Of a DNA stretch of 64,000 bases, positions 1 to 64,000 are shown one piece after another. This DNA is from Tachypleus tridentatus (taxonomy: Eukaryota > Arthropoda > Merostomata > Xiphosura > Limulidae). The stretch covers positions 10,788,001 through 10,852,000 of the forward strand of contig NC_134830.1 in assembly GCF_004210375.1 (NCBI RefSeq), given 5' to 3'. A model generated the notes under the pieces. That model was not told the DNA's origin, did no database searches, and worked only from the letters and a program-made list of their open reading frames with translations. Within the stretch, counting starts at the first letter, position 1; every line of letters begins with the position of its first letter. Made by a program: the position numbers and the translations under genes.

Positions 1-132
1 GCATTAAGATTGTTGAGAGGACTTCAAAACTATGTAGACGTTTTGGATGATGTAGAAATGATGTGTGATTTAAAAATTACCACATTTCTAGATTTCAAGC
101 GATGTCTCGAAATTTCTGTTGTAATTATATAA
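1..132 (+). CDS. open frame entering from left edge, unknown
   Basis: Frame 1 is open from the first base for 43 codons and ends with TAA at 130-132. It reads ALRLLRGLQNYVDVLDD and continues with EMMCDLKITTFLDFKRC. The composition looks protein-like (leucine and aspartate rich, amphipathic), but I recognise no family. It lies 17 bp left of the piggyBac insertion site. It could be the end of a host exon, the C-terminus of another transposon, or chance: an open run of this length is expected now and then in AT-rich DNA. No start or splice acceptor is visible because the window begins inside it. Confidence 0.2.
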   Translation, partial: ALRLLRGLQNYVDVLDDVEMMCDLKITTFLDFKRCLEISVVII

Positions 133-196
133 GTGACTTAGTTTGCCATTTAACACTCCTACGAAAAAAAATATTTACATCCACTAAAGTGATTTT

Positions 197-213
197 GGGG
201 CCTATCAGGCCCC
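197..213. repeat. GC palindrome, left subterminal copy
   Basis: GGGGCCTATCAGGCCCC is a near-perfect 17-bp palindrome in an otherwise AT-rich element. It lies 43 bp inside the left terminus, downstream of the transposase stop. Related copies lie at 2176-2192 and 2362-2378. It may be a transposase-binding or hairpin site at the element ends; this is inferred only from position and repetition. Confidence 0.7.
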
Positions 214-242
214 ATATATTTTTCCAATAGAAACACAGTGAT

Positions 243-1854
243 TTAGCAACATTCATTACAAACAACTTTAGAATGGCTCTGACAAACATTTTTTTTACAA
301 TTTGAGCAAACAATTTTCGACTGTCTATCTTTTGATCTGCCGCACAAATGGTATCGTCCTCTTTTTGCCCTCTTTGCAGGCGGTTCACATGAGGTTGTTT
401 TGTCATTATCTTTGCAGCAAATTTCTTTGATTTCAAGCACCAATTGCCGTATAAGTTCTCTTCTGGCTCTTGATTTATGTTGACGAAGAAATTATGGATG
501 TTTTGTCGAGTATAGAACGAAAGCATTGTACGCAGCAAGATCTAGAATGTTATAGAATATGCAGACTGACCAGCGCTTTGATCGCCTCTTTGTTGTATAA
601 TATCTCACCAGTTGATCGAGAGTGTCGACACCTGCCTTCGTTGCATTGTAAAGATTGACGATTTCGGGCTTTCCATTCTCTTCTACTTCATTAGACTGAT
701 GCTGAGAACTCAGTAGTAGTACATATTTTCCTGGTTTGTCTGAGTGCCTGAGAAGAGTGATGTCGTCATGGTAGAAAAACTTTGGTGATAACTCTCTAGA
801 TTTTGCATTTATTTCAGGAGGCAGGAAGGTTCTTGATTTCCGTATGGTTCCAACAAGTCCTGTTCTTTTTGTTCGTAGGTACTTGGCAAGTGTCATTGTT
901 GTGAAGAAATTATCTGTCGTTATTGTCCTTCCTTTTCCAAGAAATGGCTGACTCAGTTCTCTTACTATTCTTTCTCCTTGATTTGTTTCTGTCGTATTTC
1001 CAACTTTTCCAGTATAAATTTGAGCGTTGAGGAGGTAACTTGTCTTTGCATCTGTTAGGCACCAAATCTTTATTCCGTATTTGCCTGGCTTTGTCGGAAT
1101 GTATGTTTTGAAGCCATCTCTTCCTTTGATGTTACATAGTTGTTCATCCACTGTCAGGTATTCGCTTGGGTTGTAACTGTTTTTGCAATTTTCAATGAAA
1201 AAATTCCAGACTCCAGATATGGCGGCATCTTTGATTTCTCTATTTCTTTGAGAATGGATGTCAAATCTGATTTTTGAGCACATTTTTTTGAATTTGTCTT
1301 GTGTAATCAGTTTTCGCAAAAATGGCAAACCGAATTCGGTTGAAAACATTTCGTCTATCGATGCATTTTTTGGATTTGCTTATTCCAAGGAAAAGATTAG
1401 CTGCGATCCATTTCCAGAGGTCTTCTTCAAAAATTGGTTCTTTCATGACGGTGTTTGTTGAGTGAATGATCTGTTCCATCATATTATCAGAAATGAAAAT
1501 TTTGAATGTTTCGAATGGTGTAGAGACTCTTGGAGCAGCTTGCCTTGTAATGCCTGGGTTCCCATTGAATATATTGAGAGCTGCGGTTCTCCTGTTGATC
1601 CTTGAAGGTGTTGTTGAATAACTAAAATTCTTATCTTTGGACAAAAGTTCGTTCACTGGCATCGTAGTAAGATCTTCTTGATTACTTTCTTCACTTTCAG
1701 AAGGGTACGGCGCGATTTGTTCATCATTTTCGGCTTCAGAAGGATCATCATCACAACTTTCAGAGTAGTCTTCGACATTATCATGTTCACTTTCATCGTC
1801 GGATGGTTTTGTCAGTAAATGTACAGCTTCATCAAGAGATATCATTTTTGACAC
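243..1854 (-). pseudogene. piggyBac transposase (PGBD4-like), three frameshifts
   Basis: The gene encodes a DDD transposase for TTAA-specific cut-and-paste. The first frame (1854-1261) begins MSKMISLDEAVHLL, has an acidic N-terminus and runs into the start of the catalytic domain (WKWIAANLFLGISKSKK). The second frame (1349-492) carries the RNase H-like core with all three catalytic aspartates: YLTVDEQL (codon near 1148), TTDNFF (near 914) and GVDTLDQL (near 626). The last frame (443-243) gives the C-terminal cysteine-rich zinc domain, with CSNCKKNVCQ and VCNECC, then a stop. Three frame changes are seen, near 1345, 494 and 460, so no intact product is made. Length and domain order match PGBD4-type transposases. 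The start was chosen as the first Met after the promoter; the Met three codons in is equally possible because the TATA box is so close. Confidence 0.92.
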
Positions 1855-1874
1855 GGTTTGAAGATTTCAGCTCC

Positions 1875-1979
1875 TATATATATATAGGATTTGTGAATTC
1901 TTCTAGAATATTCTAGAAGCTTCAAGAATATTCTAGATTATTCTAAATACTTCTGTAGAGTTTCTAGAATGTTCTAGAA
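1875..1979 (-). promoter_or_regulatory. TATA box and heat-shock-element array of the transposase promoter
   Basis: TATATATATATA lies at 1875-1886, about 20 bp upstream of the first transposase ATG. Immediately upstream come seven consecutive, perfectly alternating TTC/GAA pentamer units at 1901-1933, centred every 5 bp. An eighth imperfect unit follows, then in-phase TTCs at 1941 and 1951, then a second perfect cluster of four units at 1962-1979. Alternating nTTCn/nGAAn is the established binding site of heat-shock factor trimers; three units make a minimal site. The order, TATA proximal and HSEs just upstream, is that of a heat-shock gene promoter. Function is inferred, but the motif match is direct. 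Confidence 0.8.
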
Positions 1980-2132
1980 CAGGCGTGGGCAAACTAGGCA
2001 ATAATCAGGACCGTCTAAAATTATTGTTGGAGTAGAGTTATTATCCTAAATATCCATCTTTTGAAAAGAAGTTGTAAAATTAATATATTTTACTATAATT
2101 TGCTTTTTCGGTTGCCCAGGCCTGTTCTAGAA
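1972..2132. mobile_element. hAT-like MITE nested in the piggyBac promoter
   Basis: A 145-bp element (1980-2124) begins CAGGCGTGGGCAAACT and ends in the inverted match TTGCCCAGGCCTG. CAG...CTG ends with a GGGCAAACT-type terminus are typical of hAT elements. It is flanked by an exact 8-bp duplication, TTCTAGAA (1972-1979 and 2125-2132), the length expected for hAT insertion and fitting its known TA-centred preference. The interior has no coding capacity. The duplicated target is itself a heat-shock-element unit pair. Confidence 0.85.
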
Positions 2133-2175
2133 TTATTCAGGAAATAAATAAAGTCATTTTTATGTTTTTTGATCT

Positions 2176-2378
2176 GGGGCCTAATAGGCCCCAAAATACC
2201 CTTAGTGGATGTTTAAAAAAAAATTAAATATTATTTCGCAAATGTCTGAAAAGTCAAAGTATTATTGCTACTTAAAATATAAAGGGATAGGGTCAGTTAA
2301 TGGCAATTTCATTTAAATACAAAATTATTAGCCTAATATTAATAACCTTTCAAGTTGCTCTGGGGCCTATTAGGCCCC
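2176..2378. repeat. right subterminal inverted repeat with two GC palindromes
   Basis: Palindromes GGGGCCTAATAGGCCCC (2176-2192) and GGGGCCTATTAGGCCCC (2362-2378) sit in the right end of the piggyBac element. The first, with the adjoining CTTAGTGGATGT stretch, is an inverted counterpart of 168-213 at the left end. The second stands next to the right terminal repeat. So the right end has two copies and the left has one, an asymmetric arrangement of possible transposase sites. Confidence 0.7.
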
Positions 2379-2398
2379 AATTTTCGTAGGAGTGTTAA

Positions 2399-3536
2399 TG
2401 AATATGCTACGTTAGTAGTTAGGAGAGGACGTTGTTTTAACAAGTAAGTAACTGTTTAGTTTTACTTATGGGTTGGGCTTATCGTTTGGAGAAGTAGCAC
2501 ACTTTTTTGTTAAGTGGATTTTGCATTCTTTATTGAATTAAAGAATGAAATGAATGCACTTATATGCTGATTTTAGCAATATGTTGAAACATCCACAACA
2601 ATGCAATGTAACAAGAAATATAATCTATAATGTTTTGGCCTATAAATCATCTTAAATACTGACTAGGAGATAAATTCATTCTCTGTGTATGAAACATCTT
2701 ACTGGTTCTGGAACTTTATATTTTAATACGCAAAGTTTTTGAGATGTAAATGCAGTGTTGAGTATTCACACTAAAACCATTACATGACCTGGCTACACTG
2801 TTCATGTGAGAGTTTAAGGTACACACAGTTCTGAATGAATCTAATGGCATGTCAATGACTGCAATGTTATACTGATTCCACAACATGTAATACCCACCAA
2901 ACATTTCTTGCACAAGAAACGACTGAATGAGATAATCAAAAATGATAGCCCAGTTATCTTAACTAGGAAGAGACATCACATCTAGTAACAATCTCAAAAG
3001 TTTAATACTGGGGGCAGGTATTAAAACCAAACAAGATGATGATACAGGATCCCCAGATGTCATAAGCACATGATGAAAATTATATGCAAAACCATTACAT
3101 ACAAACATGACTGTCAGAAAGGGGGCTCTGAAAGAAGGCAGGTTCATTCCCCAAATAAATGTCGTCTTATAATAATTGGTACTATCTACACTCACCCACC
3201 CCTTGCATATAAAGTGATGTGATCCATCCGTGTCTACTCCGAATTTAATTTTTTGAATACTTTAAAGAAGTTTAAAACTGTTTACTCACATCACTGTTTT
3301 ACAAACTTTATAAAAGTTATCAAAAGGTAGCACATGTCAATACCAAGAGGACTATTACTCTAATATGTTACTTTAAGTTGCCAGAAATTACATTTTAAGA
3401 TATTGTTTATATATGAACAGCTTTTTTTGTTTTCTCAAGGTAAATATTAGATTAAATAACCTGGAACTTAATTAATAATTAGACTACTGGTGAACAATAA
3501 AAAGTTTCAAATGAATAAGTAAACCTTGGTTGTTAC
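2399..3536. other. no recognised gene
   Basis: AT-rich sequence. Short minus-strand open frames at 2716-2913 and 2959-3195 have no recognisable domain. If the Rab4-like exon at 3537 belongs to a minus-strand gene, this stretch would be its downstream intron, but I could not find the next Rab exon in it. Confidence 0.4.
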
Positions 3537-3591
3537 CTGGTGATGTCATAAGGCACCAGCAGTCCCTCTGTAATAGCTTCTGGTGACAGAC
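3537..3591 (-). pseudogene. isolated Rab4-like GTPase exon with an 8-nt deletion
   Basis: Read on the minus strand, an acceptor (TATTGCAG) is followed by an exon encoding [14 protein letters not shown], then CACCAG and a donor, GTAACA. In Rab4 the segment after the DTAGQERFR switch motif reads [20 protein letters not shown], so the match covers the start of the exon. The exon should be 63 nt (1 + 60 + 2) but is 55 nt. The missing 8 nt fall between the GAL codons and YDIT, which reappears in another frame. Splice signals at both ends are intact. No other Rab exon was found nearby on either strand. It may be one surviving piece of a decaying duplicate Rab4 gene, or a stray duplicated exon. Rab2 and Rab14 share most of the motif; the SVTRS start favours Rab4. 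Confidence 0.6.
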
Positions 3592-4533
3592 CTGCAATAC
3601 ATGTTTACTTAAAAACAGTAGATATAATATGTTCATATATTAAATATTAAGCACTTTTATTAAACTCAAATAATTTCTAAATATTTTGTCTTCAAGAAAA
3701 ACTTTAAAATATTTTTTACATAAACAGCAGAATGTGACGATTTATAATTGATATCACTGATGAAATAACTGGGTCTTTTACTTGATATAACCTAAGTATG
3801 TTTCATTGTAAACACTTCCAATAACACTGTCATAATCAGTAAACTATAATTACATACAAGTTCTGGAGAATTTAATGAGTGATAAACTAATTCTCAGGAA
3901 CTAAAAGTGTACAATATCTATTTTCCACATACTGTAAACTTGTTACAATTTTTTAAAATAACATTCTATTACTCTCACATCTCTAAAACCATTCCACACT
4001 TTTCCAAATCAGAAAAGTAATTACAAAACAACTAACAATGACATCAAGTTTACTGTTAAAACAAATTATTTATTTTTATCAGAAAAATCTATTAATTACA
4101 TGGAGTAGAACAAGACTTTACAGACCGGGAGTGGTGACCAGCCATTAATAATTGGACACGTTTAAATGTTAGGGAATATTTTAAAAATGTTTGTACGTGT
4201 TTGTACGGCATAAGACAAGGAGTGAAACGATATATAAACAAACTTACATACCCAAGTTCTTCTGAGCAAGTTCAGTTAATAATATCAGTTATAAATATAC
4301 ACCAAAATATTTAGTTAAAACACATAACAAAAACTTGTATACAAATAACTTTCAGAAAGCTAAGGTTTTAGTTTTGATGTATCAAGGTAGAAAAGAGTTG
4401 TTACATGTGTGCATACAAACACTTTTGTTTATATTTGTTATAAAGTTGAATAAATGAAATCAACTTGAATGTAATGGTTGGATAAAAACATATTATTCAA
4501 GATAACATAAGTATCTTCCACATTAAGGTATTA
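3592..4533. other. no recognised gene
   Basis: AT-rich sequence without long open frames or recognisable exons. It was searched for the preceding Rab exon (phosphate-binding loop and DTAGQE motif) with no hit by eye. Confidence 0.4.
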
Positions 4534-4660
4534 AAATATAAATTTCTCAGCTAATTAAAATTGGATCTATCTTCAGGATGGATGGTAGGCCAGAATAAGG
4601 TACAAAAATATATACTTTTCAGCTAATTAAAATCAGGTCCATCTTCAGGATGGATGGTGG
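4534..4660. repeat. two-unit direct repeat, period 72
   Basis: A motif containing CAGCTAATTAAAAT and ATCTTCAGGATGGATGGT occurs at about 4534-4588 and again 72 bp on, with several substitutions. No coding or mobile-element signature is attached. Confidence 0.7.
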
Positions 4661-4676
4661 AAAAACATAAACAAGT

Positions 4677-4729
4677 CATGTTTCATGTAATGTACGATAT
4701 TCTATTACAGTAACATTACATGAAACATG
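4677..4729. repeat. perfect 17-bp inverted repeat (hairpin)
   Basis: CATGTTTCATGTAATGT at 4677-4693 is exactly complementary to 4713-4729, with a 19-nt loop between. It lies just after the two-unit direct repeat. It could be the core of a tiny fold-back element; no target duplication was identified. Confidence 0.75.
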
Positions 4730-5639
4730 TAAATTCACTTAATCATAGCTTGCGCATCAGTACAGCTTGTAAAGAAACACCAACAATAATATTTTACGTA
4801 TAACTACCTTGCATTAGAGGGTGAGCTGTATAACTAAAAAAATAACAATAACCTAATTATTGACATATAGACAGGGTTATCAAAGTTTCAGGAAAATATT
4901 TAACTTAAGAAACTTTTATTCAATAAGTAATGAATGTATGAATTGTAAGAAGTGTTTTCACTCATAAAGAACTGTACATGATACAAAGCTGACCAAATAG
5001 ACATGATTCGTCCCTAAAACTCGGTTGACATTGTTAAACACTTACTCAGTGGGTGAAACGTTATACAAGAAATTTGATCTTTTCTTAATTTCTTATAACA
5101 ATGTCATGAATTATTGTTCAGTCAACCACCATGTTGTTATTGATACTCTGTTGAAGTTGCCTGTTGTAAGAAGAACGTTTACATGTAACAGTGATGTGCT
5201 CTGTTGCTTCTACAATTATAAAAAAAGTCTTCATAAAACATCTGTATTTGTAGTGACCAAACTCATCAGACTTTGTGAATAACTACTAACTTTATGCATT
5301 ATCAAATTAAACCTTGAATATAAGATATATTAAAACATACTTGAATAATGCAAAAAATACACAATAATACACAAGTGACCCATTCATGGAAGTTTTGTAA
5401 AATTTCAGACGTAGATAAAAATTGGCAAAAATATTGGTGGTAAATTATTTTAAGACAGGGAAAATGTAAATAAAGTTTCTCAGAAGTCGATTCTGGGACA
5501 TTTACGATTTACTACTCACATCAATAACTTGGATAACTTTAACTGCACTATTTCTAAAATTATGGTGATGCTAGTTAAGAACATTTATTTCAGAGTGACC
5601 CAAGGAGAAACAGATAAGGTAGGACAATAAATTTGACTA
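4730..5639. other. no recognised gene
   Basis: AT-rich sequence. The 85-codon open frame at 5025-5282 resembles no known domain and has no splice context that I can support. Confidence 0.4.
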
Positions 5640-6130
5640 CCTGGTAGCTGGACAACATCAAATGGTGAATGTGGTCATTAAGGCAGAGAACAGCAGTGGT
5701 AAAAGTTATTTATAAATAGTAAGATTTCCATGGAGACAATGTGGAGAGTTATGGATTATTGTATTATATCAGTCCTAACATATGCATCAGCATGTTGTAA
5801 AATACTGTTAAGTATGGAAAAGATAATTAAAATGATTAGATTCTAGTTCTTAAGGTACATTCAGAAGGTATGTTGGACATGTCACACCTGAAATAAGAGA
5901 GTTACAGAAGGAACATGTTGACTAATACCAGAGAAAGAGAGATTCTAGGACACGTTACAAGGAAAGAAGAAAGTGTGACTGTAACTGGAAAGACTAAATG
6001 AAGGAGAGACTGACTACCATCACAAGTCTGTCTAAACTGATAAAGGTAGCAACATTAGAACTTTTTTGTGCCTCAATAAGAAGAAATTCATGGAAGAACA
6101 TAATCACCAGTGCCCTGTTTGGTTAAGGTA
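5640..6130 (+). mobile_element. LINE fragment, C-terminal end of reverse transcriptase
   Basis: A degraded plus-strand reading shows LTYASACCKILLSMEK and, a little further and in another frame, ILGHVTRKEES. These match the common C-terminal region of LINE polyproteins: LTYGSECW...MEKRI..FE followed by YFGHVTR and a basic R-rich stretch. The segment contains several stops and frame changes and lacks the RT catalytic core upstream, so it is a 5'-truncated, old copy. The exact LINE clade cannot be set by eye. It sits just upstream of a Penelope-like element. Confidence 0.6.
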
Positions 6131-6544
6131 TCTTTAGAGACTGACCAGGAAGTGTAAGTTATAAAAATGTAGTCTTTAAGTGGGCTGGTAATTTTCATGA
6201 AAAAATGTTCAAAGAAATCAAGTGTAATTATATTAAAGCTTTAAATAAACTACTATACCTAAACTAGTACTATGAACTACTACTGACGGACTGGCATATA
6301 TATTATTCAATATAGCTACACAATAGGAACAGTCATTGTGTGGAAATAATCAAAATTTTACATGGCTATCAATAATAAATATATAAATTATAAATCTAGC
6401 CAACAAGTTACACGAGAAATGTTAAAAATTAAGTTGTATTTGTTACTACATTTCAATCGTCCATTCATCTTGCGTAAAATATCCTTTTTAGAAGTTAATT
6501 TAAAACCCTGACCCGTGTTTTATATCATCGTTCAAATTCCTCAA

Positions 6545-7535
6545 AATCATAAGTATTTTTTGACATCTGTATCCTTGAATCACAAGCGATCATTCCAGCC
6601 TTACACCCACCACCATACTGGTACAGGTATGTTGATGATACAGTTTCTGAATTCACATGTACAGAACACACACTTAGATTTTTTAACCACGTGAACCCGA
6701 TAAACCCCAACAATAAGCTACCTGTGAATATAAAAAACTAACCAAATACCATTTCTTAACTTCAAGATCACTAGAACCGATACACAACTCAAAACAGAAA
6801 TCCACAAAAAAGTCATCCATACTGGATTATACACACATTCCCTGGGATTCAGCACCTGAAACAAAACAAAACTCAACATATTAAGACACGAAATAAATAC
6901 AGCCATCAAACTAAGCTCACCCAAGAAAATTAAAGATGAAATTAAAAATATAAAACAACACTTCATCAACAAATTTCCTCCAAAATCGTGGAAAAAATTA
7001 TACGCACACACCTACACCAACAATAAACAAACAATAATAAATCAAGATACAACAAACTACAAAACCTTACACTGCTGTATACCATATGTTCCCGACATCA
7101 GCGAAAAAATAAACAACATTTGAAAAAACTTAACAAAACACAACATTCCAGTAAACACCAAATTTATTCAAAAACCATATACAAAACTAAAGTTCATGTT
7201 ACGTAAAAACTACACTGACAAACATAATTTATCAAATATAATGCAACAACTGCCACAGTTTTTATATTGGAGAAACAAACGAAAAAATTGAAACTAGATT
7301 CAAAGAAAACAAAAACAAACCTTCACACGTTTTTGAACACTGTAAATCAAGTAAACACAGCATAACCGTAGAAAGCACCCATATACTGAGTAGGGAAACA
7401 AATATAAACAAACACAAAATCAAAGAAGCCCTACTTATACAACAACTAAAACCAGAATTAAATCAGTATAAAGGAACATCTTTATATCTATACAAATTTA
7501 TACATTTTGATTTCAAGTGGGTTTCTCGTCATCAA
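6545..7535 (+). mobile_element. Penelope-like retroelement, broken copy (RT and GIY-YIG)
   Basis: The plus strand carries PLE landmarks in the right order. First comes HPPPYWYRYVDDTVSE (from about 6600), the RT active-site motif in its Penelope form. A lysine-rich thumb region follows. From 7264 there is YIGETNEKIETRFKE, the core of the GIY-YIG endonuclease, with a downstream HVFEHC and the C-terminal EALLIQQLKPELN. The 3' end at 7516-7535 is the motif GTGGGTTTCTCGTCATCA, which recurs at four places in this window. The copy is 5' truncated and interrupted in several places. In the family, the RT primes on exposed DNA 3' ends and the endonuclease nicks the target. Confidence 0.85.
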
Positions 7536-7562
7536 GAATTGTTTTGATATCTGTTGTCATAT

Positions 7563-7670
7563 CCACTATTGGAATAGTATACTTGGTATTGTTAAGACCA
7601 CTATTGGAACCAGTATACTTGGCATCGTTAAGACCACTATTGGAACCAGTATACTTGGCATCGTTAAGAT
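7563..7670. repeat. three-unit 36-bp direct repeat
   Basis: Three copies of a 35-36 bp unit with the core CAGTATACTTGGCATCGTTA lie just past the Penelope-like 3' end. Units 2 and 3 are identical; unit 1 differs at a few sites. The short open frames across it on both strands are by-products of the repeat. Confidence 0.85.
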
Positions 7671-8910
7671 TTATTTTCAACTCCAGTGTTTTCTGCAAGA
7701 CTTAACTTTATTGATGCAAAAATGTTCATGAAGAAACTTGAATGTTAAATTAAAAAAAAAAACGTCACAGGTACAAAACAAAAAATAATCTTCGTGCAAC
7801 TGTAATATATTCAAGGTGCAATTCAGTTTATTCAGGTATATTAAGTATTATAAAATTTTCATTGCATCAGAGGTAAAAATAGGTTGTTCTGTTGCTATTT
7901 AGTACAATTCAAGCTTCCTATACACTTCTGTTTGAATATTTTAAACCTATTCTGTTTACATATTGATGCTAGATGATCAAGTAAGGAATTGCAAGATATT
8001 TTAACCATACTTTCGTTCATAAAATAAAGAGATATTTAGTGCTCTAATGAAATCCGTAGCCAACTTCCCATCAATATAAACCGCCAAACAAGTTATTATA
8101 GAAAACACAATAACGTGACTGTAGTCTGTCACACTACCATAATAACTACTAGGTCATAGTAAATTATCTTTTAAATCATTAAATATTTTCTACTATTTTC
8201 TCCAGACAGGAAAACATTTGAAAAATACAAGTAACAAAAAAGTACGGTCTCTCGTGTAGTTTCGAAATCAAACTACACGAACAGAAACAATAAACAACAT
8301 TGTAATAAAACTGGACATACAACTGGGTATGTTGTTCTTGACGAAAAAAATTCAATGAGTGAAAAATATATATAAGAGTAAATAATAATAATAATTAGCC
8401 ACAGGAAAATCCCGTTTGAAGAAATACTACGAAAACAAAGTTTAATTAATATAAATTGCAGTTACCAAGTGGGCACTAAAAACAAGAACAAGAGTGCATG
8501 GTTATATCACGAACAGTAAATTGGAAGGGTGATAATTGGTAGAGGGTATATAAACTGCAAATAGACTAGAAGATATGAGATGAATGGTTGTTTCTTTTGT
8601 GTAAAAACTGTAGGTAAAGGGGAAAATTTGATTTTGATGTGTATATCGCAGATACAAGTGGTACATAATGTGCGAGAGCTAAATTCACACAGGCGGTTGT
8701 TGCTCTAGTCTAGAACCTAGAATATCCATTACAGTCAAAGCAGCACAAAACTATACACTATGGCAAGTGGTACCATCGTAAAACATAAATACATGGAGCA
8801 CTGATCCGCATAACTAGTTCATAATTCCACTCAAACATGAGTAAAAAAGGCGTGCACACATTACTGTTGGTAAGCAAGACGAGTCATGGTTGTTACAGTA
8901 GAGGGAACAC
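7671..8910. other. no recognised gene
   Basis: AT-rich, no supported exon. The only structure is a perfect hairpin at 8252-8280, listed separately. Confidence 0.4.
8252..8280. repeat. perfect 11-bp hairpin
   Basis: TCGTGTAGTTT (8252-8262) pairs exactly with AAACTACACGA (8270-8280) across a 7-nt loop. The TCGTGTAGTTT word resembles the tail of the tRNA-derived SINE (CTCGTGTAGCTTT), so it may be a residue of two opposed SINE ends. Confidence 0.7.
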
Positions 8911-9366
8911 TTTGAAAACAAGGAGTAATGGTATGTCGATATTGAAAACAAGGAGTAATGGTATGTCGATATTGAAAACAAGGAGTAATGGTATGTCGAT
9001 ATTGAAAACAAGGAGTAATGGTATGTGGATATTGAAAACAAGGAGTAATGGTATGTGGATATTGAAAACAAGGAGTAATGGTATGTGGATATTGAAAACA
9101 AGGAGTAATGGTATGTCGATATTGAAAACAAGGAGTAATGGTATGTGGATATTGAAAACAAGGAGTAATGGTATGTCGATATTGAAAACAAGGAGTAATG
9201 GTATGTGGATATTGAAAACAAGGAGTAATGGTATGTCGATATTGAAAACAAGGAGTAATGGTATGTGGATATTGAAAACAAGGAGTAATGGTATGTCGAT
9301 ATTGAAAACAAGGAGTAATGGTATGTCGATATTGAAAACAAAGAGTAATGGTATGTGGATATTGAA
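8911..9366. repeat. 30-bp minisatellite, 15 units
   Basis: Fifteen head-to-tail units of exactly 30 bp with the core GAAAACAAGGAGTAATGGTA. Almost the only variation is one C/G position (GTCGAT versus GTGGAT). Units 6 to 13 alternate G, C, G, C, which suggests spread of a 60-bp dimer. Because 30 is divisible by three, one plus frame and all three minus frames stay open across the array and make spurious proteins of 170-197 residues. Near identity indicates recent amplification. Confidence 0.97.
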
Positions 9367-12300
9367 TAAGGAAGCACACGATGTGGTCAAACGTTCATTC
9401 AACGATACTTTTTGACAGTTGAAAAACATTTTTGTATAATAAACAACCAACTTAAAGATAACAGGTATATGTTGGTACAAAATCACACGAATGTTATTTT
9501 GACTGAGGACATATGTGATAGAAGCAAAGGGTAAATAACTGTTAGTTGCATCTGATTTTTACATTTACGAGCATAGTATTAGTATTAATATAACACAGGT
9601 TTAAACAAACAATAATTATTGCTGCTGGTATGAAAAGTAAAGGTAAAAACAGAAACTCAGTATTGAAGTAAATAACACAGATACAAATGGTAAAAAAATT
9701 ACAGTGCATATATATTATATAACAAACAATTACACGTAGAAGAAAGTGTGACTGATGGTAATATCACAGCACACTGTGCGCTTTTCATTGTTGTTGTTAT
9801 TAGCACACGCGAAAAACAAAAGCAGGTCTTATATGATGACTCCATTTATTGTTTATAATTGTTAACAATTCTCCAAGATTATCCACAATTTGCTGTATGA
9901 AACTCAACTCAAACCTTGCAAAATACATGCTCGATGCATCATTACGTAAGCATTAAAACATTTCACTGGAAATACCATTCAAAAAGTCCACAGACCTTGT
10001 TTTGTCTCGAGCAAAATTATACTCTATAACTTAACAGTTTAAGAGAGAGTACTCTAAACGAATAAGTAAATAATCTTGGAGAGTAAATCCAATCTGACTT
10101 GAGTGTTGTTCCATGACCACAATAACAAAGTGTGTTGACAAAAGAAAATTTCATTCTAAATAATCGAGAGCAAAGTCAGTTTTTCGTAATGCCTTAGTTA
10201 AAACCAATACAAACTAGGTTAAAAATCAGATATTTGCAGAACACTTTTCGGTTTCCTTAAACACTTTTTACTAGCAAACTAATTTAACGAGCCTTGTAAA
10301 CAATCATAACGCAAGTGTTCAACACCATGAGAGTCAAGTAGAGATAAATCAGAACAGAAAGTGAAGTGATAACTACTGACCACAAAACACCTGCACTTTA
10401 CCGACAGTTGTTTACAGAAACACTCGCAAAAGAGATGTACGTCTTAATCGTAACATATTAAATGATATGCTTGAAATCATGTAGTCATAGTGCTCTGAAA
10501 CGTAGACATGTAGAAATGTGAGCAGCATCAGAACGTGCTTCTATTTATACAAGAAAAATATACATGTACTGTGCATTTTGTATTACTTGGTTTAAACGAA
10601 AGTTGATTTATGTGAAGGTAATATGATATTGAAGCTTGTATCATTATTGATGAGATATAAAAATAAACAGTAGTTCATAATAGGGCTTCTTGTTTAACAG
10701 TTACATGTCTACCCTAACTAGTCTGCCCTCACAATTTATTGGTTTATAATGCATGACAGCAATAGTGTTCAAAATAGTCGATAAGACTGGCAGTACTTTA
10801 TTCAATCCTGATATATAGATAAAAAATCTATGCAAGAAATGTCTCGTATAAAATCGATTGTTGGACTTAAGCCATCAACATCAGTGGTTTTTGTTTCTCA
10901 GCTTCTTACTGTAGTAGAAAGTTGGACAAGTTTATTCAAGATCATCACATTTCTAAAACCAAAACACAAGCAATATTTCCGTTTCCATTAATAATTTTAA
11001 ATGTATTAAGCGTTGTTGCCAGTAAGAACATTAAGGGAATATCTTACATACGTAACTAGTAACCACCCTAAAGATAATGGCTTGTTGATATTCAGTAATT
11101 TCCTACACTACCTTTCATAGATTATGTAGTCATTGTTCACAGGATTGTTTACACATCTAAATAAACAGCTTCCTACCCCAGATCTTAAAGCACGCCTCTT
11201 ATTTGGTATTCAGTATAAAATACCTCGAAGCCTCCAAAATGCTGTTACAAAAAGTGTAAATGCAGAGTTCATTTTCACTGCAGTAGTCTTCAAAAGAATG
11301 TAAACAACTGACACGACACAACATCACAATAACTGCTAGTATTTATACAACTTGTCCATTTTCTCCACATACGTGCAACTGATAATTCCATTACATCACA
11401 TGAATGCGTTGCAACATCATATTGTGATATACTTGTATAATTTTTTAGAGCATTATTATTGCCAAGTGTTTGTTATTTTATAGCAATGCATTAACGCCAA
11501 ACAAGACAAAAGTAACGGGAAAAACTTAGTTTGTTGTATTAATCTAATATTCATTAAGCTTTATTATTCATTCAGCTTAGCTTCTAGGTCGACAAAAATC
11601 GGTTTTGCACAAACTGCCATTTATTTAGACTTAGAGTTTCGTCCTCGTGTTTCATTGACGTTATAGTCGTAAAAAACAAACAAACTATTATACCAAATTG
11701 AGATATCTAATTGCGTTTTACCCATGTTTGGATAATGTTTTTAAAAACTTCAAATATCTTTTTATTTCCACAATGTGTAAACCTTTAATTCAAATATTAA
11801 CAGTCGCATAAATTTCATTTCATCATTCGAAACTGCATTTAGAAATAACAAAAATAATAAGCATCATCAAAATTCCACACGAAAAATAACATTTACACTT
11901 ATCACCATAAAATATTCAATGTTACCATTTAGTCCTCAAACTGCATGGAAACTTACTTCACTGTTAACAACGACTACTAACTTCCTTAATCTCTCTTTTA
12001 GCAACATCAAATCAATACAGTTAGAATCCTTCAATTATTATTTTTATTAGATTTTATTAATTTAACTCCTTGTACCTTCTAATATTTTGACATCGTATTA
12101 ATACAAACGTTTCTTCTTAATACCACCTACAGTTTAATTTTGGCTTCACTTGACTATGTCATCTAACTTGTTTTATTTAAAACGCCATATAGCTATTGAT
12201 ATAATAAAACCGGTTTCAACAACTTGCACATTCTCTTGTAAACACTGACGAACGTTACAAAATAACGAAGCGTTTGCCAACGACTATATCCTTTTTCATA

Positions 12301-13091
12301 TATCGCAATAGTACGAGTGTTTCTTCTTTGAGCCTCTGTCAATTTAATAACAATTCTTATTCTATTTGAGTTACCATGACGTCAATTCCTTGCAGTAAAC
12401 ACCATCTTTAGTGTAATTTTATATCATAAAAGTTATTTCAACCTTACTAAATTAACAATCTGATCAAGTCAATAGCAAATTTACCATCATCAAAACACTC
12501 CAACAGTCTCATTGACACTGTAGTTACACAAAATCAAACCACCGCCTTACTTTGTACGAGTATAGTTATCAACCTCCCACGATAAACATTGCAAGCTTTT
12601 ATAAATTGTTTTCTATAAACAATAATCAAAAACATTTTCAACTATTCTCGCGAAATTACAGTAGCGTTTAAAATATAGTAGTTTATCTTTTCATTCAAGA
12701 CGCTAGTAATTCTGCATAACTTTAGATCAGGGTAAGATATGAACTAATTACAACCTTAACTTACAATGTGTACAAATGCTGAAACTTATGAATCTCACGA
12801 TGTATTCTAGTAACTGTTACATCAATTCACAAACGTTTATTTTATGTTAATCAATTACCTATTCTCACATTTCCAATTATTTACTCTCATGGTTTCAAAA
12901 TGTTATACGGCGACAACTATGCACATCTCCCTGTAATTGATATTTAAGCTATAGGAACAGTGCTACGCTGTTACACGTTGAACGGTACTGCAGCGGTACT
13001 CCATTTTTACAGGGAGAAGAGCAAAAACATGCAGTCCCTGGAAGCAAGGGAAGAAGTGCTTTCCAAATATGTGTTTACAAAAAAAGTAATT
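9367..13091. other. no recognised gene, 3.7 kb
   Basis: Long AT-rich stretch with no open frame above 60 codons, no SINE and no array. I could not identify exons on either strand. It may be intron or intergenic DNA. Confidence 0.4.
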
Positions 13092-13512
13092 TTTAAGTGT
13101 CAGCTAAATATGACGTATTGACTTGCAATTGATTCATACGGAAGCAATCTACTATACCGTACGAAATCAGTAATCACCTTATATGGGCGAAAGTGCTGCT
13201 TGTCTGGCCTACCGCTTCGTGGCTGAGCTGTTATTGCTCCTAGACATTTCCACTTCACAATAATAGCACTTGCAGTTGACCAGGGTAGCACTTTCAGGGC
13301 AGAAATTTGACGAACTGAATTGTTGGAAAGGTGGATTCTATGACAGTGCCACGTTGAATGTCACTGAGCTCTTCAGTACTGCCAATGTTTGTCTATGGAG
13401 CTTTAATGGCTGTATGCTTGATTTTATGCACCTGTTAGCAATGGGTGTGGCTGACATAGCAAAATACACTAATTAGAAGGGGGTTCCACATACTTTTGGC
13501 CACGTAGTGTAT
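13092..13512 (-). mobile_element. Tc1-like transposon, truncated 5' part
   Basis: Read on the minus strand, the element begins at about 13512 with a Tc1-type terminal repeat (plus-strand text ACATACTTTTGGCCACGTAG). The leader region follows, then a frame with STASAIIVKWKCLGAITAQP and RSGRPDKQH. That is the paired helix-turn-helix and GRPR-like hinge of Tc1 transposases. Homology fades by about 13100, before any catalytic DDE residue, and no second terminal repeat is seen, so only the first fifth or so of the gene is present. From memory, the leader resembles Tc1 elements common in fish and amphibians; that needs a search. Confidence 0.8.
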
Positions 13513-13859
13513 CTCGATATTGTAAATCTATAATTTTTTACGTTTTATATCGATATCCTCAAAAATTTTCATTAAAATGTTATAAACATGAAAAATAAAT
13601 AAAAAGAACAACCAATTGTTTGTCCACGCTCCCTCATTTGGGAGGAGGCTAGAAATAACAGCTGAAAGTGAAATGTCTTTAAAAATTTTGTTTTAGCAGA
13701 CCTACTGCTGTGTTTATAAAATCTAAATTGTTGCTAATAATTTTATATTGCATTTAAAGCATAAGCTAAAACCTAAGCCTGCCCTGCATGCTTATCGTTT
13801 TTGAAAAGCTTTTGAAAAGCTGATTCGAACACGATCAGCATCTCTGTAATCTCAAGACA

Positions 13860-13976
13860 GCTGGTATAGATATTAGAACACTAATTAAAATAAAGTACAG
13901 AACCGTTTCGACCTTCTTTGGTCATCTTCTGGTTAACCTGAATACATTTTTCTTCAAGTGGGTTTCTCGTCATTAC
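13860..13976. mobile_element. Penelope-like end fragment with degraded hammerhead-like core
   Basis: On the minus strand, AGAAGATGACC, a 6-nt loop, GGTC and GAAAC follow each other at about 13932-13907, the same layout as the hammerhead-like core at 40292-40333. The conserved CUGANGA box is altered to CAGAAGA. The plus-strand end motif GTGGGTTTCTCGTCATTA lies at about 13960. The two parts are in opposite orientations, as in the fold-back element at 40.1 kb. Confidence 0.6.
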
Positions 13977-15203
13977 AGACTATCATCTGTGTTACTGATC
14001 CGTGAATAAGTGTGTGACGTGTCATTAGTGTAAGTATGATTGCTGCTCGTTCTGCTTGGTGAATCTTCCTCGAGCTTTGGATACATATTGGTACTATAGC
14101 AATATATATTCCAAAATATCAGGTCATACCTTTTATTTTTATGGCATTAGTCCTTCTTACATATCACGTAGGACACGGAGCATTGTAAAATATCAGATGA
14201 TTTTGTTTAGTGATAAGTTTTAGCGCCAGTTTTGTTTCGTTTTTTTGGCATATCCCGTATCAAATTGTAGTGTATTTTCGAAGCCTGATACCAAAAATTG
14301 TTAATTGCATACATGAAACTTTCAGCAAACTCTATTTAACACGAGTTCTTGATAAGAATTTTGTCCAGGCAATGTACCGTTTTCTGTCTAACTTTGGTGG
14401 AAACTCGCGTAAATATACTTTATTTTCCTTGAGAATGTTCCCACACCCATAAACAACACAGCGAAAAATCTGTTATTTATCCACTAATACAGGACCAACG
14501 ATAAGGAAGATTACCCCAGGGCCTGGTATCATTAGAGGGTCCGTACAAAATCTCGTCAAATTGACTTTTCAGAGTGCATTAAAAACGTGGACACGAAAAA
14601 AAGTTCCAAAAGTTGTATTTTATAGTTAACATATTATGGTTAAACCAGGGACCGGAAAAACTCTCGTCAGCCCTGTACAAATGTGTAGCTTTGTGCTTAA
14701 TTCAAAAACAACAACAAGAACAAACAACTGTATTCACGATGTCTGTCAAATGAAATATTTCTAGAAAAAAAAAAAAAACGCATCATTTTCACATACACAA
14801 ACCCACAGTTTTCTACACATAGAGGGGAAATCAAACACGACTGGTCTTGTTCACCTTGAGTGACGTCACTTGCTTTTGACTCTTTTAAGTTAAACTAACT
14901 TCGGGGACTTGCTGGCCGGGGCGGAGCAAATTATCAAAAATTATTTGTTCCTAAATTTTAATTTTTATTTTATGGCACTTAAATATAAATACAATCGTAT
15001 TGTGTTTTAACTATCCGACTTCTTTAAGATCTTAACAATAACTAAAAGTCATTTCTAAGTATTAATTAGTTAATAGCTAAAATCATGTCAAAGTGTCAGT
15101 TTATATCAAGAGATATTTCAAAATGTCACCTAATTATAAAATGACTAATAAGGTTTCAAGTAAAATCGTTTATGTTGATAAGAAGAGTCATCACAAACTA
15201 TCA
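13977..15203. other. no recognised gene
   Basis: AT-rich. The 80-codon open frame at 14210-14452 shows no domain. An isolated CRE-like palindrome GTGACGTCAC occurs near 14861, without a gene beside it. Confidence 0.4.
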
Positions 15204-15461
15204 CGGCCCCGCATGACCTAGTAGTTAAGGCACTCGACTCATAATCCGAGGGTCGTAGGTTCGAATCTCCGTCACACCAAGCATGCTCACCCTTTCAGCC
15301 GTGGGAACATTATAACGTGACGGTCAACTCCACTATTTGTTGATAAAAGATTAGCCCAATAGCTGGTGGTGGTTCCTTCTTGTCTTACACTGCTAAATTA
15401 GGAACGGTTAGCGCAGATAGCCCTCGTGTAGCTTTATGCAAAGTTCAAAAGCAAACAAAAT
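15204..15461 (+). mobile_element. tRNA-derived SINE, family A
   Basis: The head is tRNA-like: an A-box region (TGACCTAGTAGTTAAGG), an anticodon-type loop CTCATAA, and the B box GGTTCGAATCT at about 15259. The body includes CACCAAGCATGCTCACCCTT and GCCGTGGGAACATTATAACG, and the 3' end reads GTGTAGCTTTATGCAAAGTT. The same body occurs at 19.1, 38.8 and 54.0 kb. SINEs are moved by partner LINEs after Pol III transcription. The CAT-type anticodon loop hints at a tRNA-Met ancestor. Confidence 0.9.
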
Positions 15462-15617
15462 ATCAGTTGATAGCAAAAGACATATCAAAATAATAATTAC
15501 TTATGAGATATATTTCAAAATATTAAAGAATAACGTTTATTTTGATTTCAAGACACATTTCAAATTCCCATCTATCACAGGAGATATTCAAAAACAACAG
15601 TCAAGAGCAAAATATGT

Positions 15618-18600
15618 TCGAAAACACTGTGTAATACAATTTCCTATGATGATGATACAGATTCTGTAACTGAAAATATTGTGTAATACAGTTTATCATT
15701 ATGATGATACAGATTCTGTAACTGAAAATATTGTGTAATACAGTTTATTATTTTGATGATACAGATTCTGTAACTGAAAACATTGTGTAATACAGTTTAT
15801 TATTATGATGATACAGATTCTGTAACTGAAAACATTGTGTAATCCAGTTTATTATTATGATGATACAGATTCTGTAACTGAAAACATTGTGTAATCCAGT
15901 TATTTATGATGATGATATAGATTCTGTAACTGAAAACATTGTGTAATACAGTTTATTATGATGATGATACAGATTCTGTAACTGAAAACATTGTGTAATA
16001 CAGTTTATTATGATGATGATACAGATTCTGTAACTGAAAACATTGTGTAATACAGTTTATTATGATGATGATACAGATTCTGTAACTGAAAACATTGTGT
16101 AATACAGTTTATTATGATGATGATACAGATTCTGTAACTGAAAATATTGTGTAATACAGTTTATTATTATGATGATACAGATTATGTAACTGAAAATATT
16201 GTGTAATACAGTTTATTATTATGATGATACAGATTATGTAACTGAAAACATTGTGTAATACAGTTTATTATGATGATGATACAGATTCTGTAACTGAAAA
16301 CATTGTGTAATACAGTTTATTATGATGATGATACAGATTCTGTAACTGAAAACATTGTGTAATACAGTTTATTATGATGATGATACAGATTCTGTAACTG
16401 AAAACATTGTGTAATACAGTTTATTATGATGATGATACAGATTCTGTAACTGAAAACATTGTGTAATACAGTTTATTATGATGATGATACAGATTCTGTA
16501 ACTGAAAACATTGTGTAATACAGTTTATTATGATGATGATACAGATTCTGTAACTGAAAACATTGTGATAATACAGTTTAGTTTATATGATGATGATACA
16601 GATTCTGTAACTGAAAACATTGTGTAATACAGTTTATTATGATGATGATACAGATTCTGTAACTGAAAACATTGTGTAATACAGTTTATTATGATGATGA
16701 TACAGATTCTGTAACTGAAAACATTGTGTAATACAGTTTATTATGATGATGATACAGATTCTGTAACTGAAAACATTGTGTAATACAGTTTATTATGATG
16801 ATGATACAGATTCTGTAACTGAAAACATTGTGTAATACAGTTTATTATGATGATGATACAGATTCTGTAACTGAAAACATTGTGTAATACAGTTTATTAT
16901 GATGATGATACAGATTCTGTAACTGAAAACATTGTGTAATACATATGATGATGATACAGATTCTGTAACTGAAAACATTGTGTAATACAGTTTATCATGA
17001 TGATGATACAGATTCTGTAACTGAAAACATTGTGTAATACAGTTTATTATGATGATGATACAGATTCTGTAACTGAAAACATTGTTTACTATGTGAATAC
17101 AGTTTGTAATACAGTTTATCATGATGATGATACAGATTCTGTAACTGAAAACATTGTGTAACTGAAAACAATACAGTTTATTATGATGATGATACAGATT
17201 CTGTAACTGAAAACATTGTGTAATACAGTTTATCATGATGATGATACAGATTATGTAACTGAAAACATTGTGTAATACAGTTTATTATGATGATGATACA
17301 GATTCTGTAACTGAAAACATTGTGTAATACAGTATGATGATGATACAGATGATGATTGTGTAATACAGTTTATTATGATGATGATACAGATTCTGTAACT
17401 GAAAACATTGTGTAATACAGTTTATTATGTAACTGAAAACATTGTGTAATACAGTTTATTATGATGATGATACAGATTCTGTAACTGTGTGTAATGAAAA
17501 CAGTTTACAGTTTATATGATGATGATACAGATTCTGTAACTGAAAACATTGTGTAATACAGTTTATTATGATGATGATACAGATTCTGTAACTGAAAACA
17601 TTGTGTAATACAGTTTATCATATGATGATACAGATTATGATGATGAATAGAGATTCTGTAACTGAAAACATTGTGTAATACAGTTTACTATGATGATGAT
17701 ACAGATTCTGTAACTGAAAACATTGTGTAATACAGTTTATCATGATGATGATACAGATTCTGTAACTGAAAACATTGTGTAATACAGTTTGTTATGATGA
17801 TGATATAGATTCTGTAACTGAAAACATTGTGTAATACAGATTCTGTTGTAATTGATGATGATACAGATTCTGTAACTGAAAACATGTAATACAGTTTATT
17901 ATGATGATGATCTGTAACTGAAAACATTGTGTAATACAGTTTATTATGATGATGATACAGATTCTGTAACTGAAAACATTGTGTAATACAGTTTATTATG
18001 ATGATGATACAGATTCTGTAACTGAAAACATTGTGTAATACAGTTTATTATGATGATGATACAGATTCTGTAACTGAAAACATTGTGTGAATACAACATG
18101 ATGATGATTATGTAACTGAAAACATTGTGCAATACAGTTTACTATGATGATGATACAGATTCTGTAACTGAAAACATTGTGTAATACAGTTTATCATGAT
18201 GATGATACAGATTCTGTAACTGAAAACATTGTGTAATACAGTTTGTTATGATGATGATAGAGATTCTGTAACTGAAAACATTGTGTAATACAGTTTATCA
18301 TGATGATGATACAGATTCTGTAACTGAAAACATTGTGTAATACAGTTTATTATGATGATGATATAGATTCTCTAACTGAAAACATTGTGTAATACAGTTT
18401 GTTATGATGATGATAGAGATTCTGTAACTGAAAACATTGTGTAATACAGTTTGTTATGATGGTGATACAGATTCTGTAACTGAAAACATTGTGTAATACA
18501 GTTTGTTATGATAATGATACAGATTCTGTAACTGAAAACATTGTGTAATACAGTTTATTATGATGATGATATAGATTCTCTAACTGAAAACATTGTGTAA

Positions 18601-18868
18601 TACAGTTTGTTATGATGATGATAGAGATTCTGTAACTGAAAACATTGTGTAATACAGTTTATTATTATGATGATACAGATTATGTAACTGAAAACATTGT
18701 GTAATACAGTTTATTATGATGATGATACAGATTCTGTAACTGAAAACATTGTGTAATACAGTTTATTATGATGATGATACAGATTCTGTAACTGAAAACA
18801 TTGTGTAATACAGTTTGTTGTGATAATGATTCAGATCCTGAAATAACAACTGCAACTGAAAACATTAA
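15618..18868. repeat. 52-bp satellite array, about 62 units
   Basis: The unit includes GATGATGATACAGATTCTGT followed by AACTGAAAACATTGTGTAAT. It carries an ATG-type trinucleotide run and an 11-bp hairpin-forming palindrome, ACAGATTCTGT. Units in 15.9-17.0 kb are nearly identical, while 17.0-18.7 kb contains many partial units and small rearrangements. The array lies between two family A SINEs in opposite orientation. Short open frames in it are artefacts. Confidence 0.97.
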
Positions 18869-18980
18869 AAACATTCAGTAGAAATAATTAATAATCAAGG
18901 GCGTTTGAATGTTAAGCAATTCTTCTTCGCCCCGCTCGTGGTTAAGATGTGATGTGGGCTTGTTTAATTAACGTGTTTTT

Positions 18981-19207
18981 GTTTGGTTTCTTTTGAAAGT
19001 AGTTTAAGACTAGAGGGAAGGCAGCTAGTCATCGCCACCCACCGCCAACTCTTGGTCTACTTTTTTTATCAACGAATAGTGGGATTGATCGTTATATTAT
19101 AACGTCCCCACGGCTGAAAGGGCGAGCATGTTTGGTGTGACGGAGATTCAAACCCACGACCCTCGGATTATGAGTCGAGTGCCTCAACCCACCGGGCCAT
19201 GCGGGAC
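18981..19207 (-). mobile_element. tRNA-derived SINE, family A, minus
   Basis: Minus-strand copy: the tRNA-like head is at the right (complement of ACGACCCTCGGATTATGAGT) and the central domain GGCTGAAAGGGCGAGCATGT lies at about 19112. Its tail is shorter than in the other copies. It faces the copy at 15.2 kb across the 52-bp array. Confidence 0.9.
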
Positions 19208-19502
19208 TATGAAGGTTCGTAATAAGGTGTGTGGGTAACCAGTGTGGTGACATATATAGTCAAGGATGTCGACGTCATGTAAACCACGTGTTTAAGCTGA
19301 ATTGTCTTGGAGAACTAACCAATCATAATCTAAGGTATCAAGTTTAGTTTGTTCTAAAGATGAGTGTACAGTATGTAAAAGACTTAAAGTGTGATAATAT
19401 TTATAACAATGTTAGTCAGTCTTTATAAAGATAAAATTATGAATAACAAATAAGATTAAAATAAAAATATTGCCAAAGGTGGTGGGAAAATGTGACGTAA
19501 TA

Positions 19503-19636
19503 TACAGGAAATATAGAGAAATTAAAACATGAGTGATGCTGTGTACAGGAAATATAGAGAAATTAAAACATGAGTGATGCTGTGTACAAGAAATAGTACC
19601 AATATAGAGAAATTAAAACATGAGTGATGTTTTTAA
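19503..19636. repeat. three-unit 41-bp direct repeat
   Basis: Three copies of a unit containing AATATAGAGAAATTAAAACA, starting at 19503, 19544 and 19585. The third has a 10-nt insertion. It lies between the SINE and the 56-bp array. Confidence 0.85.
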
Positions 19637-19718
19637 TATAAAGTAACTTTAACAATGAATTTATGTTTGAAAAATCGTTCTAGAGACACACGGAGATCAA
19701 CGATCCTAGAATAGAATA

Positions 19719-20641
19719 TAGTATTTGATAGTGCTAACCAATAAGTTTCTAGCGATTGCTGTCATTTGGCGTTATAGTATTTGGTAGTGCTAACCAATAA
19801 GTTTCTAGAGATTGCTGTCATTTGGCGTTATAGTATTTGATAGTGCTAACCAATAAGTTTCTAGCGATTGCTGTCATTTGGCGTTATAGTATTTGATTGT
19901 GCTAACCAATAAGTTTCTAGAGATTGCTGTCATTTGGCGTTATAGTATTTGATAGTGCTAACCAATAAGTTTCTAGCGATTGCTGTCATTTGGCGTTATA
20001 GTATTTGATAGTGCTAACCAATAAGTTTCTAGCGATTGCTGTCATTTGACGTTATAGTATATTACAGTGCTAACCACTAAGTTTCTAGAGATTGCTGTCA
20101 TTTGGCGTTATAGTATTTGATTGTGCTAACCAATAAGTTTCTAGAGATTGCTGTCATTTGACGTTATAGTATTTGATAGTGCTAACCAATAAGTTTCTAG
20201 CGATTGCTGTCATTTGGCGTTATAGTATTTGATAGTGCTAACCAATAAGTTTCTAGCGATTGCTGTCATTTGACGTTATAGTATATTACAGTGCTAACCA
20301 ATAAGTTTCTAGAGATTGCTGTCATTTGACGTTATAGTATATTACAGTGCTAACCACTAAGTTTCTAGAGATTGCTGTCATTTGACGTTATAGTATTTGA
20401 TAGTGCTAACCACTAAGTTTCTGGAGATTGCTGTTATTTGACGTTATAGTATTTGATAGTGCTAACCACTAAGTTTCTAGAGATTGCTGTCATTTGGCGC
20501 TATAGTATTTGATAGTGCTAACCACTAAGTTTCTAGAGATTGCTGTCATTTGACGTTATAGTATTTGATAGTGCTAAAAAGTTTCTAGAGACTGCTGTCA
20601 TTTGACGTTATAGTATTTGATAGTGCTAACCACTAAGTTTC
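19719..20641. repeat. 56-bp minisatellite, about 16.5 units
   Basis: The unit includes TAGTATTTGATAGTGCTAAC and TTTCTAGAGATTGCTGTCAT. Variants alternate between CAATAAG/CACTAAG, CTAGCG/CTAGAG and TTTGGCG/TTTGACG in blocks, showing local duplication of small unit groups. The last full unit is followed by unrelated sequence just before a SINE. Confidence 0.96.
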
Positions 20642-20721
20642 ATTCATATCACTCTTTCTTTCAGATGTCTTTTATGGTATTATATCATAAGAAGCAATAT
20701 AATGAATTTTTTTGTCAAGAA

Positions 20722-20845
20722 TGTGTGTGTGTGTTTTCTTATAACAAAGCCACATGGGGCTATCTGCTGAGCTCACTGAGGGGAATCGAACCCCTGATTT
20801 TAGCGTTGCAAATCCGTAGACTTACCGCTGCACTAGCGGGGGGCA
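20722..20845 (-). mobile_element. tRNA-derived SINE, family B, with target duplication
   Basis: The minus strand gives a tRNA-like head with a B box (complement of GGGGAATCGAACCCCTG) and an anticodon-type loop TTTGCAA, suggesting a tRNA-Ala(UGC) ancestor. The tail ends at a GT-rich run. The insertion is bracketed by a 12-bp target duplication, TTTTGTCAAGAA, at 20710-20721 and 20846-20857. The clean duplication means a fairly recent insertion. Confidence 0.9.
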
Positions 20846-20857
20846 TTTTGTCAAGAA

Positions 20858-21309
20858 CTTTCACATCTTTTGCTTGTTCCGGGAATCTTTCAAATATATT
20901 TGATAAATCTTGGATGAAGTTCATCTTTCTCTACCTTATCTCACAGTTTCATTGATAAGACTTGATAAACTTAATTGTGTTAATCTTTGTTTAATCATAA
21001 ATGTTCGTGTTGAAATTTTTAAATAAATGTTCCGTATGTCATCAATCTTATTTAGAATTTGTAATTTTACTTACATGCATATGTTTAAAATATTAATGAC
21101 CAGTTTATGGAATCTAATTGAATAAAAATGTATACAACTGAAATGTTCATCGAATATTGAATGTACTTTAGTGTTTGTATGACTTTGTTCACTGTAAAAA
21201 AAATTCAGTATATATTGTTAAATAGACTTGGTAAACCCAAAACTGGCTTTGTCATGCGGGTATCAATGATCACAACATACAGTATTTAAAAATGTCGTTT
21301 GGAGTTACA
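20858..21309. other. no recognised gene
   Basis: AT-rich, no repeats or exons recognised. Confidence 0.4.
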
Positions 21310-21661
21310 GGATGTCCATAAACTATTCACTCCATTATAGGCCTTTATAAATTCTTTATTACAGGAGCTGTCTCAGAACGGTTTGTAGTAATTAATAACA
21401 CAACTCAATAATGTTTTCCCTTTATTTCGCAGAACATACTTCTTAATATTTGGAAAGAAATAATCTACTTTGATGTTATGCGTGTTACCAATGGGTCTCG
21501 TGCGGATATTACTGAATTATTGATTGAACTGTGGTAGTTTGCTAAATTAAAACAACAATTTATTGTGTTATGTTATTAATTGCCTCAAACCGTTTTAAGA
21601 TAGCTTATATAATAGAGAATTTATAAAGACTTATAATGGGGTAAATCATTTATGAACACCC
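21310..21661. mobile_element. fold-back MITE with ~120-bp inverted arms
   Basis: The left arm starts GGATGTCCATAAACTATTCA and the right arm ends TCATTTATGAACACCC, its imperfect complement. The arms continue through CCATTATAGGCCTTTATAAA and its partner to beyond AACGGTTTG, about 120 bp each with roughly 80% identity by eye. The spacer of about 110 bp has no coding potential. The superfamily is not assignable and no clear target duplication was seen. Confidence 0.75.
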
Positions 21662-22461
21662 AGTTTAACGACACTTAAAATGAGGTTTCTCAAAATGTGC
21701 AAGTTTTGAAACATTATAACATAGGTATTTGGAATAATAATTATAATGTAGACTGAACTATCTGAGCTGTTACCCTTCGAGTGCATAAAGAAATCTCATG
21801 TATAATATATATTACAAGTCTAATTAAACATTAAAGTAAAACTGAATCGATCTTTCATTGTGAAAAAAATTACTCTAAGCCAAGTGACACAGTCCCACCT
21901 TTTTACCGAGTGTTGTAAAGTACATTGATTGTACATTGTCGTTTATATAAAACTAAGTATACCCATGCCATTCAATAAGTTTGTTATAGTGTAAGAGAAT
22001 TTCTGATTTGTTAACAAATACATACTTCATTGGACAATATAATAAATCGTTGTTGCAACGTTTCGTTTTTATTTCAAAGTATTATTTTATAAAGATAAAT
22101 AGTAAATGAGTTATACACAGGTAAAAATAAATGTGAAAAACTTCTATTATTCTAAGTACGAATAATTTGAGTTAAAACTCTTTCAGAATAATGTAAACAC
22201 ATCTCGATGTCTTTTATTTCAAATGCCAGCTGAGCTGTTTTAAAGTTACTTATTAGTATTGGGCTGAACACGTTATAATGAGTCACAATGATCTCCATGA
22301 TGTTAGTGACTTATAGATAGAAACTAAAATAATATATGTATGAATGGTTACAGACGTTTTGATTATAATAGGGAGAAAGGTTGAGTTATATCTGAACATT
22401 ATAACTGTAAAGCTTTGTGAATTTTAATTTATAGTACTTCAAGTGTGTGGTAAATGTTGGT
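21662..22461. other. no recognised gene
   Basis: AT-rich unique sequence up to the left boundary of the segmental duplication. Confidence 0.4.
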
Positions 22462-22530
22462 GTTTTAAATAGTTTTTATAATGATTGGTTAAACAGGAAG
22501 CTATTGATTTCTTATGTTCACTTGTTTGCT

Positions 22531-22647
22531 CGAAATTAAGCACTATGCTACACAATAGGCTATCACGAGCTCTGCCGACCACGAGTATCGAAACACGTTT
22601 CCTAGCAGTGGGAGTCCGCAGACATGCCGCTGGGCCACTCGGGGACG
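22531..22647 (-). mobile_element. tRNA-derived SINE, family C
   Basis: The minus strand has a tRNA-like head (complement of GCCGCTGGGCCACTCGGGGA) and a B-box-like TTTCGATACTCG, then a tail complementary to GCTCGAAATTAAGCACTATG. Its flanks are shared with 59.6 kb, so it was present before the segmental duplication. Confidence 0.75.
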
Positions 22648-22862
22648 TATTCAGTTATAGCTAAATGGTTATGTTAAAGAACTTTTGCTAGAAATAGAAA
22701 GAACTGTTATATGTTATCATCCACTTAATACATACAGTAGGTAAGATTTTCTATGACCATTTAAACTATAATGACTTATAAAGTTAAATACGGAAATAAG
22801 TTTCTTTTTAAGGATGAATAAATGGTTCTTATAAAAATGTTAAAGTCAGGAAATACAAAAAG

Positions 22863-24588
22863 TATGTTAAATATAGAAGTGAGAAAACAGTAACCACCAC
22901 ATTAAATGTGCTAGTAACACTACTCAGCTCTAGAAACAGCACAAATGTATGTTAAATATAGAAGTGAGAACAGTAACCACTACATTAAATGTGCTAGTAA
23001 CACTATTCAAAACTAGAAACAGCACAAATGTATGTTAAATATAGAAGTGAGAACAGTAAGCACTACATTAAATGTGCTAGTAACACTATTCAGATCTAGA
23101 AACAGCACAAATGTATGTTAAATATAGAAGTGAGAACAGTAACCACTACATTAAATGTGCTAGTAACACTATTCAGTTCTAGAGACAGCAGAAATGTATG
23201 TTAAATATAGAAGTGAGAACAGTAACCACTACATTAAATGTGCTAGTAACACTATTCAGTTCTAGAAACAGCACAAATATCTGTTAAATATAGAAGTGAG
23301 AACAGTAACCACCACATTAAATGTGCTAGTAACACTATTCAGGTCTAGAAACAGCACAAATGTATGCTAAATATAGAAGTGAGAACAGTAACTACTACAT
23401 TAAATGTGCTAGTAACACTACTCAACTCTAGAAACAGCACAAATGTATGTTAAATATAGAAGTGAGAACAGTAACCACTACATTAAATGTGCTAGTAACA
23501 CTACTCAACTCTAGAAACAGCACAAATGTATGTTAAATATAGAAGTGAGAACAGTAACCACTACATTAAATGTGCTAGTAACACTATTCAGGTCTAGAAA
23601 CAGCACAAATGTATGTTAAATACAGAAGTGAGAAAACAGTAACCACCACATTAAATGTGCCAGTAACACTACTCAGCTCTAGAAACAGCACAAATGTATG
23701 TTAAATACAGAAGTGAGAAAACAGTAACCACCACATTAAATGTGCTAGTAACACTACTCAGCTCTAGAAACAGCACAAATATATGTTAAATATAGAAGTG
23801 AGAACAGTAACCACCACATTAAATGTGCTAGTAACACTATTCAGGTCTAGAAACAGCACAAATGTATGTTAAATATAAAAGTGAGAACAGTAACCACTAC
23901 ATTAAATGTGCTAGTAACACTATTCAGAACAGTAACCACCACATTAAATGTGCTGGTAACACTACTCAGTTCTAGAAACAGCACAAATGTATGTTAAATA
24001 TAGAAGTGAGAACAGTAAGCACTACATTAAATGTGCTAGTGACACAATTTAGGTCTAGAAACAGCACAATTGTATGTTAAATATAGAAGTGAGAACAGTA
24101 ACCACTACATTAAATGTGCTAGTAACACTATTCAGCTCTAAAAACAGCACAAATGTATGTTAAATACAGAAGTGAGAACAGTAAGCACTACATTAAATGT
24201 GCTAGTGACACTATTTAGGTCTAGAAACAGCACAATTGTATGTTAAATATAGAAGTGAGAACAGTAACCACAACATTAAATGTGCTAGTAACACTATTCA
24301 GTTCTAGAGACAGCTCAAATGTATGCTAAATATAGAAGTGAGAACAGTAACCACTACATTAAATGTGCTAGTAACACTATTCAGTTCTAGAGACAGCACA
24401 AATGTATTTTAAATATAGAAGTGAGAATATTAACCACCACATTAAATGTGCTAGTAACACTATTCAGTTCTAGAAACAGCACAAATATATGTTAAATATA
24501 GAAGTGAGAACAGTAACCACTACATTAAATGTGCTAGTAACACTATTCAGCTCTAGAAACAGCACAAATGTATGTTAAATATAGAAGC
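22863..24588. repeat. 83-bp minisatellite, copy 1, about 21 units
   Basis: The unit includes TATGTTAAATATAGAAGTGA and CATTAAATGTGCTAGTAACA. There are twenty full units and one shortened unit near 23926. The sister array at 60004-61933 has about 23 units, so unit number has changed since duplication. Confidence 0.96.
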
Positions 24589-26149
24589 AAAACTTTCAAA
24601 CTAATGAGTTGGTAAAGTGTTTTATACATAAAGTAATAGATAATTGTAAAAATATACACAGTAGTTTATTGGCTACAACATCTATCTTGTTCAAATGATT
24701 GACAGTATGTGTTGTAAAAACTGACACACATAACAGTGTTATAATATTTGTTTCATTAATTTAAATTAAGTTTTACTTGTAGAATGTATAAGTTGATCTA
24801 GACATTGAAGACATGTTGGAACATGGTGTGATGTGATTACCATGGCAGTCTAGCAATGCAAAGTTAAAATGTTATTCCATATGCCTATTAACACTATCCA
24901 TTTATTAAACCTCAGCAACCCTCTCTGTGGTATAGTAACAGCCACATAAATTTTTAGTAACACCATCTGTCTACAGACCTTTGGTCATGCCTGTAAACCT
25001 TAATAACAAATTCCACTTATAGTAACAACATCTAACTGTAAAAAAAATTAGTAACACTATCTGCATATAAACCTTAGTAATATAATTTACCTATGGTAAC
25101 AATCCCTCTGGTATTGAAGAGTTATCCCGTCCTGCAGATGGCCACATCCTCTGCTTCCACTACTTGGATGTCATTGTTATTTGGTGCCTGTTACAGAACA
25201 CTTTTGAAACCCTCAGCTGTCAGGATATTGTGTAAGTTATGTAACCCTCAGGTGTTAGCATACTAAGTAAGGGTTGCATAACCCCAGGTGATGGTGTATG
25301 AAATCATAGTTATGTACCCTTAGACAGTATCTTTTGACCTCCTCTCACTCAGCAATCTCCCGCTGAGGCATCATTCTTTGAGTGGTCAAATACTCTCCAA
25401 ATTACTAATGCAGTTGATCTTTAATGAGTATCACATCTCTTGCTTCTTAAAAAGAGTACTGCTGATGTCAAGAAAGTGTACTAAGTTTTATTATTCAAAA
25501 CAGCCCTATTGACTTTAAGTAAGTATGCTGTTACTTGACAACTGAAAATAACACTATTCATTTTAAGCATGAGTAACTTTAATTACAAATTCAAAACAGC
25601 AATGTTGATTTTAAACAATTGTACTGTTACTTGAATATTCAAAATGTTACTGTTAATCTTATACAATGATTTTATCTTTGCTTGTTACAACAATTATTGT
25701 AGTTAAATGACAAAAATAAGGTAAAAATTACAAATTTTCTACGTACAACATATGAGACTGAAATCAATACTGGCATCATTTATGTTCAATATTTAGTACG
25801 TGTGACTTGTGTTTCTGAGGTTGTTAAACACAAGCATAAAAATTTTAGAAAAGCGTATTTTGAAAACTATCATCTTTGGGAATTTTAAGGTTTATGAACT
25901 GCACATTAGATGTACAAAACTGTTTCCCTTTAAGTTGAATATGAGTGTTATGCTTTAGATAGCTTGTGTAACACAAATATTAAATTTACTTATTTTTAGA
26001 AGCAACACTTTATCTTAAGTTTCTTTGCATAACTGTTTACAAATCATAAGTCGTGTAGTTCAATAGTTATTAAACAGTGATTGTTATATTACTAGAACCT
26101 TCCAAGTTTTTTCTCATTGTTTTAATTGAGTATTGTTGCATTATAATAT
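24589..26149. other. non-array part of the duplication; one exon-like segment
   Basis: No gene is recognised. Around 25130-25230 (copy 2: 62485-62583) the plus strand has an acceptor-like TCCTGCAG, about 97 nt open in one frame (HILCFHYLDVIVIWCLLQNT) and a consensus donor GTAAGT. Both copies preserve it, but the whole duplication is well preserved, so this is weak evidence for an exon. Confidence 0.3.
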
Positions 26150-26760
26150 CTAGTTATGTGTGGAATATTCTAGACGTCTGTGGGGTAAACTAGGAGTTAA
26201 AAAATTAGTTAGGTCTGGACTGTGTGATGGTAAAGAATATATAAAGAATATATAGAGGTGATTTTTAAAGCAAATTTATCACAGTGTATTGTGATAAGAG
26301 AATAGAAAAAATTAATTTGTTTTGCCCACTGTGTTCTAAACCTATTTAACTACACTGTGTAGACTTTGACAAAAATATCCAACTGTTTAAAGCTCTGGAT
26401 ACAAGTGTGGTGACTAATCAAACTGTATTGTGATAACAGAGTAGGAGAAATAATTTGTCATATTGTGTTCTAAATGTAAATGAACCAGACTGTGTGGATT
26501 TTAACAACAACAAAAAAGACAGTTAGCTAAAGCTCTGGATACAACTATAATAACCAACAATGTAATAAAGATTTGTACACATGTTTGATTTGTTTCAAAT
26601 ATATTACTGTAGAACAACAGACTGTGTGCTGTTTGATTTTGCTGAAATTTATCGCCAACAAGTCGCATACATTTAAAATACAGAATCCAGCTCACACTTG
26701 CATAAAACCTGACAGTGTTACTGTACAGTTTCATATTTACTGGATGGTTAATTGTCACAA
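26150..26760 (+). mobile_element. LTR-like fossil (Gypsy-related), solo
   Basis: The segment shares word order and several motifs with the stretch at 46.9-47.5 kb, which lies between Gypsy-type integrase and gag remains. Both contain two or more diverged copies of a unit of about 120 bp ending in AAAGC.CTG.ATACAA. No internal coding region is attached. It is a broken, old remnant; the LTR reading is inference. The second duplication copy carries the same piece at 63.5-64.0 kb. Confidence 0.4.
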
Positions 26761-26780
26761 CCAGATTATTGCATTTATAA

Positions 26781-29700
26781 TATATCAACAGATTGTAGAA
26801 TCAATCAGTGGTCAAATAATGTGTTGTTGTTCCAATGGAGAGAGTAATTTTGCAGGCAGATATATTAACAGATTGTAGAATCAATCAGTGGTCAAATAAT
26901 GTGTTGTTGTTCCAATGGAAAGAGTAATTTTGCAGGCAGATATATCAACAGATTGTAGAATCAATTAGTGGTCAAATAATGTGTTGTTGTTCCAATGAAG
27001 AGAGTAATTTTGCAGGAAGATATATCAACAGATTGTAGAATCAATCAGTGATCAAATAATGTGTTGTTGTTCCAATGGAGAGAGTAATTTTGCAGGCAGA
27101 TATATCAACAGATTGTAGAATCAATCAGTGGTCAAATAATGTGTTGTTGTTCCAATGGAGAGAGTAATTTTGCAGGCAGATATATCAACAGATTGTAGAA
27201 TCAATCAGTTGTCAAATAATGTGTTGTTGTTCCAATGGAGAGAGTAATTTTGCAGGCAGATATATTAACAGATTGTAGAATCAATCAGTGGTCAAATAAT
27301 GTGTTGTTGTTCCAATGGAAAGAGTAATTTTGCAGGCAGATATATCAACAGATTGTAGAATCAATTAGTGGTCAAATAATGTGTTGTTGTTCCAATGAAG
27401 AGAGTAATTTTGCAGGAAGATATATCAACAGATTGTAGAATCAATCAGTGATCAAATAATGTGTTGTTGTTCCAATGGAGAGAGTAATTTTGCAGGCAGA
27501 TATATCAACAGATTGTAGAATCAATCAGTGGTCAAATAATGTGTTGTTGTTCCAATGGAGAGAGTAATTTTGCAGGCAGATATATCAACAGATTGTAGAA
27601 TCAATCAGTGGTCAAATAATGTGTTGTTGTTCCAATGGAGAGAGTAATTTTGCAGGCAGATATATCAACAGATTGTAGAATCAGTCAGTGGTCAAATAAT
27701 GTGTTGTTGTTCCATTGGAGAAAGTAATTGTGCAGGCAGATATATCAACAGATTGTAGAATCAATCAGTGGTCAAATAATGTGTTGTTGTTCCAATGGAG
27801 AGAGTAATTTTGCAGGCAGATATATCAACAGATTGTAGAATAAATCAGTGATCAAATAATGTGTTGTTCCAATGGAGAGAGTAATTTTGCAAACAGATAT
27901 ATCAACAGATTGTAGAATCAATCAGTGGTCAAATAATGTGTTGTTGTTCCAATGAAGAGAGTAATTTTGCAGGCAGATATGTCAACAGATTGTAGAATCA
28001 ATCAGTGATCAAATAATGTGTTGTTGTTCCAATGGAGAGAGTAATTTTGCAGGCAGATATATCAACAGATTGTAGAATCAATCAGTGGTCAAATAATGTG
28101 TTGTTGTTCCAATGGAGAGAGTAATTTTGTTGGCAGATATATCAACAGATTGTAGAATCAATCAGTGGTCAAATAATGTGTTGTCGTTCGAATGGAGAGA
28201 GTAATTTTGCAGGCAGATATATCAACAGATTGTAGAATCAATCAGTTGTCAAATAATGTGTTGTTGTTCCAATGGAGAGAGTAATTTTGCAGGCAGATAT
28301 ATTAACAGATTGTAGAATCAATCAGTGGTCAAATAATGTGTTGTTGTTCCAATGGAAAGAGTAATTTTGCAGGCAGATATATCAACAGATTGTAGAATCA
28401 ATTAGTGGTCAAATAATGTGTTGTTGTTCCAATGAAGAGAGTAATTTTGCAGGAAGATATATCAACAGATTGTAGAATCAATCAGTGATCAAATAATGTG
28501 TTGTTGTTCCAATGGAGAGAGTAATTTTGCAGGCAGATATATCAACAGATTGTAGAATCAATCAGTGGTCAAATAATGTGTTGTTGTTCCAATGGAGAGA
28601 GTAATTTTGCAGGCAGATATATCAACAGATTGTAGAATCAATCAGTGGTCAAATAATGTGTTGTTATTCCAATGGAGAGAGTAATTTTGCAGGCAGATAT
28701 ATCAACAGATTGTAGAATCAGTCAGTGGTCAAATAATGTGTTGTTGTTCCATTGGAGAAAGTAATTGTGCAGGCAGATATATCAACAGATTGTAGAATCA
28801 ATCAGTGGTCAAATAATGTGTTGTTGTTCCAATGGAGAGTAATTTTGCAGGCAGATATATCAACAGATTGTAGAATAAATCAGTGATCAAATAATGTGTT
28901 GTTCCAATGGAGAGAGTAATTTTGCAAACAGATATATCAACAGATTGTAGAATCAATCAGTGGTCAAATAATGTGTTGTTGTTCCAATGAAGAGAGTAAT
29001 TTTGCAGGCAGATATGTCAACAGATTGTAGAATCAATCAGTGATCAAATAATGTGTTGTTGTTCCAATGGAGAGAGTAATTTTGCAGGCAGATATATCAA
29101 CAGATTGTAGAATCAATCAGTGGTCAAATAATGTGTTGTTGTTCCAATGGAGAGAGTAATTTTGTAGGCAGATATATCAACAGATTGTAGAATCAATCAG
29201 TGGTCAAATAATGTGTTGTCGTTCGAATGGAGAGAGTAATTTTGCAAGCAGATATATCAACAGATTGTAGAATCAATCAGTGATCAAATAATGTGTTGTT
29301 GTTCCAATGGAGAGAGTAATTTTGCAGGCAGATATATCAACAGATTGTAGAATCAATCAGTGGTCAAATAATGTGTTGTTGTTCCAATGGAGAGAGTAAT
29401 TTTTCAGGCAGATATATCAACAGATTGTAGAATCAATAAGTGGTCAAATAATGTGTTGTTGTTCCAATGGAGAGAGTAATTTTGCAAACAGATATATCAA
29501 CAGATTGTAGAATCAATCAGTGGTCAAATAATGTGTTGTTGTTCCAATGAAGAGAGTAATTTTGCAGGCAGATATGTCAACAGATTGTAGAATCAATCAG
29601 TGATCAAATAATGTGTTGTTGTTCCAATGGAGAGAGTAATTTTGCAGGCAGATATATCAACAGATTGTAGAATCAATCAGTTGTCAAATAATGTGTTGTT

Positions 29701-32363
29701 GTTCCAATGAAGAGAGTAATTTTGCAGGCAGATATGTCAACAGATTGTAGAATCAATCAGTGATCAAATAATGTGTTGTTGTTCCAATGGAGAGAGTAAT
29801 TTTGCAGGCAGATATATCAACAGATTGTAGAATCAATCAGTGATCAAATAATGTGTTGTTGTTCCAATGGAGAGAGTAATTTTGCAGGCAGATATATCAA
29901 CAGATTGTAGAATCAATCAGTGGTCAAATAATGTGTTGTTGTTCCAATGGAGAGAGTAATTTTGCAGGCAGATATATCAACAGATTGTAGAATCAATCAG
30001 TGATCAAATAATGTGTTGTTGTTCCAATGGAGAGAGTAATTTTGCAGGCAGATATATCAACAGATTGTAGAATCAATCAGTGGTCAAATAATGTGTTGTT
30101 GTTCCAATGGAGAGAGTAATTTTGCAGGCAGATATATCAACAGATTGTAGAATCAATCAGTGGTCAAATAATGTGTTGTCGTTCGAATGGAGAGAGTAAT
30201 TTTGCAAGCAGATATATCAACAGATTGTAGAATCAATCAGTGATCAAATAATGTGTTGTTGTTCCAATGGAGAGAGTAATTTTGCAGGCAGATATGTCAA
30301 CAGATTGTAGAATCAATCAGTGATCAAATAATGTGTTGTTGTTCCAATGAGAGAGTAATTTTGCAGGCAGATATATCAACAGATTGTAGAATCAATCAGT
30401 GGTCAAATAATGTGTTGTTGTTCCAATGGAGAGTAATTTTGCAGGCAGATATATCAACAGATTGTAGAATCAATCAGTGGTCAAATAATGTGTTGTTGTT
30501 CCAATGGAGAGAGTAATTTTGCAGGCAGATATATTAACAGATTGTAGAATCAATCAGTGGTCAAATAATGTGTTGTTGTTCCAATGAAGAGAGTAATTTT
30601 GCAGGCAGATATGTCAACAGATTGTAGAATCAATCAGTGATCAAATAATGTGTTGTTGTTCCAATGGAGAGAGTAATTTTTCAGGCAGATATATCAACAG
30701 ATTGTAGAATCAATAAGTGGTCAAATAATGTGTTGTTGTTCCAATGGAGAGAGTAATTTTGCAGGCAGATATATCAACAGATTGTAGAATCAATCAGTTG
30801 TCAAATAATGTGTTGTTGTTCCAATGAAGAGAGTAATTTTGCAGGCAGATATATCAACAGATTGTAGAATCAATCAGTGGTCAAATAATGTGTTGTTGTT
30901 CCAATGAAGAGAGTAATTTTGCAGGCAGATATATCAACAGATTGTAGAATCAATCAGTGATCAAATAATGTGTTGTTGTTCCAATGGAGAGAGTAATTTT
31001 GCAGGCAGATATATCAACAGATTGTAGAATCAATCATCAAATAATGTGTTGTTGTTCCAATGAAGAGAGAGTAATTTTGCAGGCAGATAATCAACAGATT
31101 GTAGAATCAATCAGTGATCAAATAATGTGTTGTTGTTCCAATGGAGAGAGTAATTTTGCAGGCAGATATATCAACAGATTGTAGAATCAATCAGTGATCA
31201 AATAATGTGTTGTTGTTCCAATGGAGAGAGTAATTTTGCAGGCAGATATATCAACAGATTGTAGAATCAATCAGTGGTCAAATAATGTGTTGTTGTTCCA
31301 ATGGAGAGAGTAATTTTGCAGGCAGATATATCAACAGATTGTAGAATCAATCAGTGATCAAATAATGTTGTTGTTCCAATGGAGAGAGTAATTTTGCAGG
31401 CAGATATATCAACAGATTGTAGAATCAATCAGTGGTCAAATAATGTGTTGTTGTTCCAATGAGAGAGTAATTTTGCAGGCAGATATATCAACAGATTGTA
31501 GAATCAATCAGTGATCAAATAATGTGTTGTTGTTCCAATGGAGAGAGTAATTTTGCAGGCAGATATATCAACAGATTGTAGAATCAATCAGTGATCAAAT
31601 AATGTGTTGTTGTTCCAATGGAGAGAGTAATTTTGCAGGCAGATATGTCAACAGATTGTAGAATCAATCAGTGGTCAAATAATGTGTTGTTGTTCCAATG
31701 GAGAGAGTAATTTTGCAGGCAGATATATCAACAGATTGTAGAATCAATCAGTGGTCAAATAATGTGTTGTTGTTCCAATGGAGAGAGTAATTTTGCAGGC
31801 AGATATGTCAACAGATTGTAGAATCAATCAGTGATCAAATAATGTGTTGTTGTTCCAATGGAGAGAGTAATTTTGCAGGCAGATATATCAACAGATTGTA
31901 GAATCAATCAGTGATCAAATAATGTGTTGTTGTTCCAATGGAGAGAGTAATTTTGCAGGCAGATATATCAACAGATTGTAGAATCAATCAGTGGTCAAAT
32001 AATGTGTTGTTGTTCCAATGGAGAGAGTAATTTTGCAGGCAGATATATCAACAGATTGTAGAATCAATCAGTGGTCAAATAATGTGTTGTTGTTCCAATG
32101 GAGAGAGTAATTTTGCAAGCAGATATATCAACAGATTGTAGAATCAATCAGTGATCAAATAATGTGTTGTTGTTCCAATGGAGAGAGTAATTTTGCAGGC
32201 AGATATATCAACAGATTGTAGAATCAATCAGTGGTCAAATAATGTGTTGTTGTTCCAATGGAGAGAGTAATTTTGCAGGCAGATATATCAACAGATTGTA
32301 GAATCAATCAGTGATCAAATAATGTGTTGTTGTTCCAATGGAGAGAGTAATTTTGCAGGCAGA
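26781..32363. repeat. 80-bp satellite array, about 70 units, higher-order structure
   Basis: The largest feature in the window, 5.58 kb. The unit includes AACAGATTGTAGAATCAATC, AAATAATGTGTTGTTGTTCC and GAGAGTAATTTTGCAGGCAG. Diagnostic variants recur at fixed distance: the series TTGTC, ATTAACAG, AATGGAAAG, ATTAGTGG, AGGAAGA runs through 27.2-27.5 kb and again through 28.2-28.5 kb, 1,037 bp later (13 units less 3 bp), and CCATTGGAGAAAG recurs at 27.7 and 28.75 kb. It begins next to the LTR-like fossil. Open frames within it come from the repeat. Confidence 0.97.
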
Positions 32364-32481
32364 AGCACTCTTCTTTACTGAGAAATAAATCAATGAGTTT
32401 GCGCTTTTTAACTTAGACCTAGAACAATTCAATTGTTATATTTATTTTTTGTCATTTCTTACAATTTTAACTAACAAAAAT

Positions 32482-32612
32482 TAAGAGGCTGTGATATACA
32501 TAGAACAGCGAGTATGTTGGTCATTCTGATGCTCATGAAATTTACTTGATTAATCATTTCAATATATCATTTGATTCTGTGTTAATAGTTAACATATATA
32601 CACAGCCTCTTA
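32482..32612. mobile_element. small MITE with 12-bp terminal repeats
   Basis: TAAGAGGCTGTG at 32482-32493 is exactly complementary to 32601-32612. The 131-bp unit has no coding potential. A TA dinucleotide at the ends may be the target duplication. Superfamily not assigned. Confidence 0.6.
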
Positions 32613-32786
32613 CCTCTGATTTCTTTTCTGCCATTTTATTGTTATGAAAGTTGTTGTAGAAACATGATCAGGTTAAAAACCAGTCACCATTTGAACAACA
32701 AGTGACAACTGTAATTTGTTTATGAAAACAAACTTTTAAATAACAAGCTACACAACCAAGTTTTTCAAGTCCACTGAAGTTGAAAC

Positions 32787-32890
32787 TTAAACTTTACGTT
32801 CTTCACAAGTTCGAAGTAGTGGATCTTTTTCACTTTGGTTCTCATATCCATAGGGTTTGTCAGGGTTGTCACCATAGACTATCTGAAAGG
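32787..32890 (-). CDS. terminal coding exon, unrecognised membrane protein
   Basis: The minus strand shows a pyrimidine-rich acceptor ending TTTTTTACAG, then 34 codons to a TAA stop at 32789-32787. The product reads FQIVYGDNPDKPYGYEN and ends SEKDPLLRTCEERKV. It is a charged tail containing EKDPLL, which fits the acidic di-leucine sorting motif [DE]xxxL[LI] used by endosomal and lysosomal membrane proteins, plus possible tyrosine motifs. The exon starts in phase 1 and joins in frame to the exon at 35274-35407, forming an alanine codon across the junction. The host family is not recognised. The intron between (32891-35273) carries a ~105-bp tandem array and a Penelope relic. Confidence 0.55.
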
Positions 32891-33985
32891 CTGTAAAAAA
32901 AAAAGAGAAAAAAAATACAGATCTGTTACAATGTTCTTTTGTTATCTATTAATTTAGGATATTAGTGATGAATAAAGGTCAATAAATTAAAACCAATAAA
33001 ACAACTATAATTTCTTCCCTAAGACTGGTTGGTTTAAAACGAATAAACAATTACTTGTACATATTTATTAACTAACTTTTATGTTTGAAAAATGTGGTCA
33101 GGTTATACACAAATTTACCTCCATTAAACTCTAATACCACACTCAACTATATTTCACTGAATTTCTGTCTGAACTAAGAGAAAAATCTTTATAGCACGTG
33201 TAATAAATGTCAAGAATACACAGTACTAATAAGAACTACTTTTCGACTGGAAATAAAAATAAAGAATATACTTGAAAGTTTGAAAACCACTCAAAACATC
33301 ATAAAACAATTTTTTTTTGCTATCCGTAATATTAATGTACACATCACTGTAATTCCCGAAGAAGTAAGTTTGTTTCATATTTATGTGAGATAAAAATGTA
33401 TACCATACTGTAATGAAAGTGACAGTAGGGCATTTGGTATCCATTTCATTAAAAAGTTTTCTACTGTTTTCATTTTCAACCACAGAATTATTATGAAATA
33501 TAAAATATAGAATATTTGAAATATAACTCTGTAAGATGTAATGCTAAGCAAAGTGTATCGATGTATACTGCAATGCTATTACACTAAAAAGATGGACAGT
33601 CTCTTGTGTTGTTTCAATGCCAGTGTTGTTACATTTTTTATCTGATATTGTGGTATTTTCAGCTAAAACCATTTCTCCGAAAAACTAAATCAGATAGGCC
33701 CTCTATATAACACGAAGTTTGGCAAGATATATTGCAAAGTAATACTGAGTGCCTTTACAGAAAACTGAGTTTGTGCTACAAAATAAACTAAACACAATAT
33801 TTAATATACACTGAAATAACTTTTATTCGTACAATACAAAATAACTGTGTGCGTGTGTGAAGTTCTGTTTTTGAAATGATGGATAGTTGCTTTTATTGAA
33901 GAGATGGATAGATCAGGCTGGTTACATTCTCTCAAGAATTAGTTCCAGGTTGACCATATGACTAAATATAATATTCCAGAATGAC

Positions 33986-34728
33986 TGAACTGAATATGTA
34001 ACATAAAATTACCCAGAGTTCCCAGTGTTACCCATTTGATTGGTTATTCCCATTAAAAAGTAAAGGTTGTAATTTTGAGACATCTTGATCTTAGCTGAAT
34101 ATGTAACATAAATTACCCACAGTTTCCAGTGTTACCCATTTGATTGGTTATTCCCATTAAACAGTAAAGGTTGTAATTTTGAGACATCTTGATCTCAGCT
34201 GAATATTAACATAAAATTACCCAGAGTTCCTAGTGTTATCCATTCGATTAATTATTCCTATTTAAAAGTAAAGGAGGCTGTAATCTTGAGACATCCTGAT
34301 CTTAGCTGAATATGTAACATAAATTACCCAGAGTTCCCAGTGTTACCCATTTGATTGGTTATTCCCATTAAAAAGTAAAGGTTGCAATCTTGAGAATCCT
34401 GATCTTAGATGAATATGTAACATATAATTACCCAGAGTTCCTAGTGTTACCCATTTGATTGGTTATTCATATTTAAAAGTAAAGGTTGCAATCTTGAGAC
34501 ATCCTGATCTCAGCTGAATATGTAACATACATTGCCCACAGTTCCCAGTGTTATCCATTTGATTGGGTATTCCCATTAAAAAGTAAAGGTTGTAATCTTC
34601 AGACATCCTGATCTCAACTGAATATGTAACATAAATTACCCAGAGTTCCCAGTGTTACCCATTTGATTGGTTATTCCCATTAAAAAGTAAAGGTTGTAAT
34701 CTTGAGACATCCTGATCTTAGCTGAATA
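33986..34728. repeat. ~105-bp tandem repeat, 7 units
   Basis: Seven units of 104-107 bp, each with CTGAATATGTAACATAAATT, CCCAGTGTTACCCATTTGAT and GTAAAGGTTGTAATCTTGAG. Divergence between units is about 5-10%, older than the other arrays. It lies in the intron of the putative membrane-protein gene. Confidence 0.95.
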
Positions 34729-34836
34729 CTCAACAGCCATACCATCCATATATTTTGAAGGATGCATAAGAAGAAAAGTAGGCAGGATTAAAACAACTTA
34801 ATGTTCTTCTTGTCCACATGTCATGTGAAAACTGCA

Positions 34837-34970
34837 TGTTTTCATGCCTAAAGATGACCTTAGAAGGTCAAAACATTGTTTTGTAGTTTATTTTAATCAA
34901 AGTTTTAATACCCATACCAGCTGTCTGGATAACACATTTTTACTTCAAGTGGGTTTCTCATCATCAGAAT
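34837..34970 (+). mobile_element. Penelope-like end fragment with degraded hammerhead-like core
   Basis: CTAAAGATGACCTTAGAAGG at about 34847 followed by TCAAAACATTG is a mutated version of the core at 40298-40327; both catalytic boxes have changed. The end motif GTGGGTTTCTCATCATCA follows about 95 bp later at 34949-34966. No coding part is attached. Confidence 0.65.
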
Positions 34971-35273
34971 TTACCCAAATTCGAAGTGCATTTTATATTT
35001 CAATGCTAGTAGCATGGAGTTTTTATATGTTTTATCACTACTACGAAGACATTTTTGTTAAATTCTGTTCTGCTATCAAGAAATATTTTATATTGCAACA
35101 CTAAGAACAGACACCATATCATGAGTTGTACGTGTCAGTTATATTGTAACTGGTATGATGAATTTTTATATTTTGATACTTATAATGTCATGATGTATTT
35201 GGTTTAACTATCAGTTTAAGTTCTTCAATTTTATCAACTCTGTTGTGTTGAAACTCAATTATTCCCGACTTAC

Positions 35274-35407
35274 CTTCTTTTTTTACCTTTGTTTTCAACT
35301 GCACTGGAATCATCGTTAATAGCACTACAGCACTGAAAATAGTAATTCCTCCAACACCATAACAAAGTGTATTTTTGTAGAACCAAGTGCAGTTATTACA
35401 CATCAGT
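35274..35407 (-). CDS. penultimate coding exon with one membrane segment
   Basis: The minus strand has an acceptor (AATCTTTTAG), 134 nt, and a strong donor GTAAGT. The frame begins LMCNNCTWFYKNTLC, then a hydrophobic segment YGVGGITIFSAVVLLTMIPV, then QLKTKVKKE. The cysteine/asparagine-rich stretch with an NCT glycosylation sequon before the membrane helix and the lysine-rich stretch after it fit a last transmembrane helix with a cytosolic tail. It joins in phase to the terminal exon at 32787-32890. Upstream, a donor-like site at 36121 (reading HKVDPDL before it) would also join in phase, but its own acceptor is not found. An endo-lysosomal multi-pass transporter is possible but not shown. 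Confidence 0.5.
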
Positions 35408-36299
35408 CTAAAAGATTAAACATAGGAGAATTATAACGTATCTTATTAATTCACATAATCAAAGAAACACAACAAGCCTTCACTATCCCAAAAGCTCTAA
35501 GATTTGTTAGAGAGACACCAACCATTCTAACCTTACATATTTCTTTGATTCTCATTATCATATATGATCAAAATATACATATTGAAACATGAAAACTCAT
35601 ATCTAAAATAATCTTATTTTACAAATCATGAACAATTCCATTAAAATATTTCCTTGTGCAATGTAAATACACCAACAAGTGACATAAACATTCCCACAAG
35701 GATCTAATCATTTAAAGTGTAAAAGTTTTCATAAGAATATTATCTTTGGCAACACAATGACAAATGTGTATCATTTAATCTGGGAGGCTCATTCATTTTA
35801 CCTGCTGCAAATAAACTTGAATTATTGTAACGATTACTCTTATTGAGTGGGTACTTTCTGAGTGTTTACATAATAGAAGAATGCAATGTTCATTCCACTT
35901 AATGATAAGAAAGGCATTTTATATTTCCAACTGTAAGTTTTAAATTTCTACAACATAGTTATACATCACAGACTAACTTCACAAATAATGCTAAAAAGTC
36001 ATTACTTGCTAATATCTAATGCATCTACAATACTTTTCATATCTCTGTTAGTTCACTAAAAACAAACTGAAACTTTACACTTCCCAGTTGACTATATCTC
36101 TCATGATCACAATAGTTTACCTTAGGTCTGGATCAACTTTATGCTTTGTTCTACGTTGGGTTGGATGTTTTAATTATCTTGCACTTCCATTCTTTTTAAC
36201 ATTGGAAGTTTAACATCTAGTGGTATGTCGTGTATTGCACAAGGATTTCTTGATCTCGTATAATAATAATAAAAATAAAAAAACTGTTCAAATCTAAAG
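35408..36299. other. no recognised gene
   Basis: AT-rich. A possible minus-strand donor lies at 36121; no complete exon can be supported. Confidence 0.35.
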
Positions 36300-36730
36300 A
36301 TAGTCTAACATTACATGTGTTTCTGAATGAAGTCTATTCCTAATATGTATCCTTCCTCAATGTCAATCATCATTACATCAATTTGTGTGGAGAAGTTTCC
36401 CACAGTGAGAATGACCCCCCACTTTCCTCTTGTTGGAACCTCATGCATGTCAGAACTGATACAAGCAGTTTCCCAACCTTCATTATCAGAGAAGATCAAA
36501 TAATGGCAACTGTTGAACCAGTATTAATCAAGATATTTTGAGAATTTCCATAAATTAATCCATTAATTTGGGAACTGGTTTCTTTAGATAACAAATTTCT
36601 TAATTTAATTACAACAAATGGAATTTTCTTGACTGACTTTCACTTTTTGAGTTCAGCTAATTTCTGTTGCCAAAGGTCTGATTAGCCCTCCTTTTCCTTT
36701 GGTGTGGAGAGTTTCTGTGGTTCATTCTTA
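36300..36730 (-). mobile_element. Gypsy-type LTR retroelement fossil (protease region)
   Basis: Minus-strand fragment with an aspartic-protease-like region: a LINTGST-like active-site motif and a downstream segment ending ILGIDFIQKHM, the usual form in arthropod Gypsy elements. No LTRs or other domains are attached. It is broken in several places and old. Confidence 0.65.
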
Positions 36731-38660
36731 GGGTATCATCTCATGGGTTTATTATCATACTAATAGATGCTATTGAAACAATTCAGTGGTAATTTCCCTA
36801 AAATTAGTGAGGAATGAATATAAAATGGGCATTTAATCTAATCCTTTGGAATAGTGTACAAGCTGTGATGGTGTACAAGCTGTGAAATTCTCTTCCAAAA
36901 ATAAATACTTTTATTCTTATTGGTGTTTTTCACTGCCCATTCAGTACAGGTTAACGGATTAATGTTAATATTGATATGAAATATTAAGGAATTGCAAAAA
37001 AAATTAATAATTTTCTTGTAATGTACCTTTGAAAATAAACAATTTAATACACTTATTTTTTCTACATGTAACAGTTCAGGAGATACAGAATATGATAGAC
37101 AGATATATAAACACACAATTGGCTGTTAGATACAAAGATATTGGTCTGTCACAGTTTCATCAGTATTGTCCATGATTTTAATATAAAAAATGGCAGTTTA
37201 TTCTTAAGTTGCAAATAAAATGATACAAAAAATGTAATTTGCCCTTCTTATTAATACAAGAAAATATATAGTAAGTGATCAATCACTTAAATCATTTATT
37301 CTACCTACCTTTATATAAAATGTACGAGATATCAAATTTAGATGTAAATGTGTAATTGTCACTTTTCCTATTTTTTATATATTTAAGAAGTAGAGGAATT
37401 CGATGGTTATTCATCCAAGATCAGATTAGAAAGTTATGATATTATAAACAAGTAAGAATATGGAGCACCACATTGTGAATCAATTAAAACATGAAATATT
37501 ATTATGGCAAAAGTCAAGAAAAGATGGAAAATTGTTATTTATAACAAGAAACAACATAATGAAAACAGTAAGCACAATACTTGCAAGGTAAGTTGCTAAT
37601 TGCCAGCCTCAGATGATAGAGAAGTTGGGAAATAATCTGAGTTCGAATCCCTGTCACACCAAACATGCTCGCCCTCTCAGCATGTGCACGTTTTACTGAC
37701 ATCACAACAGTTTAAGTTTCAACATTAAATGTTCCTTATAACGCCATTTTAGTGTCCTTCAGGAATATAAGGATTATAATTTCTACTATAATACGGAGGC
37801 TATTTTAAAATGATTAGCGTCACTATGTCTGGTCATGCTCTATCTGACGACTGTGCATATTGATAATAGCCTTCTGATGTGGTATACATTGCAAAATACT
37901 CAATCATACGGCAATCATTTCCAAAGTTCACTGGTCCCACTTCCAGGTTTTCCATAAGTTATACAGTGAATGTAGATTATGGTTTTCCAGCACCTGCTTC
38001 AGCAGTGTGATTATACAAAACCCCTTGTGTGTTGACTTTACCAACATGTCTTTGTATGGAACAGTGTGAACACCCATCCCAGCTGCTTTAAGGTATGATA
38101 CAGTTGAAGGAGTAAGTCGTAGAAGTAACTTCTGCATATGCGATTTCTGTCACTTTTCTAAATGGAGATCATTCTTGAATATGGTGTGTACTGTTATTTT
38201 TGACATTTGTTATAAGACTTTGCTTTCCATGGATGGTTAATATTTGTTCCATGTTTCTTTTTTGAATGGTCCTGGTGCTCCAAGTTCATAAATATTCCTT
38301 TGTTTTCGAAAGGCGCCGAGTGCATGTTCTTGTCATGGAAGTTGTAAATACCAGACCTGAACACATCTTTGTCATCTGAATGTATCAATATTTTCGCCTG
38401 CAACATATGCTAACTGAAAGATTATAGTTTAGATGGCATCACACTACCTACGAAAAGGCAAAAAAAAAAAAATGCCAAAATACATTTGCAATTGATGTTG
38501 TTGTACTGCGATTTCACATTGGTTGTGGTACTCACGTGATATTCTGATTTGTATATTCAAAATAAACTTAATATAACTCAACACTCTGTTTACTAATTTT
38601 CTGTACTATACTGTATGATATTTTCTGAGCCATACTAAAGTTGTTTATTACAAGAAGAAT
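36731..38660. other. no recognised gene; small SINE A fragment
   Basis: AT-rich. A family A SINE fragment with GAGTTCGAATCCCTGTCACA (B box and start of the body) lies at about 37640-37690. Two minus-strand open frames (37928-38137, 38194-38406) show no convincing domain. Confidence 0.4.
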
Positions 38661-38935
38661 TGGTTTTGGTTTGTTCTGAATTTCACGCACAGCTACTCAA
38701 GGGCTATCTGCGCTAGTCGCCCCTAATTTAACAGTGTACGGCTAGAGGGAAGGCAGCTAGTCATCATCACCCACCGTGAACTCTTAGGCTACTCTTTTAC
38801 CAACGAATGGTGGGATTGGCCGTTACATTATAACGCTCCCACGGCTGAAAGGGCGAGCATGTTTGGTGCGACGGGGATTCGAACCCGCGACCCTCAGATT
38901 ACGAGTCGAGTGTCTTATCCACCTGGCCATGCCAT
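38661..38935 (-). mobile_element. tRNA-derived SINE, family A, full length
   Basis: The minus strand has head, body and tail all present. The B box is the complement of GGGGATTCGAACCCGCGA (38874-38891), the central domain GGCTGAAAGGGCGAGCATGT lies at 38843, and the tail is complementary to GCTACTCAAGGGCTATCTGC. This is the best-preserved copy of the family in the window. Confidence 0.92.
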
Positions 38936-40091
38936 GTAATTGAGTATAAGATTGTAGAGGGCGTGTTTAGATGTTGGATTGTATTTATTAATATTGGTAT
39001 GAAGGTATTCCTTTGTATTGGGTTATCTTGGGCTTGAGTTCAGATTACAATATTTCATTGATATCAAACTAACAATTTGGAAGAACAATTGTTATTTCTT
39101 TAGAATCCTTCAGTTCGTTATACACATTTACAAGTTTTAATTTTTCCGTTTTCATTGTTTATTATCAAGTAATTTACAAGAATCAGTACTTTTTTGATTA
39201 TTTAAATTTAATAACTTTTAAAAAGTATTCACTTTCTTGGTCCTTCGTGGTTTTCTTGTATTGAACTTCCTGTCGTCAATAGCTTTAAGTTATCTCATTT
39301 TTTTCTGTTCTTGTTTTCCTTGTGGTTTAGATTCCAGACATGATTTTTTTGGTTGATTAATTTTTCTTGGTGCTAATTTTAAAACAACTTAAGCTTGAGA
39401 TTTCGAAAACATTGAAAAAACTAAAATTAATAATAATTATCAAACTGTAGTACAATAGAAAAAAAAATCGTTATACAAAAATCAAATCGCGGAAAGAATC
39501 AAAGCTCCGCATACAGGTACTGAATGGTTAAAAGCAGGATTGTAACTGATTTGGCTTTGATAAGAAATGATACTGCACACACGACTGGGGTTAGTTGTTG
39601 ATTTTTGGTATGACAATGAATTTATGTTGCAAGTTATTCAAAGTAAAGATGATTTTGAAAAGTAACGTTGTTCGTGGTCGCCTGGGCTTGTCAGATACTT
39701 ATCAAAAACAAAATAATATTTTATTTCAAAGTGGAGTTGTCTAGTAAAATATTATTTATAGAAATGTAAAGAACAACATAGGTAAAGACAACGCTGCCAA
39801 ACAACTGTTAGGTTTCCACACTGTAAGAAACCGGTTTGACTGCATCGTGATTGAGTAAAAGGTTCAAGGATAAAGGGATCAGACTACATCAAGATAACTG
39901 TAAATCTTATACATGTGAGTGAGCGCAAATACGTAGTAACGACTCACTGAAGGTCTTCATTTTCTTCAAACAATCACTTAGTGTCATTCTGAACTTGTTA
40001 GATAATTATAAAATAATTAAATAAAAGAGATATTAATTTAATAGTTAGCATAAAGAATCACCAAAACAATTTTAAGACGATTTCAAAAGAT
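38936..40091. other. no recognised gene
   Basis: AT-rich, no supported exon, repeat or mobile element. Confidence 0.4.
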
Positions 40092-40105
40092 ACTGAAGCT
40101 ACAAA

Positions 40106-40413
40106 TTTATATGCAAAAACGGCTCGTTTGGGCTGAGAAAACACTTTACATAGAAGAGCGAACAACTATATTAATATAATAAATAAAATTATATATTCAA
40201 ACATCTAATACCGCCCTCTACATTTCGACACACAGTTATACAACCCCCTTTCAAACATGTGGTCAGCTTCCGGTCAGTTACCTCTTTCTTTGTGAACCTG
40301 ACGATGACCGAAGAAGGTCGAAACGTTGTTCGCTCTTCTATGTAAAGTGTTTTCTCAGCCCAAACGAGCCGTTTTTGCATATAAATTTCTCAACAAGTGG
40401 GTTTCTCGACATC
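40106..40413 (+). mobile_element. 308-bp fold-back Penelope-derived element with target duplication
   Basis: The left arm (about 40110-40165, starting ATGCAAAAACGGCTCGTTTG) is the exact inverted copy of the right arm (about 40325-40380). The right arm continues to AAGTGGGTTTCTCGACATC, the end motif also found at the 3' end of the Penelope-like copy at 7.5 kb. A 14-bp target duplication ACTGAAGCTACAAA flanks it at 40092-40105 and 40414-40427. It has no coding capacity, so it is non-autonomous. A hammerhead-ribozyme-like sequence spans 40292-40333, and the inverted copy begins within about 2 nt of its predicted cleavage point. Mirror-image open frames on both strands come from the inverted arms. 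Confidence 0.85.
40292..40333 (+). ncRNA. candidate minimal type I hammerhead ribozyme
   Basis: Stem I: GTGAAC (40292-40297) pairs with GTTCGC (40328-40333), six pairs including one G-U. Core box CTGACGA (40298-40304) fits CUGANGA. Stem II: GACC (40306-40309) with GGTC (40316-40319) closes a 6-nt loop GAAGAA, with one extra U before it. GAAA (40320-40323) is the second core box. A very short stem III, A-C/G-U (40323-40326), leads to U at 40327, the allowed residue at the cleavage site. Penelope-like elements are known to carry minimal hammerheads with weak stem III that act as dimers. Activity is not shown, and the extra U is a deviation. Confidence 0.65.
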
Positions 40414-40458
40414 ACTGAAGCTACAAAAGGCTACTAGTACATCATGAAAATACTAAGC

Positions 40459-42310
40459 TGTAACGTGTGTGATGAGTTGTTTAACTTCTCACTGTGACTA
40501 ACATGGCACACATTGATACTGACTGTAATGTGTGTGATAAGTTGTTTAACTTGTCACTGTGACTAACATGGTCAACATTTATACTAATTGTAATGTATGT
40601 GATAAGTTGTTTAACTTGTCACAGTGATTAACATGGCACACATTGATACTGACTGTAATGTGTGTGATAAGTTGTTTAACTTCTCACGGTGACTAACATG
40701 GTCCACATTTATACTAATTGTAATGTATGTGATAAGTTGTTTAACTTGTCACTGTGACTAACATGGTCAACATTTATACTAATTGTAATGTATGTGATAA
40801 GTTGTTTAACTTGTCACAGTGATTAACATGACACACATATATACTGACTATAATGTGTGTGATAAGTTGTTTAACTTGTCACAGTGACTAACATGGTCCA
40901 CATTGATACTGACTGTAATGTGTGTGATAAGTTGTTTAACTTGTCACAGTGACTAACATGGTCCACATTGATACTGACTGTAATGTATGTGATAAGTTGT
41001 TTAACTTGTCACAGTGACTAACATGGTACACATTGATACTGACTGTAATGTATGTGATAAGTTGTTTAACTTGTCAGAGTGACTACCATGGTCCACATTG
41101 ATACTGACTGTAATGTGTGTGATAAGTTGTTTAACTTGTCACAGTGACTAACATGGCACACATTAATACTGACTGTAATGTATGTGATAAGTTGTTTAAC
41201 TTGTCACAGTGACTAACATGGCACACATTGATACTGACTGTAATGTATGTGATAAGTTGTTTAACTTGTCACAGTGACTAACATGACACACATTGATACT
41301 GACTGTAATGTATGTGATAAGTTGTTTAACTTGTCACAGTGACTAACATGGTACACATTGATACTGATTGTAATGTATGTGATAAGTTGTTTAACTTGTT
41401 ACAGTGACTAACATGGCACACATTGATACTGACTGTAATGTATGTAATAAGTTGTTTAACTTGTCACAGTGACTAACAATGGTACACATTGATACTGACT
41501 GTAACGTATGTGATAAGTTGTTTGACTTGTCACAGTGACTAACATGGTCCACATTGATACTGACTGTAATGTATGTGATAAGTTGTTTAACTTGTCACAG
41601 TGACTAACATGGTCCACATTGATACTGACTGTAATGTATGTGATAAGTTGTTTAACTTGTCACAGTGACTAACATGGTCCACATTGATACTGACTGTAAT
41701 GTATGTGATAAGTTGTTTAACTTGTCACAGTGACTAACAATGGCACTTGTCACAGTGACTAACATGGCACACATTGATACTGACTGTAATGTATGTGATA
41801 AGTTGTTTAACTTGTCACAGTGACTAACATGGCACACATTGATACTGACTGTAATGTATGTGATAAGTTGTTTAACTTGTCACAGTGACTAACATGGCAC
41901 ACATTGATACTGACTGTAATGTATGTGATAAGTTATTTAACTTGTCACAGTGACTAACAATGGCACACATTGATACTGATTGTAATGTATGTGATAAGTT
42001 GTTTAACTTGTCACAGTGACTAACATGGCACACATTGATACTGATTGTAATGTATGTGATAAGTTGTTTGACTTGTCACAGTGACTAACATGGCACACAT
42101 TGATACTAATTGTAATGTATGTGATAAGTTGTTTAACTTGTCACAGTGACTAACATGGCACACATTGATACTGATTGTAATGTATGTGATAAGTTGTTTA
42201 ACTTGTCACAGTGACTAACATGACACACATTGATACTAATTGTAATGTATGTGATAAGTTGTTTAACTTGTCAGAGTGACTAACATGACACACATTGATA
42301 CTGACTGTAA
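40459..42310. repeat. 65-bp minisatellite, about 28 units
   Basis: The unit includes GTGATAAGTTGTTTAACTTG, TCACAGTGACTAACATGG and CACATTGATACTGAC. Early units vary most (CAACATTTATACTAATTG), later units are nearly uniform, and one partial unit lies near 41740. It starts about 30 bp after the Penelope-derived element. Confidence 0.96.
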
Positions 42311-44510
42311 TGCATATGATGATTTGTCTAGCTTACTATAATATCTAACATTATAAAGATTTTGGTTGTACAGTAGGTTATAACCTTTTAACTTGTTACA
42401 ATGCTTAACATCTTATAGAAAGTTTTTATTGCAATGTATGCAGTGAATTGTTTAACTTTTTATGATAATTAAATTATGTACGAGATTGTTATTGTAACGT
42501 GCGAAAGAAAATAAATCTGTTATATATGTGTAATCATTAGACTGTTGGTCCACTTTGTAATGTCGAATAATAAATTAGGCACAATGTCATAATATTATTC
42601 ACATACCTAAATTAATTTAAGCCACTATATAACGACTTAGATTACTGAAAAACCCTATAATTCTTATATAGACATCACTATTATAGGAGGTCTAACTGCT
42701 CGTCTGTGGTTCGCCTGACCCAAGTTGTGCTGATGTGCCCTAAACGGGAAAAAATGTAGTTCCCACCAAAGGGTGCGGGCAGTCGATGAATGCATTAGTT
42801 CTCAATGTTACAAATGATATTTTCGATTTTAACATCAGTGAAAAAGAGATGGTAATCTTCAATGTGCGTGTACAGTAACTAATCAGTTATTCTGCTGTAT
42901 AATATTGAATAATAAATTAGGTGCAATATTGCTCACACACCTAAATTAAATATATTCAATCCAAAAAAGACTGTAAAACAAAAAACGAAATTGCAGTGTT
43001 ATTGTATAAATTCTGGTTGTATTTAATTATTTAGTTTTCTTTGGAAACTAACATTTTATAGGTAGATTTTGACGTATTTTATGTGGAGGTTATATCCAGT
43101 TTAATGAACCTCATTTTTCTATGTTATTTATTCAAAAACGAGCGTGGGTTAGGCTCGCGATAAAGCTTTGGATTTTGTACCTGGAAAACAGATTAACTTG
43201 GTACACACAATACGACAGAATTTCTCCTACAGCGGAAGATGTGTATGTATTATAAGAGTGATAATTAACCGCTAATTATAGGTATTTTAATAATAGTGTT
43301 CTGCTTATTGGTTTTTCCTTTGATAAGTTATTCAAAGTTAAATGTATTTTTAAGTGTCCATTTTTTAACTGAAAAACGTTAAAAAACTTTCTCCCCTAAG
43401 TATGATTTATAGTTCCTAAAAATATATCTACTGAAAAACTTATGACAAACGTCTAGCAGTCAAACAAACTGTAGGGTTTTCCTTCCGTTGACTTTTTTCT
43501 GTAGTAATATTTTAGTTGCTAACTATTTACCATCCATTCTAAAAATACAAATATGAAACCAATCAACGAAACATCTTCCTATGAATGTAAACTTTTTATT
43601 ATAATATGACATTATAGAAAGAAGTGCAAAGCAAATATAGGGAGCTTGATTAAAATGGTGATCTTTAACCATTGTGTGAACTTCTTTACATGGATCTCAC
43701 CATGTCCACAATTATATGTTTTTATAAATAAACCCCAAATAATCGCGCACAGATTTAACTTTGTAATTTATCACTCATTTAAAACTTAACACTACCACCA
43801 CTCACACCATTTGAATGTTATAAAACAGTCAAAGATGCACACCTGTTGTGTGATGAAACTTTCAAGGACTTTTCTTGCAGAAATATTAGTTGATTTGTGA
43901 CTAATACATTTCACACATCCTACCGTAATCATCTGCACGTGGTGCAAACTAAACGTGACGGGAAAGCAGTATCACTCTATATATTCCGCAAAACGGAAGT
44001 AAAGGGGAACACATGAAGATGTTCACACAATTTCATATGCAGTTATTTTCATTGACAAATGCAATTTACCCCTACCCTTTCAGTTATTGACAACAACGTC
44101 TTGGCTGTTGCGTAAAACGATTGCTTCCCAAAAAATATATAACAAATAAAAGACCTCCATTTAAAGAACATTTGGTTAAATTCTGTGTTCAAACCGTACA
44201 AGTAAGTTCATTGCACCTTATTTACAATAAATCGGGATATTTCAAATGAATATTTTCTAAACGCAAATTATTGCCCTTAATTGTCTTATTCCATAAATAA
44301 CTATTTCCGTTTCATTAACTTTATGTTTTTAGTACCCAGTTTTATTGTCATTGAAGAAATTTTTGAGCCGTGTTTGATTTTAATTATACCATTTCTCAAC
44401 ATCCAAACGCAATGTTATGATGTTCTCTAGGAGAAATGCTAATCAAGTATTAAACTTGTACAAATGAAGGTTTAAAATCGAATTTCAAAAGTTATTTATG
44501 TGTTACGTGT
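42311..44510. other. no recognised gene
   Basis: AT-rich. A diverged pair of segments with AATAATAAATTAGG and ACCTAAATTAA occurs at about 42564-42625 and 42905-42950. No exon supported. Confidence 0.4.
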
Positions 44511-44620
44511 TTGTGTGAGGGTAAAACTAGAGTGGGCTTATCTGTTGTGTCAACCGCAGAGAATCGAACTCCGGATTTTGTTGTTGTAAGACCATAGACT
44601 TATCACTATCCTGCAAGAGA
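44511..44620 (-). mobile_element. tRNA-derived SINE, family B, diverged
   Basis: The minus strand has a B-box relic (complement of GAGAATCGAACTCCGGATTT) and the following TTGTAAGACCATAGACTTAT correspond to the family B copy at 20.7 kb, with many changes. Old insertion; no target duplication seen. Confidence 0.65.
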
Positions 44621-44941
44621 ACATTTCTATTGTGCATAGTTGAATAAAATAATGACAAAAATTATAAAAGTAAAAGCAACCATCTGTTATTACAAATCAC
44701 TCAACTTTGAGTATTCTGTGGATAAAAAAAATAACAAAAACGTTTAGAACAGCTGATTTATTGATTGAACATTGTTTTGAGGTTAAATTAAATATCACAA
44801 TGTGTGAACTTCTTTTCCAAGTAATAATTACCTTTTGAAGATTAAAAGATTAAAATAAATTCCATACACACACAAAAGAATAAATAGAAAACAAAATCAT
44901 TCTTTATTAAACATTTTGTTACACACTTTATAATTACACAA

Positions 44942-46177
44942 CTACGTGATCGAGAAAAGTCATACTAATTTAAATAACTATTTCATCTATAAACAGACTT
45001 TAGGTTTATCAGCCTCCTCCTCCCCTCACAGCTGATCCTTTCCTGTCCTACTTTTGAAGTGAATATGTTGACGAAATTTGATTTTTTATGTTTTCATTTG
45101 TCTTACCACAATTATCTATATTTACGGGTTTTTTAAAAATAAGTTTTCTACATGATCGAGAAAAGTCATACTAATTTAAATAACTATTTAATCTATAAAC
45201 ATACTTTAGGTTTATCAGCCTCCTCCTCCCCTCATAGCTGATCCTTTCCTCTCCTACTTTTGAAGTGAATATGTTTACGAAATTTGATTTTTTATGTTTT
45301 CATTTGTCTTACCACAATTATGTATATTTACGGGTTTTTTAAAAATAAGTTTTCTACATGATTGAGAAAAGTCATACTAATTTAAATAACTATTTAATCT
45401 ATAAACATACTTTAGGTTTATCAGCCTCCTCCTCCCCTCATAGCTGATCCTTTCCTCTCCTACTTTTGAACTGAATATGTTTACGAAATTTGATTTTTTA
45501 TGTTTTCATTTGTCTTACCACAATTATCTATATTTACGGGTTTTTTAAAAATAAGTTTTCTACATGATTGAGAAAAGTCATACTAATTTAAATAACTATT
45601 TAATCTATAAACATACTTTAGGTTTATCAGCCTCCTCCTCCCCTCATAGCTGATCCTTTCCTCTCCTACTTTTGAACTGAATATGTTGACGAAATTTGAT
45701 TTTTTATGTTTTCATTTGTCTTACCACAATTATCTATATTTACGGGTTTTTTAAAAATAAGTTTTCTACATGATCGAGAAAAGTCATACTAATTTAAATA
45801 ACTATTTAATCTATAAACATACTTTAGGTTTATCAGCCTCCTCCTCCCCTCATAGCTGATCCTTTCCTCTCCTACTTTTGAAGTGAATATGTTTACGAAA
45901 TTTGATTGTTTATGTTTTCATTTGTCTTACCACAATTATCTATATTTACGGGTTTTTTAAAAATAAGTTTTCTACATGATCGAGAAAAGTCATACTAATT
46001 TAAATAACTATTTAATCTATAAACATACTTTAGGTTTATCAGCCTCCTCCTCCCCTCATAGCTGATCCTTTCCTCTCCTACTTTTGAACTGAATATGTTG
46101 ACGAAATTTGATTTTTTATGTTTTCATTTGTCTTACCACAATTATCTATATTCTACGGTTTTTTTAAAATAAGTTTT
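44942..46177. repeat. 206-bp tandem repeat, 6 units
   Basis: Six head-to-tail units of exactly 206 bp beginning CTACATGATCGAGAAAAGTC. Each contains the pyrimidine block TCAGCCTCCTCCTCCCCTCA and GTTTTCATTTGTCTTACCAC. Units differ at only a few sites (GTTGACG/GTTTACG, GAAGTG/GAACTG), so expansion is recent. The last unit ends beside a palindrome at 46176-46195. Confidence 0.97.
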
Positions 46178-46195
46178 TTTTACGTGCGTAAAAAA
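46176..46195. repeat. 20-bp palindrome at array end
   Basis: TTTTTTACGTGCGTAAAAAA: two 9-bp arms about a TG centre. It marks the junction between the 206-bp array and the retroelement fossil. Confidence 0.7.
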
Positions 46196-46269
46196 TTTGA
46201 CAACTCACACAAAGGCAAAACGGTCTTTATTTTTCATAAGCAAATTATATATTTAACACAAAAGTCATA

Positions 46270-46620
46270 TGCAATGATACTTTAGAAACCGACTGGAACA
46301 AACCTGTCAACCACCTTGAACACGTTTGTATAAAGCTCAAGACACTCAAAACCACTTCAATGAAAAAACGCCAAAAATCAATGTTTCAAGACCGGAAAGA
46401 AGACCTTGGTTCTCATACCAACAGACAACAATAAACTATGCCTGCTGTGGAAAGGACTTTTTCATGTGCAGAAAGTAGCCAACAGAATGGATTATGAGGT
46501 GAAAGTGTATGGAAAACCCAGATATAACATGCCAATCTCTTTCAAAGGTACTTCAAGAGGAAAGAAAACATGGCGGGTGTAGCTATCGAGGCACTGTTGG
46601 ATATGTCTCGTGTATTTTTT
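46270..46620 (+). mobile_element. Gypsy-type LTR retroelement fossil (integrase C-terminal end)
   Basis: The plus strand resembles the stretch after the integrase core of arthropod Gypsy elements (IPTDNNKL..LWKG and downstream YEVKVYGK, ENMAGVAIEAL in separate readings). It is broken in several places. It lies upstream of LTR-like and gag-like remains in the same orientation. Confidence 0.6.
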
Positions 46621-46879
46621 AAAATAAAGAATCACAAGAATGATAACTTTAATGACGATTAAGAAATACTAGACCTAAGACTACTGGAAAGAAATGAGAA
46701 AAGGAATCAAACATAAATGAAGAACTGGCTTGTTTTATATTGTGCAAGCAGAGAGACAGTAATAGCAGGTTTACTTATGTAACTGCTTGAGAATCATCTG
46801 AGGTGTAGTTCAATTGTGATGCATTGACCTTATTCTAATATTCAGAGTGTTTTTCGAAGCTCCCACTGAGTATTGTTAA

Positions 46880-47520
46880 AGATTACCTTATAGTTTGTAG
46901 AAAAATAAAATATAGGTGCTCAGCTAAGAAATTTATAGATGGACATATGAACAACTGGTTACTGTATGGAGAAAATCACTGAAAATGAAAATAAAACAAA
47001 GTTGGCGAAATATATATTTAGTGTGCTTCTAAATTTAACCATAACTAATATGTAGTGAAGATTATTCAATTGTTATAATGAAAGAAAATAAATACTGTAT
47101 AAATAGAAAAGAGAAAAATAATTTCTTCAAATGGAGTTCTACAGTAATCAAACTCGCCTGTGCGAAATGTTTCACAAAATATAATTATTTAAATCTTTGA
47201 ATATATCTGTAGTTGCCCATATGGTAGTGTAGGTGAAGTTATCACTGACTATTATAATGACAGAGATTAATTTTATTTTTAGTCAAATGGTGTTCTAAAC
47301 TAAATTGACTAGCCCGTGTGGAATTTAACGAAAAACAAATATTTAAAGCCTGCAATACAACGGAGATCGAAAAATGTAAAAACAATTGTATAGACATTTT
47401 AATTGTTTTGAATACTATTTTAAATAAGTGGATTGTATTGTCAGTTTATTGTTGAAATTTGTAGCCAACAGTTCATATACACCTATTGTGAAAAATCGCG
47501 ACCGATGTAAAACGTGACCA
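46880..47520 (+). mobile_element. LTR-like fossil of a Gypsy-type element
   Basis: Non-coding stretch between integrase-end and gag remains, with two diverged copies of a ~120-bp motif related to that at 26.2-26.7 kb. The position fits an LTR. The boundaries are uncertain and it looks old. Confidence 0.4.
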
Positions 47521-47639
47521 TCGTTAGCCAGCTGAGATTACACAGTTGTGTATGATCGTGAAAGACAAACAGCAGAAGTGGGCCTATACATACATAACTG
47601 TTGTTGTGGTTAGACAGAATGTAGAGATTACCATTATGC

Positions 47640-48165
47640 CATATTTATTTTGATAAATGGATGGAGAAGGATTAGCAACTTCATCTTTACTTAAAGATGG
47701 TGAACTACGAAGATTTGTTAAATAACAAGTAGTAGTAGGAAAAATAAAGAAAATAAGAGTATGGAAAGAATGGAACACAACGTGAAATCACCTACATATC
47801 ACAACAAAGGTGGAACAACGAATGAAAATGGATACAGGACCAACCAATCCAACCTGCCCAAATTTTATGAAGAATGATAACATGGATGCTTTCCTGGAAG
47901 GACACGAAATATTCGTCCAAATTAGAAACTGGGATAAAGGTGGCTGTACAATCTGTCTCAGCCCATTTCTCACGTAAAAACGATTTTAAATATATCTAGG
48001 TATGACGTCAGAAAATACCATGGACTATGAGAAGTCACATGTGATGTTAATAAAACACAATGAACTCACCGACGAAGGAACTCACAAGAAATTCAATCTA
48101 AACACTGGAGAAACTATACTTCACTTTGTGACACGTTGTTGGCGACACTTCACAAGAGCACCGCA
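47640..48165 (+). mobile_element. Gypsy-type gag fossil
   Basis: Plus-strand segments resemble arthropod Gypsy gag: NMDAFLEGHEIFVQIRNWDK, then MDYEKSHVMLIKHNELTDEG and HKKFNLNTGETILHFVTR. It is broken, with no protease or RT following. Together with 46.3 kb and 46.9 kb it may represent two overlapping or tandem remnants of one family. Confidence 0.65.
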
Positions 48166-48927
48166 TATATCTTAAATTATTTATTCAATTGTAAATGTTT
48201 TAATCATTACTACCACAATCTTCCTTTAAGGTAAGTGGTCGAAAAGTGGATCTTATTTATATAGTAATACACTTAAAATATTTTTATTGTACGGAGAATA
48301 ATTCAGCTTTTTATCCCATGGCTATTTATCGTAAATTATAGCGCACTTGACATTTCACTCTAATTTCATCATTAAATGTTCGTTTATAGTTAAGTCATTG
48401 CACAGTAATCCCTGTTATCGTCACGATTCAATATTGTGAATTGTTCACACACGAAATATTTTATCTTATTCTAATAAATTACAGCTTTCACCTACAGTAA
48501 ATTCATAACTTATTGTTATTATTTCCGGATTTTAACTCATGAACACATCGTATGGTAAACGTTTTCTCTCACTGATACAATTATAACACCACTTTTAGCG
48601 AACTTACGAAAAAGTAATTGATTCTACGTGTATCATTACAAGATCACTGATAATCTCTTATTACAGTAAATGTTATTCATTGTTATCATTATACACATAC
48701 AATACAATGTTAATTTGAAGTGAAGCATTTGCTTTTTGAAAACATTGAAGTGAATTATTTTCAGTGCGAAAATAGAATATTTTACAACCAATTATAACAA
48801 ACCCTTTCCTAAGTCACTATTTTAGTTTTCTTTCTTGTCATAGCTACCTATATTAAACTTATCGTATAGTAAATATTTCACCTTACTTGTTCACTCTGCG
48901 TCCAGTGAATTGGTGGCACTGCAAATA
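48166..48927. other. AT-rich sequence with degenerate repeated words
   Basis: Words of the form CAGTAAATGTTTCACCTT recur irregularly here and again in 49.7-50.8 kb. They might be an old, decayed tandem repeat. No gene seen. Confidence 0.3.
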
Positions 48928-49388
48928 TACCGTGTTTCTCCGAAAATAAGACAGGGCTTATATTAATTTTCACTCCAAAATATGACACTAGGGCTTATTT
49001 TCGGGGGGTGTCTTGTCTTATTTTGATATATTAAAAAAATGAAGTTACAAAGTAAAAATTATAAGACCTCTAAATAAATAGAAATTACGAAAAACATTCA
49101 GAAACTCATTAACAGGAATTTATTCAAAAACTATCATATCATCATCCTCTGGAATGTCTTGCAAATCATCTGTTTTTAAAATTCCTGTTGAGTTTTCACT
49201 TAACTCAATTTCTTGTAGAATTTTATATAATAATAAACTATTATTAAACTAACTGATTAATACTTAAACTAATTAACTAACTATTAAACTAATTAATAAA
49301 TTATTATTTTTTTATTTCTTTCCTGTTCCTGCCACTCTTAACTAGGGCTTATTTTAAGGGTAGGGCTTATTATCGGAGAAACACGGTA
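48928..49388. mobile_element. terminal-inverted-repeat DNA element, 461 bp
   Basis: It starts TACCGTGTTTCTCCGAAAAT and ends in the complement, ATTATCGGAGAAACACGGTA (49369-49388 region). Repeats of GGGCTTAT occur inside both ends. No transposase is encoded. Superfamily not assigned; the target site may be TA. Confidence 0.8.
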
Positions 49389-49742
49389 TTAACATAATAC
49401 TGATTTCTACCATAACCGATACTATTGACAGCATAGAAGATGTTTCACGTGATGTTTTCATTATATATTTACCAATACTTATATTAACTAACTATTAAAC
49501 TAATTAATAAATTAATTTTTTTTATTTCTTTCCTCTTCCTGCCACTCTTAACTAGGGCTTATTTTAAGGGTAGGGCTTATATTAAAACTATCCCCAAAAA
49601 TCACACTAGGTCTTATTCTATGGGTAGGTCTTATTATCGGAGAAACACGGTATTAATATAAACCGATTTCTACCATAACCGATACTATTGACAGCATAGA
49701 AGATGTTTCACGTGATGTTTTCATGATATATTTACCAATACT
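49389..49742 (+). repeat. partial tandem duplication of the TIR element and its flank
   Basis: The stretch 49272-49479 (inner right part of the element plus 91 bp of flank) is repeated at 49483-49742. The second copy has about 52 bp more of the element's right end (CACTAGGTCTTATTCTATGG), missing from the first. So the duplication arose after insertion and the first copy later lost an internal piece, or vice versa. Confidence 0.85.
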
Positions 49743-51435
49743 GAAATCGTTTCAAAGTAAATGTTTACCTTAATAGTTTATTTTAAAATTATATCTAATT
49801 AACTCACTGCACAACAAATGTTTCCTTTTTTATCCTTAAACATTTAATTATAAAACTCATGAGACACTGCAGTAAACCTTTTCAAAATGTTATCATTATA
49901 ATTTTCCTTTCAGCGAGATTATCTCACAGTAAATATTTTACCAATTAAATGTTCCAATATGTTATTTTTTTCCCAATTTCTCTTTTCATCATATAGTAAG
50001 CATTACTTTACAGTTATAAAAAGCTATTTATAATGAAATTATCAAACTGATTCAATTCATTGGTATCTCGGTGTGTTTAGTTGTTGCCAACTTATTTCAA
50101 AATATTTATCTCGTTGTTGTTAATATGCAATTTCGTAAAACCGAATAATCCAAATATTTCACCTTATATCATAATTACTTCTATTCACAACACCGAAAGT
50201 GTCTCTTCATTTGAAAGTGAGCCTCATGGTTACTGTTATCCACTTAATTATAATACTTAACATATTGCTAATTCTTTACCTCAACGTTATTCGTATAATT
50301 TATATATCACAAGTTCGTCACACAGTAAATGTTTAAACTTGCTTTCTCGTTATCATTACTTAATTAATGGATTTCATAATCTTTAATTAGCTCGTAGTTA
50401 AAATATCGGGCAAAAAAGGGTTTCATCTCATTGTCTATCTAATATTCAGTTCTAATGACAAAATCGCAAAGTTAGATACATTTAATTATAAAATACTCTC
50501 AAATGCTTTTCATTATTCTGACCATTTTGAAATTACTTCGAGAAATCTTTTCGCACCAAATGTTTAACATGACTACTATTACAATTTTAACTTAGATTGA
50601 AATACTTAGTAAACAATTATCTTTAAACTCTCTGTTATGTTTAACGTCACTATTACATTATTTACAAGTACATTCCACTGCCATGTTCTTTTATTCTTAT
50701 CATTCAAGGATACTTATAGCATATATAGTAAACCAATTTTCCTTCTTAATGTAATTGTGATTAAATTTAATCAAATGATCCCGCATTAAAATACTGTTTT
50801 GATTATTATTTATTACAAATCGTTGCAATGTGTTTAGCGTCAATGTTTCCATGTCTCTTTTCTTAATAGAAAACATCTTTTAAATCAAAGATTTTACGTT
50901 ATTCACCTATTATCATACAAGCACCATGGATTTTCATCAATATCTATAAAGTTAATGTTAGACCAACAGCAGAGTAGACATTTAACCAGCCACCTTTTTA
51001 CAATTGGAAGAATACTTATGACGAACATATGAAGTCTTTGAAAAGACCATATTAAAAGGATTTTATTCTAAGAATTCCAATTTAAAACCCGATCTTCACA
51101 GTAGTTTCGTTTTTTCGCAGCGATTTCGCCAAAGAGAAAAAGTGATTAACATTTACTCCTCTTCCAGAAATTACTACAACATGAAAGTGAAGCTCATTAC
51201 AACTACTGCAACAAATACATAATTAGCACGAGTGTTTTTCTTAAATCTTCCCCACACTAAACTTTTTGAAATAAAAAAAAAAAAAACCAACAGATGATAA
51301 AACTAACATCACATATTACTATCCGGATGTTTACTCAAAAATTTACGTTTATCATAACAATAAATTTAGAGTTATCCTATTTGCATCTACACGATAATTC
51401 TTCAGCGCTATTTTTTTTTAATAAGAATATGAAAT
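49743..51435. other. no recognised gene
   Basis: AT-rich with further degenerate copies of the GTAAATGTTT word. No exon recognised. Confidence 0.35.
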
Positions 51436-52054
51436 TACAGTATACCCTCACCTGTTCGCGGGTTAGGCTCTTAAACCTATCGCACCTTATGCCGGTATAA
51501 CGTCATAAAAGTGAATGCTAGGTAAACCGGGTTTTTGTAGGTCATAGAGACTAAAAGCGCTTTTCGAGGGTATGTCTGTATTTACTCTCTCAAGCAGTTT
51601 TATCGATTGCAGTCTTTATCGAACAATTATTACCGAATTGTACTGTACTGTATTATTATTACCTGAACTGTGCGTACTGTATTTATCTGTCAAAGTTTGC
51701 CTTTAAATTTGTTCCACTTTCTGTCAATTCTTATTCATGTGTTGTCCGCATAGAAAATGGCTTTACGATACAGTATGGGTAACTATACTATGCGGTGTTA
51801 CTGTCCTCCTGTACCTACGTTTCTTTTTGATTAAAATATTGTTGCAGTACAAAATTAAAATGTGTTTACATTATCATTACTACATTATTACTGTATTAAT
51901 GAGTAAGAGTGTCTTTAGAAAGTGACTGGGAAGCATTCAGTACCGTATATAATCTCATACATAGAAGTTTTAAAACTGCATCCAATATTCGCTGTTTTTC
52001 GCTATTTCTTTTTTTTCGTTCTTTAACCCCCCCAAATAGCGAGGGAATATTGTA
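51436..52054. mobile_element. pogo/Tigger-like non-autonomous DNA element
   Basis: Left end TACAGTATACCCTCACCTGT, right end complementary to TACAATATTCCCTCGCTATT. The ends agree at about 12 of 14 outer positions and have the CCCTCGC-type inner sequence of Tigger/pogo elements. The 619-bp interior has no transposase, and its short open frames are not genes. The TA target duplication is plausible. Confidence 0.5.
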
Positions 52055-53127
52055 TATCAAACTGATATTTCACCAGTGTTATCTTAAAATTTCCCATTCA
52101 TCGTTGCCGTTACGACGCCTCTGGTTGTTCTTCTAATCTCCGTAGTTCTCCTCTACCTTCCGTTCAAAACCCGCTTATAGTGTCGTTCTAACGTACTTTT
52201 CAGAACACTCTCAAGTTGCCAACTACGTCACGAGGCACGAAAAAACGCCTTAAATAGCACTCATGGGCCTTTTCACTGTATTCTAGTGCAACAAATAGAG
52301 AATATAGCTCTCATATTCTGACGCAAAGTTTTAACTTTCAGATCTTTATTAAGCACCAAACGTATTTAAGAGTAATAAACATTTGTTTTTATAAAAGATT
52401 AAAGGAAAATTGTGTAACATGCTTAACGAAAAGTCAAAAGAACATTCTAGAAATTTTGCGGAAGTGCACAACCATATAACACCTATTATGTAACCTTTAT
52501 ATTGCGATATAATATCCCGTAGCGCCATCTAGTATCTCGAATATTGTTTTCAATAACAAAAAGAAATATCCTGATGCATTACAGCCCCATCTATCAGAAA
52601 GAATATTATTTATAAAAATATAAAAAGGAAAATCCTGAAGTATTAACAAAGTTTAAGTTTTCCCGATATACAAGTCCAAACTATTTAAAAGTTGTATTTT
52701 AAACAATTTAAAGTTATAATTAAATATATTAAAATCTAGTTGATTGTAAACTTGTTTAGACCTTGCCCTACGTGTTCAAAGTTACGGACAAAGCTATTTC
52801 AAATATTTGATGAATTTAAAAATTATAACCAAAACTCAATCAACGAGAAAATAAACATATTTTTTAAATTTAAGTTTACTCGATAAAATCGGAAAAAAGC
52901 AATATTACTTGTGTGCTTATTTCGGAAATATAGCTCATTATGACAAAAATCACACAAAGTTCACACTTCTTCGTTAGAAGTGCTTGTAATAATTCACCAT
53001 ATGACTATACAAACTAATCCACAACTCGCAATGATTTCAAAATATATTCTTTTTCAGTACAAGTACATTTAGTATTTCTTTCCATTCGTACATTTTGTTT
53101 TACATATTAAACCATGTATTGTTCTTC
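52055..53127. other. no recognised gene; one CTCF-like site
   Basis: AT-rich. TAGCGCCATCTAG at 52520-52532 matches the core of the arthropod CTCF motif (AGATGGCGC on the other strand). A single match of this length could be chance. Confidence 0.25.
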
Positions 53128-53250
53128 TTGATGACAGAAAACCAACTTGAAACAAAAATGTATTTCGGAATGGTTAACTTGAAAATGTCCTCAAAAGATT
53201 GAAACGTTGTTCTATGCTTTATTAATAAAAATGTTAAAACGCATGGCAGC
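53128..53250 (+). mobile_element. Penelope-like end fragment
   Basis: It contains a diverged end motif (TGATGACAGAAAACCAACTT), then TTAACTTGAAAATGTCCTCA, AAGATTGAAACGTTGTTC, the layout of the hammerhead-like region with stem II decayed. The GAAACGTTGTTC part is intact. No coding sequence. Confidence 0.6.
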
Positions 53251-53828
53251 CATGTTTTGTTTCTTTTATAATCTGTTATGGTATATACTTACCTGCAAAA
53301 ACATGTTAGCATTCATCGTAACATGAAAGTGAATAAAACAGGTCAGCAATTAGTTTCACTTTGTTTAGTGTAATTATTTATTTTTTAAAATACATTCAAG
53401 CAATGAACACTATCAAGAAATCAGAGCTAATTTCGCCTACTCGTTCTGCTCCTTTTTAAGGCCATATTCATGTAGGTTATTATGGTACCGTTAATGCAAA
53501 AATACACTATCGTTCGATCTGATTTTGTGAACTTCTCACACAGTTCAAGGTCTATTTCGCCATTTCACATATATTCTAATTTAAAATCAAATCATTTACA
53601 TGTATATACACGCTTTTAATGTTGTCATAATAGATGAAAAACAATATTAAGTTACAGCGGTCTGGTAATAAATATATATATATAAAATAATCAATGAACT
53701 GTAGTAATAATTTCATTAAGTAAAATTTGTATCCATAATTTTATGCAAAAATCCAAAATAACAACCACCTTTATATGTATGTTTCATTATAGTTACCGGT
53801 CCAGGTTGTCATACGGACATGTTTATGG
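53251..53828. other. no recognised gene
   Basis: AT-rich, nothing supported. Confidence 0.4.
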
Positions 53829-54102
53829 TTTGTTTCCTTTGTAATTTCGCGTAAAGCTACACGAAGGCTATTTGCGTTAGTCGTCTCTAATTTAGCGGTA
53901 TAAGACTGCAGGGAAAGCTGCTAGTCATCTCCACCCACCGCCAACTGTTGGGTTACTCTTTTACCAACGAATAGTGGGATTGGGCGTCACATTATAACGC
54001 CCCCACGGCTGAAACGCCAGCACGTTTAGTATGACGGAGATTCGAACCCACGACCCTCAGATTACGAGTCGAACGCCTTAACCCACCTGACAATGCTAGG
54101 CC
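53829..54102 (-). mobile_element. tRNA-derived SINE, family A, minus
   Basis: The minus strand has a head with B box (complement of GGAGATTCGAACCCACGA), a body complementary to TTACCAACGAATAGTGGGAT, and a tail complementary to CGTAAAGCTACACGAAGGCT. About as diverged as the copy at 15.2 kb. Confidence 0.9.
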
Positions 54103-54613
54103 GCCTACATATTTAATGCTACACATCCCACAAGGGCGCACGCACTCAGCTTCCTACCCTTATTTGATTTTTCTACAATTTTTCACGACGACTGACAAGA
54201 TTAACATCGGCGTTTGGATTTTGTTCGATAAATGGGATATTTCCAACGCATTTGGGTATTACTACCACATACATTATCCGTTATGACAATAAGTTGACAA
54301 CCTGGACCGCTACAACAAATGCGATATTTAATTCATTGTTGTTTTATGGTGCTGATTTAATGGGTTATTAGCAATTACTGTAAAATTTGTTCATATTTAT
54401 AGGTAGAAATGACTGAGGATATTATTGTCATTTGTGCAATATTTCTGAAGTTCACATAATATCAATAACTTGGTGTTAAAACAAAATGTGAAATCAATCT
54501 TTATTGCTAAATATAATGTGGACAGTTTTAATACTAATTAACTTTTCATGTGTTGGTACAATAGTTGTACAGAAGGTCTAATAGAAGTTATAAACTTATC
54601 TAATTTCGTGCAG

Positions 54614-54777
54614 AGAAGTCGCTTGCATCGGCATAAGCTTCTGTGATGATTTACGATGACCTGAATGAACGATGGATTCACAGTGGTTCATCGAGTGGTC
54701 TTTCTAAAGTCCATATCTACAATCATGTTGCCAATAATGCATTCAGGGTGGTGGGAAGAAAACTACAAGACCATGAA
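54614..54777 (+). pseudogene. ena: Enabled (Ena/VASP) EVH1 exon, first half of the domain
   Basis: An acceptor (TTTCGTGCAG) precedes an exon ending GACCATGAA before the donor GTATGT. From codon 54637 it reads ASVMIYDDLNERW, then SGSSSGLSKVHIYNHV, NNAFRVVGRKLQDHE, which matches arthropod Ena (ASVMVYDD...SGSSSGLSKV.IY...FRVVGRKLQDHE). The EVH1 pocket residues Tyr and Trp that grip FPPPP ligands are kept. The codon before ASVM, an arginine in Ena, is TAA here (54634-54636), so translation could only begin at the ATG at 54646. The family tethers actin-filament barbed ends and opposes capping. It joins in phase 0 to the next exon. Likely a decaying duplicate, or an assembly error. Confidence 0.8.
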
Positions 54778-56854
54778 GTATGTATACATTTATACGAGTT
54801 GATATTTTCAAAATAATTTTTAGTTTTCTTTTATGTTTCTTAATGTTTGATCTCATTTCTGACCCAGGAGAAAACAGGCTTATTGAGCATATGTGTGAGG
54901 ACGTTATTCTAATCTTTGGAAGACCCTCGACCTGAGCCGTGTATGGTAGCTCTAAATGTAGAATGTACGTTGGACCTTGTCCTTTTATATAATCTCGTGC
55001 GCATTACTGATATATCCAACATAACATATGTCATAGTACTTACTTCAAAAGATTAAATTTGATATTTTGAATGTGGAAAAGACCTATCTACAGTCAATTT
55101 GATTTTTTATCAACCATTTAGGTTCATTGGTTTCTGATGGCTTGCCAGATTTTGAAACTATTTTAAAACTGCATCACAAAACATTTTTCGAGATTCTGCA
55201 TTTTGTTACAAATGGTGTAAGTAAGTTTTGGACATTTACATATTCCACTGAAGTTTGTTTTTGAGCATTTTTCTAGGTAATTAATAATATTATCTGAATA
55301 GATTATTTATTAAAATCTCCACCGAGAGTATTTGGTGATGTGGATGGCACAACACGAGTCGAAAAACCAAGTTGTGTTAATTAGAAAATTGCATAGATGT
55401 GAAACATTTCTTTATTAAAATGTCCTGATAGAATTTAAATTAACCTATGATTAGTACTGTTATTGTATTAAACAAATGTTGATAACTATTTCAGTACAGT
55501 TTAAACTAATTAAATTTGCTGTTTTGAAAACGTATATTTTCAGTTTTTTGTTTCAATGTGCTATACTGCTGCTAATTTATTCAATGTAAAATGAGTGTAT
55601 TTTATCATGCTTATTTGAAATGGTAATAAACTGGACATATGTTCTGTGGTACAAATTATGTTAGGTATGTTATATAACCCATGGTATTGGCAACATTTTA
55701 AAACTACAATAGATTTGAGTGACAGTTATTATTGTGTTATGCACATATTGTGTATCTATCTCTCCTGTATATGTGTGTGTGTGTGGATTGCAAATATAAG
55801 TATGTATGTATTGTTACAAGATATATTTTTTAAAGCTCTAAGTTTAGAATAAGGGACTTTGAGAAATAACGAACACAAAGATGAGATTACAAATACAAGT
55901 GGACAATGAAACAACAATGAGATGGAATGTTTATTTTTTTAACCAATAGAATGAGTCATTCTGCATGTTAACATTTTTGGATCTGTGTTACATATTGAGT
56001 TGATTTTTACATTGGGATGGTGTAGATAACATCAAGGCCTACAACAACTTATAAAGTGTAAAAAACCTATAAAGAAACTTTAAAGAAGAAATAAAACTGA
56101 TTTGTTGTTGTTACATAGACTGGGAATGGAATTATTTTTACCATATTATTAAAAGTTATCTTTGTTTTTGTTTTTCTTCTGTAAATATTTACATTTCTTT
56201 TAACCCTTGTTCTTCACATATAGGTGTTTTGGTGCACTCTGAATATTAGGTGTTTTTTATCAAATTTGTTATAAAAACTGTTTTGCTAAAGCCACACAGA
56301 GAATACAGTTGAAGTTTAAATTATATTAAAGGTCAGAATAGGGAAACACAAAGTATTATAAACATTGCAGCTGAACATGTTTCTGTAACAGGCCATATGT
56401 GTGACTGTTAGAATAAGTGAATTGTAGATACAGGTACAGGACAGAATTGTATCAGCAGGTTATTGTTAAAAGGATGAGGTATAACAATTGCAGGTCCAAC
56501 TTTTGTCAATGGAGGTACCAGTTACACTTCCTTGGACTCTAGGTGGTAAGTCTGAGAGCTTATAACACTAAAAACTGGGTTTTGATACTTGTAGTTGACT
56601 TTGTGCTTAACTACAAATGAATATTCACTTCATTGCTCAAGTGTATAAAACGTCATTGACGTTAATAGAAAAGTTTTTACGTGACAATATTTAAATTTAA
56701 GTATTGGAGTGACTGCTATACTTTATCAGACCCTAGAGAATGACTTCTGGTGGCACTTAAAATGTTATCATTGGTGCAGTATGGAAAAGATGCAGATATA
56801 AATATATATATGTCAGGTTATCAACTGTACAATATTGAAAATATGCAGGTATAA

Positions 56855-56888
<34 letters not shown>

Positions 56889-56899
56889 ATATCTGTTAG
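54778..56899 (+). other. intron 1 of the ena-like locus
   Basis: GTATGT...TTAG intron of 2.1 kb. It holds a short open stretch with exon-like borders at about 55122-55210 that does not fit ena phases, and a TA/GTAT microsatellite at 56865-56892 just before the acceptor. Confidence 0.6.
56865..56892. repeat. (TA)n/(GTAT)n microsatellite
   Basis: A run of TA dinucleotides followed by GTAT repeats, abutting the acceptor of the second ena-like exon and replacing the usual pyrimidine tract. Confidence 0.9.
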
Positions 56900-57074
56900 G
56901 TTGTTATCAACTGTACAATTCTAAAAGGGTTGAAGTACAACAAGGCTACAGCAACTTTCCATCAGTGGTGAGATAACCGACAAATTTATGGTTTGAACTT
57001 CAGTAGTAAAGAGGAAGCAGACAATTTCTCTCTGACAATGCAGAGAGCACTGGAAAAACTAAACCAAAATAATG
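56900..57074 (+). pseudogene. ena: Enabled (Ena/VASP) EVH1 exon, second half of the domain
   Basis: After ATCTGTTAG the exon reads VVINCTILKGLKYNKATATF, HQW, then a TGA codon (56969-56971), then DNRQIYGLNFSSKEEADNFS and LTMQRALEKLNQNN, ending in phase 1 at a GTATTT donor. Ena has HQWRD at this point, so CGA to TGA, a single transition, gives the stop. The third ligand-pocket residue (Phe of GLNF) is kept, as are all spacings, with no indel over 58 codons. That pattern, few changes and intact splice sites, means recent loss, a sequencing error, or an edited transcript. The acceptor's polypyrimidine tract is poor because the TA microsatellite lies against it. Confidence 0.82.
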
Positions 57075-58720
57075 GTATTTTTGTCTTATAAACTCCATCT
57101 ACAATGTGTAGATGCAATGCATTTAAAATTATTTGAGTGTCGGGTTTTGAGAAAATCATGTATAAAAAATATTTACTATTATATCATTAAGGTAATTTGT
57201 CACATTAACAGATCTTAATACTTTTTAATTTTTTTGTCATGATTGTCACTACTAATTAAAGAGCACTGTTAGTTTTAATTATTATACGTGTGTATTAGAG
57301 TGTCATAACTGTATACATATTACCTCAGTATCTACTAAGAATCATAATAAAAAGACTTAATCATAAACTTTCTTTATCATTTAATATTTGAAGCACCATG
57401 AACAACAAATAATTCACATTTCCTACTAATGTAAAGATTCATGCTTGTGTGAATAACGTGTTATCTTTACCACTGATTGTGTGAATAACGTGTTATTCTT
57501 ACCACTGATTGTGTGAATAACGTGATATCTTTACCACTGATTGTGTGAACAATGTGATGTTATCTTTACCACTGATATTGAATTCTGTACAGTTATTCTA
57601 CTATCTTAATGCCAGATTCTCTTGACCGTTTCACATGAGCAGTAACATGCAAAAAGCTAAAGTAAGTAATGTACTGATATATCCTTGTCACTTTCAGTCT
57701 ATACGAACATCTGTGTTGTTTTCCAACTTGCTAGGTGAAGAAATCACTCCTACAGTCTGTTAGAGCTTCAGAGAAGGCAACATAATGTTTTTCTCCACTT
57801 TCTAGGGGGCTAGTAAACCACTGTAGAAACCGTGCATACTGGACTCCTTCTACAGATAAAACTGAAAGTTCTTTTTAACTTGGTAAGGTAGCCTTACAGC
57901 TGTCAAATGTATGATGTTTCTTTACAGGGTTTGAACCTCACGTCGCAACGTAAAATTCGCTTAACAGCATGAGCACAACAAAAAAACAACCTTTCTTTAG
58001 ATGTACTGATTCGCCAAGATTCAAAGAGACTGACTCAAACCAATATATACCTCTATATAAACCATTCTCAGATCACACAAATTAATCATAAGTTCTTGAA
58101 CTTATAGTGAAATCTTTGTCTCTCGTCAGAAATAATGCAATAAAAAAACTCTTTCATACCAATTCTAATAACCATCCAACCGGTCTGAAATAATTTACAA
58201 CCAAAAAATTTGAAACTTAAGTTTTCATAAGCACGACACTTCGAAATAATTAAGTAAAGATTTAGATTCATTCAAAGACACCATAATTGAAATAATAACG
58301 TGAAATTATTGGTGGAATAATGTGATGATGGAAACTCGGCCAAAGTTTAGTACAGTGCTTAACCCTTTTAGTACTGAATAATAACTTTTAATGTTTGGCA
58401 CGGCGCTGAATATGCATGTTTGATACTTCAACTAATTACGGTATCAGTACTAAAAGCATGATATCTCGGCAATAACTCAACAAAAGGCCCTGAAATATTC
58501 GGTGATTGTACCGAATACTAAATATGTTAAATTCAATACAAAAGAATAACGGGAATAAATGAAGGTCGCCTGCCACTCTGAACGTTCAAGTCGACTGTGG
58601 TCGTGGAGCGTTCAAATGAACCTCAGCAAGGTGTTCACATAAGTCTTCAGAAACCACTGATGTGTCTCTTAGATAATATAATGGTTGTCATGACATTAAA
58701 GGTGGTATTCTGTATTTCAG
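57075..58720 (+). other. intron 2 of the ena-like locus
   Basis: A 1.6-kb interval with a four-unit repeat at 57446-57574 (GTGTGAATAACGTGTTATCT, period 31-35). It also has a weak MITE-like inverted pair, TTTTAGTACTGA at 58366-58377 and its complement at 58444-58455. No further exon is needed, because exon 2 (phase 1) joins exon 3 in frame. Confidence 0.55.
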
Positions 58721-58826
58721 TGACAAAACCTCTTCCACCATCCCTTTTACCAAATCATCAGTTCCAGCAACAACAGTCTGGTTATCAACAGATGGGGGAC
58801 TCCATTCCTGATGACCATAAGTTTGG
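58721..58826 (+). CDS. ena: Ena-like proline/glutamine linker exon
   Basis: The acceptor TGTATTTCAG is followed by an exon that completes a valine codon with the previous exon and reads TKPLPPSLLPNHQFQQQQ, SGYQQMGDSIPDDHKFG. It ends either at a donor GTGAAT (after 58826, phase 2) or at an in-frame TGA (58828-58830). Phase agreement with the EVH1 exon, the proline/glutamine-rich content and the position after EVH1 fit the linker of arthropod Ena before the proline-rich core. The exons for the EVH2 tetramerisation domain are not in the window and would lie to the right, beyond the segmental duplication. Identification of this exon rests mainly on phase and context. Confidence 0.5.
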
Positions 58827-59603
58827 GTGAATTAAGTCATCTTCATTCATTGTAAGTAAAGCATTACATTGAAAGAAATGTTAAACTTGCATTTCATGAT
58901 AATTTAAACAAGTTTTTGATTAAGAATGACGTTCAGTATACATTAACATCACTAACACGCTCCGATTTGTGGGATTTGTTTCAGTTAGAATTCCTCTGGC
59001 TACTAAGTGGCTGCTTTGAAAACAAAAGTAAATTTTATAGAGGATATATTATTATTTTAATCAGTTGAGTGACACAGTGTAGAGTTCACTTTTAAAATTG
59101 GGAGCACAAGTTGGTGTGGTGAAGCCATTCAGTGGTGTGTAGTTAGTTATGTTTCTGACAGAAGTGTTACCTGATTCATATATTGAGTAGAGTGTTTTGG
59201 GTGTTCAGAACAAATACAAGTACTTTGGAATATTCTAGTGAGTGTTGCAGTCAGTGCAGAGGGAAAATGGTATTATTAATTTAGCTTTGTATTAAATTTT
59301 TTATTTTATTTTATATAATGATGGTTCTGCTACAATTATTGTCATGGTACAAAAAATAAATTTATAAAGTTTTACTAGAACATTTAAATAATTTTTTGTA
59401 TTTATTTTAAATATTATACAATATTATACAAATATTATACAAACTGTAAGGTGTTCATTCTTAGTATAAATATCAGTTTTATCAGACTGATTCAGTTAAC
59501 ACTTTAGATCTTTAGTAAAAATAGTTTATTAAAAACATTTAACTTTATATGTAGAACAGATTTGTAATGTTTACATAAAGCGTACCAAAGTTTGTGAGAG
59601 TAC
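58827..59603. other. no recognised gene
   Basis: AT-rich sequence between the ena-like exon and the duplication boundary at 59604. Confidence 0.4.
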
Positions 59604-59667
59604 GTTTTAAATAGTTTTTATAATGATTGGTTAAAGAGTAAGCTACTAATTTCTCATGTTCACTTGT

Positions 59668-59788
59668 TTGCTCGAAATTAAGCACTATGCTACACAATAG
59701 GCTATCACGTGCTCTGCCGACCAGAGTATCGAAACACGTTTCCTAGCAGTGGGAGTCTGCAGACATGCCGCTGGGCCACTCGGGGACG
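59668..59788 (-). mobile_element. tRNA-derived SINE, family C, duplicate copy
   Basis: Counterpart of 22531-22647, differing at a few bases (for example CACGTGCTCTG for CACGAGCTCTG). Confidence 0.75.
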
Positions 59789-60003
59789 TATTCAGTTATA
59801 GCTAAATGGTTATGTTAAAGATCTCTTGCTAGAAATAGAAAGAACTGTTATATGTTATCATCGACTTAATACATACAGTAGGTAAGATTTTCTATGACCA
59901 TTTAAACTATAATGACTTATGAAGTTAAATACGGAAATAAGTTTCTTTTTAAGGATGAATAAATGGTTCTTATAAACATGTTAAAGTCAGGAAATACAAA
60001 AAG

Positions 60004-61933
60004 TATGATTAAATATAGAAGTGAGAAAACAGTAACCACCACATTTAATGTGTTAGTAACACTACTCAGCTCTAGAAACAGCACAAATGTATGTTAAATA
60101 TAGAAGTGAGAACAGTAACCACTACATTAAATGTGCTAGTAACACTATTCAGATCTAGAAACAGCACAAATGTATGTTAAATATAGAAGTGAGAACAGTA
60201 AGAACTCCATTAAATGTGCTAGTAACACTACTCAGCTCTAGAAACAGCACAAATGTATGTTAAATATAGAAGTGAGAACAGTAACCACTACATTAAATGT
60301 GCTAGTAACACTATTCAGATCTAGAAACAGCACAAATCTATGTTAAATATAGAAGTGAGAACAGTAACCACCACTTTAAATGTGCTAGTAACACTATTCA
60401 GGTCTAGAAACAGCACAAATGTATGTTAAATATAGAAGTGAGAAAAGTAACCACTACATTAAATGTGCTAGTAACACTATTCAGCTCTAGAAACAGCACA
60501 AATGTATGTTAAATATAGAAGTGAAAACAGTAATCACTACATTAAATGTGCTAGTAACACTATTCAGCTCTAGAAACAGCACAAATGTATGTTAAATATA
60601 GAAGTGAAAACAGTAATCACTACATTAAATGTGCTAGTAACACTATTCAGTTCTAGAAACAGCACAAATGTATGCTAAATATAGAAGTGAGAAAAGTAAC
60701 CACTACATTAAATGTGCTAGTAACACTATTCAGTTCTAGAGACAGCACAAATGTATGCTAAATATAGAAGTGAGAACAGTAACCACTACATTAAATGTGC
60801 TAGTAACACTATTCAGTTCTAGAGACAGCACAAATGTATGCTAAATATAGAAGTGAGAACAGTAACCACTACATTAAATGTGCTAGTAACACTATACAGG
60901 TCTAGAGACAGCACAAATGTATGCTAAATATAGAAGTGAGAACAGTAACCACTACATTAAATGTGCTAGTAACACTATTCAGTTCTAGAGACAGCACAAA
61001 TGTATGCTAAATATAGAAGTGAGAACAGTAACCACTACATTAAATGTGCTAGTAACACTATTCAGTTCTAGAGACAGCACAAATGTATGTTAAATATAGA
61101 AGTGAGAACAGTAACCACTACATTAAATGTGCTAGTAACACTATTCAGTTCTAGAGACAGCACAAATGTGTGCTAAATATAGAAGTGAGAACAGTAAACA
61201 CTACATTAAATGTGCTAGTAACACTATTCAGTTCTAGAGACAGCACAAATGTATGCTAAATATAGAAGTGAGAACAGTAACCACTACATTAAATGTGCTA
61301 GTAACACTATTCAGTTCTAGAAACAGCACAAATGTATGTTAAATATAGAAGTGAGAACAGTAACCACTACATTAAATGTGCTAGTAACACTATTCAGTTC
61401 TAGAGACAGCACAAATGTATGCTAAATATAGAAGTGAGAACAGTAACCACTACATTAAATGTGCTAGTAACACTATTCAGGTCTAGAAACAGCACAAATG
61501 TATGTTAAATATAGAAGTGAGAACAGTAACCACTACATTAAATGTGCTAGTAACACTATTCAGTTCTAGAGACAGCACAAATGTATGCTAAATATAGAAG
61601 TGAGAACAGTAACCACTACATTAAATGTGCTAGTAACACTATTCAGGTCTAGAAACAGCACAAATGTATGCTAAATATAGAAGTGAGAACAGTAAGTACG
61701 ACATTTAATGTGGTAGTAACACTATTCAGCTCTAGAAACAGCACAAATGTATGTTAAATATAGAAGTGAGAACAGTAAGCACTACATTAAATGTGCTAGT
61801 TACACTATTTAGCTCCAGAAACAGCACACATGTATGTTAAATATAGAAGTGAGAACAGTAACCACTACATTAAATGTGCTAGTAACACTATTCAGTTCTA
61901 GAGACAGCACAAATGTATGTTAAATATAGAAGC
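60004..61933. repeat. 83-bp minisatellite, copy 2, about 23 units
   Basis: Same unit as 22863-24588. Central units sharing TTCTAGAGACAGC and TATGCTAAATA are more uniform than in copy 1, which suggests local expansion after duplication. The first and last units match their partners, so change was internal. Confidence 0.96.
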
Positions 61934-64000
61934 AAAACTTTCAAACTAATGAGTTGGTAAAGTGTTTTATACATAAAGTAATAGATAATTGTAAAAATAT
62001 ACACAGTAGTTTATTGGCTACAACATCTATCTTGTTCAAATGATTGACAGTATGTGTTGTAAAAACTGACACACGTAACAGTGTTATAATATTTCTTTCA
62101 TTAATTTAAATTAAGTTTTACTTGTAGAATGTATAAGTTGATCTAGACATTGAAGACATGTTGGAACATGGTGTGATGTGATTACCATGGCAGCCTAGCA
62201 ATGCAAAGTTAAAATGTAATTCCATATGCCTATTAACACTATCCATTTATTAAACCTCAGCAACCCTCTCTGTGGTATTGTAACAACCACATGAATATTT
62301 AATAACACCATCTGTCTACAGAACTATGGTAATGCCATTCCCCTGTAAACCTTAATAACACCATCCACTTATAATTACAACATCTAACTATAAAAAAATT
62401 AGTAACACTATCTGCCTATAAACCTTAGTAACATAATTTACCTGTGGTAACAATCCCTCTGGTATTGAAGAGTTATCCCCTCCTGCAGATGGCCACATCC
62501 TCTGCTTCCACTACTTGGATGTCATTGTTATTTGGTGCCTGTTACAGAACACTTTTGAAACCCTCAGCTGTCAGGATATTGTGTAAGTTATGTAACCCTC
62601 AGGTGTTAGCATACTAAGTAAGGGTTGCATAACCCCAGGTGATGGTGTATGAAATCATAGTTATGTACCCTTAGACAGTATCTTTTGACCTCCTTTCACT
62701 CAGCAATCTCCTGCTGAGGCATCATTCTCTGAGTGGTCAAATACTCTCCTAATTACTAATGCAGTTGATCTTTAATGAGTATCGCATCTCTTGCTTATTA
62801 AAAAGAGTACTGTTGATGCCAAGAAAGTGTACTATGTTTTATTATTCAAAACAGCCCTATTGACCTTAAGTAAGTATGCTGTTACTTGACAACTGAAAAT
62901 AACACTATTCATTTTAAGCATGAGTAACTTTAATTAAAAATTCAAAACAGCATTGTTGATTTTAAACAATTGTACTGTGACTTGAATATTCAAAATGTTA
63001 CTGTTAATCTTATACAATGATTTTATCTTTGCTTGTTACAACAATTATTGTAGTTAAATGACAAAAATAAGGTAAAAATTACAAATTTTCTACGTACAAC
63101 ATATGAGACTAAAATCAATACTGGCATCATTTATGTTCAATATTTAGTACGTGTGACTTGTGTTTCTGAGGTTGTTAAACACACAAGCATAAAAATTTTA
63201 GAAAAGCGTATTTTGAAAACTAACATCTTTGGGAATTTTAAGGTTTATGAACTGCACATTAGATGTACAAAACTGTTTCCCTTTAAGTTCAATATGAGTG
63301 TTATGCTTTATATAGCTTATGTAACACGAGTGTTAAATTTACTTATTTTTAGAAGCAACACTTTATCTTAAGTTTGTTTGCATAACTGTTTACAAATCAT
63401 AAGTTGTGTAGTTCAACAGTTATTAAACAGTGATTGTTATATTACTAGAACCTTCCAAGTTTTTCTCATTGTTTTAATTGGGTATTATTGCATTATAATA
63501 TCTAGTTATGTGTGGAATATTCTAGACGTCTGTGGGGTAAACTAGGAGTTAAAAAATTAGTTAGGTCTGGACTGTGTGATGGTGAAGAATATATAAAGAA
63601 TATATAGAGGTGATTTTTAAAGCAAATTTATCACAGTGTATTGTGATAATAGATTAGAAAAAAATAATTTGTTTTGCCCACTGTCTTTTAAACTATTTAA
63701 CTACACTGTGTAGACTTTGACAAAAATATCCAACTGTTTAAAGCTCTGGATACAAGTGTGGTGACTAATCAAACTGTATTGTGATAACAGAGTAGGAGAA
63801 ATAATTTGTCATATTGTGTTCTAAATGTAAATGAACCAGACTGTGTGGATTTTGACAACAACAAAAAAGACAGTTAGCTAAAACTCTGGATACAACTATG
63901 ATAACCAACAATGTAATAAAGATTTGTATACATGTTTGATTTGTTTCAAATATATTACTGTAGAACAGCAGGCTGTGTGCTGTTTGATTTTGCTGAAATT

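Follow-up and report, generated by a model that had tools for sequence, protein, structure and literature searches.

A heat-shock-like promoter on the transposase gene of a piggyBac family in Tachypleus tridentatus suggests that stress may switch the enzyme on

A dense array of alternating TTC and GAA units stands upstream of a broken piggyBac transposase gene in the genome of Tachypleus tridentatus, which raises the question of whether this transposase is, or was, transcribed from a promoter of the heat-shock type. The window referred to here is the whole stretch of DNA that was analysed, 64 kb in length (C6:10788001-10852000 of a 2.17-Gb genome). This genome gave 19 matches to the coagulin family, which is not known outside horseshoe crabs, whereas 14 control genomes, bacterial and archaeal where named and hence no test of that restriction, gave none. 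An initial annotation of the window had described seven uninterrupted units at 1901-1933 and four more at 1962-1979, located upstream of a TATA box and the transposase start, and had proposed that control by heat-shock factor (HSF) would tie transposition to stress. Both sets of coordinates were borne out on re-reading, and the positions of the TATA box (1875-1886) and of the ATG (1843-1845) were verified. The comparisons described below support this interpretation at the level of sequence: the heat-shock-like promoter on the transposase gene suggests that stress may switch the enzyme on.

The array was shown to reside in a piggyBac element, belonging to what is designated here as family A, for which the following features were assigned in the window:

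150..2398, minus strand: piggyBac element of family A, 2,249 bp, with TTAA at both ends and the transposase on the minus strand
150..167, plus strand: left terminal inverted repeat with TTAA, 100% complementary to 2381-2398
2381..2398, minus strand: right terminal inverted repeat with TTAA, partner of 150-167
249..1845, minus strand: transposase gene encoding a DDE_Tnp_1_7 (piggyBac) domain, disrupted in the window copy, with open pieces at 492-1349 and 1261-1845
1843..1845, minus strand: start codon, the N-terminus resembling that of a second family (family C, below) as judged by eye
1875..1886, minus strand: TATA run, 14 bp from the array
1901..1933, minus strand: proximal array of seven perfect heat-shock element (HSE) units, TTC/GAA at exact 5-bp steps
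1962..1979, minus strand: distal HSE cluster of four perfect units, its 18 letters recurring unchanged in family C
1980..2124, no strand: probable nested hAT-like MITE of 145 bp with inverted ends, flanked by TTCTAGAA at 1972-1979 and 2125-2132
2175..2193, no strand: subterminal palindrome GGGGCCTAATAGGCCCC, with related palindromes at 195-214 and 2361-2379

The piggyBac element of Trichoplusia ni and piggyBac-like elements are characterized by a TTAA target, terminal inverted repeats and a DDE_Tnp_1_7 transposase with a cysteine-rich tail, and family A resembles Trichoplusia ni piggyBac in each of these respects. Both ends of the window element read TTAACACTCCTACGAAAA, the inverted repeats being perfect over 18 bp and both starting with TTAA, as is typical of the superfamily, and both ends could be matched by pattern in 19 of the 30 loci retrieved on the basis of transposase similarity, at a spacing of 2,053-2,267 bp. 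The transposase of the window copy is broken by a frame shift and a stop ahead of its C-terminal part (the protein match spans 249-1376, with one stop inside). Other genomic copies possess open frames of more than 500 residues, with the matched part free of stops, and the open frame of copy L010 matches PF13843 with an E value of 4.3e-68, the match extending across the entire profile (positions 1-349 of 349). No relatives of the transposase were found among viral contigs. Elsewhere in the window, a tandem array with a unit of roughly 30 bp, probably a minisatellite, was observed at 8837-9429, with two open frames on opposite strands.

HSF sites are defined by a 5-bp spacing between units. Measured by runs in which at least three TTC/GAA units alternate without interruption every 5 bp, the element carries a run of seven and a run of four, and when a single degenerate unit is allowed the proximal array comprises nine units, of which eight are perfect, and reaches position 1943. 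The order outward from the transposase is ATG, TATA run, 14 bp, proximal array and distal cluster, with about 55 bp between the array and the ATG. The second-longest TTC/GAA run within the 64-kb window consists of three units (52440-52452), and sixty 64-kb sequences simulated under an order-3 Markov model together contained 51 three-unit runs, a single four-unit run and nothing longer. Genome-wide, the perfect seven-unit pattern gave 183 matches, a figure in which arrays of at least eight units may count repeatedly, and the reversed pattern gave no match in the whole genome. STAT or BCL6-type sites, the half-sites of which are separated by 3-4 bp, were set aside, as the half-site gap is 2 bp here.

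Host heat-shock genes were shown to provide a close geometric counterpart. In a cluster of tandem hsp70 genes on C8 (132.82-133.79 Mb; an open frame of 639 residues in one of the genes), all nine promoters read, which are near-identical tandem copies and hence not independent, carry TTCGAGAAACTTCGAGAA, representing four contiguous units, 13 bp before TATAAATA, compared with 14 bp between array and TATA in the window. The transposon promoter therefore has the host geometry with more units, i.e. 8 plus 4 as opposed to four; the hsp70 leader is longer, and no sequence relation between the two was seen beyond the motif. The array had been rated as stronger than many host heat-shock promoters, a statement that holds against these nine tandem hsp70 genes, the sole host set sampled. 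Three other HSP70-family genes display runs of three, two and one units, respectively. As regards the presumed activator, the genome encodes one complete profile match to the HSF DNA-binding domain and four partial ones.

In light of this anatomy, we consider it highly probable that the transposase promoter of this piggyBac family is of the hsp70 type, responsive to HSF and kept by selection on an active lineage. The plan consists of a distal cluster of four HSE units, a proximal array of about eight, 14 bp, TATA, a very short leader and the ATG. Cooperative binding of active HSF trimers to the phased units would, upon heat or another protein-damaging stress, recruit transcription from the TATA box; alternatively, HSF-driven transcription would occur in those germ cells that have active HSF. 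With the promoter under HSF control, transposase supply, and hence transposition, would track the stress response. A variant that is compatible with this reading holds that HSF does use the array, with a natural signal that is developmental (germ line or early embryo) as opposed to heat. HSF is active in gametogenesis of other animals and, to our knowledge, a transposon profits from germ-line activity only; we regard this variant as possible, although tentatively so.

The conservation of this hsp70-type plan was examined in 30 loci, including that of the window, which represent a sample unbiased by array content, as they were picked by transposase similarity and not by the array. The initial annotation had named the absence of the array from other copies as an outcome that would speak against it, and the opposite was found, with the array being present in all 30 loci. 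Among the 28 loci with an ATG anchor, the longest perfect run comprises seven units in 11, six in three, five in six, four in seven and three in one, and the two loci lacking this anchor contain a seven-unit run somewhere in the locus. The alignment of copies that had been proposed as a check on a fixed array position returned a distance of 14 bp from the last TTCnnGAA to the TATA in 23 of the 28 anchored loci; the exceptions are 24 bp in three loci (in which the last dimer is mutated), 2 bp in one, and one locus in which the TATA was not found. The distance from the distal flank to the TATA is 86 bp in 15 of the 21 copies with both anchors (28 aligned), the remaining six showing 66 (two copies), 83, 107, 56 and 25 bp. 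Two copies with 75-79% protein identity (C1:179918735 and C19:3307779) were considered as a separate subfamily, an assignment that was dropped: the C1 copy is 95% identical to family A at the DNA level over 1.9 kb, with an array 20 bp shorter, and thus represents a decayed family A copy and not independent evidence.

Fifty promoters were aligned in total, i.e. 28 transposase-fetched, 17 derived from array-containing searches (found with the array in the query and therefore biased towards its presence) and five chosen as divergent. Deviation from the majority across these 50 was 1.4% for the HSE core, 1.6% for the spacers, 1.4% for upstream non-coding DNA and 1.1% for coding DNA. Single family A copies decay without visible constraint, and since HSE cores vary as much as spacers and flanks, selection is argued solely from the comparison of family A with family C. 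The low divergence among family A copies suggests that the family spread recently.

The majority sequence of the same 50 promoters includes the 145-bp repeat that adjoins the distal cluster, the two ends of which are recognizable in 40 and 47 of the 50, respectively. These ends form 13-bp inverted repeats (CAGGC.TGGGCAA) with one mismatch, and the flanking TTCTAGAA pair is probably an 8-bp target duplication, the MITE, which we take to be of hAT type, having inserted into an HSE dimer. A pattern search for the empty site, allowing up to two mismatches, gave no matches, and a search for further copies of the repeat, in which 40 of 256 first-look candidates were scored, included family A copies.

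A markedly diverged counterpart was identified in family C (C3:76825910), the transposase of which is 40-45% identical to that of family A and the element of which has TTAA at its start and end. Its promoter consists of a distal TTCTAGAACATTCTAGAA, with the same 18 letters as in family A, an eight-unit proximal array (seven perfect), 11 bp, TATATAAAT, a short leader and the ATG, and five to seven perfect units are present in all three promoter copies read, deletion derivatives apart. The family C start codon was placed by position and N-terminal likeness, because the frames from the aligned ATG extend for 74, 32 and 12 codons before a stop in the three copies. The TATA-to-ATG distance in families A and C is 32-41 bp, predicting an unusual leader of about ten bases or fewer. 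Alignment of the A and C promoters scored 45, compared with a maximum of 18 in 200 shuffles, a test with some circularity, as HSE arrays will align with one another in any case; non-coding DNA further upstream scored 16, compared with a mean of 17.7 and a maximum of 27 among shuffles. More weight is given to the two-cluster plan and the TATA spacing common to both families than to the promoter alignment score. Families A and C form one clade with a FastTree local support of 1.000, the underlying alignment being rough and anchored to family A. Fifteen loci representing about three other families of piggyBac showed at most three contiguous units in the fetched stretches; for decayed copies, these covered about 1.2 kb upstream of the domain, in which the promoter position is approximate.

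Three further family C loci, L108-L110 (C11:93116684, C1:180295302 and C4:84856656), were observed to be internal-deletion derivatives. All three derivatives read share a deletion that starts within the HSE array and took the TATA and the N-terminal part; 45 of 96 protein matches have the extent of these derivatives, with the remaining frame mostly open.

The comparison with family C also bears on the proposal that the array represents a neutral minisatellite with a tandem unit of 10 bp, born by slippage near a promoter and hitch-hiking with the family. Several observations in family A are consistent with this: array length is unstable, with several copies 10-61 bp shorter, lengths shift mostly by 10, 20 or 30 bp between copies, such whole 10-bp steps being frequent, as a tandem repeat predicts, and in young copies the HSE core is no better conserved than the spacers. 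However, the units remain in HSF phase, the distance to the TATA is nearly equal in family C, whose other upstream DNA is unalignable, and host hsp70 spacing differs by just 1-2 bp, which leaves the minisatellite explanation improbable. The related concern that the array might be a private expansion of one lineage was likewise answered in the negative, since family C has a matching two-cluster promoter. Whether families A and C conserved the array by common descent or re-built it independently, either course would require selection.

Long HSE arrays were also encountered in a repeat unrelated to piggyBac. Among the 183 seven-unit matches, 78 lack the T at one spacer position of the piggyBac array (57 sites by count). 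Seventeen of these 57 non-A sites were read: ten were compared mutually, among them two local groups of three nearly identical duplicates, and seven sites on C13 were examined after masking of the array. All 17 represent a single further dispersed repeat, most copies of which are about 80-90% alike. Beyond the motif and short chance pieces, no similarity to the piggyBac element was found. The arrays of this unclassified family (loci L041, L049-L064 except L056, and L113-L119; HSE arrays near TATA) contain 7-25 units, the longest having 25 with 19 perfect. A TATA follows the array after 8-13 bp at six (including a pair of near-duplicates) of the seven loci at which the spacing was determined, and after 42 bp at the remaining one. 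A decayed reading frame (MASRSCKHSP...) follows the array; its protein showed no Pfam family above the cut-off, and a protein query with this frame produced 19,052 first-look candidates (150 scored). Among the other 40 of the 57 sites, C9:86754285 looks like a variant of family A.

As both the piggyBac element and this repeat carry an array before a TATA, two unrelated elements share the hsp70 plan. A broader scenario, which we put forward as speculative and rather less probable than not, is that unrelated transposons of one host (the piggyBac A and C clade and the very abundant unrelated repeat) gained hsp70-type promoters independently, such that nearly all long HSE arrays would be transposon-borne, stress bursts would mobilize several families at once and the host heat-shock response would be rewired by their dispersed arrays, in the way that Helitrons rewired that of Caenorhabditis. 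The same repeat bears on the suggestion that the units are the transposase's own binding sites, serving as an internal recombination enhancer or autoregulatory site: piggyBac elements do require subterminal sequence and the repeats are palindromic and about 500 bp or less from the element end, but separate subterminal palindromes (195-214, 2175-2193 and 2361-2379) are available as candidate transposase-binding repeats, the array is tied to the TATA and not to the ends (ATG-to-end distance of 553 bp in family A and 407 bp in family C), and the motif also occurs near TATA in the unrelated repeat and in host hsp70, making this suggestion very unlikely.

HSE control of a transposable element is known from ONSEN of Arabidopsis. 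ONSEN is reported to be a heat-activated retrotransposon (PMC8376061); it differs from family A in being a plant LTR retrotransposon as opposed to a transposase gene. For Helitron1_CE of Caenorhabditis, two papers describe RNA that rises on heat shock in an HSF-1-dependent manner, a transposase gene with 14 HSEs in its promoter region and copies that disperse HSEs across the genome (PMC6765114, PMC6927752). Helitron1_CE resembles family A as a DNA transposon with many HSEs in its transposase promoter, and differs in being a nematode rolling-circle Helitron and not a DDE/TTAA element, and in that its heat induction is demonstrated, whereas family A is known from sequence alone. From the promoter anatomy, together with the Caenorhabditis precedent, HSF binding, stress-raised transcription and an effect on transposition would be expected in family A.

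HSF-driven transposase genes and stress-responsive transposons are thus already known. A native HSE-driven piggyBac promoter was not found among the matches listed for the open-licence papers searched, including those for Trichoplusia ni piggyBac and piggyBac-like elements; within the same scope, no earlier account was found of an hsp70-plan promoter on piggyBac that is common to two distant families. With families A and C, heat-shock promoters of the host type would be known from a second class of DNA transposons, having been retained between families at 40-45% protein identity. The old idea that transposons time their jumps by stress signals can now be put to a direct test in an animal whose transposon families are defined, and an insertion may deliver a ready-made heat-shock promoter to nearby host genes.
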